DNA of 64,000 nt from an uncultured Lachnospiraceae bacterium. GTDB taxonomy: Bacteria > Bacillota > Clostridia > Lachnospirales > Lachnospiraceae. Position 1 is the first letter of the stretch. Each line of letters opens with the position of its first letter. The position numbers were made by a program, and so were the translations under genes. The DNA is taken from positions 1-64,000 of the forward strand of contig CANQBH010000004.1 of assembly GCA_947589155.1 (NCBI GenBank), written 5' to 3'. Below, one piece after another: positions 1-64,000 of this stretch. The notes under the pieces are model-generated. The model was given only the letters and a program-made list of their open reading frames with translations. It was not told where the DNA came from and searched no databases.

Positions 1-2
1 GC

Positions 3-359
3 AACATCATAGGAGAATATATCATCTTCTGCAAGGTGTATAATGAACAGCGTAAAAAATGCGGACAGACCAAAGAGGCAATCGAGGAAACGATCCGCAT
101 ATGCAAAGACAGAAACGTTTTAAGAGAGTATCTGGAAAACAGGCAAAAGGAGGTCGTAGACATTATGATGACGTTGTATGATGATGAAGAAATCGCAGAA
201 ATGTATACAAATGATATCAAAAGAGAGACATCCAGGAAAGCGGCTGAAAGAATGATAAAAACAGGCAAACTGACTTTGGAAGAAATTGCTCTTTGTGTTC
301 CTTCTTTATCCCTCGACGAGATCAAGGAGATCGAAGCCGAAGTCATGCAGATGGCATAA
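3..359 (+). CDS. Rpn-family nuclease/transposase-like protein, C-terminal part (cut by window start)
   Basis: The frame is open back to the first bases of the window, reading through GEYIIFCKVYNEQ before the GTG the ORF track uses as a start, so this is the 3' end of a longer gene and not a 107-residue protein. The tail contains a helix-rich segment (TKEAIEETIRICKDRNVLREYL, quoted in part) and a final block LTLEEIALCVPSLSLDEIKEIE, both of the style found at the C-terminus of Rpn/PD-(D/E)XK nuclease (putative transposase) proteins that are multicopy in Lachnospiraceae. The catalytic PD-(D/E)XK part would lie outside the window. A hairpin terminator follows closely. A near-copy of the middle of this fragment lies just downstream. 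Family assignment is from remembered resemblance; the open frame is directly visible. Confidence 0.6.
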   Translation, partial: NIIGEYIIFCKVYNEQRKKCGQTKEAIEETIRICKDRNVLREYLENRQKEVVDIMMTLYDDEEIAEMYTNDIKRETSRKAAERMIKTGKLTLEEIALCVPSLSLDEIKEIEAEVMQMA

Positions 360-376
360 GTGTTATAAAATCAAGA

Positions 377-407
377 AAGCAGGTTCTCCGCCTGCTTTTT
401 TATTTTT
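377..407 (+). terminator. Rho-independent terminator after the Rpn-like gene
   Basis: AAGCAGG pairs with CCTGCTT across a 7-base loop, followed by a T-rich run. It sits 17 bases after the stop codon of the Rpn-like fragment. Confidence 0.8.
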
Positions 408-471
408 ATATATGCAGCCAACCTCTCATTTGACGAAGCGGTCGATAATGCTGTTGTAGTCGGCAAATTTG

Positions 472-666
472 GTGTATAATGAACAGCGTAAGAAATGTGG
501 ACAGACCAAAGAGGCGATCGAGGAAACGATCCGCATATGCAAAGACAGGAACGTTTTAAGAGAGTATCTGGAAAATAGAGAAAGAGAGGTCGTAGACATT
601 ATGATGACGTTGTATGATGATGAAGAAATCGCAGAAATGTATGCAAATGATATCTGTAAGTGGTAA
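472..666 (+). pseudogene. Truncated duplicate of the Rpn-like C-terminus
   Basis: From GTGTATAATGAACAGCGTAA onward this stretch repeats the upstream Rpn-like fragment with only scattered base changes for about 185 bases, then diverges after the codons for NDI and stops at once (CKW then stop). It therefore lacks the last 40 or so residues of its sister copy. No ribosome binding site precedes it. Immediately upstream, in another frame, the bases read LSFDEAVDNAV, which resembles the same helical segment of a different Rpn-type paralogue. The locus thus looks like a junction of two decayed family members and not a working gene. Confidence 0.65.
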
Positions 667-717
667 GATTAACCGCAAAATCTTTTTTGCATTATTAACT
701 ACATCTTCTTAGAAGCA

Positions 718-1524
718 TCACCAACTGTATTCAGAAAACTGTAAAGTGTATTTTTCACCTGGTGTAATGTCGTACACTATGATAGAGTTATCTTTAAATT
801 TATCGCCGGCAGAAAGGTTGGACAAATAAACACTACCCGAATCAGTCAAATATCCGTTACTGTCGTAGAGTTTATAGGATATAATATCATAACTTGAAGT
901 ATCGCCGACAGTCTTTTGTCCGGAAAAGGTTATTTGAAGTTGAGGAGTAAAGTCTTTCTCATAAACATATGTAACATCTGTAATCCTTATGATTGATTCA
1001 ACGTTTCCGTCATACCCTTTAACCTCTAATTCAATGGGTAAATCTTTTGCATCAAGTTCCACATCAGCAACCGGCAAACAAGACAATGCTGTGCAATTTA
1101 CTTCATCAAAGCGAACATCATCATCTTTGTAAACGGTTAGATATACCGTGCCGTCATTTGATTTTCCGCTTTTAATATCGGAGGCGGGTATTCGTACATT
1201 GGCAAAAAATTGTTTTCCGGCAATCTGACTTTTGTAATTCCCGAAATCCTTGGATGTTACCGACTTTGTGGCAGAATATACTTCTTCACCGGCGTCATTA
1301 ACTATGCGGATATCAACAGTAACATCTGCGGCAATGTATCTTTCCTTATTGTTTAGCAACCCGAAAAATAAACTATAATCATTAGTTCCCGGATTGCTTT
1401 GAAAAGACCAACCTTTCAATGTTTCAATATCATCACTTCCGATAATTGTTGTCGGTACAAAAGAGCAACCGCATAAAGAACTCATGAATACAACAAGGAA
1501 TGATATAATAAACTTTTTCATCAT
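718..1524 (-). CDS. Putative lipoprotein of unknown function
   Basis: The start is placed at the second methionine pair (MMKKFIISF) and not at the longer ORF start, because GAGGTGG lies just upstream and a clean signal peptide follows. That signal ends in SLCGC, a lipobox, so the mature protein should be a membrane-anchored extracellular lipoprotein of roughly 250 residues. The rest is rich in alternating polar and hydrophobic residues typical of beta sandwiches, with two likely halves (an early VTVDIRIVNDAGEEVY strand pair and a late LQITFSGQKTVGDTS region). I do not recognise the family. The gene is AT-rich compared with the following signalling operon, and shares strand and a short gap (about 47 bases) with the upstream Cys-rich gene, so they may be co-transcribed. 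Confidence 0.6.
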   Translation of the reverse strand: MMKKFIISFLVVFMSSLCGCSFVPTTIIGSDDIETLKGWSFQSNPGTNDYSLFFGLLNNKERYIAADVTVDIRIVNDAGEEVYSATKSVTSKDFGNYKSQIAGKQFFANVRIPASDIKSGKSNDGTVYLTVYKDDDVRFDEVNCTALSCLPVADVELDAKDLPIELEVKGYDGNVESIIRITDVTYVYEKDFTPQLQITFSGQKTVGDTSSYDIISYKLYDSNGYLTDSGSVYLSNLSAGDKFKDNSIIVYDITPGEKYTLQFSEYSW

Positions 1525-1571
1525 TACCACCTCACTCGGTTTTTCATCATCTGAAGTTTTGAGAAAAGTCG

Positions 1572-2264
1572 TTATTTGCCGCGCTGTTTCTTTTTTGCAC
1601 TTTTCAGAAGCAAGCAAAAACCTCTGTTACAATGTTCGCTCAAATAACAGGTTTCACAAAGCATCAGATTAAGTTCTTGACACATAATTTCCTCACCCGA
1701 AGGCAATTTGTACTTTTCAATCCGTTTTATGTCTACCGGATTGCGGATGGCATAGTCGATTTGCTTTCCGTTTCTGGTTTTCAAGTAACGGTACGGCTCT
1801 GCAAAGAACTCCACGCAGTCGCCAACATACAACTTCTCAAATCCGGTAAGATCCATCCAAACATGCTGTTCTTTGTAATTGACGTATTCACCGTCCGAAA
1901 ACATACCTTCTATAAACAAGTGCTGGAAACAAATATGTTTGTCGTTGGTTTTTTCAACCTGTGCTTTGAACCCTAGCGGAATATTGAAAAAGCACCATTG
2001 AAAACTGCTATGAACCTTGCCTAGCGCATTGATTTGGGCATCAATGTAGTCATTATAAGTGAGTTTCTCACCGTGCACGACTTCTTTTAATCCGTTTGGA
2101 TCAAAGTCGATGCTCCCTCCTTCGGTCATCTGGACGATTTTCATGCCGTAATTGGCAAGAATCATTCTTTCGTAGTTGGGATGTTTTTTCAATAGATTGG
2201 CGGCCGTTTCTCGCACAGTCTTTTCTCTGATGCGCGCCTCTTTCTTTGCTCTTATGTTTTCCAT
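1572..2264 (-). CDS. Hypothetical protein with C-terminal cysteine cluster
   Basis: A 230-residue soluble protein with a basic N-terminus (ENIRAKKEARIREKTVRE) and no signal peptide. A GGAGGT ribosome binding site lies at good spacing before the ATG, and a promoter is visible upstream. The last 35 residues hold five cysteines in a compact pattern (CQELNLMLCETC, then EHCNRGFC), suggesting a zinc or Fe-S site. The central part (KLYVGDCVEFFAEPYRY, RNGKQIDYAIRNP) looks like a small beta barrel of the type seen in mobile-element accessory proteins, but I cannot name a family. Its AT-rich composition and neighbours (decayed Rpn genes) suggest an accessory origin. Function unknown. Confidence 0.55.
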   Translation of the reverse strand: MENIRAKKEARIREKTVRETAANLLKKHPNYERMILANYGMKIVQMTEGGSIDFDPNGLKEVVHGEKLTYNDYIDAQINALGKVHSSFQWCFFNIPLGFKAQVEKTNDKHICFQHLFIEGMFSDGEYVNYKEQHVWMDLTGFEKLYVGDCVEFFAEPYRYLKTRNGKQIDYAIRNPVDIKRIEKYKLPSGEEIMCQELNLMLCETCYLSEHCNRGFCLLLKSAKKKQRGK

Positions 2265-2347
2265 TTTTTAACCTCCGTTAATAAGTGCCGCAAATGCAGC
2301 CTATCATGCTAACGGAGTTTGTTCCACACAGATATTACTGTATTTTT

Positions 2348-2375
2348 ATTATAACCTAAAAATTTTTGCATTCAA
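2348..2375 (-). promoter_or_regulatory. Promoter for the Cys-rich hypothetical gene
   Basis: On the minus strand TTGAAT and TATAAT are separated by 16 bases, about 85 bases upstream of the ATG at 2264. Confidence 0.5.
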
Positions 2376-2564
2376 TAGAATCGGATTAAAATTTTCAATA
2401 AGTCCAAAACAACTTGTTTTCGAATGTTGTTCATCCGTCCGATACTTGTATTTTGAACTTGTCTTTTGAGCACTTCGTTCGCGCCTCGCGCGTTGCCGGC
2501 TGTTTTACCGGTTGGAGAAATAATTCCTCTGGCCGTCGGCCGATGCCGGCAGGCCAACCCCGAC

Positions 2565-2593
2565 TTGAAAAAATTGCGTTTCCATAGTATGAT
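2565..2593 (+). promoter_or_regulatory. Promoter of the HD-GYP/kinase operon
   Basis: TTGAAA and TATGAT are separated by 17 bases. The predicted transcript start lies just before the AGGAGG ribosome binding site of the gene at 2615, giving a very short leader. Confidence 0.6.
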
Positions 2594-2614
2594 AAACTCC
2601 ATAGGAGGCAGAAT

Positions 2615-4264
2615 ATGGTAGCGCTGGTTTTTAATATCATCCTCATTGCGGCATTGCTCCTTCTTTTTGCATTATGCGTTTATCTGGGCTCGCATCTGTC
2701 ATCCAAGGAGCATTTTCTGTTCATCATGTCGCTGCTGTTTACCGGATTTATCATTCTGGGCAACCTTTTCGAGTGCAACGCGACGCAGCTTGAGGCGGCG
2801 CTGGTAGGGCGCAGGCTCAGTTTCCTCGGAAGCACTTTTGCGGAATGGTTCATGTTTTTGTTTGTGCTGCGTTTCTATAAACAGAAGCCGGGCAGTTTTT
2901 ATACCTACGGCCTTTTGGGCGCGCACTGCCTGATCGGCATTGCGGAATTTACCTGCACGCGGCATGATCTGATCTACACTTCCATGTCTTTTCTCCGCGA
3001 GGGCGGCGTCAGCCGTATCATTACCACGCCGGGCTGGCTGAACTACGCCAACCGGCTTTTAATGTGTTTTTATATCATCGCGATTCCTGCGGTCTGTATC
3101 CGCTATTACAGTATGCACCCGAGCAACAAGCACCGGATCAACGCGCTGCTGCTGGCGATGTGCGCAGTCTTTCCGGGCGTGGCGTATCTGCTGATGATAA
3201 CGGGGCTGACAGGCAATTACGACCTGACGTCGCTGTTTATGGCGGCTTCCGCGCTGCTGGCGTATTTTCTTGTGGTGCGCCGCCATATGTTCGATACGCT
3301 GGAGGTGGCGCAGGACAAACTGATCTCCGGCCTCGCGGACGCGGTCGTGATCCTCGACGAGGATATGCAGCCGCTCTACCTGAACGAAAAGGCGAAGGAG
3401 ATCTTTGGCGACGTCAATTTTTCGCAGGGCGACTACGGTGTTCTGATGGACATCTGCAAATCCGCGGTGGAACAGTATAAGAGGAACGGCAGGACGTATA
3501 AGCTGCAGACCAGCCGCATCTATCACCATCGGCGTTTTTACGGCTATACGATGATCTTCAGCGATGTGAGCGAACTTGCGGATTACGCGATCGAACTTGA
3601 AGACGAGGTCAGCTTAAAGATCAGTGAGATCGAGCGGATCCAGCATCAGGTGCTGTATTCCTTCGCCAATATGATCGAGATGCGCGACGGCATGACCGGA
3701 CAGCACGTCAAGAGGACGACGGAATATGTGCGGATCCTCGTGACCGAGATGCTGCGCCGCGGCCTCTATCCGAACGAACTGACCGAAGAAAACGCCGGCC
3801 GGATGGTCAGCGCCGCCGCGCTGCACGACATCGGAAAAATCGCGATCAGCGATGTGATCCTGCAGAAGCCCGCGAGCCTGACGGCGGAAGAATTTGAAGT
3901 GATCAAGACCCATTCCGAGATCGGCGGGCAGATGATCGACGAGATCCTGACGGAGGTCGGCGATAACGATTATCTGGGCGAGGCAAAGAAGATGGCGGTG
4001 TTCCACCATGAACGCTGGGACGGCACGGGCTACCCGAAAGGGCTGGCGGGCGACGAGATCCCGCTGGCGGCGCGGATCATGGCGGTGGCGGACGTGTTCG
4101 ACGCCCTGATCTCCGAACGCCAGTACAAGCGCGCTTATACGATGGACGAGGCGTTTGCGATCATTGAGGCGTCCCGCGGTTCGCATTTTGATCCGGTCGT
4201 GGCAGGCGTTTTTCTGGAACTGCGGCCGGAAATTGAAAAAGTTGTCGCCCGTCTGGGTGAATAG
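2615..4264 (+). CDS. Membrane-anchored PAS/HD-GYP signalling protein
   Basis: The first 230 or so residues form about seven hydrophobic segments, like the 7TM sensor region often found in front of clostridial kinases. A PAS-like segment follows (ILDEDMQPLYLNEKAKEIFG, around residues 245-310), and then a coiled stretch. The C-terminal 200 residues are an HD-GYP domain: HDIGK at residues 404-408, HHERWDGTGYP near 465-475, and VADVFDALISERQYK. HD-GYP proteins hydrolyse cyclic di-GMP, and the key metal-binding residues appear intact here. It is the first gene of a five-gene signalling operon, with a 23-base gap to the next HD-GYP gene. The start is supported by AGGAGG eight bases upstream. The signal sensed is unknown. 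Confidence 0.85.
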   Translation: MVALVFNIILIAALLLLFALCVYLGSHLSSKEHFLFIMSLLFTGFIILGNLFECNATQLEAALVGRRLSFLGSTFAEWFMFLFVLRFYKQKPGSFYTYGLLGAHCLIGIAEFTCTRHDLIYTSMSFLREGGVSRIITTPGWLNYANRLLMCFYIIAIPAVCIRYYSMHPSNKHRINALLLAMCAVFPGVAYLLMITGLTGNYDLTSLFMAASALLAYFLVVRRHMFDTLEVAQDKLISGLADAVVILDEDMQPLYLNEKAKEIFGDVNFSQGDYGVLMDICKSAVEQYKRNGRTYKLQTSRIYHHRRFYGYTMIFSDVSELADYAIELEDEVSLKISEIERIQHQVLYSFANMIEMRDGMTGQHVKRTTEYVRILVTEMLRRGLYPNELTEENAGRMVSAAALHDIGKIAISDVILQKPASLTAEEFEVIKTHSEIGGQMIDEILTEVGDNDYLGEAKKMAVFHHERWDGTGYPKGLAGDEIPLAARIMAVADVFDALISERQYKRAYTMDEAFAIIEASRGSHFDPVVAGVFLELRPEIEKVVARLGE

Positions 4265-4287
4265 CGGACGGGCCTTCGGGAGGAAAT

Positions 4288-5736
4288 ATGAGATATCTAC
4301 CAATAGAAGAAGCGCAGCCGGGCATGCTTCTCGCGTCCGACATTTATGATGCAATCGGCAGGACGCTGATCGGCCAGAATTGCGAATTGACGGCGGATTA
4401 TATCAACAGCCTGAAAGAACGCGGGATCGTCGGCGTATATATCGAAGACGACCTTTCCCGCGACATCCGTCTGGAGCAGGCGATCACGGAGCGCGTGCGG
4501 CAGGAGGGCATGGACTGCGTCGCGAAAAAGGACGTGGACGGCTGTATCAGGGTCGCCGGCCGGATCGTGGACGAGATCATCGAGAAAGGGAACGTCTCGT
4601 TCGACATTGCGGATCTGCGCTCTTATGACAACTATACTTTCGCCCATTCCGTCAATGTCGCGGTGCTGTCCGCGGCGATCGGCATGGGGATGCGGATGGA
4701 GCGGAGCGAACTGGTCAATCTGGTTACGGCGGCGCTGATGCACGATCTGGGAAAACTTGAGATCCCGATGGAGATCTTAAACAAACCCGCGCGCCTGACC
4801 AAGGAAGAATACGCGATCATGAAGAGCCACGCGGAATTTTCCTATCAGCTGCTCAGCGCGCGGTGGGACATTTCCGCGCATGTGAAGTCGGCGGTGCTTT
4901 TCCACCACGAAAACGAGGACGGCAGCGGCTATCCGCAGGGATTGGAAGGCGCGGAGATCCCGCTGTTTGCAAAGATCCTCCATGTGGCGGACGTCTATGA
5001 CGCGCTGCGTTCCAAACGCCCGTATAAAAAACCTTACGCGCCGAACGAAGCGGCGGAATATCTGATGGGCGGCTGCGGGATCCTGTTCGACCTTTCCATC
5101 GTAGAAAAACTTCTGGCCTGCGTGCCGCTGTATCCGAAGGGCTCTGAGGTGGAACTCTCGGACGGACGGCGCGCGATCGTCTGCGAGAACAGCGGCGCTT
5201 ACAATCTGCGCCCGCTGCTGCGCCTTATGGACGGGCGGGAACTGGATCTGACGAGATCGAAAAACCTCAATATCACGGTCGTCGGCGCATGGGAGGACAG
5301 TCAGGATCCGGATGATTCGCAGGAACAGCAGCGCAGCGACAACATCCGGCGGATCGAAAGAAAGCGGCTGATGGTCGTGGACGACATGAAGACAAATCTT
5401 CAACTGCTCCGCGGTTTTCTCGAAGACGAGTACGAACTGATCCTGTTAAAATCCGGACGGCAGGTGCTGCGCTATCTTGCAGACCACGACGCGCCGGATC
5501 TGATCTTAATGGATATCGATATGCCCGGCATGGACGGGATCGAGACCGCGTCGCGGATCCAGAAGATGACTGAGGAAAAGATCCCGATCCTGTTCGTATC
5601 GGCGATCTGCGACAGGCAGACCGTCATGCTCTGCCGCAGCATGAACGCCGCCGGATATATTGTCCGGCCTTATCAGCCGGTCTATGTCAAGTCGGAGATC
5701 CTGCGGATCTTGAAAGGGTGGAACGAGAGGATATAA
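4288..5736 (+). CDS. Soluble HD-GYP protein with C-terminal receiver domain
   Basis: An N-terminal segment (MRYLPIEEAQPGMLLASDI) typical of the domain preceding many HD-GYP proteins is followed by an HD-GYP domain with HDLGK (His at residue 152) and HHENEDGSGYP. A linker then leads to a C-terminal receiver domain with the acidic pair in LMVVDDMK and phosphoacceptor Asp at about residue 409 (LMDIDMPGMDG). The order HD-GYP then receiver is the reverse of the common RpfG layout. It is predicted to degrade cyclic di-GMP under control of phosphorylation, plausibly by the hybrid kinase encoded next: the stop codon overlaps that gene's start (TAATG), indicating translational coupling. It has no membrane segment, so it should act in the cytoplasm. 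Confidence 0.85.
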   Translation: MRYLPIEEAQPGMLLASDIYDAIGRTLIGQNCELTADYINSLKERGIVGVYIEDDLSRDIRLEQAITERVRQEGMDCVAKKDVDGCIRVAGRIVDEIIEKGNVSFDIADLRSYDNYTFAHSVNVAVLSAAIGMGMRMERSELVNLVTAALMHDLGKLEIPMEILNKPARLTKEEYAIMKSHAEFSYQLLSARWDISAHVKSAVLFHHENEDGSGYPQGLEGAEIPLFAKILHVADVYDALRSKRPYKKPYAPNEAAEYLMGGCGILFDLSIVEKLLACVPLYPKGSEVELSDGRRAIVCENSGAYNLRPLLRLMDGRELDLTRSKNLNITVVGAWEDSQDPDDSQEQQRSDNIRRIERKRLMVVDDMKTNLQLLRGFLEDEYELILLKSGRQVLRYLADHDAPDLILMDIDMPGMDGIETASRIQKMTEEKIPILFVSAICDRQTVMLCRSMNAAGYIVRPYQPVYVKSEILRILKGWNERI

Positions 5737-8453
5737 TGGAGATACTGATACACGCCGGAGGGCTGTTCCTTACTTTTTTCGTATTGCAGCACTATATGAT
5801 GCTCGGCACCCATTCGCGGGCGCACCGTCTTTTGCCGCTGGTTCTCGGCCTGATCGCGCTGTACGATTTTTACGAGATCGTGCAGTGCATTACAAAGCAG
5901 ACCCGGACGTTTACCCTTCTCGAAGATCTGCTGATCATTCAGTTTCTCTATGTCATGCTGCACTATTTCATTGAATTTATGCGGATGCGCTGGCCGGTCT
6001 GGATCGATACGGTCATGTTCGTTTCCCTGCTGACGACCAACGCCTGCATTATTTACCGCGCGTACCTCGGCCGCCCGTACAGGAGCGTTTATTATGCGGC
6101 GGCTGTTTTTTATTCGCTGGTTCTTCTGGTCGTGGTCTGTATCGTCGTGGTGAAGTATTCGTACAGCAAACGGCAGCATTTTGTCAGCGGTATGCTGTAT
6201 CTGGCGGCGCTGCTGCCGTGGACGGCGCTGCTGGCCCGCCATGTCGGCTCCGTCCCTCCGCAGATCGTCATGACGCTGGCGCTGGCGGCAAGCTGCGTGA
6301 TCATCTTTTATCTGCTGATCACGGACCGCTTTGAAGATTCTTCCCTTTATATGCAGGAAAATATCTACCGCAGTTCGGACAACGCGCTGATCCTTCTGGA
6401 TACAGACTGCTATTTTCTTGACGCCAATCAGGAGGCGCGGCGGCTTTTGTCCGACGTGCTTGCAGCCGTGGAGCGCGAGCAGGAACGCTCGGTCTATATC
6501 GCCGCGATCCGCGAGTATCTGGCGGGAAAACGGGAAGCCCTGCTCTGGCAGCGGGAGGGCGAGTATTACCGCGGCCATATCACGCCGGTCATCCACCGCG
6601 GGCGGCTCAAGGGGTATGTGCTCACGATGTTTGACATCACGCCGCAGATGAAGGAGATCCGTGAGTCGGAAAGGAAGATGGAGGAAGCGCAGGATCTGAC
6701 CGTGCAAAAGAGCCGGTTCATGGCGCGGATGAGCCACGATCTGCGCAGCCCGCTCCATGCGATCATCGGGATCAGCGACGTGCTGATCGCGCGGCAGGAT
6801 CTGCTTTCCGAAGAACGCGGCCTGCTCCGGCAGCTGCGGCAGGCGGGCATGACGCTGCTGAAGATGGTGGACGATATCCTTGACTTTTCCAAACTCGAAG
6901 CGGGCCGGATGGAACTCAAACCGGCGGCTTACGATCTGCGGGAACTGTTGGAAGAAGTGGCGGCCGACCACGCGGTGCAGCTGCTCGATCGGCCGGTGGA
7001 ACTGACGCTTTCGGTCCGCACGCCGTATCCCCTGTATGTGACGGGCGATGCGGACAGGGTGCGCGAGATCCTGCAGAATCTCCTTTCCAACGCCGTGAAA
7101 TTTACCAAAGAAGGCAGCGTGGCCTGCGAGGTCTTCTGCGAGGAAGTTTTGGGAGAAGGCAGGGTGCGGCTGATCTGCCATGTCAGGGATACGGGGCCGG
7201 GCATGAAGGAGGAGCAGCTGCGGCAGATCTTCCGCGAATACGTTTCGTTTGCCGACAGCAGGACGCTGGAAGGGAGCGGCCTCGGGCTTTGTATCGTGCA
7301 GCAGCTGGCGGCGCTGATGGGCGGCTGCGCCTATGCGCAGAGCGACGGCGTCAGCGGTTCCGTCGTCAGTGTGGAATTGTTGCAGGAGATCGCGGAGCCG
7401 GTGCAGTGGGAACCGGCATTTTCCGTCCGCGGCGGGGAACTGCTGAGCCGCGGCATGAACTGGGCGCCTGCCGCGCGTCCGCAGTGGGAATATCCCGACG
7501 CGCGTGTGCTTCTGGCGGACGATATGGAAGTCAATCGGGAACTCTTTGCGGAGATGGCGCGTCCGTGGAAACTGCAGCTGCGCTGCGCGGCGGACGGGAG
7601 CGAGGCCGTGCGCCTTTGCGCGGAGGAGACGTTTGATCTGATCTTCCTCGATCTGATGATGCCGGAGATGACGGGAAAGGATGCGGCCGCACGGATCAGA
7701 GGGAAGCAGGACGCGCCGCTGATCGCGCTGACGGCGGACATTTCCGAGGATACTAAAAGGCTGCGGGAGGACTTCGGTTTTGCGGACGTGCTGTTAAAGC
7801 CGATGGAACCGGCGGATCTGAAAGCCTGTCTTGAAACATACCTTCCGAAGGAAAAGCGCTGCCAGCCGAGCAGTTTTGCGGCGGATCTTGCGCAGTTGCC
7901 GGGCAGCGTCAGCCGTTCCGCCTATCAAAAGACGCTGCGCACCTACGTCAGGGAAGTGGAGCCGCTGCTGGAGATCCTGCGGGAAGACGCGCAAAGGGAT
8001 CCGGAGGATTTTCGGATCAGGGTCCACGGGATCAAGGGCGTCAGCCGCCAGATCGGAAGGACGGCTGCAGCGGAGCGCGCGGAGATCATGGAAATGGCGG
8101 CAAAGGCCGGACATCAGGAGTACATCGGGCGGCACTTGGACGGTTTTCTGTCCTATCTGCGCGAGGTCGTTGAAGACGTGCGCCGCGAGGCGGCGCTCTT
8201 ATCTCTGCAGGACGGCGGCGGGAAAACAGAAGGAGAAGAAGCGCGGGCGCAAAGCGTTATCACAGACCGCAGCGTCCTGCGCCGTGAACTTGCCGACGCC
8301 TTCCGTTCCTACGACATGGAGCGGATCGAGCGGGGAATCCGCGCATGGGAAGCGGCGTCGCCGGACACCGCGGAGACGGAACTTCTGCGGGAACTGCGTG
8401 AAGCCTGCGAGGAATTTGAATACGAAAAAGGATGGGAACTTCTGGAAGGATAA
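5736..8453 (+). CDS. Hybrid sensor histidine kinase with receiver and Hpt domains
   Basis: The start is taken at the ATG overlapping the previous stop (GAGAGG upstream), not the GTG at 5718. Domains in order: multi-pass membrane sensor (about 1-205); PAS-like segment with ALILLDTDCYF; HisKA with phosphoacceptor His near residue 334 (ARMSHDLRSPLH); HATPase with LQNLLSNAVKF, DTGPGM and GSGLGL; receiver with Asp near 639 (IFLDLMMPEMTG); and a C-terminal Hpt domain with HGIKG, His near 764. All catalytic residues needed for a full phosphorelay (His-Asp-His) are present. The next receiver could be that of the HD-GYP protein encoded just upstream or the LytTR regulator downstream. The last 60 residues, after the Hpt, are charged and helical. 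Confidence 0.88.
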   Translation: MEILIHAGGLFLTFFVLQHYMMLGTHSRAHRLLPLVLGLIALYDFYEIVQCITKQTRTFTLLEDLLIIQFLYVMLHYFIEFMRMRWPVWIDTVMFVSLLTTNACIIYRAYLGRPYRSVYYAAAVFYSLVLLVVVCIVVVKYSYSKRQHFVSGMLYLAALLPWTALLARHVGSVPPQIVMTLALAASCVIIFYLLITDRFEDSSLYMQENIYRSSDNALILLDTDCYFLDANQEARRLLSDVLAAVEREQERSVYIAAIREYLAGKREALLWQREGEYYRGHITPVIHRGRLKGYVLTMFDITPQMKEIRESERKMEEAQDLTVQKSRFMARMSHDLRSPLHAIIGISDVLIARQDLLSEERGLLRQLRQAGMTLLKMVDDILDFSKLEAGRMELKPAAYDLRELLEEVAADHAVQLLDRPVELTLSVRTPYPLYVTGDADRVREILQNLLSNAVKFTKEGSVACEVFCEEVLGEGRVRLICHVRDTGPGMKEEQLRQIFREYVSFADSRTLEGSGLGLCIVQQLAALMGGCAYAQSDGVSGSVVSVELLQEIAEPVQWEPAFSVRGGELLSRGMNWAPAARPQWEYPDARVLLADDMEVNRELFAEMARPWKLQLRCAADGSEAVRLCAEETFDLIFLDLMMPEMTGKDAAARIRGKQDAPLIALTADISEDTKRLREDFGFADVLLKPMEPADLKACLETYLPKEKRCQPSSFAADLAQLPGSVSRSAYQKTLRTYVREVEPLLEILREDAQRDPEDFRIRVHGIKGVSRQIGRTAAAERAEIMEMAAKAGHQEYIGRHLDGFLSYLREVVEDVRREAALLSLQDGGGKTEGEEARAQSVITDRSVLRRELADAFRSYDMERIERGIRAWEAASPDTAETELLRELREACEEFEYEKGWELLEG

Positions 8454-8479
8454 GGACAGCAAAGGAGGACGGCAAAGAC

Positions 8480-9184
8480 ATGCGGATTGCAGTGGTAGAT
8501 GACGATGCCGGAATGAGGGAAAAAGCGGCGGCATATCTTGAACGGTTTTCCAAAGAAACCGGTACGAAAACGGCATACCGCCTGTACGCCGATCCGCAGG
8601 AATTTTTATCCGACGGCCAAGGGACTTTCGATCTGCTCCTGCTGGATGTTGAGATGCCCGGCATGGACGGCATTACGCTGGCGCGGAAGATTCGTAAAAA
8701 AGATGAGAGCGTGATGATCATGTTTCTGACGAACATGGCGCAGTACGCCCTGCACGGATACGAAGTGGATGCGGTCGATTATGTTGTCAAGCCGATTGGG
8801 TATCCGGATTTTGCGATGAAGATGAAAAAGGTGCTGCGCTATCTTGGCCGCCGTCAGGACCGTCAGATCCTGTTGCAGACGACGAAGGGGCTGCAAAAGG
8901 TCAGCGTCGCGGAACTTGTGTATGTGGAGGTCATCCGTCATTATCTCCACTATCACACAAAAAACGCGGTCTATGAGGCGCGCGGTTCGATGAAAGAGGC
9001 GGAAGCGCAGTTGTCGGAGAGTTATTTTGTCCGCTGCAGCCAGTCGTATCTGGTCAATCTTGCAAAGGTCACGGCGATAAACGGCGGCAGCGTCACGGCG
9101 GGCGGAGAGGAACTGCCCGTCAGCCGCAACAGAAAGGCGGCGTTTATCGAGGCGTTTACGCGGTATGTGGGAGGTGTGTCCTGA
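8480..9184 (+). CDS. LytTR-type response regulator
   Basis: The start is placed at MRIAVVDDD because the longer ORF overlaps the kinase gene and AGGAGG lies just upstream of this ATG. The receiver domain (1-120) has DDD, phosphoacceptor Asp56 (LLLDVEMPGMDG) and the conserved Lys in YVVKPIGYP. The C-terminal half (about 130-234) is a LytTR DNA-binding domain: LVYVEVIRHYLHYHTKNAVYEARGSMKEAE, quoted in part, followed by FVRCSQSYLVNLAKV. LytTR regulators commonly control peptide-quorum, bacteriocin or virulence genes. Its stop overlaps the start of the AgrC-like kinase gene (TGATGG), so the two form a translationally coupled two-component pair. Confidence 0.9.
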   Translation: MRIAVVDDDAGMREKAAAYLERFSKETGTKTAYRLYADPQEFLSDGQGTFDLLLLDVEMPGMDGITLARKIRKKDESVMIMFLTNMAQYALHGYEVDAVDYVVKPIGYPDFAMKMKKVLRYLGRRQDRQILLQTTKGLQKVSVAELVYVEVIRHYLHYHTKNAVYEARGSMKEAEAQLSESYFVRCSQSYLVNLAKVTAINGGSVTAGGEELPVSRNRKAAFIEAFTRYVGGVS

Positions 9185-10581
9185 TGGATGGCAGGGCTTT
9201 GGATCTGTTTGAGGAACTTCGTTTCATATTGGAACTTTTGACGGCGGAGCATCTTTTTGCCTGCTGTTTTACCCGACGGCGCCGTCAGCGGTTTCGTCTG
9301 ACAGCCGTTGCCGGAGCATTGTGCCTGATGTTGTTGGGCGGCTCATATGCGTTCTGGTACAGGGATTGTTTTCAATTGCTGCAGGGCGGGGGCGAAGCGG
9401 TCTTCAACCTTGCGTGGTACATCCTTCTTTCGCTGCTGGGCGTGGGATATCTGCACGGATGTTATCGTCTGACCTGGGCGGACGCGCTGTTTTTGTGCAG
9501 CGGCGCGTACAGTCTGCAGCATGTGGAATATGTCGTGGTCAACGAAGTGATGGCGCGCGGGCTGTTTCCGGAGATAAGGCTGCAACTGTTCTTTTATATG
9601 CTGCTGTGCGTCTTTTCGACGCTGTTTTTGTATTATATGGCTTACCGCATTTTTGCGCCGGCCCTGAAGAAAACCGGCGGAGGGATATATGAAGATAACG
9701 GCGGAAACGTAGTCTTTACCGGTATGTTTTACGCGTTGGTCTTTCTTTCCACTTTCCTATGTCAGGCGTTGTTTATCGGCGCGTCCTATGATTATGAGAG
9801 CGTGAATTATAAAGGCGCGGCCGTGGATTTTCTGATCTGCGCGCTCATATTGTGGGCGCAGTACGGGATCTTGGAGAATAAGGCGGTCAACCGAGAGAAA
9901 GCCATCGTCGAGCAGTTGTTGTACGAACGCAAGCGGCAGTATGAACTTTCCAGAGAAAATATCGAGACGATCAACCGGAAGTGCCACGATCTGAAGCATC
10001 AGCTGCACGCCCTGACGCAGGTTGGGGAAAGCGAACGGGGAGGCTATCTGCAGGAATTGGAAGAGGCGCTGGACATTTATGATTCGGTGGTGGAGACCGG
10101 AAACGAAGTGGTCAATACCATTATTTCGGAAAAGTCGCTTCTGTGCAGCAGCCGCCATATCCGGCTTTCGTGCATTGTGGACGCGGGGCGGCTGGATTTT
10201 ATGAGCACGCTGGATATCTATGCGCTGTTGGGGAACGCGCTGGACAATGCGATCGAAGCCGTCAGCCGTTACGACGAAGAAGAACGGCGCGTCGTCAGCC
10301 TGACGATCGGCGCGGTGGGTGATTTTTTAAGTATCCGTGTGGAAAATTATGTTTCGGAAGGGCATTCGTTTGTGGACGGGCTGCCCGTCACGACCAAAAA
10401 GAATAAAGAATATCACGGCTTCGGTATGAAAAGTATGCGTCATCTCGCGGAAAAATACGGCGGTTCGCTGGTCGCGTCCGTGATCGACGGCGTGTTCGTC
10501 CTCCAGATCCTTCTGCCGATGCCGAAGGAGTTCGTGCGGCTTTATGCGATCCGCGGACAGGAAGCGGAGCAGGAACGCTGA
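9184..10581 (+). CDS. AgrC-like sensor histidine kinase (GHKL ATPase)
   Basis: About six hydrophobic segments fill residues 1-235, the expected N-terminal sensor of the AgrC/ComD type. A coiled linker then carries the H-box CHDLKHQLHAL, and a GHKL-type ATPase domain follows with LGNALDNAIEAV (N-box) and YHGFGMKSMRHLAEKYGG (G-box). The length of 465 residues is usual for the family. It is the cognate partner of the LytTR regulator whose stop overlaps this start. The typical ligand is a small peptide, but no agrD-like or precursor peptide gene was seen nearby, so the signal is unknown. It is the last gene of the operon; a terminator lies 27 bases after it. Confidence 0.88.
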   Translation: MDGRALDLFEELRFILELLTAEHLFACCFTRRRRQRFRLTAVAGALCLMLLGGSYAFWYRDCFQLLQGGGEAVFNLAWYILLSLLGVGYLHGCYRLTWADALFLCSGAYSLQHVEYVVVNEVMARGLFPEIRLQLFFYMLLCVFSTLFLYYMAYRIFAPALKKTGGGIYEDNGGNVVFTGMFYALVFLSTFLCQALFIGASYDYESVNYKGAAVDFLICALILWAQYGILENKAVNREKAIVEQLLYERKRQYELSRENIETINRKCHDLKHQLHALTQVGESERGGYLQELEEALDIYDSVVETGNEVVNTIISEKSLLCSSRHIRLSCIVDAGRLDFMSTLDIYALLGNALDNAIEAVSRYDEEERRVVSLTIGAVGDFLSIRVENYVSEGHSFVDGLPVTTKKNKEYHGFGMKSMRHLAEKYGGSLVASVIDGVFVLQILLPMPKEFVRLYAIRGQEAEQER

Positions 10582-10607
10582 CCAGTTGTGTCAGAAAACG
10601 GTCAATT

Positions 10608-10641
10608 ATGCCAGACCCATTGCAGGGTCCGGCATTTTTTT
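10608..10641 (+). terminator. Terminator closing the signalling operon
   Basis: ATGCC-GACCC pairs with GGGTC-GGCAT around ATTGCA, with one mismatch, followed by seven T bases. Confidence 0.85.
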
Positions 10642-10700
10642 ATATGTTGAAGACAATAAAACGGGTCGGTTTTGCCCTAAGACTTAGAAGGAGGAAGAAG

Positions 10701-13700
10701 ATGGATAAGAAACCATTCAGCAGGAAAAAGGCAATCGTGACCTATGTCGTATGCCTTGTCCTGATCGTTGCGCTGGCGGTCGGCAACTATTTCGCCGATC
10801 TCTACCGCGATCTCATCACGGTCTATCTCAGCGGTTCCGACGTTGTTACGACCGACGAAGCCGCCTCGGTATGCCAGAAGATCGAGGAAGAAGGCATGGT
10901 GCTTCTGAAAAACGACGGCGGTCTGCCGCTGGAGGAGGGAGCAAAGATCTCCCTGTTCGGTCAGGATTCCGTGGATTTTGTTTACGGGGGATCCGGTTCG
11001 GGTTCCGTGGATACCTCTCTTGCCATGAACCTGAAAGAGGCGATGGAGGCTTCCGGATTTGAAGTCAACCAAACGTTATGGGATTTTTACGAGACGGGCG
11101 CAGGAAAGGATTACCGCAAATCGGTACCGGATGAGACGGGCGCGGGTGAGTTTGCGGTCAATGAAGTTCCGGCGGATCTTTACACCGACGAGGTGAAGAA
11201 AAGTTTCGGCGACTATGCGGACGCTGCTGTCGTTTGTATCGGACGGAGCGGCGGCGAGAGCGCCGATATCCCGACGGAGCCTCTGGAAAACGGATACCGC
11301 TATCTGGAACTGGATGCGGACGAGCAGGCGATGCTTACGATGGCCTGCGAGAATTTTGATAATGTCGTCGTCCTGCTCAACGCAAACAACGCGATGGAAC
11401 TGGGATTTCTGGAGGATGAAGCCTATGGAAATGTCCGCGCCTGCGTATGGTGCGGCGGCGTCGGTCAGGAAGGCATTAAGGCGGTGGCGGATGCGATCGC
11501 CGGAAAGACGAACTTCTCCGGACATCTGGCGGATACCTACGCCTACGATTCCATGAGCGCGCCGTCGGCGAACAACATCGGCGACTATACGATCGTCAAC
11601 AGCGAGGTCGGCAACGGAAATAAGTACATCGTATATGCCGAAGGAATCTATGTCGGCTACCGCTACTATGAGACGCGCTACGAGGACGTCGTTACGGGGC
11701 AGGGAAACGCCGGTGATTACGACTATGCCGGAAGCGTGCAGTTCCCGTTCGGATACGGGCTGTCATACACCGACTTTGCATGGTCGGATTACAGCGTAGA
11801 AGAAAAAGACGATACCTATGAATGCAGCGTCACGGTAAAGAACACCGGAGATGTGGCAGGCAAAGACGTTGTAGAGATCTATATGCAGTCGCCGTACACG
11901 GATTACGATAAGCAGAACGGAATCGAGAAACCAGCGGTCGAACTGGTGGGCTTTGCCAAGACGGACGAGATCGATCCGGGAAAAGAGCAGACCGTGACCG
12001 TCAGCGTGCCGAAGGAGAGCATGAAGGCATATGACGCGACGCAGGCGAAGACCTATATCGTGGACGCCGGAGATTACTTCTTTACGGCGGGCCGCGACGC
12101 GCACGACGCGGTCAACAACATCCTCGCGGCGAAAGGCTATACCAGGGATAACGGCATGGATGCGGACGGCAGCGCGGAGATGACCTATAAAGTCAGCGTC
12201 GGCGCTATGGATACCGAAACGTATGCCGTATCCGCGCAGACGAAAAATCCGGTGGAGAACCGTTTTGACAGCGCCGATATCCGTTACTATGACAGCGGTT
12301 TTTCTTATCTGACGCGGCAGGACTGGACGGGTACGTATCCTTCCACTTACGCCGGCGGAAGCATGACGGCGGGAGAAGCGCTGCTTTCGGATCTGAAGTG
12401 GGACCGGAGCGACGAAGTACAGGCGGACGGCGCCGCTATGCCGGAATTTGAACAGGAAAGCGGCAAGACGGTAAGCGACGCGAAAGGCAAAGAGTATGAC
12501 GACCCGATCTGGGAAGAACTTGCAGCCTCGCTTCCGGCGGACAAGGCGATGCAACTGGTGCGTCAAGGCGGATATGCGACGATTCAGGCGGATGGGATCG
12601 GACTTCCGCCGACGACGGATAAAGACGGCACATCCGGTATTTCCGGAACGCTGGTCGGAGGACAGAGCGCCATGGCGTATCCGGTGGAAACCGTGATGGC
12701 CTGCACATGGAATACGGAACTTTTGTACGAGATGGGACAGAGTCTGGGTGAGGATTCGATTCAGACGGAAGTAGCCGGATGGTACGCGCCGGGCGTGGAT
12801 ATCCACAGATCGCCGTACAGCGGACGTAATTTTGAATATTTTTCAGAGGACGGTTATCTTTCCGGCCAGATGGCAGGAAACGAGATCAAAGGCGCGAGGG
12901 AAAAAGGCGTCATTACATATATGAAGCATTTTGCGCTGAACGATCAGGAGACGAACCGTTACGGCGGCGCGGTGTTCGCCAACGAACAGTCCATCCGCGA
13001 ACTGTATCTGAAGGGCTTTGAATATGCGGTCACGCTGGGACATTCCAATGCCGCCATGGCGGGCATGAACCGTATCGGCGCGCGTTGGGCAGGAGCGCAT
13101 AAAGGACTGATGACGCATGTGCTCAGAGAGGAATGGGGCTTTGAAGGAGCCGTCATTACGGATCAGGCATCCGTGCAGGCAATGTTCTATCAGGATATCA
13201 TTTCCGGACTGGATGCGGGAACCGACCTGTGGCTCAATACCAACAAGAGTTTCTGGAAACTGGACGCTTATCAGGAAGAAGACGGATCGACCGTCGACTG
13301 GACAACGAACGCAACCGTCATGAGCAACGTGCAGCGGGCGGCAAAGAATGTGATCTATGCGGTAGGCACGTCCAATGCGATGGATACCGTCGGAGAAAGC
13401 GGACAAGTAGAGACGAAAAAAGCGGCGTGGGAGATCGCGCTGTTGATCTTGGATATCATTGTCTTCGGTATCTGCGGTCTGCTGATCGTGTTGACGACGA
13501 TCCGCTGGAGACAATATGCAAAGACTTTGCCGAAGAAGGACGAAGAGGAAGGAGAGGATATCGTGAAAAAGAGTAAAGTAGTGGTGATCGTAGTCATTGC
13601 CGTTATCGCCAGCCTGCTGGTCGGAGGCGGTCTGAGCCTGCGGCTCTTTGGAGGCGGCGCGTCTGAATCAAAGAAAGACGAAGCCGGACAAAGCGGCGGG

Positions 13701-14147
13701 GACGCGGCGGAAGAAAGCGGCGTTAAGGTCTATATTTACGGAGAAAGCAAAGACAACGCATACGGCGGTACGGATTATGACGAATATGAACTGACGTTAT
13801 ATAACGACGGTACTTACGAAATGACGATGACGGAAGCGACGTTTGCATACAGTATGCTCTTGGGACATACTTCCGCTACCGCAACGGGAAGTTATACCAT
13901 GGGAGAATCAACGGACGGCTATACGGCGTGTGAATTGTCAAAGGCGACCAATATCCGTTACAATTCCTATTCCGACGTTGGAGGATATAATCTTTCTTAC
14001 GATACGGATACCGTAGAGAGTTTTCCGGTCGAACTGCCGGGCGGCACCATGGTCGAGGAGGAGGAATTCTTCACGCAGTACGGTCCGCAGAGAACGGTTT
14101 ATCTTGACGATGCAAATCTGAGCCGCATGGCCTTTCAGATGGAATAA
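10701..14147 (+). CDS. Membrane-anchored glycoside hydrolase family 3 with permuted domain order
   Basis: The start is set at MDKKPFSRKK (AGGAGGAAGAAG upstream). After an N-terminal membrane anchor (about residues 8-31), the GH3 C-terminal half comes first (EEGMVLLKNDGGLPL, then GRSGGESAD), followed by a fibronectin-like segment (PFGYGLSYTDF). Only then comes the (beta/alpha)8 catalytic half with RNFEYFSEDGYLSG, KHFALNDQE and the nucleophile Asp near residue 821 in VITDQAS. This is the reverse of the usual GH3 order. Two further membrane segments follow (about 909-935 and 958-978), then an extracytoplasmic-looking beta-rich tail. Likely a beta-glucosidase or related enzyme at the cell surface; substrate unknown. 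At 13563 an in-frame GTG preceded by GGAAGGAG could start the tail module separately. It is first of a three-gene run with gaps of 15 and 18 bases. Confidence 0.85.
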   Translation: MDKKPFSRKKAIVTYVVCLVLIVALAVGNYFADLYRDLITVYLSGSDVVTTDEAASVCQKIEEEGMVLLKNDGGLPLEEGAKISLFGQDSVDFVYGGSGSGSVDTSLAMNLKEAMEASGFEVNQTLWDFYETGAGKDYRKSVPDETGAGEFAVNEVPADLYTDEVKKSFGDYADAAVVCIGRSGGESADIPTEPLENGYRYLELDADEQAMLTMACENFDNVVVLLNANNAMELGFLEDEAYGNVRACVWCGGVGQEGIKAVADAIAGKTNFSGHLADTYAYDSMSAPSANNIGDYTIVNSEVGNGNKYIVYAEGIYVGYRYYETRYEDVVTGQGNAGDYDYAGSVQFPFGYGLSYTDFAWSDYSVEEKDDTYECSVTVKNTGDVAGKDVVEIYMQSPYTDYDKQNGIEKPAVELVGFAKTDEIDPGKEQTVTVSVPKESMKAYDATQAKTYIVDAGDYFFTAGRDAHDAVNNILAAKGYTRDNGMDADGSAEMTYKVSVGAMDTETYAVSAQTKNPVENRFDSADIRYYDSGFSYLTRQDWTGTYPSTYAGGSMTAGEALLSDLKWDRSDEVQADGAAMPEFEQESGKTVSDAKGKEYDDPIWEELAASLPADKAMQLVRQGGYATIQADGIGLPPTTDKDGTSGISGTLVGGQSAMAYPVETVMACTWNTELLYEMGQSLGEDSIQTEVAGWYAPGVDIHRSPYSGRNFEYFSEDGYLSGQMAGNEIKGAREKGVITYMKHFALNDQETNRYGGAVFANEQSIRELYLKGFEYAVTLGHSNAAMAGMNRIGARWAGAHKGLMTHVLREEWGFEGAVITDQASVQAMFYQDIISGLDAGTDLWLNTNKSFWKLDAYQEEDGSTVDWTTNATVMSNVQRAAKNVIYAVGTSNAMDTVGESGQVETKKAAWEIALLILDIIVFGICGLLIVLTTIRWRQYAKTLPKKDEEEGEDIVKKSKVVVIVVIAVIASLLVGGGLSLRLFGGGASESKKDEAGQSGGDAAEESGVKVYIYGESKDNAYGGTDYDEYELTLYNDGTYEMTMTEATFAYSMLLGHTSATATGSYTMGESTDGYTACELSKATNIRYNSYSDVGGYNLSYDTDTVESFPVELPGGTMVEEEEFFTQYGPQRTVYLDDANLSRMAFQME

Positions 14148-14162
14148 GACGCGGGGGGAGTT

Positions 14163-16562
14163 ATGCTGCGATATCAGGAGACGATCGACAAGATGACGTT
14201 GGAACAGAAGGCAGCCATGATGTCCGGCAAGGATACATGGAGGACCGTGGATCTTCCGGAATACGGCGTGCCTTCCCTGTGGCTGAGCGACGGGCCGCAC
14301 GGGCTGCGCAAGCAGGCGGGCGCGGGAGACCATTTGGGGATCAACACGTCCCTGCCTGCCACCTGTTTTCCGACGGCGGCGACCATGGCCAACAGCTGGG
14401 ACGAGGCGCTGGGGGAAGAACTCGGCAGATGTCTGGGCGAGGAAGCGGCGGCGCTGGGCGTAGACGTGGTGCTCGGGCCGGGGCTGAACATTAAGCGAAG
14501 CCCCCTGTGCGGTCGCAATTTTGAATATTTCAGTGAAGATCCGTATCTGGCGGGAAAGATGGCGGCAGCTTATATCCGTGGAATCCAGAGCGAAGGCGTG
14601 GCGGCCTGTCCAAAACATTTTGCCGTCAACAGTCAGGAGGAACGGAGGATGTCCGTAGATTCCGTGGTTGACGAGCGGACGCTGCGCGAGATTTACACAA
14701 CAGGATTCGAGATCGCGATCAAAGAAGGAAAAGCCGGAGCGGTCATGACGGCGTATAACCGTGTCAACGGAACCTATGCGAACGAACACGAGCATCTTCT
14801 TGACGACCTTCTTTACGGAGAATGGGGTCATAGCGGAATCGTCGTGTCCGACTGGGGCGGCAGCAACGACCATGTGGAAGGCGTGCGCCGCGGGTCGCAT
14901 CTGGAAATGCCGTCTACCGGAAAGATGGGCGCGCGGCAGTTGGTGCGCGCGGTGGAAGAAGGACGTTTGGACGAATCGGTGCTGGACCGTCGGGTAGATG
15001 AACTCCTGTCATTTGTGTTTTCGTTACGCAAGAATGAGAAGCGGGCGGAAAAAGGGACGTATGATGTGGAAAAACACCACGCGTTTGCAAAGAAGGCGGC
15101 GGCAGAGAGCGTTGTCCTGTTAAAGAATGAAGGCGGCGTCCTGCCGCTGAAGTCCGGCGCGTGCGTGGCGCTGATCGGCGATTTTGCGCAGAAGCCGCGG
15201 TATCAGGGCGCGGGTTCGTCTCTGGTCAATCCGTCAAAACCTGTGGAGAGCCTGCGTGAAAAGATCGGCGGTTACGATCTGGACTGCGTGGGTTACGCCA
15301 AGGGATACCGCAGGAATATGCCGCCGGATCGGATGCTGCGTGAGGAAGCGGTCCGTCTGGCAAAGCAGGCGGAGACGGTCCTGCTGTGCGTTGGACTGGA
15401 CGAGATCAGCGAGACGGAAGGCATGGACCGGAAGCATCTGGGTCTGCCGCGGGCGCAGGAGGAACTGATCGAGGCGGTGACAGGCGTATGCGACAGAGTC
15501 GTCGTGATCCTTTCCGCAGGCTCCGTCGTCTGTATGCCGTGGGAGGAACGCGCGGCGGCGATCGTGCACGGATATCTCGGCGGACAGGCGGGCGCGTCGG
15601 CAATGTTGGACGTGCTGACCGGCAGGATCAACCCAAGCGGAAAACTGGCGGAGACTTATGTCCGCGACCTTGCCGATGTGCCGTCTTTTCCATATTATCC
15701 GGCGAAGGAACGCGGCAGTCAGTACCGCGAGGCGCTCTTTGTGGGCTACCGCTACTTTGATACCAATGGAGCGGCTGTGCGCTATCCGTTCGGCTATGGG
15801 CTGAGTTATACGACGTTTGCGTACAGCGGACTGCGGATAGAAAAGGACGGCATATTTTTTACCGTTGAAAACACCGGTTCTTTTGACGGGGCGGAGGTCG
15901 CTCAGTTATATATCGGCCATGACAGGACGCAGTTGTTCGGACCGAAAAAAGAACTCAAGGGATTTGCAAAAGTTTTCCTGAAAAAGGGGGAGAGCCGGGA
16001 AGTCTCGATTCCGTTTGACGACAAGTCGTTCCGCTACTATAATGTGGTTACGGGACAATGGGAAGAAGAAGGCGGCGTCTATCAGATCTATATCGGCGCG
16101 AGCGTTTTGGATATCCGTCTGCAGGGAGAACTTCAGCGCGACGGTACCGGCGCGCCCCTGCCGTATGCGCCGGAAAAACTGCCGTCGTATTTTTCCGGAG
16201 ATGTTATGAGGGCGACGGAGGAGGAATTTGCGGAACTGTATGGAGGAACGCTGCCGCCGACGGACTGGGATCGGAACGGTCTGCTCGACGTCAACGACGC
16301 GCTCTGCCAGATGTTTTATGCAAAGAGCCTGATCGCCCGCGCAATCTGCCTGCTCCTGCGCGGTCTCAAAGAGATGAGCGAGAAAAGCGGCAGGCCGGAT
16401 CTGAACGTGATGTTTATTTACAATATGCCGTTCCGCGGACTTTCCAAGATGACGGGCGGCGCGATCACCGCCGGTATGGCGGACGCTCTTGTGGAAATAG
16501 CCAACGGGCGGGGACTCGTCGGTTTGTGGCATTTTCTGCGGGCGGCTGTGCGGCGGCGGTGA
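14163..16562 (+). CDS. Glycoside hydrolase family 3 (beta-glucosidase type), cytoplasmic
   Basis: This protein has the normal GH3 order. The catalytic barrel carries RNFEYFSEDPYLAGK, KHFAVNSQE and nucleophile Asp near residue 230 in VVSDWGG. The alpha/beta sandwich has ESVVLLKNEGGVLPL and the probable acid/base region DEISETEGMDR. A fibronectin-type domain follows (RYPFGYGLSYTTF). No signal peptide is present, so it should act on imported glycosides. A C-terminal extension of about 100 residues (from TDWDRNGLLDVNDALCQ) lies beyond the usual end of GH3 and is probably helical. The gene starts 15 bases after the permuted GH3, so one transcript may supply an external and an internal enzyme. Specificity (glucoside, xyloside or other) cannot be read from sequence alone. 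Confidence 0.9.
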   Translation: MLRYQETIDKMTLEQKAAMMSGKDTWRTVDLPEYGVPSLWLSDGPHGLRKQAGAGDHLGINTSLPATCFPTAATMANSWDEALGEELGRCLGEEAAALGVDVVLGPGLNIKRSPLCGRNFEYFSEDPYLAGKMAAAYIRGIQSEGVAACPKHFAVNSQEERRMSVDSVVDERTLREIYTTGFEIAIKEGKAGAVMTAYNRVNGTYANEHEHLLDDLLYGEWGHSGIVVSDWGGSNDHVEGVRRGSHLEMPSTGKMGARQLVRAVEEGRLDESVLDRRVDELLSFVFSLRKNEKRAEKGTYDVEKHHAFAKKAAAESVVLLKNEGGVLPLKSGACVALIGDFAQKPRYQGAGSSLVNPSKPVESLREKIGGYDLDCVGYAKGYRRNMPPDRMLREEAVRLAKQAETVLLCVGLDEISETEGMDRKHLGLPRAQEELIEAVTGVCDRVVVILSAGSVVCMPWEERAAAIVHGYLGGQAGASAMLDVLTGRINPSGKLAETYVRDLADVPSFPYYPAKERGSQYREALFVGYRYFDTNGAAVRYPFGYGLSYTTFAYSGLRIEKDGIFFTVENTGSFDGAEVAQLYIGHDRTQLFGPKKELKGFAKVFLKKGESREVSIPFDDKSFRYYNVVTGQWEEEGGVYQIYIGASVLDIRLQGELQRDGTGAPLPYAPEKLPSYFSGDVMRATEEEFAELYGGTLPPTDWDRNGLLDVNDALCQMFYAKSLIARAICLLLRGLKEMSEKSGRPDLNVMFIYNMPFRGLSKMTGGAITAGMADALVEIANGRGLVGLWHFLRAAVRRR

Positions 16563-16580
16563 CAGCAAAGGAGGACGGAG

Positions 16581-17174
16581 ATGGAAGCGATCAGGAAACA
16601 TTGGGCAAAATTTGAACAGGCGCATCCCTTGGCCGCGAAGTGGATCTATCAGGTCGTATTTTTTCTGACCTTCAGCGTCGGCGTGACCGTCTTTCAATAT
16701 CTTGTGTTTACGTTCATGCCGAGGCTACTGGGTTACGAACTTGCCGGAACCGCGTTCATGTGGCCGAAGGTGCCGATGCATTTGTTCGGCGTGGATTTTA
16801 CATGGTGCTTATTTGGCGCGGAGGTGCTGTACGACGAGGCGGGTCGGGTGATGATCGGCGGAGGGCTCGGCTACTTTATCAGTTATGAGACCGGAACGTT
16901 TCTCGCGCAGTGTATCAATTTCCCTTTGCAGCGCAACATCACGTTCAAAAGCCACGGGAACCCGTGGTATCAGGCGATGTGGTATTTCATCGCGTGGGTC
17001 GTGCTCTCCGTGGCCTGCAACGCGCTCAACAATCTTTGGATGCCGCTGGCGGCGGTGTATGTGTCTCCGGCCGTTTACAATATTCTTGTGACCTTTATTA
17101 CCGGCTTTGTTTCCATGGTGGTCTTTTTCTTCGTATTCAAGATCATCTTTCCGGAGGGCGAGAAAAAAGACTGA
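16581..17174 (+). CDS. GtrA-like polytopic membrane protein
   Basis: A 197-residue protein with four hydrophobic segments (near residues 22-45, 85-115, 130-150 and 160-190) and the phrase FPLQRNITFKSHGNPW, which matches the short conserved element of GtrA-like proteins (an aromatic-Asn-Arg/Asn-aromatic-Thr-Phe type motif). GtrA-like proteins are thought to help move lipid-linked sugars across the membrane, but most members have no proven role. It starts 18 bases after the GH3 gene with AGGAGG upstream, so it is probably in the same operon. The central insert with MHLFGVDFTWCLFG makes it longer than a minimal GtrA protein. Confidence 0.65.
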   Translation: MEAIRKHWAKFEQAHPLAAKWIYQVVFFLTFSVGVTVFQYLVFTFMPRLLGYELAGTAFMWPKVPMHLFGVDFTWCLFGAEVLYDEAGRVMIGGGLGYFISYETGTFLAQCINFPLQRNITFKSHGNPWYQAMWYFIAWVVLSVACNALNNLWMPLAAVYVSPAVYNILVTFITGFVSMVVFFFVFKIIFPEGEKKD

Positions 17175-17212
17175 GAGTTTGTCATATATCTGCATAATCG
17201 GTCGAAAAAACA

Positions 17213-17249
17213 AAGTTTTTGCACTTGAGTGCAAAAACTTGTTTTTTTT
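17213..17249 (+). terminator. Terminator after the GH3/GtrA operon
   Basis: A perfect 13-bp stem, AAGTTTTTGCACT and its complement, with a two-base loop and an eight-T run. Confidence 0.9.
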
Positions 17250-17267
17250 ATATTTTTATGCTACGAT
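17239..17267 (+). promoter_or_regulatory. Candidate promoter of the DUF4143-type ATPase gene
   Basis: TTGTTT and TACGAT are separated by 17 bases; the -35 box sits inside the T-run of the preceding terminator. The gene starts 24 bases downstream. Confidence 0.4.
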
Positions 17268-17290
17268 AAGGGCGACGGGAGGGATGCGTC

Positions 17291-18607
17291 ATGATCGAAT
17301 CACATCAATTAAAAAACAGGGACCGTTACCTCAATAAACTGATTGGTTTTCAGGATACCGAACCGGTAAAAGTCATCACCGGCATAAGGCGCTGCGGCAA
17401 ATCAAGCCTTTTGAAACTGATGGTCGCGCATTTGATCGAAACCGGGATCGCGCCGGAGCAGATCGTTGAGATGAACTTTGAATCAAATGATTTTCGGAAA
17501 ATGACTTCCGACGAGGTCTACGCTTATGTAAAAAAACAGACCGTCTCCGGAAAGCGCATGTATCTGTTTTTCGATGAGATCCAGAGGATCGGCGGCTGGG
17601 AGGACGCGGTCAACGCGCTGCGCGTGGATCTGGACTGCGATATCTATGTGACCGGCTCCAACGCATACCTGCTTTCCTCGGAGTATTCGACCTATCTTTC
17701 CGGCAGATGCGTAGAGATCAAAATGCTGCCGCTTTCTTTTGGTGAATTTCTTTCCTTTCATGATTTTGAAGTGAGGGAAATGGCGAGCGCTCTCGGCGGC
17801 GTCCATAAGTGTGTTTTTGATAAAAACGGCGCACAATATGAACTGCGGGAGGCGTTTGAAGCGTTCATGCGTTTTGGCGGTATGCCGGGAATCGCCGATA
17901 TCGGGCTTGATCAGGAAAAGGCGCTTTCGCTTTATGACGGGATCTATTCGACGGTCGTCGTCCGCGATATCCTTGAGCGGGAAAAGCGCCGGGGACAGAA
18001 ACAGATCGCCGATCCGGTCCTGCTTCGCAAGATCATCCTGTTTCTTGCAGACAATATCGGCTCGAATGTTTCCGTTGCATCCATCGGCAATACCTTGACG
18101 GACGAAGGCCTTCTTGAGGAGGGAAAACGGAAAGGCGCGCCGAGCGCGCATACGGTGCAGGCGTATGTCAACGCCCTGCTGGAAAGTTATTTCTTCTACG
18201 AGATCAAGCGCTTCGATATCAAGGGAAAGGAATATCTGCGCACACTCGGGAAATACTATATCGTCGATATCGGACTGAGGAATTATCTGCTTGGGTTCCG
18301 GAACCGCGACAGCGGGCACGCGCTTGAAAACGTCGTCTATTTTGAACTGCTGCGGCGGGGATACGACGTCGCGATCGGTAAGATCGACAACATGGAGGTG
18401 GACTTCATTGCAACGTCCGCGGACGAGAAAAAATATATTCAGGTGACGGAATCCATGACCGGCGAGGAGGTAAGAAAGCGTGAACTGCTCCCGCTGCAAA
18501 AAATCCGCGACAACTATGAAAAGACCGTCCTGTCGCTGGAGCCGGGGCTGGACCGTTCATATGAAGGGATCCGCTCCGAAAATCTGATCGAATGGCTGCT
18601 TGCTTAG
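17291..18607 (+). CDS. AAA-type ATPase with C-terminal DUF4143 (orphan)
   Basis: The N-terminal ATPase domain has the P-loop ITGIRRCGKSSLL (near residue 30), Walker B YLFFDEIQRI, and sensor-like YVTGSNAYLLSSE. It is followed by SGRCVEIKMLPLSFGEFL, a signature of this large family of orphan prokaryotic ATPases. The C-terminal part (DIGLRNYLLGF, HALENVVYFELLRRGYDV, VDFIATSADEKKYIQV) is a DUF4143-type domain with a PD-(D/E)XK-like fold. Family members are common, highly mobile between genomes and of unknown function. It has its own promoter and stands alone on its strand. Length is normal and the key ATPase residues are intact. Confidence 0.85.
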   Translation: MIESHQLKNRDRYLNKLIGFQDTEPVKVITGIRRCGKSSLLKLMVAHLIETGIAPEQIVEMNFESNDFRKMTSDEVYAYVKKQTVSGKRMYLFFDEIQRIGGWEDAVNALRVDLDCDIYVTGSNAYLLSSEYSTYLSGRCVEIKMLPLSFGEFLSFHDFEVREMASALGGVHKCVFDKNGAQYELREAFEAFMRFGGMPGIADIGLDQEKALSLYDGIYSTVVVRDILEREKRRGQKQIADPVLLRKIILFLADNIGSNVSVASIGNTLTDEGLLEEGKRKGAPSAHTVQAYVNALLESYFFYEIKRFDIKGKEYLRTLGKYYIVDIGLRNYLLGFRNRDSGHALENVVYFELLRRGYDVAIGKIDNMEVDFIATSADEKKYIQVTESMTGEEVRKRELLPLQKIRDNYEKTVLSLEPGLDRSYEGIRSENLIEWLLA

Positions 18608-18661
18608 AAGTCTCGAGTTACGCTGGCGGGGTTGAAATAAAGAGGCGCGATTGCAAGAAAA

Positions 18662-18683
18662 GCCCGCCTTGACAAAGGCGGGC
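18662..18683. other. Strong hairpin upstream of the LRR protein gene
   Basis: GCCCGCCTT pairs perfectly with AAGGCGGGC around GACA. On the plus strand it is followed by G and not T; on the minus strand it is followed by TTTTCTT, so it would read as a terminator only leftward. It may be an mRNA leader hairpin of the gene at 18751. A TTGACA overlapping its loop has only 15 bases to TAAAAT, a poor promoter. Confidence 0.45.
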
Positions 18684-18750
18684 GGGGGGTAAAATGGAAG
18701 CGATCTGGCGATGGTAACATTAAAATTAAGAATTGAGGGAGTATGCACAT

Positions 18751-21700
18751 ATGAAAAAGAAAGCAGGAAAAGGAGGAGGCAGAGTCGTTGTCTGGATCAT
18801 GATGGCGCTGATGCTTTTCAGTAGTATGCCGGTAAACGTGCTGGCACAGACAGAGACAGTAGCCGAGGGCGATGCAGTGACGCAGGAGTCCGCCGGACAA
18901 GAGTTCTCCGAAGGAACGCCGGAGGCAGTATCCGAGACGGGCGCGGACGGCTCTATGGATGCGAATACAGTAATTGAAAACAATGAGAGTGGAATTCCTG
19001 ATACTGCGCTGTATCAGTTGGCGCTTCAAGCGGCCAATGAATACGGCAATGGAAATGGAGATAACGAACTGACCGTGGCGGAAGCGCAGAGTATAGTCGC
19101 TCTTTCTTTTAATCATGAGATACGGAATTACATGGGACTGGGGACATATCTGACAGGTCTTAACAACATCAGTTTTGCCTTTTCCGCGGATTATCCGGAG
19201 ACGGAAAAAGAGGCTTGGGTTGGCGCGGCAGATTCATTCCTGACGGAATATGAAAAACTGAACCAAGTAACCAGTCTGAGTGGATTTTGGCTGACAGATC
19301 AGGCGCAGTTGGCGAAACTCGCGGAGAAGAATACGCTGAACTGGCTGGGGATAACGGTTGGCACGGATGTGACGGACGTTTCTGCGCTGGGAAAGTTATC
19401 TGCACTGACTAATTTACAAATTGGAGGAGATAAAGACAAAGAGGATCAGCAGAAATGGACAGTGGATCTTTCCGCGCTAAACGGAACGAATTTCCCGAAC
19501 CTGATTATGTTATCGGTATATGATCTCAATATTCCTACAATACCGGAAGGAATCGGTTCGATGTCATCGCTGATTAGTTTGTATTGGATATACAATAATA
19601 CGAATGAACTGGCGGACCTGAGCGGATTGGAAGGGTTAAATCTCCTGATGCTGCGGGGCAATGAGCTGACTCCGGATCAGGTATCCGGAAAAGTACCGGA
19701 GAAGTTTTATACTGACCCAGCATGGATCAAGAGCGAGATCAACTGGTCTGACACTTCTGAGCCGGATGAGGATGATGGAGAGATTAGTGAAATCATCACA
19801 AATGATGAGGATGGTATTCCGGACGCTGCGTTGTATGCGGCAGCACTGCACGCGGGCGATGAAGGATGGATAGGCAATAAGGACGGCCAACTGACGATGG
19901 ATGAGGCAAGAAATGCTTTTGATATCAGGCTTCCCTATGCGATTCGAGATTATACAGGATTGAGTCTGCTTTCCGGACTAACATCTATAAACTTTAGTCT
20001 TTATGTTATTAAGGAGGATGGCACATATACCTACGGCGAAAACCACTGGGATGAGGCGGCGGATTCTTTTTTTGAGGAATATGCAAAAATGCCTAACCTG
20101 CGGGGCGTGAGCGGGGATGGAATACAGATTGAAAATAATGTCAGGCTTAAAGAGGTGGCACAGAATCAGCAACTTACTTGTTTAACTATGCAGGTTGGAG
20201 AAGAAGTCACAGATTGGTCTGTACTGGGAAAGTTGGAACTGCAGCAGCTCTATGTGAACCACGGAATCCCTAATCTTAGTCAGTTGAAAGATCTGGAGGA
20301 CACTTTGCACACGTTGGCAATACGCCTATCCTATGACGATTCTGACACAACTTTGAATCTGGAAGTTGGCAATTTTGTGAATTTGCTGGCTTTGGATATA
20401 AGTGGTAATTTAGTTTCCATAACCGGACTGGAAAACCTTGCCAAACTGCGATATCTGTATCTGCGCCATATTCCTATGCAATACAATAACGTGGCTGAAT
20501 TGGATCGACTGCCGCTGCCAAAGTCTCTGCAGGGGTTGGGGCTGTATTATGTAAGTGTGAAGGATTTAAGTGAGTGCGGTATATCCCAACTGACGGCTCT
20601 GCAGGAACTCCGATTAGAGAATACAGGGCTGCAGACATTGGAGGGTCTGGAGAATCTGAAAAGCCTTACAACCTTAGTGCTTTCAAATAATAAGATTACG
20701 GATATCAGTCCGATAGGTGCATTGACAGATCTGGATACGCTGTATTTGAACTATAATCAAATTAAGGATATCAGTGTGCTTGGCAAGTTGACGAAGATGA
20801 CTATCCTGGGACTCTCAAACAATCAGATTACGGACGCCGCAGGACTTGAAAACCTGAAACAGTTGATTTATCTGAATCTGCAGAATAATCAACTGACAGC
20901 CCTGCCTGATCTGTCGGGTTTGGAAAAACTTGGCAAGAACGAGGTGTTTGATGTACTAGATAGTTTTAAGATTAGCGAAAATCTCCTGACAAGAGACGCG
21001 GTAGCCGGAAAGGTGCCTTCAGTATTTGAGGAAAATACGCTTTGGATGGTAAAGGCGGTTTCCCGCAATTGGGGCGGCGTTACCTTCTATGGCGATCTGA
21101 GCGCCAAGGAACTCAACGCTCTGATCTATGAGTACAATCCGAGCGGAACAGGGTTTAGTAAGACGATTTATGTGACTGACGGCAGCAAGGTGGAACTGCC
21201 TCGGGAACTGACCAAAGAACTGATAAAGGATAGAGTTAAACTAGATGTAAATTTTATGGATCTAATAGATCAAACTGACCTTGCTTTTGTAGGGCAATAT
21301 CATTTTGGTGGCGATTATCCTTATCCGGAGTCAGTGGATGTGGTATTAGAGAGCAGACCGGGCTCAAAAGTGGACGAGGAAGATCAGGAAACAGCGGAGA
21401 AATTATTCAGCCGATATGAGACGAAACCCCAGGTTCGGTGTTTCCAGATCAAGGATGCCATTGCGAACAGCCACATATATATTTACTCTGATATAAAAGT
21501 GGAAGACGGATCTAATGGAAAAAGATACGGTTTCTATTTCTATGACCGAGAAAATGCTAGGGTGATCAATGTTGGAGATTTACAGTCTATGCCAATGAGT
21601 ACCTTGAATCTTTCAACAATGCAAATTGAAACGGCTGGTTATCATGTTGAGTTTTCAAATTATTTTTCCAGATGGGATTTTACATCTTCATCATCGATAA

Positions 21701-22686
21701 ATGAACTGAAAGAAGAATGGTGCTATCCTGCGTCAAAGGGCTTCTATTTCTTGGTGGAGAGTACTTATACTCCTGAAGGCCTGAGCGAGACGCCGGAACC
21801 GAGCGAGACGCAAAAACCAAGCGAGACGCAAAAGCCAAGCGAAACGCAGAAACCTTCCGTGACGCCGGAGACGGAAAAGCCGGGCCCGGTGAAGGAAACG
21901 GATGTAAAGAAGGCCGAAGAGGCGGAAGAGATCCTGATGGATAAGATCCAGAATGGATACGGCGGAAAGGCGTCCGTAGCGATCGACCAGCCAACGACCT
22001 TGTCCAAGAATGTCTTCAAGGAGATGATGGACAATAACAAAGGCTTGTCCGTATCCGTGACAAACGAGAACAACGAGAAGATCTATGAGTGGTCGTTTGA
22101 AAGTTCAAAACTGGACCCGAGTAAATTTACGGATCTGGATCTGACCGTAAAATTTGAGACGGCGGCCAAGGAAAGGATCGAAGCCATAACGGGTCAGAAG
22201 GATGCGTTCTATATGTCCTTTAATTATCACGGCGATCTGCCGGCGCCTGCCACGATGACCGTGTATGTAGGCGATCGGTATAAGGATGGAGACATCGTGT
22301 ATCTGTACTATTACAATAATGAAACGGACGAAGTGGTTTCCATTCCTGGAAGGAATGTCTACGGGGAAGAAGTTTACCAAAACGGTTATAAGGTGGTGAA
22401 CGGATATATCACATATACGATCACGCACTGTTCGGATTATTTCCTGTCAGAGAAGACGCCGGAGGAACTTGGCGTGACCGTTGAGGAGACCTCAGGATCT
22501 GTGGAAAATAATGGATCGGAGGCTTCAGCGGATGCGAATGTGCCGAAAAAGGTTCTCAGCCCGAATACGGGAGACAATACCTATGGATCAGCCGGTTGGC
22601 TTATGCCGGGCGCGGCAGCGCTTCTTCTGGCTTTCCTTGGAATCGCAGGCCTTGTACGCGCAGCGAAATCCGGAACGGAAGAATAG
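18751..22686 (+). CDS. Large leucine-rich-repeat cell-wall protein with SPNTG sorting signal
   Basis: The start is at MKKKAGKGGG (GAGGGAG upstream) and begins a signal peptide ending near VLAQTE. Two copies of a module follow (GIPDTALYQLALQAAN and GIPDAALYAAALHAGD), each with an EF-hand-like calcium loop (GNGDNELTVAEA; NKDGQLTMDEA). SDS22/internalin-type leucine-rich repeats then run about residues 570-740 (LVLSNNKITDISPI, LYLNYNQIKDISVL, LGLSNNQITDAAGL). Later come a Ser/Thr-Pro linker with three PSETQK repeats, a folded domain, and a C-terminal SPNTGD, hydrophobic stretch and short charged tail, which is a sortase-type signal with Ser in place of Leu. It is predicted to be wall-anchored and exposed, with a binding or adhesion role. 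The middle is more AT-rich than the flanks, suggesting recombination or transfer. No sortase gene is in the window. Confidence 0.85.
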   Translation: MKKKAGKGGGRVVVWIMMALMLFSSMPVNVLAQTETVAEGDAVTQESAGQEFSEGTPEAVSETGADGSMDANTVIENNESGIPDTALYQLALQAANEYGNGNGDNELTVAEAQSIVALSFNHEIRNYMGLGTYLTGLNNISFAFSADYPETEKEAWVGAADSFLTEYEKLNQVTSLSGFWLTDQAQLAKLAEKNTLNWLGITVGTDVTDVSALGKLSALTNLQIGGDKDKEDQQKWTVDLSALNGTNFPNLIMLSVYDLNIPTIPEGIGSMSSLISLYWIYNNTNELADLSGLEGLNLLMLRGNELTPDQVSGKVPEKFYTDPAWIKSEINWSDTSEPDEDDGEISEIITNDEDGIPDAALYAAALHAGDEGWIGNKDGQLTMDEARNAFDIRLPYAIRDYTGLSLLSGLTSINFSLYVIKEDGTYTYGENHWDEAADSFFEEYAKMPNLRGVSGDGIQIENNVRLKEVAQNQQLTCLTMQVGEEVTDWSVLGKLELQQLYVNHGIPNLSQLKDLEDTLHTLAIRLSYDDSDTTLNLEVGNFVNLLALDISGNLVSITGLENLAKLRYLYLRHIPMQYNNVAELDRLPLPKSLQGLGLYYVSVKDLSECGISQLTALQELRLENTGLQTLEGLENLKSLTTLVLSNNKITDISPIGALTDLDTLYLNYNQIKDISVLGKLTKMTILGLSNNQITDAAGLENLKQLIYLNLQNNQLTALPDLSGLEKLGKNEVFDVLDSFKISENLLTRDAVAGKVPSVFEENTLWMVKAVSRNWGGVTFYGDLSAKELNALIYEYNPSGTGFSKTIYVTDGSKVELPRELTKELIKDRVKLDVNFMDLIDQTDLAFVGQYHFGGDYPYPESVDVVLESRPGSKVDEEDQETAEKLFSRYETKPQVRCFQIKDAIANSHIYIYSDIKVEDGSNGKRYGFYFYDRENARVINVGDLQSMPMSTLNLSTMQIETAGYHVEFSNYFSRWDFTSSSSINELKEEWCYPASKGFYFLVESTYTPEGLSETPEPSETQKPSETQKPSETQKPSVTPETEKPGPVKETDVKKAEEAEEILMDKIQNGYGGKASVAIDQPTTLSKNVFKEMMDNNKGLSVSVTNENNEKIYEWSFESSKLDPSKFTDLDLTVKFETAAKERIEAITGQKDAFYMSFNYHGDLPAPATMTVYVGDRYKDGDIVYLYYYNNETDEVVSIPGRNVYGEEVYQNGYKVVNGYITYTITHCSDYFLSEKTPEELGVTVEETSGSVENNGSEASADANVPKKVLSPNTGDNTYGSAGWLMPGAAALLLAFLGIAGLVRAAKSGTEE
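21799..21852 (+). repeat. Three in-frame 18-bp repeats coding PSETQK
   Basis: Three consecutive units encode PSETQK in the linker before the C-terminal domain of the LRR protein, followed by a partial PSVTPE. Such linkers expand and contract by slippage. Confidence 0.9.
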
Positions 22687-22700
22687 TTTTAAGTAAAGAA

Positions 22701-22737
22701 AACAGTGCCTTGTTTCTGCAACAGGGCACTGTTTTTT
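22701..22737 (+). terminator. Terminator after the LRR protein gene
   Basis: AACAGTGCCTTGTT pairs with AACAGGGCACTGTT (one G-T pair), followed by a run of T. Confidence 0.9.
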
Positions 22738-22828
22738 GTGTTGCATGAGCACGGGGCAGGACGTTCTTTGAACAATGGAAAACAAAAATTTTTTTAGCAG
22801 CAGCCGCCATCATTCAGAGAAATAATTT

Positions 22829-23509
22829 TTAGAGTAATTTTTTCTTTATATTTTTCAAATAATTTTTCTTGAATGTTCTGATATTACCAAAGAACATTAA
22901 CTCGGAATGACTGAAAGAGTTTGTTTCAGCCTTTTCGGCTAAAAGTTCCATTGTACAAATAAGATCAGCAATTTGGAATAACTTATAATTTATAGGTTTT
23001 ACTTTTCGGAATTCAACATGAGTATATAATGTATTGAAGATGGATATAAGAATTTTAGTGAGTTCAATTTGTCCGTTGTCATAGTAGATGATTACCTTAT
23101 CAAAACTATTCCAAAAATCTTCATTGTTTCGCAGTATGTCAGCCAAATTTTTCGAAATTTTTGAAGTCATTGATATGACATCCGGACATTCGATTTTCTT
23201 TACTTTTATGTAGGAATAGTGAAAATCCAGTTTGCGGGCAAAGTTAAATAATGCATTGAATAAGCGTTTTCTTTCTTCAATAAGGGCGTTAGTATAAACG
23301 GCTTCGCGCCTTATCAGCGGACCGGTATGAATGGCGTGATGTGGATAGCCTAAGTTTGATAAATGCGAATCAAAAACTTTTATATTTTCGGAGATATCAA
23401 TATTTTGATTATGTAATACCATAGAAACCACGTAGTAGGGTGCGTGGGGGTCGTAAGGACCAAAATCACCAGATTCATCTATGAATACACTAAGTATTTT
23501 TTCTGACAT
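22829..23509 (-). CDS. DUF3800 family protein
   Basis: The signature FIDESGDFG near the N-terminus and the late FQIADLICTMELLAEK are characteristic of DUF3800 proteins, which are thought to have an RNase H-like fold. The Asp and Glu of DESGD and the later Asp in YYDNGQ and IADLI would be the acidic active-site candidates. The start is taken at MSEKILSVF (AGGATG upstream), not the TTG six codons earlier. DUF3800 genes are scattered among phages, mobile elements and defence loci, without a settled function. This gene is very AT-rich and is preceded by a strong promoter plus a folded RNA ending in a terminator-like hairpin, a layout like type III toxin-antitoxin loci. Whether the protein is a nuclease or toxin is inference. 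Confidence 0.8.
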   Translation of the reverse strand: MSEKILSVFIDESGDFGPYDPHAPYYVVSMVLHNQNIDISENIKVFDSHLSNLGYPHHAIHTGPLIRREAVYTNALIEERKRLFNALFNFARKLDFHYSYIKVKKIECPDVISMTSKISKNLADILRNNEDFWNSFDKVIIYYDNGQIELTKILISIFNTLYTHVEFRKVKPINYKLFQIADLICTMELLAEKAETNSFSHSELMFFGNIRTFKKNYLKNIKKKLL

Positions 23510-23543
23510 ACAATCATCCTTTTCCAATCCTGCGTATGAAAAT

Positions 23544-23617
23544 GGCGGGGAAATTCCCCGCCGTTCGGTGGACCAGGGTCTTTCGACCAGCCCGAATCAG
23601 CCACCGCTGATTTATTA
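23544..23617 (-). ncRNA. Predicted pseudoknot RNA upstream of the DUF3800 gene
   Basis: On the minus strand, starting about five bases after the predicted transcript start, AATCAG and CTGATT form a stem whose whole loop CGGTGG is complementary to CCACCG 24 bases further on, giving an H-type pseudoknot. Between them GGTC-GAAA-GACC forms a GNRA tetraloop hairpin. Directly after comes GGCGGGG-AATTT-CCCCGCC followed by ATTTTC, a terminator-like hairpin, and then the DUF3800 gene. All pairings are read directly. I recall published DUF3800-associated RNA motifs from comparative genomics, but cannot tell if this matches any. It could be a trans-acting RNA partner of the protein or a cis-acting attenuator. 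Confidence 0.55.
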
Positions 23618-23623
23618 TATGCA

Positions 23624-23652
23624 ATTATAAGTCAAATACACCCAAATGTCAA
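23624..23652 (-). promoter_or_regulatory. Consensus promoter of the pseudoknot RNA/DUF3800 unit
   Basis: On the minus strand a perfect TTGACA and a perfect TATAAT are separated by 17 bases. The predicted start (about 23617) lies just before the first stem of the RNA. This is the best consensus promoter seen in the window. Confidence 0.8.
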
Positions 23653-23698
23653 ATGCCCGTATCTGCGGGATGTGTTATTTCAAATATACGCTTCCGCC

Positions 23699-24265
23699 TC
23701 ACTTCTTCAGCCGCAGCCCGTCTTTGAACGCTTCGCCCACGCGCTCGGTCACTTTATAATAGCCGTGCGTATAAGGATCGAAAGCGATCGCGTTCACCAG
23801 CGACATATCCAGCGCGCCGTCCGGCATGACGCTCTCGTCGGCCGTCGCAGCGACGACCCTGCCGATCACGCCGCAGCCGTATTTGTTGTTTTGGTACTCG
23901 ATAAATTCACATTCCAGACAGAGCGGGAACTCGTTGATCACCGGAGCGTCGACCGTCTCCGCCTTGCTTGCGGTCAGACCGGCTCTTGCGAGTTTGTCCG
24001 CTTCTTTGTTTCCGGACTCGACGCCAAAATAGTCGGCTTCCGTCACATGCGCCGCGTCCGCGATGCTCACGGTAAAAGCGCCCCGCTTTTTGATGTTCTG
24101 CACGGTCTTGTGCGTCTCGGTGAGGTTGAGCGCGACCACGCCGCGTTCCTGCATCGTTCCCCATGCCGCGTTCATTACGTTCACGCTGCCGTCGTCGTTA
24201 TAGGTGGCGACCATCAGCACGGGCATCGGAAAGATGCCTTCCGTGATATTCAGTTTCTTTCTCAT
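23699..24265 (-). CDS. Flavin reductase-like (FMN-binding split barrel) protein
   Basis: A 188-residue protein with the split-barrel layout of flavin reductase-like proteins: PMPVLMVATYNDDGSVNVMNAAWG near the N-terminus (quoted in part), then VALNLTETHKTVQNIKKRGAFTVSI, the usual NxRxSxxT-like region, and a C-terminal strand with GCGVIGRVVA. Such proteins bind FMN and reduce it or use it for small redox reactions; the substrate cannot be read. GGAGGG precedes the ATG. It is monocistronic, with its own promoter, divergent from the CooC-led operon, so a redox link with that operon is possible but unproven. Confidence 0.8.
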   Translation of the reverse strand: MRKKLNITEGIFPMPVLMVATYNDDGSVNVMNAAWGTMQERGVVALNLTETHKTVQNIKKRGAFTVSIADAAHVTEADYFGVESGNKEADKLARAGLTASKAETVDAPVINEFPLCLECEFIEYQNNKYGCGVIGRVVAATADESVMPDGALDMSLVNAIAFDPYTHGYYKVTERVGEAFKDGLRLKK

Positions 24266-24321
24266 AGCAGCCCTCCTGTTCCACGGATCGAATCCGTAAA
24301 TCTATGTTTCTTCCTTATATA

Positions 24322-24349
24322 ACTATAACAATCGCCGCAGAAAAAACAA
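24322..24349 (-). promoter_or_regulatory. Promoter of the flavin reductase-like gene
   Basis: On the minus strand TTGTTT and TATAGT are separated by 16 bases, about 57 bases before the ATG. Confidence 0.45.
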
Positions 24350-24540
24350 GCCCTTCCATATATTCCCATTTGTGGCATAAAACCCATTGGTGATTTTTCA
24401 TGAAATACAGCAAAATTTTTTGTTTATTCTGACATTTTTCGTCAAAACAAAAAGCAGAAGTCGCAAAACAGGGGAGGATATGATAAAATTTCTATAACCC
24501 CTGCGAGGGGATCAAAAGGAAAATCAAGGGGAGTGGACAT

Positions 24541-25317
24541 ATGGATCAGCCAAAAAACAAAGCCAGGATCCTTGCCGTGGCTGGCAAGGGCGGCGTCGGA
24601 AAGACTTCTCTTGCGGCAGTGATGGTCAAACTGCTGACGGAGACTTATCCCGACAGCCGGATCCTGGCTATTGACGCGGATCCGGCCGTGGGACTTTCCA
24701 CAGCCCTCGGCGTCAGCGTAGAAACAACGATCGACGATATCCGCAAAGAAGTCGTAGCACATGCCGAGGACGGCGATTCCAAAACGGCGCTGGAACTGCT
24801 CGGCGAAGCGCGCTACCGCATTTTTGACGCGCTGGTGGAGATGGACGGATTTTCGTTCATCGCCGTCGGACGTCCGGAAGCGGCGGGCTGCTATTGCAAG
24901 ATCAACAGTTATCTAAAGGAAGTCATCGGTATGCTTTCCGAAAATTACGACTATATCGTGATCGACGGAGAGGCGGGGATCGAGCAGATCAACCGCCGCG
25001 TGATGGAGAAGGTGACGCATCTCTTTCTGGTGACGGATTCTAGCAGAAAAGGAACGCAGGTCGTGCAGACGATCAAGTCCGTGGCGGACGAACTGGTCAT
25101 GTACGATCAACTCGGCGTGATCGCCAACCGCCTGCCGGATCTGCGGGTAAAGGAACAGATGGACCTCGGGGATCTTCCGGTCCTTTCCTATATCCTGTCG
25201 GACGGCGCGCTGGCGGAAGCGGACTTAAAAGGCGACAGCCTCTTTGGTCTGGATCAGGACTCAGCGATCGTGCGCGGGGCAAGGGAAGCCCTGCAAAAGA
25301 TCGGGATCATAGCGTAA
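24541..25317 (+). CDS. CooC/MinD-like P-loop ATPase
   Basis: The N-terminus carries a deviant Walker A motif, AVAGKGGVGKTSL, as in the MinD/ParA/NifH class, and the layout of CooC-type proteins (ILAIDADPAVGLSTALGV, later YDYIVIDGEAGIEQINRR and LFLVTDSSRKG). CooC proteins are ATPases that help insert nickel into carbon monoxide dehydrogenase. A CRxC-like metal site is suggested by GCYCKIN near residue 120. It leads the eight-gene operon, which also holds an acetyl-CoA-synthase-like gene and a HypA homologue, both tied to nickel enzymes, so a metal-cluster maturation role is more likely than partitioning. GGGGAG lies before the ATG. No good promoter was found in the preceding 270 bases, which hold a small hairpin (CCCCT-GCG-AGGGG). 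Confidence 0.75.
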   Translation: MDQPKNKARILAVAGKGGVGKTSLAAVMVKLLTETYPDSRILAIDADPAVGLSTALGVSVETTIDDIRKEVVAHAEDGDSKTALELLGEARYRIFDALVEMDGFSFIAVGRPEAAGCYCKINSYLKEVIGMLSENYDYIVIDGEAGIEQINRRVMEKVTHLFLVTDSSRKGTQVVQTIKSVADELVMYDQLGVIANRLPDLRVKEQMDLGDLPVLSYILSDGALAEADLKGDSLFGLDQDSAIVRGAREALQKIGIIA

Positions 25318-25329
25318 GGGAGGAAAAGA

Positions 25330-26520
25330 ATGAAAGATCTGAAGCACCTGTATTATTTTGAACAGCTTTTGGAGGACGCCCACAACGATCTTGTCCGCCA
25401 GGCAAAGCAGGACGGCTTAAAGTGCATTGCCACGACCTGTGAGAATGTGCCGGAGCCGCTGGTGAACCTGCCGGGGACGTTTTCCGTCAGGCTGCGCGCG
25501 CCGCGTACCGGCTCCATGGAGATGGGCACCTATTACCTGACGAGTTTTCTGTGCGAGTACAGCCGCGCGCTGTTGGAGCGCGCGATGGAGGGCGGCTTTA
25601 ACTTTACCGACGCGATCATCACGCCGGACGGCTGCACCATGATGAACCGCTGCATTGAGAACATGGAACTTCTCAAGACCATGGATAAGCCGGGCTTTTT
25701 CTACGAGTACATGGAGATCCCGATGAAGTCGGACGACAACGCCCTAAATCTCTATGTCCGCCAGTGCCGCAACCACATCCTTGCGCCGCTGGAAAAGAAT
25801 TACGGGATCGACACTTCCGACGCCGCGATCCGCAAAGCGGTAGACGAACACAATCAGATCTGCCGGATCCTGCGGGAGATCGGTGATTTCCGCAAGGACG
25901 AAAAGCCGAGGATCACCGGCTACGAATACCATATCTTAACCATGCTCAGTTACGTTGCGCCGAAGGCGCTGCTTCTGGACAAATACCGCGAGACGCTCGA
26001 AGAAGTCAAGAACCGCGAACCGGACGAAAAATCCAAATTCCGCGCCAGAGTGCTGCTGGTCGGTTCCGAGGTCGACGACGTGGACGTGGTGAAACTGATC
26101 GAGGAATCCGGCGCTTACGTCTGCGCCGACCGCTTCTGCTACGGATCGCTGCCGAGCAGGGACGAGATCCTCTTAAACGACGAGGAGGACGCGCTGACGC
26201 AGGTCTGCCGCGCGTATATCCGCCGCGGCCAGTGCCCGCGTTACATGGATACGCCTAAGATGAACGAGCGCCGCGCCTATGTGGACCGGATGGCAAAAGA
26301 ATACAAGGCGGACGGAATCATCTACGAACAGATGAAGTTCTGCGATCCGTGGGCTTACGAAAAGATGATGGGCACAACGATCCTGCGGGACGACTACCAC
26401 TATCCGGTGCTCGGCGTCGACCGTCCGTATGCGATCGGCATGTCCGGACAGATGCGGACCCGCGTGCAGGCCTTTGTGGAGAGCATTGAGATCAAGAAGA
26501 TTCAGGGAGGTGCGAGATAA
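25330..26520 (+). CDS. 2-hydroxyacyl-CoA dehydratase-family Fe-S subunit (HgdB/BcrC-like), first
   Basis: A 396-residue protein of the family that includes HgdB, BcrC/BcrB and the double-cubane cluster protein. Cysteines expected to hold an Fe-S cluster are visible: ITPDGCTMMNRC, GQCPRYMD and EQMKFCDPWAYE. The C-terminal half (ARVLLVGSEVDDVDVVKLIEESG, GVDRPYAIGMSGQMRTRVQAFVE) is the usual second Rossmann-like lobe. Members receive electrons from an ATP-dependent activase and carry out difficult reductions or radical dehydrations. There is no CoA-transferase, ETF or beta-oxidation gene nearby, so a hydroxyacyl-CoA substrate is not supported. The stop overlaps the start of the second subunit (TAATG), implying a complex of the two. 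Confidence 0.85.
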   Translation: MKDLKHLYYFEQLLEDAHNDLVRQAKQDGLKCIATTCENVPEPLVNLPGTFSVRLRAPRTGSMEMGTYYLTSFLCEYSRALLERAMEGGFNFTDAIITPDGCTMMNRCIENMELLKTMDKPGFFYEYMEIPMKSDDNALNLYVRQCRNHILAPLEKNYGIDTSDAAIRKAVDEHNQICRILREIGDFRKDEKPRITGYEYHILTMLSYVAPKALLLDKYRETLEEVKNREPDEKSKFRARVLLVGSEVDDVDVVKLIEESGAYVCADRFCYGSLPSRDEILLNDEEDALTQVCRAYIRRGQCPRYMDTPKMNERRAYVDRMAKEYKADGIIYEQMKFCDPWAYEKMMGTTILRDDYHYPVLGVDRPYAIGMSGQMRTRVQAFVESIEIKKIQGGAR

Positions 26521-28082
26521 TGGCGAAAGAAGTCGGCAAGGATCGTCTCGGAGATTTCTATACCACCGGGACCGTTCGCAAGCGTCGGGAGTGGCGCGGC
26601 TTTAAGGATACGTTTTACGATTACGGCAGATGGCTCTATATCATGTCCATTCTGGCAAAGTTCATCATCAAGCCGCGGAATATCAAAGCGATGTTCCGTT
26701 ACCGCTGGATGTCCAACTATCTTGCAGTGCCGATGATGGTAGACCGGCATACGCAGGGGCTGCGCGGCGAATATCTGCGCATCTGCCACGCGGAGCAGGA
26801 TCTTATCATCTACGACGTGGCAAAACTTCTCGACAATCTGTTCCGCGGCGACAGGCGGATCGGCAACGATAAGGAGTTTAGCAAAAAGGTCATCCTTGTG
26901 GACGAGAACGAGATGACCGCCGTGATGATGGGCTTCCCGACCGTCAAGGGGCTGTCCCGCGAGACGCCGTCGACCTACGTTCCGGTGCTGTTAAATCAGC
27001 ACTCCATGGAACACTACATCGACGTGGCGCAGGAATACGGCCTGCCGGGCGACGTCTGCCCGATGCCTGAGGCGGAATGCGGCGTTTCCATCGACGGCGA
27101 TGCGCCGGTGCTCGGCGCGGGCGCGATCCAGTGCAACACCACCTGCGACGGCTCCCTGCTTGGCAACGGCGTCATCAGCAAGCGGCTGGAGCAGGAGGAC
27201 GGGATACCGGTCTTCCAGCTGGCGGCTCCGCTGCGGCATACGGAAGAAGACGTGCAGGACTACGCGGCGCAGGAGATCAAAAACGCGATCGCCTTCGTCG
27301 AGAAATGCACCGGAGAAAAATGGGATTGGGACTATTATTTCAGCTGCGCGAAGCGCGTCAATGAATCCACGCGCCACCGTCTGGAATGGCTCGAGATGAA
27401 CAAGACGGATTATCCGCAGGTCTTCGGTTCCAACCTCGCGCTCTATACCGAAACAAATTACATGGCGATCTGCGGCAAGGTGCCGGAGTTCGTCGAGGCG
27501 GACCGCAAGATCTCCGCGCTGGCGGAGAAGGCTTTCCGCGAAAAGAAGATGATGGCGAAAGAATACCGCCACCGCGCGATCGTGTGGGGCGTGCAGTCGC
27601 ACTTCTACTTTGACTTCCTGCTGTGGATCCTAAACTGCTGGGGTATCGTCGGGCTGACCGACATGCTGTCCATGGTCTCCACCAAGGAGATCGCGGAGGA
27701 GGATACGCCGGAAAACCGCGAGCAGGCATATTACGACATGGCGTGGCTGACGGAGAACATGATCATGCGGAACCGTACCCACGGCGGATACAAGGTCCTT
27801 CTGGACGATCTGTGGGATTACGTGGAGGAGTTCCACGCCGACATGGTCATCCTCTGGGAGCATATGGCATGCAAGGCATTAAACGGTATGCACGGCCAGT
27901 TCGAGGAAAAGGCGCGTGAAAAAGGTATCCACCTTGTATGGGTGACGCATGACCTGTTCGACCCGCGTATCATTTCCCGTCAGGGCGTGCGCGACCAGAT
28001 CAACCTTTACATGAGGACCGTATTGAACGAAGAACCGCTGGATCCGACGCTCGAGATCCTGACGGATGAAAATTCCTGGTAG
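26520..28082 (+). CDS. 2-hydroxyacyl-CoA dehydratase-family Fe-S subunit, second (divergent, 520 aa)
   Basis: Longer than its partner and less typical. The N-terminal 90 residues are basic and aromatic (KRREWRGFKDTFYDYGRWLY). The core has cysteines in PEAECGVSI and IQCNTTCDGS, then YFSCAKRVNESTRH, and ends with LWEHMACKALNG and VTHDLFDPRII. The overall pattern of two lobes with late Cys/His elements fits the same family as the upstream gene, probably as the second subunit of a heterodimer as in HgdAB and BcrBC. The translational overlap supports equal amounts of both. The family call is less secure than for the first subunit; the substrate is unknown. Confidence 0.7.
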   Translation: MAKEVGKDRLGDFYTTGTVRKRREWRGFKDTFYDYGRWLYIMSILAKFIIKPRNIKAMFRYRWMSNYLAVPMMVDRHTQGLRGEYLRICHAEQDLIIYDVAKLLDNLFRGDRRIGNDKEFSKKVILVDENEMTAVMMGFPTVKGLSRETPSTYVPVLLNQHSMEHYIDVAQEYGLPGDVCPMPEAECGVSIDGDAPVLGAGAIQCNTTCDGSLLGNGVISKRLEQEDGIPVFQLAAPLRHTEEDVQDYAAQEIKNAIAFVEKCTGEKWDWDYYFSCAKRVNESTRHRLEWLEMNKTDYPQVFGSNLALYTETNYMAICGKVPEFVEADRKISALAEKAFREKKMMAKEYRHRAIVWGVQSHFYFDFLLWILNCWGIVGLTDMLSMVSTKEIAEEDTPENREQAYYDMAWLTENMIMRNRTHGGYKVLLDDLWDYVEEFHADMVILWEHMACKALNGMHGQFEEKAREKGIHLVWVTHDLFDPRIISRQGVRDQINLYMRTVLNEEPLDPTLEILTDENSW

Positions 28083-28100
28083 GAGAGGGGGAAATCAAAA

Positions 28101-28895
28101 ATGAAATACTTTGGAGGATGCGATTCCGGAAGTACCTATACAAAATGCGTGATCATCGATGAAAACGGCAAGATGGTGGCGGACGTCACCCTGCGCAGCC
28201 GTATCAACGCGGTGCTCAGTTGCGAGGAGGCGCTGCAGAAGGCCGTAGAGCAGGTCAGCGAACTCAAGGACGCCAAGGATCTGACCTATCTGGTCGGCAC
28301 CGGATACGGACGGAACAAGGTGCCGTTTGCGGACGAGAACATCTCGGAGATCAGCTGCCACGCGATGGGCGTACATATGGCGGACCCGACGGTCAAGGCC
28401 ATCATCGATATCGGCGGGCAGGACGTCAAGGGGATCGCGGTGGACGACGACGGCACGGTCAAGAACTTCGCGATGAACGACAAGTGCGCGGCCGGTACCG
28501 GACGTTTCTTTGAGACGATGGCAAAGGCGTTTGAGATGAGTCTCGAGGACTTTTCCAAACTTTCGCTCAAGGCAAAGAACGTGATCCCGATCACGGCGCA
28601 GTGTACGGTGTTCGCCGAGTCCGAGGTTATCTCCCTTGTGGGCGAGGGCAAGCCGATGGACGAGATCGCGGCGGGTATCGAACTTTCCGTGGCAAAGCGC
28701 TGCTTCGTCATGAGCAAGAAAGCGGGCGCGACCGACTCGATCACGCTGACCGGCGGCTGCGCGAAGAACGACGGCCTGAAGGAAGCGATCGAGAAGGTGT
28801 TGAACCTCAAGGTGATCGACCTGCCGATCGACCCGCAGTTGATGGGCGCGCTCGGCGCCGCCGAATATGCAAGGCAAAAAGGAATGGCAAGTTAA
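28101..28895 (+). CDS. ATP-dependent activase of the dehydratase-family enzyme (BadF/HgdC type)
   Basis: A 264-residue single-subunit activase, the usual HgdC size. It has the ASKHA-fold phosphate loops CDSGSTYTKCVI at the N-terminus and IDIGGQDVKGIAV in the middle. The two cysteines that would share a 4Fe-4S cluster between two subunits are in NDKCAAGTGRFFE and ITAQCTVFAESEV. The C-terminal TGGCAKNDGL completes the signature. These activases use ATP hydrolysis to fire a very low-potential electron into the partner dehydratase or reductase. It starts 18 bases after the second subunit, so this ATPase almost surely serves that pair. Confidence 0.93.
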   Translation: MKYFGGCDSGSTYTKCVIIDENGKMVADVTLRSRINAVLSCEEALQKAVEQVSELKDAKDLTYLVGTGYGRNKVPFADENISEISCHAMGVHMADPTVKAIIDIGGQDVKGIAVDDDGTVKNFAMNDKCAAGTGRFFETMAKAFEMSLEDFSKLSLKAKNVIPITAQCTVFAESEVISLVGEGKPMDEIAAGIELSVAKRCFVMSKKAGATDSITLTGGCAKNDGLKEAIEKVLNLKVIDLPIDPQLMGALGAAEYARQKGMAS

Positions 28896-28907
28896 AGGAG
28901 GAAAGGG

Positions 28908-29075
28908 ATGGCAACATTTTTACACGTTCTTCTTATCATCGCGATCGTGCTGGTATGCCTGTTCGCGCTCACGTTTCTGGTATATTTCTTCAATCTGGAC
29001 ATGAAACTGACGGCGGCGCTGTACCCGCTGTTCCAGAAACACTATGACAAGATAGAAAGAGACAAACACCTGTAA
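28908..29075 (+). CDS. Small membrane protein (55 aa) in the Fe-S operon
   Basis: Too short for the ORF track. GGAGGAAAGGG lies directly before the ATG and the stop overlaps the next gene (TAATG), so it is well framed as a gene. Residues 4-30 form one hydrophobic helix (HVLLIIAIVLVCLFALTFLVY, quoted in part), followed by a basic/acidic amphipathic tail (FQKHYDKIERDKHL). It may tether part of the complex to the membrane or be a subunit of it. No family was recognised. Confidence 0.75.
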   Translation: MATFLHVLLIIAIVLVCLFALTFLVYFFNLDMKLTAALYPLFQKHYDKIERDKHL

Positions 29076-29797
29076 TGATGAAACTGTATGATGAAGTGAT
29101 CGGGCAGATCCTCGCCCTCTGCGCGCCGTATCCGTGCAGCGCGCTTTCGCCGGACAAAGAGGCCGGATGGGAAGACAAGGGCAATAACAACATGGTCTTG
29201 CGCGGCGATATGGCCTACGAACTCGGCGGCTCCGGCCTGCCGGGGATCGGCGTGACGGCGGTCACGGCAAGCCGCGAACTTGTTCCGGAGGACGAGATCC
29301 TTCTCTACGGAAGGGATCTTCCGCAGCTGCAAAAGGATACGCCGTACGCGCGGCTGGCGTTCGCGCGGGTCCGCGAAGAAGACATGGGCGAGGGCAACGC
29401 CCTTTACAACGCCGTCAAAAAGATCGAGAATACCCGTTATCACGTCAACCCCGAAGGGTTCATGATCCGCGTTTCCACGATTCAGAAGCGGGAGGCCGTG
29501 CGCGTCGACCGCGGCGCGCTGCAAAGAGGTCTGGATTTTCAGAAAGCGGGTTCGCTGATGCTGCGCTCGTTCCGCGAAAACCCAAAGATCGAGGCGGTCA
29601 AACTGCTGTTTATCGATCTTGAGGACTTCCCGTATGAACAGCTTTTATCTTACGCAAAGCGCGCGGGAAAGATCACGGAAACGATCGACCACATGATGAA
29701 GAATATCGTGATGGACTGCGATGCGTGCAGCCTGCAGGAAGTCTGCGACGAGGTCGAGGGCCTGCGCGAACTTCATTTTTCGGCGGGACAAAGGTAA
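29075..29797 (+). CDS. Acetyl-CoA synthase (CdhC)-like protein, short form
   Basis: The segments YELGGSGLPGIGVTAVTA, ILLYGRDLPQLQKDTPYARL, YHVNPEGFMIRVS and the end MDCDACSLQEVCDEVEGLRELHF resemble the central domains of the acetyl-CoA synthase beta subunit of the CO dehydrogenase/acetyl-CoA synthase complex, as I remember it. At 240 residues it is far shorter than a full enzyme (over 450). Only three clustered cysteines are present (CDAC then C five residues later), and the later Cys-Gly-Cys nickel ligands are not seen. It is therefore unlikely to make acetyl-CoA by itself. It may bind a metal cluster or dock to a partner. The first or second ATG (29075 or 29078) could start it. Confidence 0.55.
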   Translation: MMKLYDEVIGQILALCAPYPCSALSPDKEAGWEDKGNNNMVLRGDMAYELGGSGLPGIGVTAVTASRELVPEDEILLYGRDLPQLQKDTPYARLAFARVREEDMGEGNALYNAVKKIENTRYHVNPEGFMIRVSTIQKREAVRVDRGALQRGLDFQKAGSLMLRSFRENPKIEAVKLLFIDLEDFPYEQLLSYAKRAGKITETIDHMMKNIVMDCDACSLQEVCDEVEGLRELHFSAGQR

Positions 29798-29859
29798 CTG
29801 TCGTCCGAAGAAGGCTTTGGGCGATACAAATAGATCAAAAAAGAAAAGGAGAAAATGCT

Positions 29860-32742
29860 ATGGACATGAGGAAGTACGACGAGTGGCCGGCGAATCATAA
29901 ACATGATCCGAATCCGAGTCCGAAGATCATCGCGCTTGGCAAGAAGATCACGGATGTGGCCGGACATATGATCGGCGGCGTCAAGGTGGAGGATCCGGAA
30001 TACTGGGGACTTGCCGAGATCATCACGGAGGAGATGGCGGAAGTCGGCCTGACGATGGAAAAAAGAAAGCACTACACTTTCGACCAGATGTGCGAAATGA
30101 ACAAAGAAAAGGTCGAAAGAGAAGGCAGGGAGGCGTTCCAGAAACTTCTGGACGAGATGGCCTACATCGGTCTTCTTGAGTACGACTACGGCAACCATTA
30201 CGACCACAACGGACGGACGGCGCCGCAGTCCGAAAGACGCTACATCCTTCCGATGTTCGTACCGGGTTCCGCCGAACTGTTCAACATGGAAGAACTTGAA
30301 GACGGCAGCAATCCGCGCCTGAAAGAACATCCGGACGTGGCTTCCTTCTTCGAGCGCATGACCTATATCCCGCTGGACGGTATTACGCAGATGGTGCCTC
30401 CGGGAGGCGCGGGTATCGGTATGCACGTCATTCCGGTCGAGAAAGCGATCGAAATGGAAAACGAGGCGGTCGATCTCGAAAAACTCTCTTACTGGCTGAG
30501 CAAATACGAAGGCCACATCGGCGTAGGCCGCTGCTCCTGCCGCGCGAGCCGTAAGGCGATCGGCGAAGGCTGCGGAGACGATGACTTTGCATGGTGTATC
30601 GGCGTCGGCGACTTTGCCGATTACTGCCGCGAGACCAACAAGGGCCATGATATCACGAAAGAAGAAGCGCTTGCCATCCTGCAGCGCGCCGAAGACAACG
30701 GTTTTGTGCATCAGATCACGAACATCGACGGCGAGAATAAGATCTTCGGTATCTGCAACTGTAACGTCAATATCTGTAACGCGCTGCGTACCTCGCAGCT
30801 GTTCAACACGCCGAATATGTCCCGTTCCGCTTATGTGGCGCACGTCGACAAAGATAAGTGCGTAGCCTGCGGACGCTGCGTGGAATACTGCCCGGCCGGC
30901 GCGACCCGTCTCGGACAGAAACTCTGCCAGAAGGACGGCACGGAAGTGCAGTATCCGAAGCAGATGCTTCCGGATCATATCAAGTGGAGCAAGGCGTATT
31001 ACGATACGGATTACCGCGACAACAACCGCCGCAATACCCACACGACGGGAACCTCGCCGTGTAAGACGGCCTGCCCGGCGCACATCGCCGTACAGGGCTA
31101 CTTAAAGAAAGCGGCGCAGGGCGAGTACCGCGAAGCGCTGGCGCTGATCAAGAAGCAGAATCCGTTTCCGGCTGTCTGCGGACGCGTCTGCAACCGTCGC
31201 TGCGAGGACGCCTGCACGAGAGGAACGATCGACGAGCCGATCGCAATCGATGCAGTCAAGAACTTTATCGCGCAGCAGGATCTCGACGCGAAGACGCGCT
31301 ACATACCGCCGATCGTGATCCCTGCGAGCACCTATAAGTCACGCTGGGAGGAGAAGATCGCGATCATCGGCGGCGGCCCGGCGGGCCTGTCCGCAGCGTT
31401 CTTCCTTGCGGAAAGAGGATATAAGCCTACGGTCTTCGATAAAAACGCGGAACCGGGCGGTATGCTCCGCTACGGTATCCCTTCCTACAAACTGGAAAAA
31501 GACGTCGTCGCAGCCGAGATCGACGTTATGCGCGAGATGGGCGTTGAGATCAAGAGCGGCGTGGAAGTCGGCAAGGACATTTCCTTAAACGAACTGCGCG
31601 CACAGGGTTACAAGGCGTTCTATATCGCGATCGGATGCAGCGCCGGACGCCGTCCGGGCGTACCGGGAGACGATGCGGAAGGCACGTTCACGGCGATCGA
31701 TTATCTGAAGGAAGCCAACTGCGGCGGCAAGGAGTATACCGGCAGGGTCGTAGTGGTCGGCGGCGGTAACGTAGCGATCGACGCATCCCGCGTCAGCGCG
31801 AGAAACGGCGCTTCCGAAGTAACGCAGCTGTGTCTGGAGTCCGAACAGGAAATGCCGGCGTCCGATGAGGAAGTACGGGAAGCCGGAGAAGACGGCGTGA
31901 CCATCCACAACGGCTGGGGCCCGAAGGAAGTTCTGACCGAGGGCGGCAAGGTAACGGGCATCGTCTTCAAGAAGTGTACGAGAGTCTTTGACGAGAATCA
32001 TAAGTTCTCACCGCAGTACGACGAGAACGAGACCATGACGATCGAGTGCGACCGCGTGATCTTCGCTGTTGGTCAGGCGTCCGTATGGGGCGACCTGCTC
32101 AAAGACGAGAACGTGACGTTCAACGGACCGGCTCTGCAGGCGGATAAAGTCACCTATCAGGTAAAGGGCGCGCCGGATCTGTTCATCGGCGGCGACGTTT
32201 ACACCGGACCGAAGTTTGCGATCGACGCGATCGCTGCGGGCAAGTTTGCATCCGAGACGCTGCACCGTTATGTGCAGGGCGGCCACATGACCATCGGCCT
32301 GAACCGTTGGGAGTTTACGCAGATCGATACCGACAATATCCGCGTCGAGAGTTACGACAATTCCTCACGCCAGCATGAGGGCACCGATCCTTCCGTGCCG
32401 CCGAAGTCCTTCGAGAGCGCGAAATTGACGCTGACCGAGGAACAGGTGAAGATCGAAACGGCACGCTGCTTAGGCTGCGGCGCGACGGTCATTGACGAGA
32501 ATAAATGTATTGGCTGCGGCGTATGTACGACGAAATGTATGTTTGACGCGATCCATCTGAGAAGGGATCATCCGGAGTGCACGAACATGGTCGTTGCGGA
32601 GGATAAGTTCAAGAAGATCCTTCCTTACGAACTCAAGCGCGCGGTGAAGATCGCCTTCACGCCGAAGACGGCGGAAGAAAAGCGCCAGATCAGAGAGTGC
32701 AAGGAAGCATACGCAGCCAAGCAGGAAGCGGAAGGTAGATAA
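29860..32742 (+). CDS. Large Fe-S flavoenzyme (GltD-like NAD(P)H oxidoreductase with extra Fe-S domains)
   Basis: The start is at MDMRKYDEWP (AAAGGAG upstream), not the longer ORF. Residues 1-330 are an unusual domain ending in a dense cysteine field (GRCSCRASRKAIGEGC, DDFAWC, GICNCNVNIC). A single-cluster ferredoxin motif follows (CVACGRCVEYCP), then the GltD-type N-terminal cluster region (CKTACPAH, CGRVCNRRCEDAC). An FAD site (IIGGGPAGLSAAFFLAE) and an NAD(P) site (VVVGGGNVAIDASR) come next. A late ferredoxin-like end follows (CLGCGATVIDENKCIGCGVCTTKC). It is predicted to move electrons from NAD(P)H through FAD and several clusters, plausibly to the activase encoded upstream. At 960 residues it is about twice the size of GltD. 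Confidence 0.85.
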   Translation: MDMRKYDEWPANHKHDPNPSPKIIALGKKITDVAGHMIGGVKVEDPEYWGLAEIITEEMAEVGLTMEKRKHYTFDQMCEMNKEKVEREGREAFQKLLDEMAYIGLLEYDYGNHYDHNGRTAPQSERRYILPMFVPGSAELFNMEELEDGSNPRLKEHPDVASFFERMTYIPLDGITQMVPPGGAGIGMHVIPVEKAIEMENEAVDLEKLSYWLSKYEGHIGVGRCSCRASRKAIGEGCGDDDFAWCIGVGDFADYCRETNKGHDITKEEALAILQRAEDNGFVHQITNIDGENKIFGICNCNVNICNALRTSQLFNTPNMSRSAYVAHVDKDKCVACGRCVEYCPAGATRLGQKLCQKDGTEVQYPKQMLPDHIKWSKAYYDTDYRDNNRRNTHTTGTSPCKTACPAHIAVQGYLKKAAQGEYREALALIKKQNPFPAVCGRVCNRRCEDACTRGTIDEPIAIDAVKNFIAQQDLDAKTRYIPPIVIPASTYKSRWEEKIAIIGGGPAGLSAAFFLAERGYKPTVFDKNAEPGGMLRYGIPSYKLEKDVVAAEIDVMREMGVEIKSGVEVGKDISLNELRAQGYKAFYIAIGCSAGRRPGVPGDDAEGTFTAIDYLKEANCGGKEYTGRVVVVGGGNVAIDASRVSARNGASEVTQLCLESEQEMPASDEEVREAGEDGVTIHNGWGPKEVLTEGGKVTGIVFKKCTRVFDENHKFSPQYDENETMTIECDRVIFAVGQASVWGDLLKDENVTFNGPALQADKVTYQVKGAPDLFIGGDVYTGPKFAIDAIAAGKFASETLHRYVQGGHMTIGLNRWEFTQIDTDNIRVESYDNSSRQHEGTDPSVPPKSFESAKLTLTEEQVKIETARCLGCGATVIDENKCIGCGVCTTKCMFDAIHLRRDHPECTNMVVAEDKFKKILPYELKRAVKIAFTPKTAEEKRQIRECKEAYAAKQEAEGR

Positions 32743-32743
32743 A

Positions 32744-33151
32744 ATGCACGAATTGGGAATCGTATTCCATATCGCAGGCCAGGTCGAAAAGATCGCGGTG
32801 GAGAACCACGTTTCCAAGATCCACAGGGTCACGGTAGAGATCGGAGAGGTCTCTACCGTGATACCGGAATATCTGGAAGACTGCTGGAAATGGAAATCCT
32901 CCAAGAGCGAGATATTAGACGGCTGCGAACTTCAGATCGAGATGATTCCGGCCGTTACGTTCTGCGAGGATTGTGAAAAGACCTATCCGACGGTCGAGTA
33001 CGGCAAGACCTGTCCGCACTGCGGCAGCGAGAACACCTATCTCATTCAGGGCAACGAGCACGCGATCAAGGAGATCGAGGTCTACGACGAATACGCCGAA
33101 GACCCGCCGGAGCCTCAGCCGGAGGCCGACGGCATGAAAATGGAAGACTAA
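32744..33151 (+). CDS. hypA: HypA-like nickel metallochaperone
   Basis: It begins MHELG, placing His2 at the known nickel-binding position. It carries a zinc ribbon with two CxxC pairs, FCEDCEKTY and TCPHCGSEN, as in HypA/HybF. The C-terminus is extended by an acidic, Pro-rich tail (YAEDPPEPQPEADG). HypA helps load nickel into NiFe hydrogenases, yet no hydrogenase genes or other hyp genes lie in this window. The gene is last in the operon, one base after the previous stop. The simplest reading is that it delivers nickel to a protein of this operon. Confidence 0.85.
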   Translation: MHELGIVFHIAGQVEKIAVENHVSKIHRVTVEIGEVSTVIPEYLEDCWKWKSSKSEILDGCELQIEMIPAVTFCEDCEKTYPTVEYGKTCPHCGSENTYLIQGNEHAIKEIEVYDEYAEDPPEPQPEADGMKMED

Positions 33152-33199
33152 AAGACCCGCGCTTTTTCCTTTATAAGGGAAAAACGCGGGTCTTCTTTT
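33152..33199. terminator. Bidirectional terminator between the Fe-S operon and GH5 gene
   Basis: AAGACCCGCG-TTTTTCC pairs with GGGAAAAA-CGCGGGTCTT (one bulged base), with T-rich flanks on both strands. It separates converging transcripts. Confidence 0.88.
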
Positions 33200-33208
33200 G
33201 CGCGGAAT

Positions 33209-34195
33209 TTACAGTTCGTAAACGCCGAAGTCCATTTTTTTGTAACTCCAGACGGCGCTGCCGATGCCGTGCCTTGCGAGGACGGCGCGCACGTCTTTGA
33301 GCCATGCTTCGCGGGAGACCGGATCCGCCTGATCGATCACGCCGTATTCGCCGCAGTAGAGACTGACATTCCTTTCTTCGGCGACGGCGATGGCTTCCGC
33401 AAACAGCGTCTCGTAGTAATCGATGTTGAAGCCGGATGCGGGGATCGCCCAGTCGGTCAGATGATAGACCTCTCCGAACGGACGGCTCTTTTCCTCAAAT
33501 TCGGCGCGCGTCATCGGATAGGAAACGAAAAAGCCTTTCATTTCTTCCATCCAATGCGCGTTCTGGTGGGTAAAGAGCAGCGGCTCGTAGCAGTGGAAAC
33601 TGTAAACGATGTTTTCATCGAACGGAGCGGCGATATGCTTGACGGTCAGGACGCTGTTGTTCCAATAACTGCCGATCAGGATCTTGACCGTTGGCGCGTA
33701 TCGGCGGATCACCTTGACCGCGCGCTCGGCGATCTTCATCCACGGCGCGTTGCTCTCCGGTTCCACGACTTCGTTCAGGAGTTCAAAGGCGACGTGCGGA
33801 TCGAGGGAGCCGTAGCGCTTTGCGAGTTCTTCCCAGAGCGTTAAAAACTGTTGTATCAACGCCTCGTCGGTAAAGAACAGGCCGGATTCGTTTTCGCCTT
33901 TGTCGAACGAATAGCCCGCGGTCTTATGCAGATCGAGGATCAGGTTGACGCCGTATCTGCGGCACGCGTCGACACAACGGTCAATATAGGAAAAATTTTC
34001 TTCTTTCAGGCGGCCTTCCTCATCCTGAAGAAGGTTGTAATCGATCGGCAGCCGCACGTGGTCGAGACCGTCGTCCGCGATCCTTGCGACGTCTTTTTCG
34101 CTGATGAACGTATCATAATGCTCTTTGGTATGGACGCACTGGGAGAGCCAGCCTCCCAGATTGATCCCGTTCTGATAACCGTTCCATGGTTTCAT
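33209..34195 (-). CDS. Glycoside hydrolase family 5 (cellulase-type), intracellular
   Basis: GH5 hallmarks: GINLGGWLSQ near the start, DHVRLPIDYNLL, LILDLHKTAGYSF, the acid/base Glu in FELLNEVVEP (near residue 150), and the nucleophile Glu in LYCGEYGVI near residue 285. No signal peptide or carbohydrate-binding module is present, so it should cut imported oligosaccharides. It starts 10 bases after the GH94 gene on the same strand with GGAGG upstream, forming a two-gene transcript. With the phosphorylase it would process cello-oligosaccharides or similar beta-glucans, although GH5 covers many specificities. Confidence 0.88.
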   Translation of the reverse strand: MKPWNGYQNGINLGGWLSQCVHTKEHYDTFISEKDVARIADDGLDHVRLPIDYNLLQDEEGRLKEENFSYIDRCVDACRRYGVNLILDLHKTAGYSFDKGENESGLFFTDEALIQQFLTLWEELAKRYGSLDPHVAFELLNEVVEPESNAPWMKIAERAVKVIRRYAPTVKILIGSYWNNSVLTVKHIAAPFDENIVYSFHCYEPLLFTHQNAHWMEEMKGFFVSYPMTRAEFEEKSRPFGEVYHLTDWAIPASGFNIDYYETLFAEAIAVAEERNVSLYCGEYGVIDQADPVSREAWLKDVRAVLARHGIGSAVWSYKKMDFGVYEL

Positions 34196-34205
34196 GTTCT
34201 GCCTC

Positions 34206-36644
34206 CTATTCTCCCATGATGATCTCTACGCGGCGTTCTTTTACGCCTTCTTCATATGGAATGATATTGCCGCTGACGTCTTTGCCGTCGACGGTCATGC
34301 GCGCGACGCCTTTTTCAACGCGCTTAGGATTTCGTACTTCGATCGTATAGCGGCATCCGCGGAAGGTCCGCTGAAGCGTGAAGTCGCCAAAGTCCGCCGG
34401 TACGCACGGATCGACGCTGAGCCCCTTGTGCGTCGGGTAGAGGCCGAGGATGTACTGGGAGACGTTGACAAAGGTCCATGCGGCCGTGCCGGTCAGCCAA
34501 CTGTTCTTGGCTTCTCCGTGGCGAACGGCGTCTTTTCCTGCTACCATCTGCGAATAGACGTAAGGTTCCGTGCGGTGGATCTCGCTGATGTCCTCGATAT
34601 AAGCCGGACAGGTGCGGCGGTAGATCTCAAACGCGCGGCTGCCGCGGCCGATCACGGTCTCCGCGATCGATACCCAAGGGTTGTTGTGGCAGAAGATACC
34701 GGCGTTCTCCTTGTATCCCGGCGGATAAGAGGAGATCTCGCCGAGTTCGAGATGATAGCGCGTATAGGCCGGCTGCAGGATCATAATGCCGTAGTCGGTG
34801 TCCAGATGTTTTTTGACGGAATCCATCGCCGTCTGCGCCATGCCGTTCTGCGTGCCGATACCGGCGAGAACGCAGAAGCCCTGCGGTTCGATGTAGATCT
34901 TTCCTTCTTCACATTCCTGCGAACCGACTTTGTCGCCGTTCGCATCGTAAGCGCGGAGGAACCATTTGCCGTCCCAGCCGTCTTTTTCCACGGCCTTTGT
35001 CATTTCCTGCGCCTCTTTGCGCGCGCGCGCCGCTTCGGCGGGATCGCCCGTCAGTTCGGCAAGCTGCGCGTATTCTTCCGCGTATTTGACGAACATGCCG
35101 GCGATGAAGACCGACTCGGCGACAGGGCCTTCGCTTGGGCCGAAGGTCTGGAAGGATTCGCCCGGATGCGCGGAGAAGCAGTTTAAGTTCAGGCAGTCGT
35201 TCCAGTCGGCGCGGCCGATCAGCGGAAGGCCGTGCGGACCTTTGTGTTCGATGATGTAATTGAGGGAGCGGCGCAGATGTTCCATCAGGGACGCCGCGTT
35301 GTTTTCGTCGTTGTCAAACGGCACGGTCTCGGAGAGGATGGTAAGGTCTCCGGTCTCGCGGACGTAAGCGGAAGTTCCGGCGATCAGCCAGAGCGGATCG
35401 TCGTTGAAGCCGCTGCCGATGTCGGAATTGCCCTTTTTGGTCAGCGGCTGGTACTGATGGTACGCGCTGCCGTCGGCAAACTGCGTCGCCGCGATATCGA
35501 GGATACGCTCCCGCGCGCGGTCGGGGATCAGGTGGACGAAGCCGAGAAGATCCTGACAGGAGTCGCGGAAGCCCATGCCGCGGCCGATACCGGATTCATA
35601 ATAGGAAGCGGAACGGCTCATGTTGAACGTCACCATGCACTGGTACTGATTCCAGATGTTGACCATGCGGTTCAGTTCCGGATGGTCGGAAGCGACGGTA
35701 TATTTGTCGAGCAGGTTCTTCCAGTATTCCTGAAGCGCCGCAAACGAAGCGTCCACGGAAGCCGCGGTTGTGTAGCGGTCGAGAAGGAGGCGCGCCCGTT
35801 CTTTGTTGATCACGCCCGGGCTTTCCCATTTTTCGTCTTCCGGATTTTCGACATAGCCGAGCAGGAAGATAAAGTCTCTGGATTCGCCCGGCGCAAGCGT
35901 CACGTCGATCTGGTGCGCGGCGATCGGCGACCAGCCGCTCGCGACGGAGCCGGTGCAGCCGCCAAGTTCTACGGCCTGCGGACAGGACGCGTCGCGGTAA
36001 GCGCCGAGGAACTCGTCGCGGCTCGTGTCAAAGCCGTCGACCGGCGTATTTACGGAAAAGAACGCGTAGTGGTTCCGGCGTTCGCGGTACTCGCTCTTGT
36101 GATAGATCGTGGAGCCGTCGATCTCCACCTCGCCGATGGAGAGGTTGCGCTGGAAGTTCTTCATATCGTCGTCCGCGTTCCATAAGCACCATTCCACATA
36201 AGAGAATAAGGAGAAGGAGCGCGGCTTGTCGTCCTCGTTGCCGAGCGTGAGGCGGAAGACCTCGCAGCTGTCCTGCAGCGGAACGAAGGTCAGGAGAGAA
36301 GCGCGGATCCCGCGGAGTTTGCCGGTAATGCGGCTGTATCCGATCCCGTGGCGGCATTCGTAGGCGTCCAGCGGCGTCTTGGAAGGCTGCCATCCCGGGT
36401 TCCAGATCCCTTCGTCGTCTTTAATATAGAAGTAAGTGCCGTTGCAGTCCGCCGGAACGTCGTTATAGCGGTAGCGCGTGAGGCGGAGCAGTTTCGCATC
36501 CTTATAAAAAGCATAACCGCCGCCGGTGTTTGAGATCAGACGGAAAAAGTCGTTGCAGCCCAGATAGTTGATCCAAGGCAGCGGCGTCTTCGGCGTCGTG
36601 ATCACATATTCCCTGTTGGTATCGTCGAAATAACCGAATTTCAT
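34206..36644 (-). CDS. GH94 cellobiose phosphorylase
   Basis: An 812-residue protein, the normal length for cellobiose phosphorylase. The N-terminal beta-sandwich has [15 protein letters not shown] and [20 protein letters not shown]. The barrel has [20 protein letters not shown], whose Asp (in RDSCQD) is the catalytic acid position in the family, and later [11 protein letters not shown]. It converts cellobiose and phosphate to glucose 1-phosphate and glucose in the cytoplasm, saving ATP. It is divergent from the LacI-led transporter operon and first in a transcript with the GH5 gene. A related disaccharide phosphorylase specificity cannot be excluded without alignment. Regulation by the neighbouring LacI protein is suggested by a box in its leader. 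Confidence 0.9.
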
Positions 36645-36709
36645 TTTGTACAGCCTCCCTTTTTTGTTTGACTAAATTGCACCCAATTGCACCAAATCTT
36701 GCCCTATAA

Positions 36710-36725
36710 GAAAACGTTTAAGTAA
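36710..36725 (+). promoter_or_regulatory. Putative LacI-family operator in the GH94 leader
   Basis: GAAAACGTTTAAGTAA contains the palindrome AAACGTTT. It lies about 17-32 bases downstream of the predicted GH94 transcript start and matches a second box (36895) at 15 of 16 positions. Confidence 0.6.
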
Positions 36726-36748
36726 AAGATGATAAAAAACATGGTTAA

Positions 36749-36777
36749 AGTATAAGGGATATTGTGTAATATTGCAA
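36749..36777 (-). promoter_or_regulatory. Promoter of the GH94-GH5 transcript
   Basis: On the minus strand TTGCAA and TATACT are separated by 17 bases, with a leader of about 100 bases to the ATG. The leader also carries a direct repeat of GGTGCAATT/GGGTGCAATT. Confidence 0.6.
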
Positions 36778-36857
36778 TACCCAAAAAATTTTTTATGCGA
36801 GAACCCTTGATTTTACTGGGGTTTTGAAATTATTACTCAAAGAAATGAAAAAAGCAC

Positions 36858-36886
36858 TTGCTATTTTAGGGAATATGCTGTATAGT
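36858..36886 (+). promoter_or_regulatory. Promoter of the LacI-transporter operon
   Basis: TTGCTA and TATAGT are separated by 17 bases. The predicted start falls at the edge of the second operator box. Confidence 0.6.
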
Positions 36887-36894
36887 GAAGATAC

Positions 36895-36910
36895 GAAAAC
36901 GATTAAGTAA
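36895..36910 (+). promoter_or_regulatory. Putative LacI-family operator at the regulator's own promoter
   Basis: GAAAACGATTAAGTAA differs by one base from the box in the GH94 leader and covers the first transcribed bases, suggesting autoregulation. Confidence 0.6.
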
Positions 36911-36956
36911 TCCTCGGCTTCAACGGACGTCGCTGATCGGAAGAAAGGAGAAGAAA

Positions 36957-38060
36957 ATGGTTTCCCTGAAAGATATCGCTTCCGAATGCGGCGTGTCGAT
37001 CGCAACCGTCAGCAAGGCACTGAACGGGCGCAGCGACATCGGTGAAGAAACGAGAAAGCGGGTCGCCGCTGCTGCGGACGCCATGGGCTATGTACCGAAC
37101 GCCGCGGCAAAGTCGTTGAAGACCGCGCGTACCTATAATATAGGCGTGCTGTTCGTCGACAAAGCAAACAGCGGCCTGACGCACGACTTCTTCTCGCGGG
37201 TGCTGGACGCATTCAAAAGAGAAGTGGAGCGCTTCGGTTACGACATCACCTTCATCAGCGCGAACAAAGAGCGGCCGGGAAGGACGACGTATCTGGAGCA
37301 CGCAAGGTTCCGCCGGTTTGACGGCGTGTGCGTCGCCTGTGTGGATTTTACGGATCCCGAGGTGCTGGAACTGGTACAGAGCGAGATACCGGTCATCACG
37401 ATCGACCACATGTTTGAACACGCTTCGGCGGTGCTTTCCGACAACGTCGGCGGCATGAAGGATCTCGCGACCTACGTTTTTTCGCAGGGGCACCGCAGAG
37501 TCGCCTATATCCACGGCGAAAAATCAAGCGTTACTGCAAACCGCCTCGCATCGTTTTACCGCGTGGCGCAGAAGTTCGGCGTCGAAGTGCCGGACGCATA
37601 TATAAAGGAAGCGGCGTACCGCAACACAAGGGAAGCCTACGAAAGGACGGCGGAACTTTTGGATCTGCCGGAACCGCCGAGTTGTATCCTTTATCCCGAC
37701 GATTTTTCGGCGCTGGGAGGGATACGGGCGATCGGTGAACGCGGCCTGTCCATTCCGGACGACGTTTCCGTGGCGGGATACGACGGATTGCGGCTCGGGC
37801 GGCATTTGAATCCGAGGCTGACGACGCTCTGGCAGGACACCGACAGGATCGGCCTGACCGCGGCGGAACAGCTCGTGCGGATGATCAAAAATCCAAAGAC
37901 GACGATGATGGAGCAGTATATGATCACCGGACATCTGTATCCGGGAGAGTCCGTGAAAAACCTCGCGGACGGCAAACAACAAGATATAGATTTTGCGCAA
38001 GCAGATTTATATAACCAAGTAAACCAAGCAAAATATGCAAAGGGAGGAAATGCGAAGTGA
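36957..38060 (+). CDS. LacI-family regulator of the cello-oligosaccharide locus
   Basis: The start is at MVSLKDIASECG (AAAGGAG upstream), which begins the helix-turn-helix (SLKDIASECGVSIATVSKAL) exactly as in LacI proteins. A periplasmic-binding-protein-like sugar domain follows (NIGVLFVDKANSGLTHDFFSR, quoted in part; later SVAGYDGLRLGRHLNPRLTTL). At 367 residues it is slightly longer than usual because of a tail after GHLYPGESVKNL. It most likely represses or activates the two divergent transcripts, releasing on binding an oligosaccharide or phosphosugar. The stop codon overlaps the GTG start of the binding-protein gene, so regulator and transporter are co-translated. Confidence 0.9.
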   Translation: MVSLKDIASECGVSIATVSKALNGRSDIGEETRKRVAAAADAMGYVPNAAAKSLKTARTYNIGVLFVDKANSGLTHDFFSRVLDAFKREVERFGYDITFISANKERPGRTTYLEHARFRRFDGVCVACVDFTDPEVLELVQSEIPVITIDHMFEHASAVLSDNVGGMKDLATYVFSQGHRRVAYIHGEKSSVTANRLASFYRVAQKFGVEVPDAYIKEAAYRNTREAYERTAELLDLPEPPSCILYPDDFSALGGIRAIGERGLSIPDDVSVAGYDGLRLGRHLNPRLTTLWQDTDRIGLTAAEQLVRMIKNPKTTMMEQYMITGHLYPGESVKNLADGKQQDIDFAQADLYNQVNQAKYAKGGNAK

Positions 38061-39403
38061 AAAAGAAAATTGTCAGTTTACTGATGATCGCAGCCATGGC
38101 GGCAACCATGTTTGCAGGCTGCGGCGGTAGTAACAGCGAAGGCTCAGACGCCGGAAGCAACGGAAGCGCAGGCAAAGTCCTGAACATCCAGTGCTGGAAC
38201 GAGGAGTTCCGTACCCGTATCGAGGATCATTATCCTGACTATGAAAAAGTCAGCGATACGGAAGGTAAGATCGGTGACGTAACAGTCAACTGGATCATCA
38301 CGCCAAGCGATGACAACGCATACCAGAACAATCTGGACCGCGTGCTGGAAGCACAGGAGAGCACGGATCAGGATGAGAAGACGGATATGTTCCTGATCGA
38401 GGCCGATTATGCGCCGAAGTACATCGAGACGGACTATGTCCTTCCGCTCTCTGAACTCGGAATCAGCGACAGTGACATCTCCGAGCAGTACGATTACACG
38501 CAGAAGGTCGTAACCGATACGAACGGCAACTTAAAAGGCCTTTCATGGCAGGCTTGCCCGGGCGTTCTGTTCTACAACAGAGACCTTGCGACGGAAGTGC
38601 TTGGCACCGACGATCCGGACGCGGTTCAGGAAGCCGTTAAGGATTGGGATACGTTCGTTGCAACGGCAGAGCAGATGGCTGCAAAGGGCTATCACATGAC
38701 GAGCAGCGTCAACGATACTTACCGTGTATATTCCAACAACGTAACTTCTAAGTGGGTAGAAGACGGCAAACTCAACATCGACGACAACATCATGAAGTGG
38801 GTCGAAGACTCCAAGAAGATGGTAGACGCAGGACAGACGGCAACGCACGAACTCTGGTCTGACGACTGGAACAAGGGTATGATGGAAGACTCACCGGTAT
38901 TCTGCTACTTCGGACCTGCATGGCTTGTAAACTTCTCTATGCACGCTGACGAAGAAGGATCCGTTGGATACGCCGGCAAGTGGGGCGCATGCGAAGGACC
39001 TCAGGGCTTCTACTGGGGGGGTACTTGGATCTGCGCAGCAGCAGGTACCGACAATGCTGATCTGATCAAAGACATCATGCTGACGATGACCACAGACAAG
39101 GATGTTTTGAAGGAGATCGTAGAAAAAGACGACGACTTTGCCAACAACAAGACTCTGATGGATGAGATGGCAGAGACCGATTACACCAGCAAGGTGCTTG
39201 GCGGACAGAACCCGCTTCCTCTCTATGCAAAGAATGTGGAAAGCCTCGACCTGTCAAATCTTTCACCGTACGATCAGGGATGTAACGAAGAATTCCAGAA
39301 CGCGATGAAGAACTACTTTGACGGCAACGCAACGCTTGATGAAGCGCTTGCATTGTTCAGGAAGGCTGTTGCTGAGAAATATCCGGATATTTCGGTAGAG
39401 TAA
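38057..39403 (+). CDS. Sugar ABC transporter substrate-binding lipoprotein
   Basis: A signal peptide with lipobox (MIAAMAATMFAGCGG) makes it a membrane-anchored extracellular lipoprotein. The mature part begins with a Gly/Ser-rich linker and has the family 1 solute-binding fold (LNIQCWNEEFRTRI, LKGLSWQACPGVLFYNRDLA, YWGGTWICAAAGTDN). Aromatic residues in the later half (WLVNFS, FYWGGTW) suit sugar stacking. The position next to two permeases, GH94 and GH5 suggests cello-oligosaccharides as ligand. It starts with GTG within the LacI stop (GTGA). A terminator-like hairpin after it should make it more abundant than the permeases. Confidence 0.9.
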   Translation: MKKKIVSLLMIAAMAATMFAGCGGSNSEGSDAGSNGSAGKVLNIQCWNEEFRTRIEDHYPDYEKVSDTEGKIGDVTVNWIITPSDDNAYQNNLDRVLEAQESTDQDEKTDMFLIEADYAPKYIETDYVLPLSELGISDSDISEQYDYTQKVVTDTNGNLKGLSWQACPGVLFYNRDLATEVLGTDDPDAVQEAVKDWDTFVATAEQMAAKGYHMTSSVNDTYRVYSNNVTSKWVEDGKLNIDDNIMKWVEDSKKMVDAGQTATHELWSDDWNKGMMEDSPVFCYFGPAWLVNFSMHADEEGSVGYAGKWGACEGPQGFYWGGTWICAAAGTDNADLIKDIMLTMTTDKDVLKEIVEKDDDFANNKTLMDEMAETDYTSKVLGGQNPLPLYAKNVESLDLSNLSPYDQGCNEEFQNAMKNYFDGNATLDEALALFRKAVAEKYPDISVE

Positions 39404-39429
39404 GAGCAAACGCAAAAGAAAAGAGTCTG

Positions 39430-39469
39430 GCCTGCCTGCTTCGGCGTGAGGCGGGCAGGCGCTCTTTTT
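39430..39469 (+). terminator. Internal (partial) terminator after the binding-protein gene
   Basis: GCCTGCCTGC pairs with GCGGGCAGGC (one mismatch), followed by GCTCTTTTT. It probably lets some transcripts through to the permeases, a common way to make more binding protein. Confidence 0.7.
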
Positions 39470-39524
39470 GATTAAAAACGGGTGTTTTTAATGAAAAAGG
39501 GTAAAAACGCAGGGAGGTGGCATT

Positions 39525-40433
39525 GTGAAAAAGAAGAAGGGAAACAAGTACAATCGATGGGGCTGGTATTTCCTGATCCCGTTCCTGTTGGTCTATGTGG
39601 TCTTTCAGTTGATACCGCTCTTTAATACGATCTACAACAGTTTTTTTGAGCGCTACCGCACGGGACTGACATGGGTGGGACCGAATTTCGTTGGCCTCGA
39701 CAACTACAAGGAACTGCTGTCGCAGGGCGACCTTTGGGTCTATCTGAAAAATACGATGATCATGTGGGTGCTGGGCTTCGTGCCGCAGATTGCGGTATCG
39801 CTGCTCCTCGGCGCATGGTTCTCCGACAACCGTCTCCGCTTAAAGGGAAGCCGGTTCTTCAAGACCGTGATCTATCTGCCGAACCTGATCATGGCGTCAG
39901 CGTTTTCCATGCTGTTTTTTACGCTGTTTTCCGATAACGGGCCGATGAACTCCATTTTGATGAGCCTCGGTATCATATCCGAACCGTACAGTTTCTTCTC
40001 GCATGTGTGGTCGACGAGGACGCTGGTCGCCGTCATGAACTTCCTGATGTGGTTCGGAAATACGACGATCCTTTTGATGGCGGGCATGATGAGCATCGAC
40101 ACGTCCCTTTATGAAGCGGCCGAAGTGGACGGCGCGACGAGCACGCAGCGTTTCTTCAAGATCACGCTGCCGGTCCTCAAACCGATCCTGATCTATGTGA
40201 TGATCACATCGCTGATCGGCGGTCTGCAGATGTTCGATGTGCCGCAGATCTTAACCAACGGTACCGGCGAGCCGATGCGTTCTTCCATGACCCTGATCAT
40301 GTTTTTGAATAAGCATCTGTTCAGCAAGAACTACGGTATGGGCGGCGCGTTGTCCGTATTGCTGTTCATTGTAACGGGCATACTCAGTATCATCGTGTTT
40401 AAGGCGTCCGGTTATTCCATGGACGACGAGTAG
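39525..40433 (+). CDS. Sugar ABC transporter permease (MalF-like)
   Basis: GTG start with GGGAGGTGG upstream. Six hydrophobic segments are visible. The permease coupling loop is present as YEAAEVDGATSTQRFFKITLPVLKP (quoted in full length only to mark the EAA motif). It is the first of two transmembrane subunits for the import system fed by the lipoprotein upstream. No ATP-binding subunit is encoded here; in Clostridia such systems usually share an MsmK-type ATPase encoded elsewhere. The N-terminus is short and basic (KKKKGNKYNRWGW). Confidence 0.92.
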   Translation: MKKKKGNKYNRWGWYFLIPFLLVYVVFQLIPLFNTIYNSFFERYRTGLTWVGPNFVGLDNYKELLSQGDLWVYLKNTMIMWVLGFVPQIAVSLLLGAWFSDNRLRLKGSRFFKTVIYLPNLIMASAFSMLFFTLFSDNGPMNSILMSLGIISEPYSFFSHVWSTRTLVAVMNFLMWFGNTTILLMAGMMSIDTSLYEAAEVDGATSTQRFFKITLPVLKPILIYVMITSLIGGLQMFDVPQILTNGTGEPMRSSMTLIMFLNKHLFSKNYGMGGALSVLLFIVTGILSIIVFKASGYSMDDE

Positions 40434-40445
40434 GAGGTGAAGGGA

Positions 40446-41294
40446 ATGGAAACGAAAAAAGGATTGAATGTAAAAGCAAGACGTGCCATTGCCTACGTCG
40501 TACTGATCGCGATCACGGTGCTGTGCCTGTTCTGGTTCTATGTGCTGCTGATCAATGCAACGCGTACCAACTCGCAGATCTCGGGCGGATTTTCCCCGCT
40601 GCCGGGCACGAATATGGCGAAGAACTGGGTCAACCTCTCGCACGGCACGCTGCCGATCTGGAGAGGCCTGCTCAACAGCCTGATCATCGCGACGGCGTCC
40701 GCGTTTTTGACGACCTATTTTTCCGCGATGACGGCTTACGCCATCCATGCGTACCGCTTCCGCGGAAGGAAATTCATCAGCACCTTTATCCTGATGGTCA
40801 TGATGATCCCGACGCAGGTCGTAGCGTTAGGTTTCTTGGAACTCATCAACAACATGGGGCTGGACAACAGTTTTATCCCGCTGATCCTTCCGGCGGCGGC
40901 TTCTCCGGTCACATATTTCTATATGAAGCAATACATGGAAAGTTCCCTGCCGCTGTCCATCATCGAGGCGGCGCGGATCGACGGCGCGGGAGAGTTTAAG
41001 ATCTTCAACATCGTCGTTATGCCGATCATCAAACCGGCCATTGCCGTACAGGCGATCTTTGCTTTCGTAGCAAGCTGGAACAATTACTTTACTCCGGCGC
41101 TGGTGCTGCACAGCGACAGCAAGAAGACGCTGCCGATCCTGATCGCGCAGCTGCGTGCGGCGGACTTCCTGAAGTTCGATATGGGGCAGGTGTATATGAT
41201 GATCCTGTTCTCCATCCTGCCGGTCGTCGTTGTGTACCTGCTGCTCAGCAAGCAGATCGTATCCGGCGTTGCCGCAGGATCCGTCAAAGGTTAA
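40446..41294 (+). CDS. Sugar ABC transporter permease (MalG-like)
   Basis: The start is placed at METKKGLNVK because AGGAGG lies eight bases upstream of this ATG; the longer ORF start overlaps the ribosome binding site. Six hydrophobic segments and the EAA loop IIEAARIDGAGEFKIFNIVV are present. It pairs with the MalF-like permease twelve bases upstream. The C-terminus ends SGVAAGSVKG, as in many carbohydrate permeases. Last gene of the transporter operon, followed by a strong terminator. Confidence 0.92.
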   Translation: METKKGLNVKARRAIAYVVLIAITVLCLFWFYVLLINATRTNSQISGGFSPLPGTNMAKNWVNLSHGTLPIWRGLLNSLIIATASAFLTTYFSAMTAYAIHAYRFRGRKFISTFILMVMMIPTQVVALGFLELINNMGLDNSFIPLILPAAASPVTYFYMKQYMESSLPLSIIEAARIDGAGEFKIFNIVVMPIIKPAIAVQAIFAFVASWNNYFTPALVLHSDSKKTLPILIAQLRAADFLKFDMGQVYMMILFSILPVVVVYLLLSKQIVSGVAAGSVKG

Positions 41295-41319
41295 AATCAC
41301 ATTTTGTGCTTTTCTCTAA

Positions 41320-41360
41320 AAAAATACCTCCCGGGGGAAGACCCTTCGGGAGGTATTTTT
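41320..41360. terminator. Bidirectional terminator after the transporter operon
   Basis: AAAAATACCTCCCG pairs with CGGGAGGTATTTTT around a short loop, giving A-run and T-run on both sides. It serves converging genes. Confidence 0.92.
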
Positions 41361-41748
41361 ATGCGCGGTCGAGAAGGCCGCTGTCCGTCACGGCGCGTTT
41401 GACCGCCGCAAAACTTTCCGGACTGATGACGTGCTCGATCCGGCAGGCGTCTTCTGCGGCGATCTCTTCCGGAACGCCGAGCGCCGTCAGGCTCTTTGAG
41501 ATCAGTTCGTGGCGCTCGTAGATCATCTCGGCGATCCGCCGGCCTTCGTCGGTCAGATAGATGTAGCCCTGCTCGGTCACGGTGATATGTTCCTTCTGCC
41601 GCAGGTTCTTCATCGCGATGCTGACACTGGATTTTTTGAAGTCCAGCGCGTTGGCGATGTCCACGGAGCGGACGACGGGAAGTTTCCGGCTCAGCAGAAG
41701 GATGGTCTCTAAATAATTCTCGGATGATTCGTTGACGAATGTTCTCAT
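41359..41748 (-). CDS. DtxR/MntR-family metal-dependent repressor
   Basis: The start is set at MRTFVNESSENYLETI (GGAGGG upstream), which matches the usual N-terminus of the family; the longer ORF reading is not supported. The winged helix includes VRSVDIANALDFKKSSVSIAMKNL. The dimerisation and metal-binding region has RRIAEMIYERHELISKSLTALGV and EDACRIEHVISPE, with the conserved Glu/His residues of MntR-type proteins. At 129 residues it lacks an SH3-like third domain, as in MntR and short Clostridial forms. It is expected to bind iron or manganese and repress metal uptake genes; no metal transporter is adjacent, so its targets are elsewhere. Confidence 0.85.
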   Translation of the reverse strand: MRTFVNESSENYLETILLLSRKLPVVRSVDIANALDFKKSSVSIAMKNLRQKEHITVTEQGYIYLTDEGRRIAEMIYERHELISKSLTALGVPEEIAAEDACRIEHVISPESFAAVKRAVTDSGLLDRA

Positions 41749-41826
41749 GACGCCCTCCTTTTCCCTTATCATATCATAAAATGCGCGGGGCGGCCGCTCT
41801 TTTTTCGGTAAAATAAAAAAAGGCGC

Positions 41827-41855
41827 TTGACAGCGGCGCAGAAAAGGAGTAAAGT
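41827..41855 (+). promoter_or_regulatory. Promoter of cysK
   Basis: TTGACA and TAAAGT are separated by 17 bases. The predicted start lies about ten bases before the shared Rrf2-type box. Confidence 0.5.
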
Positions 41856-41872
41856 ACAATTCATATAAAACC

Positions 41873-41893
41873 TACTTAGTTACTGGGGATTGC
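41873..41893 (+). promoter_or_regulatory. Putative Rrf2-type operator upstream of cysK
   Basis: Begins TACTTAGTTACTGGG and ends TTGC. The reverse complement of a box before metY (43438-43458) matches it at 19 of 21 positions. It lies just downstream of the cysK promoter, a roadblock position. Confidence 0.65.
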
Positions 41894-41932
41894 GAAAAGG
41901 GTAACGTATGGAAAAGAAGTAGGAGGTAAGAT

Positions 41933-42871
41933 ATGAGCGATATCAAGACAAGCGCAGTGGAACTGATCGGAAAAACGCCGATCCTTCGGATCGACCGGTA
42001 TGCAGAGGCGGCGTCGCTGAAAGGCGCGCGGCTGTTCGCAAAACTGGAGTATCTCAATCCGGCGGGTTCGGTAAAGGACCGCGTGGCATTGGCCATGATC
42101 AGCGACGCGGAAGAAAAGGGGCTGCTCAAAGAGGGCGGTACGATCATCGAGCCGACCAGCGGCAATACCGGAATCGGTCTGGCGGCGGTGGCGGCGGCCA
42201 GAGGCTATCGGACGATCATCACGCTGCCGGATACGATGAGCGTGGAACGCAGGAACCTTTTGAAGGCGTATGGCGCCGAGCTTGTGCTGACGGACGGCGC
42301 GAAAGGCATGAAAGGCGCGATCGCAAAGGCGGAGGAACTGCGGGAGCAGATCCCGGGTTCGATCGTGCTCGGCCAGTTCGTCAATCCGGCAAACCCGAAG
42401 GTGCATGAGACGACGACGGGGCCGGAGATCTGGTCGCAGACGGACGGTGAGGTGGATATCTTCGTCGCGGGCGTCGGCACCGGCGGCACCGTGACCGGCG
42501 TCGGCCACTATCTGAAGAGCAGGAAAAAGGACGTGAAGATCGTCGCGGTGGAACCGGCGTCAAGCGCGGTGCTCTCCACGGGGCAGGCGGGCGCGCATAA
42601 GATTCAGGGAATCGGCGCGGGCTTTGTACCGGAGATTCTCGATACCGGCGTGTATGACGAGATCATCGCGATAGAAAACGAAGACGCGTTTGCGGAAGGC
42701 AAGCGGTTCGCCCTTGCCGAAGGCGTGCTGGTCGGCATTTCCTCCGGCGCGGCATTGAAGGCCGCGGCGATCCTTGCGGCGCGTCCGGAGAATGAGGGAA
42801 AGAACATCGTGGTACTGCTGCCGGATTCCGGCGACCGCTATCTGTCCACGCCTCTGTTTTCCGAAGAATAA
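41933..42871 (+). CDS. cysK: Cysteine synthase (O-acetylserine sulfhydrylase)
   Basis: The pyridoxal phosphate lysine is in NPAGSVKDR (near residue 46), and the substrate loop is [12 protein letters not shown]. The cofactor phosphate loop appears as [15 protein letters not shown], and the C-terminal [13 protein letters not shown] is typical of CysK. At 312 residues it has normal length. It makes cysteine from O-acetylserine and sulfide in the cytoplasm. It is followed 26 bases later by an Rrf2-type regulator, an arrangement known for cysteine-responsive CymR-like control. AGGAGG precedes the ATG. Confidence 0.95.
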
Positions 42872-42897
42872 ACACGGCGGAGCCGGGGAGGTAAACG

Positions 42898-43335
42898 ATG
42901 AAAGTATCCACAAAAGGACGCTATGCGATCCGCTTTATGCTCGATCTTGCGATGCACGATACGGGGCTTCCGGTGCGCATACGGGATGTGGCGGCGCGGC
43001 AGGAGATCTCCGACAAATATCTGGAGCAGGTCGTGGCGACGCTGAACAAGGCGGGCTACGTCCGCAGCAGCCGCGGGCCGCAGGGCGGTTACGTCCTGAC
43101 CCGCAGGCCGGCCGATTATACGATGGGAGAGATCCTGCGCCTGACGGAAGGGGACATGGCGCCGGTCGCCTGTATGGCGGACGAGGTCAACCAATGCAAG
43201 CGGGCGGACAACTGCGTGACGCTGCGTTTCTGGAAACGGCTCGACGACGCGATCAGCGGCGTGATCGACCATACGACGCTGGCGGACCTGATGGAGGAAG
43301 AACTTGCCATGAGCGCCGACAATTACGTGATCTAA
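42898..43335 (+). CDS. Rrf2-family regulator (CymR/IscR-like)
   Basis: It starts MKVSTKGRYAIRFMLDLA, the canonical Rrf2 opening, with a winged helix including ISDKYLEQVVATLNKAGYVRSSRGPQGGY (quoted to mark the family). Three cysteines (VACMADEVNQCKRADNC) lie where IscR holds its Fe-S cluster, but spaced C-x7-C-x5-C, not the C-x5-C-x5-C I remember for IscR. It may sense an Fe-S cluster or, like CymR, act with CysK as a cysteine sensor; the context with cysK and metY favours sulfur control. Its likely DNA targets are the matching boxes before cysK and metY. Confidence 0.88.
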   Translation: MKVSTKGRYAIRFMLDLAMHDTGLPVRIRDVAARQEISDKYLEQVVATLNKAGYVRSSRGPQGGYVLTRRPADYTMGEILRLTEGDMAPVACMADEVNQCKRADNCVTLRFWKRLDDAISGVIDHTTLADLMEEELAMSADNYVI

Positions 43336-43360
43336 GGCGCGCGGCATAAGGGAAACAAAG

Positions 43361-43393
43361 ATCATCCGGAAATTTTCCGGATGATTTTTTATT
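43361..43393 (+). terminator. Terminator after cysK-rrf2
   Basis: ATCATCCGGAA pairs with TTCCGGATGAT around a three-base loop, followed by a T-rich run. Confidence 0.9.
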
Positions 43394-43399
43394 TCCCTA

Positions 43400-43428
43400 T
43401 TGACATCATGGGAAAAGTAGGATATAGT
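43400..43428 (+). promoter_or_regulatory. Promoter of metY
   Basis: A perfect TTGACA and TATAGT are separated by 17 bases. The predicted start is about 43435. Confidence 0.75.
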
Positions 43429-43437
43429 AATCGTATC

Positions 43438-43458
43438 GCAAATCCCAGTAACTAAGTA
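43438..43458 (-). promoter_or_regulatory. Putative Rrf2-type operator upstream of metY
   Basis: Plus strand reads CCCAGTAACTAAGTA at its right end; its reverse complement equals the cysK box at 19 of 21 positions. It lies over the first transcribed bases. Confidence 0.65.
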
Positions 43459-43529
43459 TGAAATTAGGAAAAGCCGCAAAAGGCAAAAGAGACAAAAGAA
43501 ACTGCAAAAGAGTAAGAAGGGAGAAAGAA

Positions 43530-44813
43530 ATGGCAAAGTATAAATTTGAAACCTTACAGCTTCATGTCGGACAGGAACAGCCGGATCCCGTGACGGACGC
43601 GCGGGCGGTGCCGATCTATCAGACGACCAGTTATGTGTTCCGCAATTCCAAACACGCCGCGGACCGGTTCGGACTCGCGGATCCGGGCAACATCTACGGT
43701 CGCCTGACCAACTCCACGCAGGGCGTTTTCGAGGACAGGATCGCGGCGCTCGAAGGCGGCGTCGCGGGGCTTGCGGTCAGTTCCGGCGCGGCGGCGATCT
43801 TTTATACGATCGTCGCGCTGGCGCAGGAGGGCGGCCACATCGTCGCACAGAAGACGATCTACGGCGGTACCTATAACCTGCTCGCGCATACCCTGCCGCT
43901 CTACGGCGTGGAGACGACGTTTGTGGATATCCACAACGAAGCCGAGGTCGAGGGAGCGATCCGCGAGAATACGCGCGGGATCTTTATTGAGACGCTGGGA
44001 AATCCGAACAGCGATATTCCGGACATTGACAGGATCGCCGAAATCGCGCACGGCCACGGACTTCCGCTTGTGATCGACAACACCTTCGGCACGCCGTATC
44101 TGATCCGCCCGATCGAGCACGGCGCGGACATTGTCGTACATTCCGCGACAAAATTCATCGGCGGCCACGGAACGACGCTCGGCGGCGTGATCGTAGACGG
44201 CGGCACGTTCGACTGGAAAAAGAGCGGAAAGTACGCGCCGATCGCGGAACCGAACCCGAGTTATCACGGCGTTTCCTTTGTCGAGGCTGCGGGCAATGCG
44301 GCGTTTGTGACGTATATCCGCGCGATCCTGTTAAGGGATACGGGCGCGACGCTTTCTCCGTTCAACGCTTTCCTGCTTTTGCAGGGCACCGAGACGCTTT
44401 CCCTGCGGCTTGAGCGGCACGCGGAGAACACGAAGAAAGTCGTCGACTATCTGCAAAAGCATCCGGGCGTCGAGCATGTCAACCATCCGTCCCTGCCCGA
44501 CCATCCGCAGCACGCCCTCTATGAAAAGTATTTCCCGAACGGCGGCGGTTCGATCTTCACGTTTGAGATCAAAGGAAAGCAGAAAGAGGCGCACCGCTTT
44601 ATCGACAGTCTGGAGATCTTCTCGCTCCTTGCCAATGTCGCCGACGTCAAGAGCCTCGTGATCCATCCGGCCACGACGACCCATTCCCAGTTGTCGCCGC
44701 AGGAACTCGCGGAGCAGGGAATTAAGGAGAATACGATCCGCCTGTCGATCGGATGCGAGCATATCGACGACATTCTGGCCGACCTCGATCAGGCGTTCAA
44801 AAAAGCGCTGTAA
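43530..44813 (+). CDS. metY: O-acetylhomoserine sulfhydrylase (Cys/Met metabolism PLP enzyme)
   Basis: The start is at MAKYKFETLQLH (GGGAG upstream); the longer ORF adds a basic leader without a ribosome binding site. Cys/Met-metabolism family hallmarks are seen: QTTSYVFRNSKHAADRF, GRLTNSTQGVFEDRIAALEGG, DNTFGTPYLIRPIEHGADIVVHSATKFIGGHG (quoted in parts; the Lys of SATKF binds PLP), and SLVIHPATTTHSQL. At 427 residues it fits MetY, which joins O-acetylhomoserine with sulfide or methanethiol. The operator-like box shared with cysK supports a role in sulfur assimilation. A gamma-lyase role in the same family is possible but less likely by length and motifs. Confidence 0.9.
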   Translation: MAKYKFETLQLHVGQEQPDPVTDARAVPIYQTTSYVFRNSKHAADRFGLADPGNIYGRLTNSTQGVFEDRIAALEGGVAGLAVSSGAAAIFYTIVALAQEGGHIVAQKTIYGGTYNLLAHTLPLYGVETTFVDIHNEAEVEGAIRENTRGIFIETLGNPNSDIPDIDRIAEIAHGHGLPLVIDNTFGTPYLIRPIEHGADIVVHSATKFIGGHGTTLGGVIVDGGTFDWKKSGKYAPIAEPNPSYHGVSFVEAAGNAAFVTYIRAILLRDTGATLSPFNAFLLLQGTETLSLRLERHAENTKKVVDYLQKHPGVEHVNHPSLPDHPQHALYEKYFPNGGGSIFTFEIKGKQKEAHRFIDSLEIFSLLANVADVKSLVIHPATTTHSQLSPQELAEQGIKENTIRLSIGCEHIDDILADLDQAFKKAL

Positions 44814-44912
44814 AGCGGCGGGCGCCGGAGTAAAGAGATCAGGTCGGCTTGTCACCTGTCAAAAAATGTGGTAGTCTATTCGATACAGAAGGCGTATGAA
44901 AGAGGAAGAGAT

Positions 44913-45713
44913 ATGCTGCTACATGACATTTCGGCAGGCGACGAAGTCAGGCTGGAACTTATCATCAACGACACGCCGTACCAGATCCCGACGCACGCGG
45001 TGGACGTCGCGCCGGGCAAGGTCTGGATCGAGGTGTTCCGTTTTGAAAAACAGGTGATCGATCTTTCCGATCCGAAGTTCTATCATATCCGCTACAATCT
45101 GCACGGCTACGACAAGGCGAAACTGCCGTACTGCTGGGATGATATGGAACTTTCCATGGAAATGCACAACGGCCTTTCCTGCTATCTCCTCAGCTGCAGC
45201 CCGTTCAAGAGCGCGGGCCGCGCGGAGAACAAGCGGATGAAGGACCGCGTAAAAGTTTCCGTGCCTGCGGAACTTCAATGGAGGCAGAAGAATTTCAACA
45301 TTCCGGTCACGCTCTACGACATCAGCGACAGCGGCGTGGCGTTTCTGGCCAACGAAGATGCCCCGCTGATCAACGAAAGGATCATCGTCGAGATCCGCGA
45401 GATGATTCAGGAGCGGAAGTTCTGGATCAAGATGGAATGCGTCTGCGTCCGCAAGATGCCAAAAGACGGCAACATCCTCTACGGCTGCAAATTTCAGATC
45501 ATCGACCAAAGGCTTCTGGAATATATCTTCGCCAAGCATATGCAGGTGCGCGCCGCGGAAGTCGCGGAGAGCCGGAGGCTGGCCGAGGAAGAGCGTCTCC
45601 GCTTAGAAGCGCAGCAGCAACAGAAAGAGAAAGAGCAGAAAGAGAAAGCGCAGAAAGAACAGGAAAAGGACGCGCAGGAACAGAAAGAACAGGCAAAAAA
45701 ACAACAGGCGTAA
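44913..45713 (+). CDS. PilZ-domain (cyclic-di-GMP-binding) protein with Gln/Lys/Glu-rich tail
   Basis: The start is at MLLHDISAGDEV (GAGGAAGAG upstream). An N-terminal YcgR-like beta domain (about 1-95) is followed by a PilZ domain. The two cyclic-di-GMP-binding motifs are intact: RMKDR (R-x3-R, near residue 110) and DISDSG (D-x-S-x-x-G, near residue 138). The last 55 residues form a highly charged helix of EQKEKA-type repeats, unusual for a PilZ protein and probably a coiled or disordered extension. YcgR-like proteins often slow flagellar motors or tune surface polysaccharide, but no such genes are nearby. It is the likely receptor end of the signalling that the two HD-GYP enzymes at 2.6-5.7 kb would adjust. 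Single-gene unit with its own terminator. Confidence 0.88.
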   Translation: MLLHDISAGDEVRLELIINDTPYQIPTHAVDVAPGKVWIEVFRFEKQVIDLSDPKFYHIRYNLHGYDKAKLPYCWDDMELSMEMHNGLSCYLLSCSPFKSAGRAENKRMKDRVKVSVPAELQWRQKNFNIPVTLYDISDSGVAFLANEDAPLINERIIVEIREMIQERKFWIKMECVCVRKMPKDGNILYGCKFQIIDQRLLEYIFAKHMQVRAAEVAESRRLAEEERLRLEAQQQQKEKEQKEKAQKEQEKDAQEQKEQAKKQQA

Positions 45714-45720
45714 GGCCCGC

Positions 45721-45764
45721 AAGTGGAAAATGTCAACAACCCTTGACTTTTTTCCACTTTTTTT
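45721..45764 (+). terminator. Terminator after the PilZ gene
   Basis: AAGTGGAAAA pairs with TTTTCCACTT, with an inner GTCAA/TTGAC stem, followed by a T run. Confidence 0.88.
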
Positions 45765-45778
45765 ATGCAATCTTTTTG

Positions 45779-45807
45779 TTGAAAAGGCAGGATAAATACT
45801 TTATGAT
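45779..45807 (+). promoter_or_regulatory. Promoter of the leuB-ilvD-ilvB-ser operon
   Basis: TTGAAA and TATGAT are separated by 17 bases. The short leader contains a stem loop (ATGGG and GCGGC pairing with GCCGC and CCCAT, about 45826-45859), too short for a T-box. Confidence 0.6.
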
Positions 45808-45885
45808 AGTAAAGTATAGAATTTAATGGGAAAGTGCGGCCTTTTTGCCGCGCGCCCATCGAAATACGGGGAAGGAGCGTTATCT

Positions 45886-46992
45886 ATGGAATATAGGATC
45901 GGTGTGATCGAAGGCGACGGGATCGGGCCGGAGATCGTGCGCGAGGCGCACAAAGTGTTGGAATGTGTCTGTCAGGCCTACGGACACCGCCTGTCTTGGG
46001 ATAAGATCCTGATGGGCGGCTGCTCCATCGACGCCTGCGGCGTGCCGCTGACCGATGAGGCCGTCGCGCAGGCCAAAGCGGCGGACGCGGTGCTGATGGG
46101 ATCGATCGGAGGCGACCCGGCGACGTCGCCGTGGTATCAGCTGCCGCCGGAGAGGCGGCCCGAGGCGGGGCTCTTAAAACTCCGGAAAGAACTCGGATTG
46201 TTCGCAAACCTGCGTCCCGCGTATCTTTATCGGGAGTTAAAAGAAGCCTGCCCGCTGCGCGACGACGTCATCGGCGACGGCTTTGATATGGTGATCGTGC
46301 GCGAACTGACGGGCGGGCTGTATTTCGGCGAGCGCACGACGACGGAAAAGGACGGCGTCCTGACCGCGACCGACACGCTGACATACAGCGAGAACGAGAT
46401 CCGGCGCGTGGCGGTGCGCGCGTTCGACGTGGCAAGAAAGCGCCGGAAGAAAGTCACCAGCGTGGATAAGGCAAACGTGCTCGACAGTTCCCGACTGTGG
46501 CGCAAGGTAGTAGACGAGGTGGCGCTCTCCTATCCGGACGTTTCATGCGAGCATATGCTGGTCGACAACTGCGCGATGCAGCTGGTGCGCGATCCGAAGC
46601 AGTTCGATGTGATCCTGACGGAAAATATGTTCGGCGATATCCTGTCGGATGAGGCGAGCATGGTGACGGGGTCGATCGGCATGTTGTCTTCCGCGAGCCT
46701 GAACGAGACGCGGTTCGGCCTGTACGAGCCGAGCGGCGGATCGGCGCCCGACATCGCGGGCAAAGACGTCGCGAACCCGATCGCTACCATATTGAGCGCG
46801 GCGATGCTGCTGCGTTACAGCCTCGATCTGGATACGGAAGCGCAGGCGATCGAGCAGGCCGTCAGAGACGTCCTCGCGGACGGCGTCCGCACCGCGGACA
46901 TCATGCCGCAGCCGGGCAGGGACCGCGAGGGTCTGGTCATGGTCGGCACGGCCGCGATGGGAGATAAGATCTGCGAGAAAATCAGGAGGTAA
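45886..46992 (+). CDS. leuB: 3-isopropylmalate dehydrogenase
   Basis: The start is at MEYRIGVIEGDGIGPE (GGAG upstream), the usual beginning of the family. Diagnostic elements are LKLRKELGLFANLRPAYLY, VRELTGGLYFGER, VTSVDKANVLDSSRLWR, GDILSDEASMVTGSIGMLSSASLN and YEPSGGSAPDIAGKDVANP (each shown in part). It oxidises and decarboxylates 3-isopropylmalate in leucine synthesis. At 368 residues it is of normal length. leuA, leuC and leuD are not in the window. ilvD starts three bases after its stop. Confidence 0.92.
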   Translation: MEYRIGVIEGDGIGPEIVREAHKVLECVCQAYGHRLSWDKILMGGCSIDACGVPLTDEAVAQAKAADAVLMGSIGGDPATSPWYQLPPERRPEAGLLKLRKELGLFANLRPAYLYRELKEACPLRDDVIGDGFDMVIVRELTGGLYFGERTTTEKDGVLTATDTLTYSENEIRRVAVRAFDVARKRRKKVTSVDKANVLDSSRLWRKVVDEVALSYPDVSCEHMLVDNCAMQLVRDPKQFDVILTENMFGDILSDEASMVTGSIGMLSSASLNETRFGLYEPSGGSAPDIAGKDVANPIATILSAAMLLRYSLDLDTEAQAIEQAVRDVLADGVRTADIMPQPGRDREGLVMVGTAAMGDKICEKIRR

Positions 46993-46995
46993 GGG

Positions 46996-48669
46996 ATGAA
47001 AAGTGATAACGCACGAAAAGGGATGCAGCAGGCTCCTGCAAGAAGCCTGTTCAACGCGCTCGGTTTTACCGGCGAAGAAATGAAAAAACCGATGGTCGGT
47101 ATCGTCAGTTCCTACAACGAGATCGTACCGGGCCATATGAATATCGACAAGATCGTGGAAGCGGTCAAACTCGGCGTGGCGGAGGCCGGCGGCGTGCCGG
47201 TGGTCTTTCCGGCGATCGCGGTGTGCGACGGCATCGCGATGGGGCATGTGGGCATGAAGTATTCCCTCGTCACGCGCGACCTGATCGCGGATTCTACGGA
47301 ATGTATGGCGATTGCGCACCAGTTTGACGCGCTGGTCATGGTGCCAAACTGCGATAAAAACGTGCCGGGGCTTCTGATGGCGGCGGCGCGTCTGGATCTG
47401 CCGACGGTCTTTGTTTCCGGCGGCCCGATGCTGGCCGGTCATGTCAAGGGACATAAGACGTCGCTGTCCTCGATGTTTGAGGCGGTCGGCTCTTACGCGG
47501 CCGGTACGATGAGCGAGGACGACGTGCTGGAATACGAAAACAAGACCTGTCCGACCTGCGGCTCCTGCTCGGGCATGTATACGGCAAACTCCATGAACTG
47601 CCTGACCGAAGCCCTTGGCATGGGCCTGCGCGGCAACGGCACGATCCCGGCGGTCTACTCCGAGCGCCTGCGTTTGGCAAAGCAGGCCGGATACGCGGTG
47701 ATGGAACTGTACAAAAAAGGGATCGGCGCGCGCGACATCATTACAAAAGAAGCGATCTTAAACGCGCTGACCGTGGACATGGCGCTCGGCTGTTCGACGA
47801 ACTCCATGCTGCACCTGCCTGCGATCGCGCATGAGATCGGATTTGATTTTGATATCAGTTTTGCCAATGAAATCAGCGAGAAGACGCCGAACCTCTGCCA
47901 TCTGGCTCCCGCCGGCCCGACCTATATGGAAGACCTCAACGAGGCGGGCGGCGTTTACGCGGTCATGAAGGAACTTTCCGAACTCGGACTTCTCAATCTT
48001 GACTGCATGACCGTGACGGGAAATACGATCGGCGAGAACATCCGCGATGCCGTCAACCGCGATCCGGAAGTGATCCGTCCGTTGGATCGGCCGTATTCCA
48101 AGACCGGCGGCCTTGCCGTCTTAAAAGGAAACCTCGCGCCGGACGGCTCCGTCGTCAAGCGTTCCGCCGTGGTGGAGGAGATGCTCGTGCATACCGGTCC
48201 GGCCCGCGTGTTCGACTGCGAGGAGGACGCGATCGCGGCGATCAAGGGCGGACAGATCAGGGAAGGCGACGTGGTCGTGATCCGTTACGAGGGCCCGAAG
48301 GGCGGCCCGGGTATGCGGGAGATGTTAAACCCGACGTCCGCGATCGCGGGCATGGGCCTCGGATCTTCCGTCGCACTGATCACGGACGGACGCTTCTCCG
48401 GCGCGTCCCGCGGCGCGTCGATCGGCCATGTTTCGCCGGAAGCGGCGGTCGGCGGCCCGATCGCGCTGGTCGAAGAAGGCGACAGCATTACGATCGACAT
48501 TCCAAAACTTTCCATTCATCTGGACGTTTCCGACGAGGAAATGCAGGAACGCAGGAGGGCGTGGAAGCCGAGGGAACCGAAGGTGCGCGAAGGCTATCTG
48601 CGGCGTTATGCGGCGCAGGTGACGTCCGGCAACCGCGGCGCGGTCTTAAAGGATCCGGAGGAAGACTAA
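46996..48669 (+). CDS. ilvD: Dihydroxy-acid dehydratase
   Basis: A 557-residue IlvD/Edd-family protein. Fe-S cysteines are in [10 protein letters not shown] and [18 protein letters not shown] (shown in part). Further signatures are [19 protein letters not shown] and the late [20 protein letters not shown]. It converts dihydroxy acids to the keto acids of valine, isoleucine and leucine synthesis. AGGAGG lies before the ATG. It sits between leuB and ilvB in one transcript. Confidence 0.96.
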
Positions 48670-48709
48670 AGATCCTTTGCACTGATAACATCGGAAAAGG
48701 GGAAAACTT

Positions 48710-50395
48710 ATGCAATTAACAGGCGCAGAGATCGTGATCCGCTGCCTGCAGGAGCAGGGAGTGGATACCGTTTTCGGCTATCCCGGCGGCGCGATCTTAA
48801 ATGTATATGACGAGTTATACCGGCACAGGGGAGAGATCCGGCACGTACTGACCTCCCACGAGCAGGGAGCCAGCCACGCGGCGGACGGCTATGCGAGAAG
48901 TACGGGAAAGGTCGGGGTCTGTCTTGCGACCAGCGGCCCGGGCGCGACCAATCTGGTCACGGGCATCGCGACCGCGTATATGGATTCCGTGCCCATGGTG
49001 GCGATCACCTGTAACGTCACGGTTCCGCTGCTAGGCAAGGACAGTTTTCAGGAAGTGGATATCGCTGGTGTGACGATGCCGATCACAAAACACAATTTCA
49101 TCGTCAAGGATGTGGAACATCTTGCGGATACGATTCGCCGCGCGTTCGTGATCGCCCAGACGGGGCGGCCGGGGCCGGTGCTTGTGGACATTCCAAAGGA
49201 CGTGACGTCCGCAAAAACAAACTATACTTTCCGCGAGGCGGAAAAAGTCGCTCCGGTCTCGGATACGATCACGGACGAAGCGATAAATCGCGCGGCGGAA
49301 CTGATCGCGCACGCAAAGAAGCCGTTCGTCTTTGTCGGCGGCGGCGCGGTCATCAGCAACGCGAACGAGGAACTCAAGACGTTCGTTTCCCTCGTGGACG
49401 CGCCGGTCTGCGATACGCTGATGGGCAAGGGCGCTTACGACGGCTCCGCCGAAAATTACACCGGAATGCTCGGGATGCACGGCACCAAGGCGTCCAATCT
49501 CGGCGTGAGCGAGTGCGACCTTCTGATCGCCGTCGGGACGCGTTTCAGCGACCGCGTGCTCGGCAACCCGAAAAAATTCGCAAGACAGGCGAAGGTACTC
49601 CAGTTTGACGTGGATCCGGCCGAGATCAACAAAAACGTGGTCGTGACCGCGGAGGTGATCGGGGATATCCGAGAGATCTTGCGGCGGCTGAATCCTCTGA
49701 TCAAACAGAAGGACAACAGTGAATGGAACGCGCGGATCCGCGAACTTCAGAAGGCCTATCCGCCGACCTACCGCGATACGGGACTGACCGGCCCGTTTGT
49801 GATGGAGGAGATCGCGCGGCAGACCAAAGAGGACGCGATCATCGTGACCGAAGTCGGCCAGCATCAGATGTGGGCGGCGCAGTACTACACCTACCACAGG
49901 CCGCGGCAGCTTTTGACCTCGGGCGGGCTCGGTACGATGGGCTACGGGCTCGGCGCCGCGATCGGCGCGCAGACGGCGAACCCGAAGAAACAGGTCGTCA
50001 ATATCGCCGGAGACGGGTGCTTCCGCATGAACATGAACGAGATTGCCACGGCGGTCCGGCAGGAACTGCCGTTGATCGAGGTCGTCATGAATAACCATGT
50101 GCTCGGTATGGTGCGGCAGTGGCAGACCCTCTTTTACGAGGAGCGCTATTCCGCGACGGTCTTAAACGACGCCGTGGATTTTGTCAAACTCGCCGAAGCC
50201 ATGGGCGCCGTCGGTATGCGGGCAAAAACAAAAGAAGAATTTCGGGAAGCCTTCGCGGCGGCGCTTGCGCAGAAACGGCCGGTGGTGATCGACTGCATGA
50301 TCGGCAGCGACGACAAGGTGTGGCCGATGGTCGCGCCGGGAACGCCGATCAGCGAATGTTTTGACGAAGAAGATTTGGAAAAGAAGGGAAAGTAA
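48710..50395 (+). CDS. ilvB: Acetolactate synthase large subunit
   Basis: A thiamine diphosphate enzyme of 561 residues. The catalytic Glu is in TSHEQGASHAADGYAR (near residue 48), with FGYPGGAILNVYDEL before it. The central FAD/Rossmann domain has LLIAVGTRFSDRVLGN. The metal-thiamine motif is GDGCFRMNMNEIATAVRQELPLIEVVMNN (shown in part). It makes acetolactate, the first step of branched-chain amino acid synthesis. No small subunit (ilvN/ilvH) and no ilvC are present in this window, so they must be elsewhere or the enzyme acts alone. The gap to serC is only one base. Confidence 0.95.
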   Translation: MQLTGAEIVIRCLQEQGVDTVFGYPGGAILNVYDELYRHRGEIRHVLTSHEQGASHAADGYARSTGKVGVCLATSGPGATNLVTGIATAYMDSVPMVAITCNVTVPLLGKDSFQEVDIAGVTMPITKHNFIVKDVEHLADTIRRAFVIAQTGRPGPVLVDIPKDVTSAKTNYTFREAEKVAPVSDTITDEAINRAAELIAHAKKPFVFVGGGAVISNANEELKTFVSLVDAPVCDTLMGKGAYDGSAENYTGMLGMHGTKASNLGVSECDLLIAVGTRFSDRVLGNPKKFARQAKVLQFDVDPAEINKNVVVTAEVIGDIREILRRLNPLIKQKDNSEWNARIRELQKAYPPTYRDTGLTGPFVMEEIARQTKEDAIIVTEVGQHQMWAAQYYTYHRPRQLLTSGGLGTMGYGLGAAIGAQTANPKKQVVNIAGDGCFRMNMNEIATAVRQELPLIEVVMNNHVLGMVRQWQTLFYEERYSATVLNDAVDFVKLAEAMGAVGMRAKTKEEFREAFAAALAQKRPVVIDCMIGSDDKVWPMVAPGTPISECFDEEDLEKKGK

Positions 50396-50396
50396 A

Positions 50397-51479
50397 ATGA
50401 GCAGAGTGTATAATTTTTCAGCGGGTCCGGCGGTGCTTCCGGAAGAAGTGCTGCGGGAAGCGGCGGAGGAGATGTTGGATTACAGGGGATGCGGGATGTC
50501 CGTGATGGAGATGTCCCACCGCTCCAAGGCGTTTGATACGATCATCAAAGAAGCGGAAGCGGATCTGCGGGAGTTGATGAACATTCCGGACAACTACAAA
50601 GTCCTGTTCTTACAGGGCGGCGCGTCGCAGCAGTTCGCGGCCGTTCCGATGAATCTGATGAAAAACCGCAAGGCGGGTTACATCATTACCGGACAGTGGG
50701 CAAAGAAAGCGTTTCAGGAGGCGAAACTCTACGGCGAGGCGGTGGAATTGGCGTCTTCCGCAGACAAGACGTTTTCCTACATACCGGACTGTTCCGATCT
50801 GGAGATCGCGGACGACCTCGATTATGTGTATATCTGCGAGAACAACACGATCTACGGCACGAAATACAAGACGCTGCCGAACACCAAGGGACATGATCTT
50901 ATTGCGGACGTCTCCTCGTGCTTTCTGTCCGAGCCGGTGGACGTTTCCCGTTACGGCGTCATCTACGGCGGCGTGCAGAAGAACATCGGGCCGGCCGGCG
51001 TGGTGATCGCCATTATCCGCGAAGATCTGATCCGCGACGATGTGCTGCCGGGCACGCCGACGATGTTAAAATACAAGACGCAGGCGGACAACGATTCGCT
51101 CTACAATACGCCGCCGTGCTACGGCATCTATATCTGCGGCAAGGTCTTCAAATGGCTGAAGAAAATGGGCGGCCTTGAGGAGATGAAAAAGCGCAACGAA
51201 GCCAAGGCGAAGATCCTGTATGATTTTCTGGACGAGAGCAGACTGTTTTCCGGCACCGTGCGCAGGGAAGACCGTTCCCTGATGAACGTTCCGTTTGTGA
51301 CGGGAGACGCGGAAAAAGACGCGGAATTTATCGCGCAGGCGAAGGCGGCGGGCTTTGAGAACCTCAAGGGCCACCGGACGGTCGGCGGTATGCGCGCGTC
51401 CATCTACAATGCGATGCCGCAGGAGGGCGTCGAGAAACTCGTAGCGTTTATGAAGGATTTTGAAGCGAAGGACCGCTGA
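50397..51479 (+). CDS. serC: Phosphoserine aminotransferase
   Basis: The start is at MSRVYNFSAGPAVLPEEVL, the standard SerC opening; the longer ORF overlaps ilvB. LFLQGGASQQFAAVPMNL and the PLP-lysine region VIYGGVQKNIGPAGV are present, and the C-terminal GHRTVGGMRASIYNAMP completes the family. It transfers an amino group to phosphohydroxypyruvate in serine synthesis. It begins one base after the ilvB stop, so branched-chain and serine synthesis genes share a transcript. Confidence 0.96.
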   Translation: MSRVYNFSAGPAVLPEEVLREAAEEMLDYRGCGMSVMEMSHRSKAFDTIIKEAEADLRELMNIPDNYKVLFLQGGASQQFAAVPMNLMKNRKAGYIITGQWAKKAFQEAKLYGEAVELASSADKTFSYIPDCSDLEIADDLDYVYICENNTIYGTKYKTLPNTKGHDLIADVSSCFLSEPVDVSRYGVIYGGVQKNIGPAGVVIAIIREDLIRDDVLPGTPTMLKYKTQADNDSLYNTPPCYGIYICGKVFKWLKKMGGLEEMKKRNEAKAKILYDFLDESRLFSGTVRREDRSLMNVPFVTGDAEKDAEFIAQAKAAGFENLKGHRTVGGMRASIYNAMPQEGVEKLVAFMKDFEAKDR

Positions 51480-51505
51480 AAGACCTGACGAAAAAGGAGA
51501 GGATC

Positions 51506-52669
51506 ATGTTTTCATATCATTGCTTAAATCCGATCGCCCAGGTAGGGCTGGATGTTTTTTCTACTGACTATAAAAAGACCGACAAACTGGAGGACGCGCA
51601 GGCCGTACTGGTCCGCAGCGCGTCCATGCACGACCTTGCGCTGCCGGAAGGACTGCTTGCCGTTGCGCGCGCGGGCGCGGGCGTCAACAATATTCCGCTG
51701 GAAAAGTGCGCCGAAAAGGGGATCGTGGTCTTTAACACGCCGGGCGCAAACGCCAACGGCGTCAAGGAACTCGTTTTTGCCGGTATGCTTCTGGCGGCGC
51801 GCGACATCGTAGGCGGGATCCGCTGGGTCGAGGAACATCAGAGCGAGGAGGAGATCGGCAAACTCGCGGAGAAAGCCAAGAAAGCCTTTGCCGGTACCGA
51901 GATCGCCGGAAAGAAACTCGGGGTGATCGGCCTCGGCGCGATCGGCGTTCAGGTAGCCAACGCGGCGACGCATCTGGGCATGGACGTTTACGGATACGAT
52001 CCGTACATTTCCGTACAGGCGGCGTGGAACCTGAGCCGTTCCGTCAAACACATCAATTCGCTCGACGAGATCTACAAGGCGTGCGATTTTATCACGATCC
52101 ATGTACCGCTCATGGATGCGACGCGCAAGATGATCGACAAGAGCGCGATTCAGGCGATGAAAAAAGACGTCATCATCTTAAACTTCGCGCGGGACGCGCT
52201 GGTTGACGAGCAGGCGGTCCTTGACGGGATCGCGGCGGGCAAGATCCGGCGGTACGTTTCGGATTTTGCGAACCCGACGACGGCGGGCAAGGAAGGCGTG
52301 ATACTGATGCCGCATCTGGGCGCGTCCACGGCGGAGGCCGAGGACAACTGCGCGATGATGGCGGTGCAGGAGATCGCCGATTTCATGGAGAACGGCAACA
52401 TCACACATTCGGTCAATTATCCGGACTGTCAGGTCGGCGTGTGCCGCACGCAGGGCCGCGTGACGATCATGCACCGGAACAACAAGGGCGTGATCGCGCA
52501 ATATACCAAGATCCTCGGCGACGCGAACATCAATATCGCCGATATGTTTAACAAGACCAGAGGAGATTACGCTTACGCGGTGCTTGATATCGACGCGCCG
52601 GTCAGCGACGGGATCGTCGCGCAGCTGGATGCGATCGACGACGTGATCCGCGTGCGCGTAGTAAAATAA
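51506..52669 (+). CDS. serA: D-3-phosphoglycerate dehydrogenase
   Basis: An NAD-linked hydroxyacid dehydrogenase with the Rossmann motif LGVIGLGAIGVQVANAA, catalytic region INFARDALVD-like (LNFARDALVDEQAVLDG), and PHLGASTAEAEDNCA with the catalytic His. A C-terminal ACT domain (about residues 318-387, VTIMHRNNKGVIAQYTKIL) suggests feedback control by serine. At 387 residues it is of the short bacterial type. AAAGGAGAGGATC precedes the ATG. It follows serC by 26 bases. serB is not present. Confidence 0.94.
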   Translation: MFSYHCLNPIAQVGLDVFSTDYKKTDKLEDAQAVLVRSASMHDLALPEGLLAVARAGAGVNNIPLEKCAEKGIVVFNTPGANANGVKELVFAGMLLAARDIVGGIRWVEEHQSEEEIGKLAEKAKKAFAGTEIAGKKLGVIGLGAIGVQVANAATHLGMDVYGYDPYISVQAAWNLSRSVKHINSLDEIYKACDFITIHVPLMDATRKMIDKSAIQAMKKDVIILNFARDALVDEQAVLDGIAAGKIRRYVSDFANPTTAGKEGVILMPHLGASTAEAEDNCAMMAVQEIADFMENGNITHSVNYPDCQVGVCRTQGRVTIMHRNNKGVIAQYTKILGDANINIADMFNKTRGDYAYAVLDIDAPVSDGIVAQLDAIDDVIRVRVVK

Positions 52670-52687
52670 CGGATAAGGGAAAGAGTT

Positions 52688-53926
52688 ATGGCAAGACTGA
52701 TACCGTTTCGGGCAATAAGGCCTTCGGGGGAGAGAGCCGCAGAGATCGCAGCTCTCCCTTATGATGTTTACAGCCGCAGCGAGGCGGCGGAGGAAGTGGC
52801 AAAAAATCCGGAGAGTTTCCTTGCGATCGACCGCGCGGAGACCGGCTTCGGACCGGAAACGGATCCGTATGCGCCCGAAGTCTACGAAAGAGCGGGCAGA
52901 CTGCTTTGGCAGTGGGTCGATCAGGGGCGGTTCCAAAAGGACGACGAACCCTGTTTCTATCTCTACGAACTGACGATGGACGGCAGGACGCAGACGGGGA
53001 TCGTCGGGCTGGCGGCGGCGGACGACTATAAAAGCGGCGTGATCAAAAAACATGAGAACACGCGGGCGGATAAGGAAGAAGACCGGGTAAGGCATGTGGA
53101 CGCCTGCCGCGCGCAGACCGGACCGATCTTTCTGGCGTACCGGCGCGACCCGCGGCTGGACGGCCTGATCAAAGAGAGCAAAAAAGAAGCGCCGCTGTAT
53201 GATTTTGTCTCGGAGGACGGCGTGCGCCACCGCGTGTTCGCGGTTTGCGACGGCGCAAGGATCGCGCGGATCGAAGAGATCTTCGCGGGCATGGACCGGC
53301 TGTATATCGCCGACGGGCATCACAGGGCGGCGTCCGCGGTGCGCGTCTGCGAAAACCGCAGGCAAAAGGAGCCGGAGCGCGCCGGAGACAGGGACTATGA
53401 CTATATCCTTTCCGTTCTCTTTCCGGGAGAGGAACTGCGGATCCTCGATTATAACAGGGTCGTGACGGATCTGGCGGGACAAAGCACGGAGTCATTTCTT
53501 GAAGAAGTTAAAAGAAGATTTGATATTACAGAAGTTTCACGGGACATCCTGCGGCCGCGGGCGCGGGGAGAGTTTTGCATGTACCTCAAAGAAACGTGGT
53601 ACCGCTGCCTGATCCGTGAAAAAGACCGTTCCGACGATCCGGTGAAAGGGCTGGACGTCTCGCTCTTGCAGGATCTTTTGCTGGAGCCGGTGCTGAAGAT
53701 CAAAGATCCGCGGACAGACGCGCGCATTGATTTTGTCGGCGGGATCCGAGGGCCGGAGGAGTTGGAGCGGCGCTGCAGGGAAGGATGCGAGGCGGCGTTT
53801 GCGATGTATCCGACGTCGATCGAAGAACTGTTTGCGGTCGCGGACAGCGGAAAACTGATGCCGCCGAAGTCCACATGGTTTGAACCGAAACTGCGCAGCG
53901 GCCTTTTCATTCATGAGATCGGATGA
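52688..53926 (+). CDS. DUF1015 family protein
   Basis: The N-terminus MARLIPFRAIRPSGERAAEIAALPYDVY and the later YIADGHHRAASAVRVCENRR (shown in part) identify the DUF1015 family, whose members commonly lie beside serA and serC. The His-His-Arg element and nearby acidic residues look like a ligand or nucleotide site related to ParB/Srx-type folds. I recall some members being linked to serine phosphorylation, but the function is not settled here. At 412 residues it has the usual length. It starts 18 bases after serA, probably the last gene of the operon. Confidence 0.85.
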   Translation: MARLIPFRAIRPSGERAAEIAALPYDVYSRSEAAEEVAKNPESFLAIDRAETGFGPETDPYAPEVYERAGRLLWQWVDQGRFQKDDEPCFYLYELTMDGRTQTGIVGLAAADDYKSGVIKKHENTRADKEEDRVRHVDACRAQTGPIFLAYRRDPRLDGLIKESKKEAPLYDFVSEDGVRHRVFAVCDGARIARIEEIFAGMDRLYIADGHHRAASAVRVCENRRQKEPERAGDRDYDYILSVLFPGEELRILDYNRVVTDLAGQSTESFLEEVKRRFDITEVSRDILRPRARGEFCMYLKETWYRCLIREKDRSDDPVKGLDVSLLQDLLLEPVLKIKDPRTDARIDFVGGIRGPEELERRCREGCEAAFAMYPTSIEELFAVADSGKLMPPKSTWFEPKLRSGLFIHEIG

Positions 53927-53950
53927 GGGGCGGCATAAAATGAGAAAGGA

Positions 53951-54826
53951 ATGAAAATGATAGTATTGTCACAGGTCCTGTCGGACAGTCTGATCGAAAA
54001 CCTGAAGGACGGCGTGCTCAAGCGGTGGCTTGAGTCGGTTCTGCCAGACGTGCTGAGTTTCTTCTGGAGCATCGCGCTGGCGTTTCTGATCTTTTATCTT
54101 GGCGGACGGATCATCCGCGTCGTGCGCCGCGTGTTCCAAAAATCCATGGAGCGTCGCGGGATCGAGGAAGGCGTCAGGCAGTTCGCCGATCAGGCGCTGA
54201 AGTGGGCGCTCTGGCTGGTGGTCGTCATGCTGATCCTCGGCCTGTTCGGCGTGACGGCGTCCTCGTTCGCGGCGGCGATCGCCTCCCTCGGCGTGACCAT
54301 CGGTCTTGCGTTTCAGGGGAGCCTTTCCAATTTTGCGGGCGGCGTGCTGATCCTGATCCTGCATCCGTTCCGCGTCGGGGATTTTATCGTGGAGGATACG
54401 CACGGGAACGCGGGCACGGTCGAGGAGATCTCGATCTTCTATACGAAACTGCGCACGATGGACAACCGCATGGTCGTGATCCCGAACGGCACGCTGGCAA
54501 ACACCAGCCTGACCAATGTGACGGAAAGCGACCGCAGGCGGCTTGATCTGGAATTTTCGATCGCCTACGAGGCGGATATCCGGCGTGCAAAGGAGATCCT
54601 GCGCGGCCTGCTCGATAAAGAAGAACGCTGCCTGCGCGATGAAGCGCCGCAGATCTTTGTCAAGGCGTGGGCGGACAGCGCGGTGCTGATCGGCGTCCGC
54701 TGCTTTGTGCCGACGGAGTATTACTGGGACGTGCAATGGAAACTTTTGGAGGACGCGAAGTATGCGTTTGACGAGGCGGGGATCTCCATTCCGTATCCGC
54801 AGATGGACGTTACGGTCAAAAAATAA
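53951..54826 (+). CDS. Small-conductance mechanosensitive channel (MscS family)
   Basis: Three transmembrane segments occupy about residues 30-130. The third, pore-lining helix is Gly/Ala-rich (SFAAAIASLGVTIGLAFQGSLSNFAGG, shown to mark the family). The cytoplasmic beta domain follows (VGDFIVEDTHGNAGTVEEISIFYTKLRTMDN; IPNGTLANTSLTNVT). It opens under membrane tension and releases solutes during osmotic downshift. The second methionine (53957) has the better spaced AGGA and may be the true start. The unit lies between the serine operon and the M16C peptidase, which starts 21 bases later. Confidence 0.92.
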   Translation: MKMIVLSQVLSDSLIENLKDGVLKRWLESVLPDVLSFFWSIALAFLIFYLGGRIIRVVRRVFQKSMERRGIEEGVRQFADQALKWALWLVVVMLILGLFGVTASSFAAAIASLGVTIGLAFQGSLSNFAGGVLILILHPFRVGDFIVEDTHGNAGTVEEISIFYTKLRTMDNRMVVIPNGTLANTSLTNVTESDRRRLDLEFSIAYEADIRRAKEILRGLLDKEERCLRDEAPQIFVKAWADSAVLIGVRCFVPTEYYWDVQWKLLEDAKYAFDEAGISIPYPQMDVTVKK

Positions 54827-54847
54827 CAACACGGGGGAAGGTTTGAG

Positions 54848-57745
54848 ATGCATGAGGCATATGAACTGGTCAAAGAAGAATATCTGAGCGATATCCGGTC
54901 GATGGGCACGGTGCTGCGCCATAAAAAGAGCGGCGCGCGCATCAGCCTGCTGTCAAACGACGACGACAACAAGGTGTTTTACATCGGATTCCGCACGCCG
55001 CCGGGCGATTCGACCGGCGTGCCGCATATCATCGAGCATACGGTGCTCTGCGGTTCGCAGAAGTACCCGCTGAAAGATCCGTTCGTGGAACTGGTCAAGG
55101 GTTCTTTGAATACGTTTCTGAACGCGATGACCTATCCGGATAAGACGGTCTATCCGGTCGCAAGCTGCAACGATCAGGATTTTAAGAATCTGATGGACGT
55201 CTATATGGACGCGGTGTTCCATCCGAACATCTACCGCGATCCCGAGATCTTCATGCAGGAGGGGTGGCACTACGAACTCGAGGATGAAGACGGCGAGATC
55301 CGCTTAAACGGCGTGGTCTACAATGAGATGAAGGGCGCGTTTTCTTCTCCGGACGACGTAGTCAGCCGCGAGGTGTTCAACTCCCTGTTCCCCGACAATG
55401 CCTACCACTACGAATCGGGCGGCGATCCCAAGGTGATCCCGCAGCTGACGTATGAGGATTTCATCGCGTTCCACCGCCGCTATTACCATCCGTGCAATTC
55501 CTACATCTATCTCTACGGGAATATGGACATGGAAGAACGGCTGGATTATCTGGATCGGGAATACCTCTCCAAATATGATAAGATCGAACTGGATTCGTCG
55601 ATTCGCCGTCAGGAGGCGTTTCCGCGGCCGATCCTCGTGGACAAATACTATCCGATCTCGTCGGCGGAAGACGGGCGGGACGCGACCTATCTCGCCTATA
55701 CGTTCGTGATCAGCGACGCGCTGGATCAGGAGCTGTATCAGGCGTTCGACATCTTGGAATATGTTCTGTTCAGCGCGCCGGGCGCGCCGGTGCGTACCGC
55801 GCTGCTGGAAAAAGGAATCGGCAAGGATATCATCGGGTCGTTCGATACCGGTATGCTGCAGCCGATGTTTTCCGTTACGGCCCGCGGCGCAAATCCGCAG
55901 GACAAACAGCCGTTTATTGATACGATTCAGGAGATCCTGCTGCGGCAGGTGGCTGAAGGCATTGACAAAAAAGCGCTTCAGGCGGGGATCAACGCGGCGC
56001 GGTTCAATTACCGCGAGGCCGACTTCGGCAGTTTCCCAAAGGGACTGATCTACGGCCTGCAGTGCATGGACAGCTGGCTCTACGACGATAACGAGCCGTT
56101 CATCCATCTGCACGGGGAAGCCGTGCTCGACCGCCTGCAGGAAAAGGCGGAGCAGGGCTATTTTGAGCAGCTGATCCAGACCTATCTTCTGGCGAACACC
56201 CATGCGTCGGTGCTGATGGTGGAGCCGAAGAAGGGCATGACGACCGAAGAAGATGAAAAATTAAAAGAAGAATTAAGAAAATACAAAGAAAGCCTTTCCA
56301 AAGACGAGATCAGGGATCTGATCCGTCAGACCAAACTGTTGAAACAGCACCAGCAGGAGCCGTCGACGAAGGAACAGCTCGAATGTCTGCCGATGCTGCG
56401 GCGGCAGGATCTGAAAAAAGAGGCGCGGCCTCTGGATCTTGCGGAGAGGGAAATCGACGGCGTTACGGTGCTGCACCACGACGTGCCGACCAACGGGATC
56501 CATTATCTGGATCTGGTCTTTGATATCAAAGGCGTCGATCCGAAGGATTACGGCTATCTGTCCCTGATGGTGCGTATGCTCGGCCTTTTGGACACCGAGC
56601 GGTACGGCTATGCGGAACTCGCCAACGAGATCAACATCCATACCGGCGGCATTTACGCCAGCCTTTCGGTGTATGCGCAGAGCAGCGCGTCCTACCGCTT
56701 TGTCTGCGAAGTGAAGGACAAGTTTTTATATGAGGACGCAAAAGAGGCCGTCCGGCTTCTGACGGAAGTGCTGGCGACGACGGATTTTTCGGACGAGAAC
56801 CGCCTGAAGGAACTGATCTCGGCGCAGAAGTCAAGGCTGGAAGTGCAGATGAGCAGCGCGGGAAACGTCGTGGCGGCGAGCCGCGCGATGGGGTATTATT
56901 CCGAAGCCGCAAGGATCACGGACGAGATTTCGGGGATCGCTTTCTACCGCTTCTTAAAGGATCTCGAAGAAAATTATGAAGCGAAGGCGGCGCTGATCCG
57001 CGAAAAATGCCGGTCGCTTTGCAGCGTGTTCTGCAAAGAGAATCTGCTCGTCAGCTGCACCGGAGACGGCGGGGCGTACCGGCAACTGGAGGACTTCCTG
57101 CCGCAGATCTTATCCGGCCTCCATGCGCCCGCCGTTTCCAAAGGCGGGGAGGATCTGCCGCTGTTTGACGCGGGCGAAGGCTTTAAGGACGCGTCGCAGG
57201 TGCAGTATGTCTGCCGCGCCGGCAATTTCATGCGGGTGGGCTATCCGTACAGCGGATATCTCAAAATATTAAAAGTAATTTTAAGTTATGATTATTTCTG
57301 GGTCAATGTCCGCGTCAAGGGCGGCGCATACGGCTGCCGGAGTTTCTTCGGGCGGACGGGCGATCTCTATTTCGTTTCCTACCGCGACCCGAACCTGCGG
57401 AAGACGAATGAGATCTTTGAAAACACGCCGGAATACATCCGGCAGTTTGCGGCGGACGAGCGCGATATGACCAAATACATCATCGGAACGGTCAGCGAAA
57501 TGGATACGCCGCTCACGCCGTCGCAGCGCGGAAGCCGCGCGCTTGCCGCTTATCTGACGGGAACGACGTTTGAGGAATTGCAGAGGATCCGCGACGAGGT
57601 GCTGAATGCGACGGCGGAGGATATCCGCGGCCTGGAAGGGCTGGTCCGCGACACGCTGGCGCAGGGCTATCTCTGCGTGGTCGGAAACGAGGACATGCTG
57701 GAAAAGGAAAGCGAAATGTTCGAGCGTCTGGAAAATCTGTTTTAA
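54848..57745 (+). CDS. Zinc metallopeptidase, M16C (presequence protease-like) family
   Basis: A 965-residue inverted-zincin peptidase. The HxxEH zinc motif is in VPHIIEHTVLCGS (near residue 60), with the supporting Glu in VYNEMKGAFSSPDD. It has LVKGSLNTFLNAMTYPDKT, a diagnostic M16C phrase. Four similar lobes are expected, with a charged helical hinge near residues 460-500 (EEDEKLKEELRKYKESLSKDEI). The C-terminal half has VKGGAYGCRSF, the Arg/Tyr element of the other catalytic half. Homologues degrade short peptides in a closed chamber. It has no signal peptide, so it should be cytoplasmic. The era gene follows after 34 bases. Confidence 0.92.
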   Translation: MHEAYELVKEEYLSDIRSMGTVLRHKKSGARISLLSNDDDNKVFYIGFRTPPGDSTGVPHIIEHTVLCGSQKYPLKDPFVELVKGSLNTFLNAMTYPDKTVYPVASCNDQDFKNLMDVYMDAVFHPNIYRDPEIFMQEGWHYELEDEDGEIRLNGVVYNEMKGAFSSPDDVVSREVFNSLFPDNAYHYESGGDPKVIPQLTYEDFIAFHRRYYHPCNSYIYLYGNMDMEERLDYLDREYLSKYDKIELDSSIRRQEAFPRPILVDKYYPISSAEDGRDATYLAYTFVISDALDQELYQAFDILEYVLFSAPGAPVRTALLEKGIGKDIIGSFDTGMLQPMFSVTARGANPQDKQPFIDTIQEILLRQVAEGIDKKALQAGINAARFNYREADFGSFPKGLIYGLQCMDSWLYDDNEPFIHLHGEAVLDRLQEKAEQGYFEQLIQTYLLANTHASVLMVEPKKGMTTEEDEKLKEELRKYKESLSKDEIRDLIRQTKLLKQHQQEPSTKEQLECLPMLRRQDLKKEARPLDLAEREIDGVTVLHHDVPTNGIHYLDLVFDIKGVDPKDYGYLSLMVRMLGLLDTERYGYAELANEINIHTGGIYASLSVYAQSSASYRFVCEVKDKFLYEDAKEAVRLLTEVLATTDFSDENRLKELISAQKSRLEVQMSSAGNVVAASRAMGYYSEAARITDEISGIAFYRFLKDLEENYEAKAALIREKCRSLCSVFCKENLLVSCTGDGGAYRQLEDFLPQILSGLHAPAVSKGGEDLPLFDAGEGFKDASQVQYVCRAGNFMRVGYPYSGYLKILKVILSYDYFWVNVRVKGGAYGCRSFFGRTGDLYFVSYRDPNLRKTNEIFENTPEYIRQFAADERDMTKYIIGTVSEMDTPLTPSQRGSRALAAYLTGTTFEELQRIRDEVLNATAEDIRGLEGLVRDTLAQGYLCVVGNEDMLEKESEMFERLENLF

Positions 57746-57779
57746 CGCGGAAGATCGCGGCGAAAAGGAGCAGGAGAGT

Positions 57780-58691
57780 ATGCAGGAGCAGTTCAAATCA
57801 GGTTTTGTCGCGCTGATCGGCCGGCCGAACGTAGGGAAATCCACGCTGATGAATCAGTTGATCGGGCAGAAGATCGCGATCACGTCCAACAAACCGCAGA
57901 CGACCCGCAACCGGATCCGGACGGTCTATACGGATCCAAAGAAAGGCCAGATCATCTTTCTCGATACGCCGGGGATGCACCGCGCGAAAAACAAACTCGG
58001 CGAGTTCATGGTGGAGACCGCGCAGAGCACGCTCAGGGACGCGGATCTGATCCTATGGCTCGTCGAGCCGTCAGAGCGTATCGGGGGCGGCGACCGCCAT
58101 ATCATAGAGCAGTTGAAAAACGCCGGAGCGCCGGTCATCCTCGTCATCAATAAGATCGATACGGTGGAGCACGACGAGGTCTACGGCGTGATCGAGGCGT
58201 ACCGCGGGCTGTATGACTTCGCGGAGGTCGTGCCGCTGTCCGCGCTGCGCGGAAAGAACTGCGGGATCCTTCCGGATCTGATCTTTCGTTATCTTCCGGA
58301 AGGGCCGGCGTATTTTGACGAGGACACCGTAACCGACCAGCCGCAGCGGCAGATCGTGGCGGAGATCATTCGGGAAAAGGCGCTGCACGCGCTCAGCGAC
58401 GAAGTGCCGCACGGGATCGCGGTCGCCATCGACCGGATGAAGTTTTCCGGCGGAAAAAAACCGATCTGTGATATCGACGCGACGCTGATCTGCGAAAAAA
58501 ATTCCCACAAGGGAATCATCATCGGCAAGGGCGGCGCCATGTTAAAAAAGATCGGAAGCAACGCGCGGTACGAATGCGAGCACCTGCTGGGCGTGCAGGT
58601 GAACCTCAAACTCTGGGTCAAGGTCAAGAAGGACTGGCGCGACAGCGATTATCTGGTCCGGAATTTCGGCTACCGCAGCGACGGCGAATGA
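57780..58691 (+). CDS. era: Ribosome-assembly GTPase Era
   Basis: The start is at MQEQFKSGFVALIG (AAGGAG upstream). GTPase motifs are G1 GRPNVGKSTL, G3 DTPGMH, G4 NKID and G5 SALRG. The C-terminal KH domain has IGKGGAMLKKIGSNARYECEHLLG (shown in part). At 303 residues it matches Era, which binds the 3' end of 16S rRNA during 30S maturation. The neighbours yqzL and recO are the usual Firmicute order. The ORF-track reading back to 57606 overlaps the M16C gene and is not supported. Confidence 0.97.
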   Translation: MQEQFKSGFVALIGRPNVGKSTLMNQLIGQKIAITSNKPQTTRNRIRTVYTDPKKGQIIFLDTPGMHRAKNKLGEFMVETAQSTLRDADLILWLVEPSERIGGGDRHIIEQLKNAGAPVILVINKIDTVEHDEVYGVIEAYRGLYDFAEVVPLSALRGKNCGILPDLIFRYLPEGPAYFDEDTVTDQPQRQIVAEIIREKALHALSDEVPHGIAVAIDRMKFSGGKKPICDIDATLICEKNSHKGIIIGKGGAMLKKIGSNARYECEHLLGVQVNLKLWVKVKKDWRDSDYLVRNFGYRSDGE

Positions 58692-58791
58692 GTTTCATCT
58701 GGAAACGATCTACCAGTATATCCTTCCGGCGGATGGTAAACCTAAACAGTGACGGGCGGCGCCCGAAGCAGCTTGGGGAAAGGATGCCGGT

Positions 58792-58989
58792 ATGGATCTA
58801 TGGGAGCGTTTTACGCAGACGGGAAGCGTGATGGATTATCTCTTTTATTGCAGGGAGGAAAAGGAAGGAGCGCATGGGCTTCAATATCGTGCTGACAGGG
58901 ATGGTGCTTTCGGCGATTCCGGTCGGGGAGTACGACAAGAGAATAACGATCCTGACGAGGGAGAGAGGGAGGATTACGGCTTTCGCTAA
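58792..58989 (+). CDS. YqzL-like small protein, overlapping recO
   Basis: The first 25 residues, MDLWERFTQTGSVMDYLFYCREE, match the short YqzL-type protein found between era and recO in many Firmicutes (aromatic-x3-F-x-x-T-G-x3-x-Y-L). The frame does not stop there but runs 115 bases into recO, giving a 65-residue product whose second half reads like recO in another frame. Either the stop has been lost or the long overlap is real. AAAGG lies upstream at moderate spacing. Function unknown. Confidence 0.6.
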   Translation: MDLWERFTQTGSVMDYLFYCREEKEGAHGLQYRADRDGAFGDSGRGVRQENNDPDEGEREDYGFR

Positions 58990-59641
58990 AGGCGCGAGGC
59001 GTTCGACCAATCAACTTTTGGCCGCGGCGAACCCCTTCGCGCTGGGCGAGTTCGAGGTATATCAGGGGAAAAGTACATATACCGTGGTCAAGGCGGAGAT
59101 CTCGGATTATTTCAGGGAACTGGCCGCGGATCTCGACATGGTCTGCTACGGCTATTATTTTCTGGAAATGGCGGACGATCTGGCGCAGGAGAACGTCGAC
59201 GAGAGCGAGCGGCTGCGTCTCCTTTATATGACGCTGCGGGCGCTGGAGAGCCGAAAGATCCCGTTCGCCCTGATCCGCGGCGTCTACGAACTCAAGACGC
59301 TGGCGATCCAAGGCGAGTATCCCAACGTCTTTTCCTGCATGAAATGCGGAACGAAGGAAGATCTGGATTTTTTCAGTATGCGTCTGCGCGGCTGTCTCTG
59401 CAAGAAGTGTCAGGCGAAGGAAGGCGGGACGCCGCTGCACGGTTCGGCGCTCTATGCGATGCAGTTCGTGATCTCCACGCCGCCGGAGCGCCTTTATACG
59501 TTCCGGCTTACGCCGCCGGTGCAGGACGAATTTCTTTCGCTGCTGAAGGCGTACCGCTCGCATTATGCGGACCGCCGCTATAAATCGGAGGAATTTCTGC
59601 CGCAGGAAGAAAGCGGAAACGGGCAGGCGCCGCGCTCTTGA
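58874..59641 (+). CDS. recO: DNA repair protein RecO
   Basis: The N-terminal OB fold has VLTGMVLSAIPVGEYDKRITILTRERGRI (shown in part) and FAKGARRSTNQLLAAANPFALGEF. The C-terminal zinc-finger region has FSCMKCG and CLCKKC, four cysteines as in many Clostridial RecO proteins. It loads RecA with RecF and RecR and aids annealing. At 255 residues it is of normal length. GGAAGGAG precedes the ATG, inside the end of the yqzL-like frame. Confidence 0.95.
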   Translation: MGFNIVLTGMVLSAIPVGEYDKRITILTRERGRITAFAKGARRSTNQLLAAANPFALGEFEVYQGKSTYTVVKAEISDYFRELAADLDMVCYGYYFLEMADDLAQENVDESERLRLLYMTLRALESRKIPFALIRGVYELKTLAIQGEYPNVFSCMKCGTKEDLDFFSMRLRGCLCKKCQAKEGGTPLHGSALYAMQFVISTPPERLYTFRLTPPVQDEFLSLLKAYRSHYADRRYKSEEFLPQEESGNGQAPRS

Positions 59642-59666
59642 AAAAAAAGCGCGCGCATAGTATAAT
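59638..59666 (+). promoter_or_regulatory. Promoter of the anchored protein gene
   Basis: TTGAAA and a perfect TATAAT are separated by 17 bases; the -35 box overlaps the recO stop codon. The gene starts 32 bases later. Confidence 0.7.
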
Positions 59667-59697
59667 ATTGCGGATCGACAGAAGGAGGCATACATAT

Positions 59698-60435
59698 ATG
59701 GAACGACAGAGAACGCCAAGGAGCGCGCAGGCAAAGAAAAAGCGCGCCGCCGGTGCGAAAAAGAGACGGGAGATCGTCCGAAAGAGGGTCATTCTGCTTG
59801 GCATACTGATCGCGGCCACAGCGGCGCTCATCGTATTTTTGATCTGCCGCTTAACGGGCGTTTTTGAGAGCATACCCGAGCGCAGCGTGCTGCACGTCGG
59901 CGCGGACGGACAGGTCGTCTGCGAAGAAGTCACGACGTTTGACGAAACGTTTTATACAAAAAGTTCGCTCAAATCCTTTATGAAAAAAGAGATCGGCGCG
60001 TATAACGACGAGAACGGCTCCGGCAGCGTCAAACTGGAGCAGGTGAAGGTCAAAGGCGATACGGCGTATGCAAGGACCGCTTATACGTCGCCGAACGTTT
60101 ACAGTTCCTTTACGGGATTTGGTTTGTATCAGGGTACGGTGAAACAGGCCTTAAAAGACGGATATGATTTTTCCGACGCGTTTGTGAGCGTGGAAAACGG
60201 CGAAAAGAAAGAGCAGGCCGAAACACTGGATATCACGTCGCAGCCGAAACTAAACGTCGTGGCGGTCCGTGAAAACATCGAAGTCACCGTCGACGGGGAG
60301 ATCCTCTATGTGTCCGACAGCAATACGACCATGGTGGACGCTTCCACCGTCTCCATCGAGCAGTTGGACGGCAACAACGACGCGACGCAGCTGACCTATA
60401 TCGTCTATAAGAAGGCGGCAAAGAGTGAAAAGTGA
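59698..60435 (+). CDS. Single-pass membrane protein of unknown function
   Basis: The start is at [15 protein letters not shown] (GGAGG upstream), not the longer frame overlapping recO. A very basic cytoplasmic N-terminus of about 35 residues is followed by one membrane helix ([22 protein letters not shown], shown in part) and an extracellular domain of about 180 residues with beta-rich segments ([40 protein letters not shown]). An [19 protein letters not shown] segment may be a conserved core. I do not recognise a family. It lies between recO and glyQS with its own promoter, and its stop overlaps the ORF-track start of glyQS. Confidence 0.8.
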
Positions 60436-60443
60436 GGATAAGC

Positions 60444-61841
60444 ATGGAAAAGACAATGGAAAAGATCACGGCCCTCTGTAAGGCGAGGGGCTTCGTATAT
60501 CCGGGATCGGAGATCTACGGCGGTCTGGCGAACAGTTGGGACTACGGCCCGCTGGGCGTGGAATTAAAGAACAATATCAAAAAAGCGTGGTGGCAGAAGT
60601 TCGTGCAGGAAAATCCGTACAACGTCGGGATCGACAGCGCGATCATCATGAATCCGCAGACATGGGTGGCGTCCGGCCATCTGGGCGGCTTCTCTGATCC
60701 GCTGATGGACTGCCGCTCATGCCACGAGCGCTTCCGCGCCGACAAGATCATCGAGGATTTTGCCGCCGAACAGGGGCTGGAACTGGAGAGTTCCGTAGAC
60801 GGCTGGAGCGCCGAAGAAATGACATCGTATATCAGGGAGCATCAGATTCCTTGTCCGTCCTGCGGCAAGCACGATTTTACGGATATCCGGCAGTTCAACC
60901 TGATGTTCAAGAGTTTCATGGGCGTGACCGAGGACGCGAAGAACACCGTTTATCTGCGGCCGGAGACCGCGCAGGGGATCTTTGTGAATTTTAAGAACGT
61001 CCAGCGCACGTCGCGCAAGAAACTGCCGTTTGGGATCGCGCAGATCGGAAAGTCATTCCGCAACGAGATCACGCCGGGCAATTTTATCTTCCGCACGCGG
61101 GAATTTGAACAGATGGAACTGGAATTTTTCTGCGAACCGGGCACGGATCTGGAGTGGTTTTCCTACTGGCGGGGCTTCTGCCGCGACTTTCTGCTGTCTC
61201 TTGGCATGAAGGAAGACGAACTTCGGATGCGCGACCACGATCCGGCGGAACTTGCGTTCTATTCCAAAGGCACGACGGACATCGAGTTTTTGTTCCCGTT
61301 CGGCTGGGGCGAACTCTGGGGCATTGCCGACCGCACGGATTACGATCTGTCGCAGCATCAGGAAACGTCCAAGCAGGATCTGACCTATTTCGACGACGAA
61401 AAGGGCGAGCGCTATCTGCCGTACGTCATCGAGCCGTCGCTGGGCGCGGACCGTATCCTTCTGGCGTTCTTATGCGCGGCCTATGACGAGGAGAACCTTG
61501 GAACCAAGGAGAAGCCGGATATGCGTACCGTGCTTCACTTTCACCCGATGCTCGCGCCGGTCAAGATCGGCGTGCTGCCGCTGTCAAAAAAACTTTCCGG
61601 CGCGGCCGGGGAAATTTATACCGGACTCTGCAAAAAATACTGCTGCGAGTTCGACGACCGGGGCAATATCGGCAAGCGTTACCGCCGTCAGGACGAGATC
61701 GGCACGCCGTTCTGCGTCACCTATGATTTTGATTCGCAGGAAGACGGCTGCGTGACCGTAAGGGACCGCGACACGATGGAGCAGGAGCGCGTTGCCATTG
61801 CAGAACTGGACGCGTATTTCGCAAAAAAATTCACATGGTAG
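60444..61841 (+). CDS. glyQS: Glycyl-tRNA synthetase, single-chain type
   Basis: The start is at [16 protein letters not shown] (GAGGATAAGC upstream). Class II motifs are seen: [27 protein letters not shown] (shown in part), motif 2 [21 protein letters not shown], and motif 3 [14 protein letters not shown]. Two CxxC pairs ([17 protein letters not shown]) suggest a zinc site in the insertion. The C-terminal anticodon domain has [11 protein letters not shown] and [19 protein letters not shown]. At 465 residues it is the alpha-dimer type used by Firmicutes such as Clostridia, charging tRNA-Gly. Confidence 0.96.
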
Positions 61842-61848
61842 GAAAGAG

Positions 61849-61876
61849 AGGGCTGCCGCCGCAGCCCTTATTTTTA
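61849..61876 (+). terminator. Terminator after glyQS
   Basis: AGGGCTGC pairs with GCAGCCCT around CGCC, followed by TATTTTT. Confidence 0.9.
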
Positions 61877-61900
61877 TGGAAAAATCCGGCAAAAATCATA

Positions 61901-61928
61901 TTGATAAATGCGCGAACTGTGGTATAAT
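61901..61928 (+). promoter_or_regulatory. Promoter of ppdK
   Basis: TTGATA and a perfect TATAAT are separated by 16 bases. The leader of about 85 bases contains two small stem loops, one with GTATTT and AAATAC arms. Confidence 0.7.
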
Positions 61929-62020
61929 ATCTTTGCGCGCTTTTTAGCGCCGTCATCAGGGTATTTCGTTCAGTGAATGAAAATACGAAACGAATTTATG
62001 TTTGAGGAGGAAAAGAGAAA

Positions 62021-64000
62021 ATGGCAAACAAATGGGTTTACATGTTCAGTGAAGGCGACATGACCATGCGTAATCTTCTCGGCGGCAAGGGTGCGAACCT
62101 GGCTGAGATGACCGGTATCGGACTTCCTGTTCCGCAGGGATTCACGATCACGACAGAAGCTTGTACGCAGTATTATGAGGACGGACGCAAGATCAACGAC
62201 GAGATCATGGCGCAGGCCATGGAGGGCGTTAAGAAGATGGAAGAACTTAACGGCAAGAAGTTCGGCGATCTCAAGAATCCGCTTCTGGTTTCCGTGCGTT
62301 CCGGTGCGAGAGCGTCTATGCCGGGTATGATGGATACCATCTTAAACCTCGGACTGAACGACGAGGTCGTAGCGGCAATGATCGCAGGCAATCCGGATCC
62401 GAAGTTCGAGCGTTTCGTATATGATTCATACAGACGTTTCATTCAGATGTTCTCCGACGTCGTTATGGAAGTCGGCAAGAAATATTTCGAGCAGCTGATC
62501 GACAAGATGAAAGAGGACAGGGGCGTACAGTTCGACGTGGAACTGACCGCCGCAGATCTCAAGGAACTTGCAGAGCAGTTTAAGGCGGAATACAAGAATC
62601 AGCTTGGCGAGGACTTCCCGTCCGATCCGGTGCAGCAGTTGAAACTGGCAATCGAGGCCGTTTTCCGTTCTTGGGACAACCCTCGCGCCAATGTTTACCG
62701 CCGCGACAACGATATCCCTTATTCATGGGGAACCGCCGTCAACGTAATGCCGATGGTCTTCGGAAACCTGAACGACCAGTCCGGAACAGGCGTTGCCTTT
62801 ACCCGTGATCCGGCGACCGGCGAGAAGAAACTCATGGGAGAATTTTTGATCAACGCGCAGGGCGAGGACGTCGTTGCAGGCGTGCGGACGCCAATGCCGA
62901 TCGCGCAGATGGAAAAGGAATTCCCGGAAGCATACGGCGAATTTATCAAGGTATGCGAGATCCTGGAAAATCATTACCACGACATGCAGGACATGGAGTT
63001 TACCGTAGAAAACAAGAAACTGTTCATGCTGCAGTGCCGTAACGGAAAGAGAACGGCTCCGGCAGCATTGAAGATCGCCTGCGATCTGGTGGACGAAGGC
63101 CATAAGACCGAAGAGGAAGCAGTCGCTATGATCGATCCGCGTAACCTCGACACGCTGCTTCATCCGCAGTTCGACGCCGCAGCGCTCAAGGCCGCTTCAC
63201 CGATCGGCAAAGGACTGGGCGCTTCTCCGGGAGCCGCCTGCGGTAAGGTCGTATTTACGGCGGACGACGCCGTTGCATGGGCGGAACGCGGAGAGAAGGT
63301 CGTTCTGGTACGTCTGGAGACCTCTCCGGAAGACATCACCGGTATGAAGGCGGCGCAGGGTATCCTGACCGTCCGCGGCGGTATGACTTCCCATGCGGCC
63401 GTTGTTGCGCGCGGTATGGGTACCTGCTGCGTATCCGGCTGCGGCGATATCGCAATGGATGAAGAAAACAAGACGTTTACGCTGGCGGGAGAGACCTTTG
63501 TGGAAGGTTCCGAAATCTCTATCGACGGTACGACGGGTAACATTTACGCCGGCCTGATCCCGACGGTGGACGCAACGATCGCCGGTGAGTTCGGACGCGT
63601 TATGGCATGGGCGGACAAGTTCAGGACGCTGAAGGTGCGTACCAATGCGGACACGCCGGCCGACGCAAAGAAGGCAAGAGAACTTGGCGCGGAAGGCATC
63701 GGCCTTTGCCGTACCGAGCATATGTTCTTTGAAGAAGACAGGATCGCGGCATTCCGCGAGATGATCTGCGCGGATACCGTAGAAGAAAGAGAAGCGGCTC
63801 TCGAGAAGATCCTTCCGTATCAGCAGGGCGATTTCAAGGCGCTCTACGAGGCGCTGGAAGGATGTCCGGTCACGATCCGTTTCCTCGATCCGCCTCTGCA
63901 TGAGTTCGTTCCGACCGAGGATGACGATATCAAGAAACTCGCGGACGCACAGGGCAAGACGGTTGAGGAGATCCGCACGCTGATCGACAGCCTGCATGAG
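62021..64000 (+). CDS. ppdK: Pyruvate, phosphate dikinase (cut by window end)
   Basis: Missing from the ORF track because it runs off the window; 660 codons are visible without a stop. GAGGAGG precedes the ATG. The N-terminal nucleotide-binding part has LLGGKGANLAEMTGIGLPVPQGFTI (shown in part), SVRSGARASMPGMMDTILNLGLND and GTGVAFTRDPATGE. The phospho-His domain has GGMTSHAAVVARGMGTCCVSGCG, with the swivelling His near residue 458. The pyruvate/PEP barrel begins (EGIGLCRTEHMFFEEDR) and is cut. PPDK interconverts ATP, pyruvate and phosphate with AMP, PEP and pyrophosphate; in Clostridia it runs either way in glycolysis. The full length should be near 875 residues. Confidence 0.97.
   Translation, partial: MANKWVYMFSEGDMTMRNLLGGKGANLAEMTGIGLPVPQGFTITTEACTQYYEDGRKINDEIMAQAMEGVKKMEELNGKKFGDLKNPLLVSVRSGARASMPGMMDTILNLGLNDEVVAAMIAGNPDPKFERFVYDSYRRFIQMFSDVVMEVGKKYFEQLIDKMKEDRGVQFDVELTAADLKELAEQFKAEYKNQLGEDFPSDPVQQLKLAIEAVFRSWDNPRANVYRRDNDIPYSWGTAVNVMPMVFGNLNDQSGTGVAFTRDPATGEKKLMGEFLINAQGEDVVAGVRTPMPIAQMEKEFPEAYGEFIKVCEILENHYHDMQDMEFTVENKKLFMLQCRNGKRTAPAALKIACDLVDEGHKTEEEAVAMIDPRNLDTLLHPQFDAAALKAASPIGKGLGASPGAACGKVVFTADDAVAWAERGEKVVLVRLETSPEDITGMKAAQGILTVRGGMTSHAAVVARGMGTCCVSGCGDIAMDEENKTFTLAGETFVEGSEISIDGTTGNIYAGLIPTVDATIAGEFGRVMAWADKFRTLKVRTNADTPADAKKARELGAEGIGLCRTEHMFFEEDRIAAFREMICADTVEEREAALEKILPYQQGDFKALYEALEGCPVTIRFLDPPLHEFVPTEDDDIKKLADAQGKTVEEIRTLIDSLHE

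What the first reader, a model, noticed from the sequence alone, without database searches (positions are those of the whole stretch)
22829..23652. Promoter, pseudoknot RNA, terminator and DUF3800 gene: a type III toxin-antitoxin-like layout
Seen: a perfect TTGACA-17-TATAAT promoter starts a transcript about five bases before an H-type pseudoknot (AATCAG/CTGATT with loop CGGTGG pairing CCACCG) containing a GGTC-GAAA-GACC hairpin. A GC-rich terminator-like hairpin follows and then the DUF3800 ORF. Known: type III toxin-antitoxin loci have promoter, pseudoknot RNA, terminator, then an RNase toxin; DUF3800 is thought to be RNase H-like, and RNA motifs next to DUF3800 genes have been reported as I recall. 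Inference: the RNA binds or restrains the protein.
Basis: partly seen in the sequence, partly recalled or inferred. Interest (0 to 1): 0.85.

Follow-up and report, generated by a model that had tools for sequence, protein, structure and literature searches.

The report
Small RNA guarding a suspected toxin
A gut-type bacterium carries a short folded RNA next to a gene for a suspected RNA- or DNA-cutting protein; the protein never appears without the RNA, while bacteria and viruses of bacteria often carry the RNA alone, as expected if the RNA is an antidote that viruses have copied.

Summary
The locus is real. A perfect TTGACA-17-TATAAT promoter drives a ~75-nt RNA of three hairpins, the last an intrinsic terminator, followed by a DUF3800 gene. 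The RNA is the known but unexplained Rfam family DUF3800-XI (RF02975, 70 bits). Relatives show a one-way dependency: all 30 DUF3800-XI protein loci examined have the RNA just upstream, but 43 of 71 assessable bacterial RNA loci have a broken or missing DUF3800. 23 phage contigs (~15 lineages, up to 184 kb) carry the RNA with no DUF3800 anywhere in the record. In the ten records tested, 8 of 11 copies lie within 300 nt of a same-strand tRNA gene (0.34 expected). An unrelated RNA family, DUF3800-I, also occurs alone beside phage tRNA genes. The protein is predicted to have an RNase H-like fold closest to RNase HII, with invariant D-E-D-D. Best reading: an RNA-restrained nuclease, functionally like type III toxin-antitoxin systems but not a member; phages carry solo RNAs as counter-defence. 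Toxicity and binding are inferred. I found no report of the phage copies, but the founding paper could not be read.

The parts
23624..23652 (-). sigma-70-type promoter TTGACA-17-TATAAT; start of transcription expected near 23617
   Evidence: 12/12 consensus match; 19 of 28 bacterial homologues with intact DUF3800 have a match of at least 9/12 upstream of the RNA (6.1 expected); 0 of 15 phage stand-alone copies do
23595..23612 (-). 5' hairpin AATCAGC-GGTG-GCTGATT, variable in sequence, absent from the Rfam model; not a conserved pseudoknot
   Evidence: 31 of 75 homologues have a significant hairpin here (p<=0.05); loop complement to CCACC in 1 of 75; minimum-energy fold
23569..23594 (-). conserved core stem-loop of DUF3800-XI RNA (GGGCUGGUC-GAAA-GACC..GGUCC)
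   Evidence: RF02975 70.1 bits; 5 of 10 pairs with changes on both sides, 95.6% of cells paired across 91 sequences
23544..23562 (-). 3' hairpin, also an intrinsic terminator here (GGCGGGGA-ATT-TCCCCGCC then ATTTT)
   Evidence: all 8 pairs show changes on both sides, 88.7% of cells paired; kept without a T-run in most phage copies
22829..23509 (-). DUF3800 gene (226 aa), putative RNase H-like nuclease; invariant D11 E12 D15, H61, R67, E69, D144, Q147, Q179, D182
   Evidence: PF12686 4.3e-10; invariant columns; AlphaFold2 pLDDT 93.4; RNase HII and Piwi/Argonaute among the best folds

Best explanation
The locus is a two-part RNA-protein module that works like a type III toxin-antitoxin or abortive-infection system. 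One promoter makes a short, abundant three-hairpin RNA. Most transcripts end at the third hairpin; occasional read-through makes the DUF3800 mRNA, so RNA exceeds protein. The DUF3800 protein is a metal-dependent nuclease with an RNase HII-like D-E-D-D site. The RNA binds it through the conserved core (invariant UG..GG..CA bases) plus the 3' hairpin and holds it inactive until a phage or other stress upsets the balance. Phages carry the RNA alone, mostly in tRNA clusters whose transcripts they process anyway, as a ready-made antidote; bacteria keep solo RNAs for the same reason or as remnants after losing the toxin. Shown here: RNA identity and structure, the one-way dependency, solo phage copies beside tRNAs, predicted fold and invariant acidic residues. 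Inferred: binding, inhibition, nuclease activity, toxicity, anti-phage role.
For: 1) Promoter-RNA-terminator-gene order as in type III and AbiF systems (PMC5086642, PMC12373285). 2) Covariation in the core and 3' hairpin: 13 of 18 pairs changed on both sides, 121 such cells against 22.9 in shuffles, 0/500 shuffles reach it, and every slid version is far worse. 3) One-way dependency: of 30 DUF3800-XI protein loci found by protein profile, 28 have a strong RNA match just upstream, one a weak match (25 bits, E=2e-5), one a partial match cut by the contig end; three of these loci were not known from the RNA search. Conversely, of 75 bacterial RNA loci 28 have an intact, 13 a broken and 30 no DUF3800 within 1.5 kb, 4 are cut by contig ends; RNA invariants are kept in all classes. 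4) 23 of 29 virus records with the RNA have no PF12686, several above 100 kb, with terminase genes nearby. 5) 8 of 11 copies in the ten records tested lie within 300 nt of a same-strand tRNA; 0.34 expected, P about 1e-11. Phage tRNA clusters are documented anti-defence loci (PMC11555353, PMC10264068). 6) The unrelated DUF3800-I RNA (RF02969) also occurs alone beside phage tRNAs (L256, L267/L269): what the two RNAs share is DUF3800. 7) RNase HII-like fold with invariant acidic residues. 8) Precedents: phage TE pseudo-ToxI (PMC5086642), solitary-repeat RNA anti-CRISPRs (PMC10651486).
Against: No toxicity, binding or phage data. An RNA needed as a cofactor would also give the protein-needs-RNA dependency. 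Phage tRNA clusters collect other structured RNAs of unknown function (ROOL in L221, drum RNA beside the copy in L155/L159/L163), so tRNA neighbourhood alone does not prove counter-defence. The protein profile was built from RNA-linked loci, which biases the dependency test towards close relatives. No match in the PADLOC defence models. Fold matches are moderate (best Z 8.9), and a shared fold shows no activity.
Confidence: 0.55

Rival explanations
1. RNA-armed effector: the RNA is an activating cofactor (scaffold or guide) of the DUF3800 nuclease, and solo phage RNAs are defective decoys that occupy the protein, as RNA anti-CRISPRs do.
For: The protein is never found without the RNA; PIWI/Argonaute domains are among the next-best folds; DUF3800 is linked to Cas12a2 in some CRISPR loci (PMC10910872); solo phage RNAs fit decoys.
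Against: The conserved core is all structured with no conserved free guide segment; the variable 5' hairpin is self-paired; bacteria with broken or no DUF3800 keep intact RNAs, which a pure cofactor does not explain well.
Confidence: 0.2
2. The RNA has its own housekeeping or translation-related role, in bacteria and in phage tRNA clusters, and DUF3800 is an optional enzyme that processes or degrades it.
For: Solo copies are common in bacteria and phages and lie beside tRNAs with other unexplained RNAs.
Against: Patchy distribution (44 of 299 family genomes, 12 of 391 class, 2 of 299 phylum) argues against housekeeping; two unrelated RNA families share the pattern only through DUF3800.
Confidence: 0.13
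3. Cis-acting leader only: the RNA is a 5' attenuator that sets DUF3800 expression, for example through protein-controlled termination, with no action in trans.
For: Same strand, 19-60 nt from the RNA model end to the start codon in every intact locus, terminator between.
Against: Dozens of solo copies without any downstream DUF3800, many without promoter or terminator T-run.
Confidence: 0.06
4. Selfish insertion: the RNA and gene form a small mobile element and the solo RNAs are its remnants.
For: Scattered sites, several copies per genome, many broken copies.
Against: No conserved ends or target duplications noticed; RNA structure stays intact in solo and phage copies.
Confidence: 0.06

Closest known systems
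Rfam RF02975 DUF3800-XI RNA
   Same: Window copy scores 70.1 bits over the full 48-position model; the window RNA is a member.
   Different: The Rfam model pairs only the core stem. The 3' hairpin is left unpaired and truncated there and the 5' hairpin is outside it; the 3' hairpin has strong covariation. No function is assigned.
Type III toxin-antitoxin systems (ToxIN, CptIN, TenpIN)
   Same: Promoter, RNA, Rho-independent terminator, downstream gene; a phage carrying an antitoxin-like RNA (pseudo-ToxI of phage TE) is on record (PMC5086642).
   Different: Single RNA unit, no tandem repeats, no conserved pseudoknot, RNase H-like rather than ToxN-like protein.
AbiF/RCd22 of Clostridioides difficile (Abi_2 protein with abiF-motif RNA, RF03085)
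   Same: Structured RNA, not processed from tandem repeats, with promoter and terminator upstream of the toxin gene; the RNA neutralises the protein in cis and in trans (PMC12373285).
   Different: Different RNA family and an unrelated protein family; toxicity is shown there and not here.
RNA anti-CRISPRs (solitary repeat units in phages)
   Same: Phages carry a lone copy of the RNA partner of a host RNA-protein system (PMC10651486).
   Different: The RNA here is not a CRISPR repeat and the target would be DUF3800.
DUF3800-I RNA (RF02969) and its DUF3800 genes
   Same: 5' hairpin, structured core, terminator, DUF3800 gene; solo copies beside phage tRNAs (L256, L267/L269).
   Different: Different, longer core with no evident similarity to XI.
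RNase HII
   Same: Among the best fold matches (1eke_B Z 8.9; 2dff E 6.5e-5); the IDESG motif lies where RNase HII has its DEAG motif (motif position from general knowledge).
   Different: No detectable sequence relation; extra helices; substrate unknown.

Membership tests
Rfam RF02975 DUF3800-XI | covariance-model score above the gathering cut-off | tested here: met
   70.1 bits against 37.8, positions 1-48 of 48
Pfam PF12686 DUF3800 | profile score above the gathering cut-off | tested here: met
   40.9 bits against 21, E=4.3e-10
Type III toxin-antitoxin | promoter, antitoxin RNA, Rho-independent terminator, downstream toxin-size gene | tested here: met
   definition from PMC5086642
Type III toxin-antitoxin | antitoxin RNA encoded as tandem repeats | tested here: not met
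   no tandem unit in 23500-23720; homologues carry one core each
Type III toxin-antitoxin | H-type pseudoknot in the antitoxin | tested here: not met
   loop complement present in 1 of 75 homologues; overlaps a covarying stem
Type III toxin-antitoxin | ToxN-like toxin fold | tested here: inconclusive
   the model matches RNase HII and Piwi; ToxN is not among the listed matches, which does not exclude it formally
Type III toxin-antitoxin | protein toxic, neutralised by the RNA | not testable with these tools
   needs expression experiments
RNA-antitoxin systems in general | toxin gene never without its antitoxin, antitoxin able to stand alone | tested here: met
   30 of 30 protein loci with RNA, two of them weak or partial; 43 of 71 assessable bacterial RNA loci without an intact protein
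AbiF system (RF03085 RNA with Abi_2 protein) | RF03085 RNA and Abi_2 protein | tested here: not met
   only RF02975 reaches its cut-off in the window; the protein matches PF12686 only
RNase H-like nuclease (RNase HII type) | RNase H fold with acidic residues on strand 1, at the end of a later central strand and in the final helix of the fold | tested here: met
   D11 E12, D144, D182 invariant in 30 of 30, at those places of the model; best folds RNase HII
RNase H-like nuclease (RNase HII type) | nuclease activity | not testable with these tools
   needs purified protein
Known anti-phage defence (PADLOC-DB 2.0.0) | match to a PADLOC model | tested here: not met
   0 families for the DUF3800 protein at E up to 1

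The most novel reading that the evidence does not exclude
DUF3800-associated RNAs of several unrelated families form a broad class of RNA-restrained, RNase HII-like anti-phage nucleases, and phages answer with solo copies of the RNA hidden among their tRNA genes: phage RNA antidotes would then be a general part of phage tRNA clusters.
Probability: 0.4. Interest if true: 0.85.

Novelty: new variant of a known kind. Interest (0 to 1): 0.68.

Why it matters
DUF3800-associated RNAs have Rfam entries (at least eleven numbered motifs) but no assigned function. The one-way dependency and the solo RNAs in phage tRNA clusters turn that open question into a direct test: does the RNA silence the protein, and does the phage copy defeat the bacterial module? 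If so, a new kind of RNA-controlled nuclease joins the RNA-antitoxin systems, and non-tRNA genes in phage tRNA clusters gain a testable role.

Tried and rejected
A 14-base pattern scan of genome contigs was too loose and returned mostly chance matches; only 11 of the 25 contigs re-scored with the model held a strong RNA match, plus one borderline hit. A pattern for the TGGTCTGGGC subtype found no virus contigs. Seven contigs (L212, L214, L222, L224, L225, L229, L233), and L220, were judged chance matches and dropped (no 3' hairpin by eye; L212, L214 and L220 had no RF02975 match). No match of the RNA in deposited phages by blastn; only partial chance-level matches in plasmids. A single tblastn fragment in a phage record (MT836742.1) was not followed. 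No solved structure related by sequence. Empty-site comparison in the same-genus genome failed: the neighbouring flavin reductase there is only 46% identical. Weinberg et al. 2017, taken to be the source of the DUF3800 motifs, is not held. Other DUF3800 motifs than I and XI were not scanned.

Full report
WHAT IS THERE. On the minus strand the window holds a perfect sigma-70-type promoter (23652-23624, 12/12), a short structured RNA, an intrinsic terminator (23562-23544) and, 34 nt further on, a DUF3800 gene (ATG at 23509, stop ending at 22829; 226 aa). The RNA is Rfam RF02975, DUF3800-XI, at 70.1 bits over the whole model. The predicted 80-nt transcript folds into three hairpins at -38.2 kcal/mol, 4.3 standard deviations below shuffles. 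A second, divergent copy (RNA 43 bits, protein 39% identical) lies on another contig of the same genome.

STRUCTURE. I collected RNA matches from 299 genomes of the same family (44 with a match), 391 of the class (12) and 299 of the phylum (2), plus virus contigs. In an alignment of 91 distinct sequences the core stem-loop and the 3' hairpin are strongly supported: 92.5% of cells paired, 13 of 18 pairs with changes on both sides, 121 such cells against 22.9 in shuffles, and far lower values when partners are slid by one to three columns. The Rfam model pairs only the core; the 3' hairpin is an extension with eight of eight pairs showing double changes. A 5' hairpin just after the promoter is common but variable (31 of 75 at p<=0.05). 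The proposed pseudoknot partner, GGTGG upstream, occurs in the window copy only, and its 3' side overlaps the covarying stem. The H-type pseudoknot is therefore not supported as a conserved feature.

PROTEIN. Thirty full-length relatives share invariant D11, E12, D15, H61, R67, E69, D144, Q147, Q179 and D182. AlphaFold2 gives a confident model (pLDDT 93.4). Foldseek's significant PDB matches are all RNase HII (E 6.5e-5 to 7.8e-4). VIA-align puts RNase HII first (1eke_B, Z 8.9, 165 residues, 4.0 A) with Piwi/Argonaute domains close behind. The IDESG motif falls on strand 1, D144 just after a later central strand, and D182 in the helix after the last strand: an RNase HII-like acidic set (residue correspondence inferred from strand order and general knowledge of RNase HII). 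An RNase H fold for DUF3800 was already noted by others (PMC10910872). Activity is not shown.

ONE-WAY DEPENDENCY. A search of the same 299 genomes with the protein profile gave 30 loci that were then checked for the RNA. 28 have a strong RNA match just upstream, one a weak match (25.3 bits, E=2e-5) and one a partial match cut by the contig end; three loci had not been found through the RNA. The reverse does not hold. Of 75 bacterial RNA loci, 28 have an intact DUF3800, 13 a broken one, 30 none within 1.5 kb and 4 are cut by contig ends. The six invariant RNA bases and the core pairing are kept in all classes; some of the protein-less loci score just below Rfam's cut-off. In a Pseudobutyrivibrio contig a solo RNA of one subtype sits directly upstream of a complete module of another subtype, with a third RNA nearby (L120). 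Protein and RNA-core distances correlate (Mantel r=0.62, p=2e-4), as expected for parts inherited together.

PHAGES. Pattern scans of IMG/VR and a covariance model gave 29 virus records with the RNA (E 5e-10 or better). Twenty-three have no DUF3800 domain anywhere in the record, including records of 116 to 184 kb; they fall into about 15 lineages by RNA and flanks (my grouping). Terminase genes lie near the RNA in L158, L160, L215, L219 and L234. In ten records with whole-record tRNA scans, 8 of 11 RNA copies lie within 300 nt of a same-strand tRNA, five of these within 75 nt, against 0.34 expected (P about 1e-11, or 2e-9 ignoring strand). One phage carries two copies (L223). None of 15 stand-alone copies tested has a promoter match of 9/12, whereas 19 of 28 bacterial copies with intact genes do. 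Most phage copies lack the T-run yet keep the 3' hairpin with different but complementary sequence.

A SECOND RNA FAMILY. DUF3800-I (RF02969) has a different, longer core. Virus scans gave ordinary promoter-RNA-terminator-DUF3800 loci, and also solo copies: L256 (69 kb) directly 5' of a tRNA-Thr, and L267/L269 (172 kb and 26 kb) inside a tRNA cluster, all without DUF3800. What two unrelated RNAs share is their protein partner, so the pattern points to DUF3800 as the reason phages keep them.

INTERPRETATION. An RNA that the protein cannot do without, but that often persists without the protein, behaves like an antidote. Phage RNA mimics of an antitoxin (pseudo-ToxI of phage TE; PMC5086642) and of CRISPR repeats (PMC10651486) are known, and phage tRNA genes are documented means of evading host defence (PMC11555353, PMC10264068). 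The AbiF system of C. difficile shows that a non-tandem RNA upstream of a toxin gene can neutralise it in cis and in trans (PMC12373285). I therefore favour an RNA-restrained nuclease with phage-borne antidote RNAs (0.55). The main rival is an RNA cofactor with phage decoys (0.20). Binding, inhibition, toxicity and anti-phage effect are all untested.

LIMITS. Weinberg et al. 2017, which I take to be the source of the DUF3800 motifs (own knowledge), could not be read; it may mention solo phage copies. Eleven papers in the library name DUF3800; the three I opened describe no such function. The dependency test uses a profile built from RNA-linked loci. IMG/VR records are mostly fragments. Other RNAs of unknown role share the phage tRNA clusters (ROOL, drum).

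Noticed in passing
L155 11384-11537, L159 485-638, L163 3610-3763 (virus contigs): A drum RNA (RF02958) ends directly at the start of the stand-alone DUF3800-XI RNA; the two Rfam matches overlap by a few bases.
   Followed up: no
L221 434-11982 (virus contig): A phage tRNA cluster holds 22 tRNA genes, a ROOL RNA (7644-8224) and a solo DUF3800-XI RNA (2200-2246).
   Followed up: partly
L256 1244-1416; L267 3864-4379; L269 4150-4665: Solo DUF3800-I RNAs beside phage tRNA genes, with no DUF3800 in the record.
   Followed up: partly
L120 1663-3134 (Pseudobutyrivibrio): Three DUF3800-XI RNAs of different subtypes within 1.5 kb, only one with a DUF3800 gene.
   Followed up: no
L126 378-441 (Fibrobacter MAG): DUF3800-XI RNA with its DUF3800 gene in a contig assigned to another phylum: horizontal transfer or binning error.
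   Followed up: no
L266/L273: A DUF3800-I RNA with promoter is followed not by DUF3800 but by a different small gene beginning MEQKIKAMDVANFF, possibly a Panacea/DUF4065-type antitoxin (from memory).
   Followed up: no
window 18733-22686 (+): 1317-aa leucine-rich-repeat protein with a C-terminal LSPNTG-like sortase motif, a likely cell-wall surface protein, convergent with the DUF3800 gene.
   Followed up: no
window 17291-18607 (+): AAA_14/DUF4143 ATPase matching the PADLOC candidate defence family PDC-S01 (E 2e-148).
   Followed up: no
window 24541-28895 (+): Operon-like run: MinD/CooC-like ATPase, two double-cubane/2-hydroxyacyl-CoA-dehydratase-like proteins below NCBIfam cut-offs, and an acyl-CoA dehydratase activase.
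   Followed up: no
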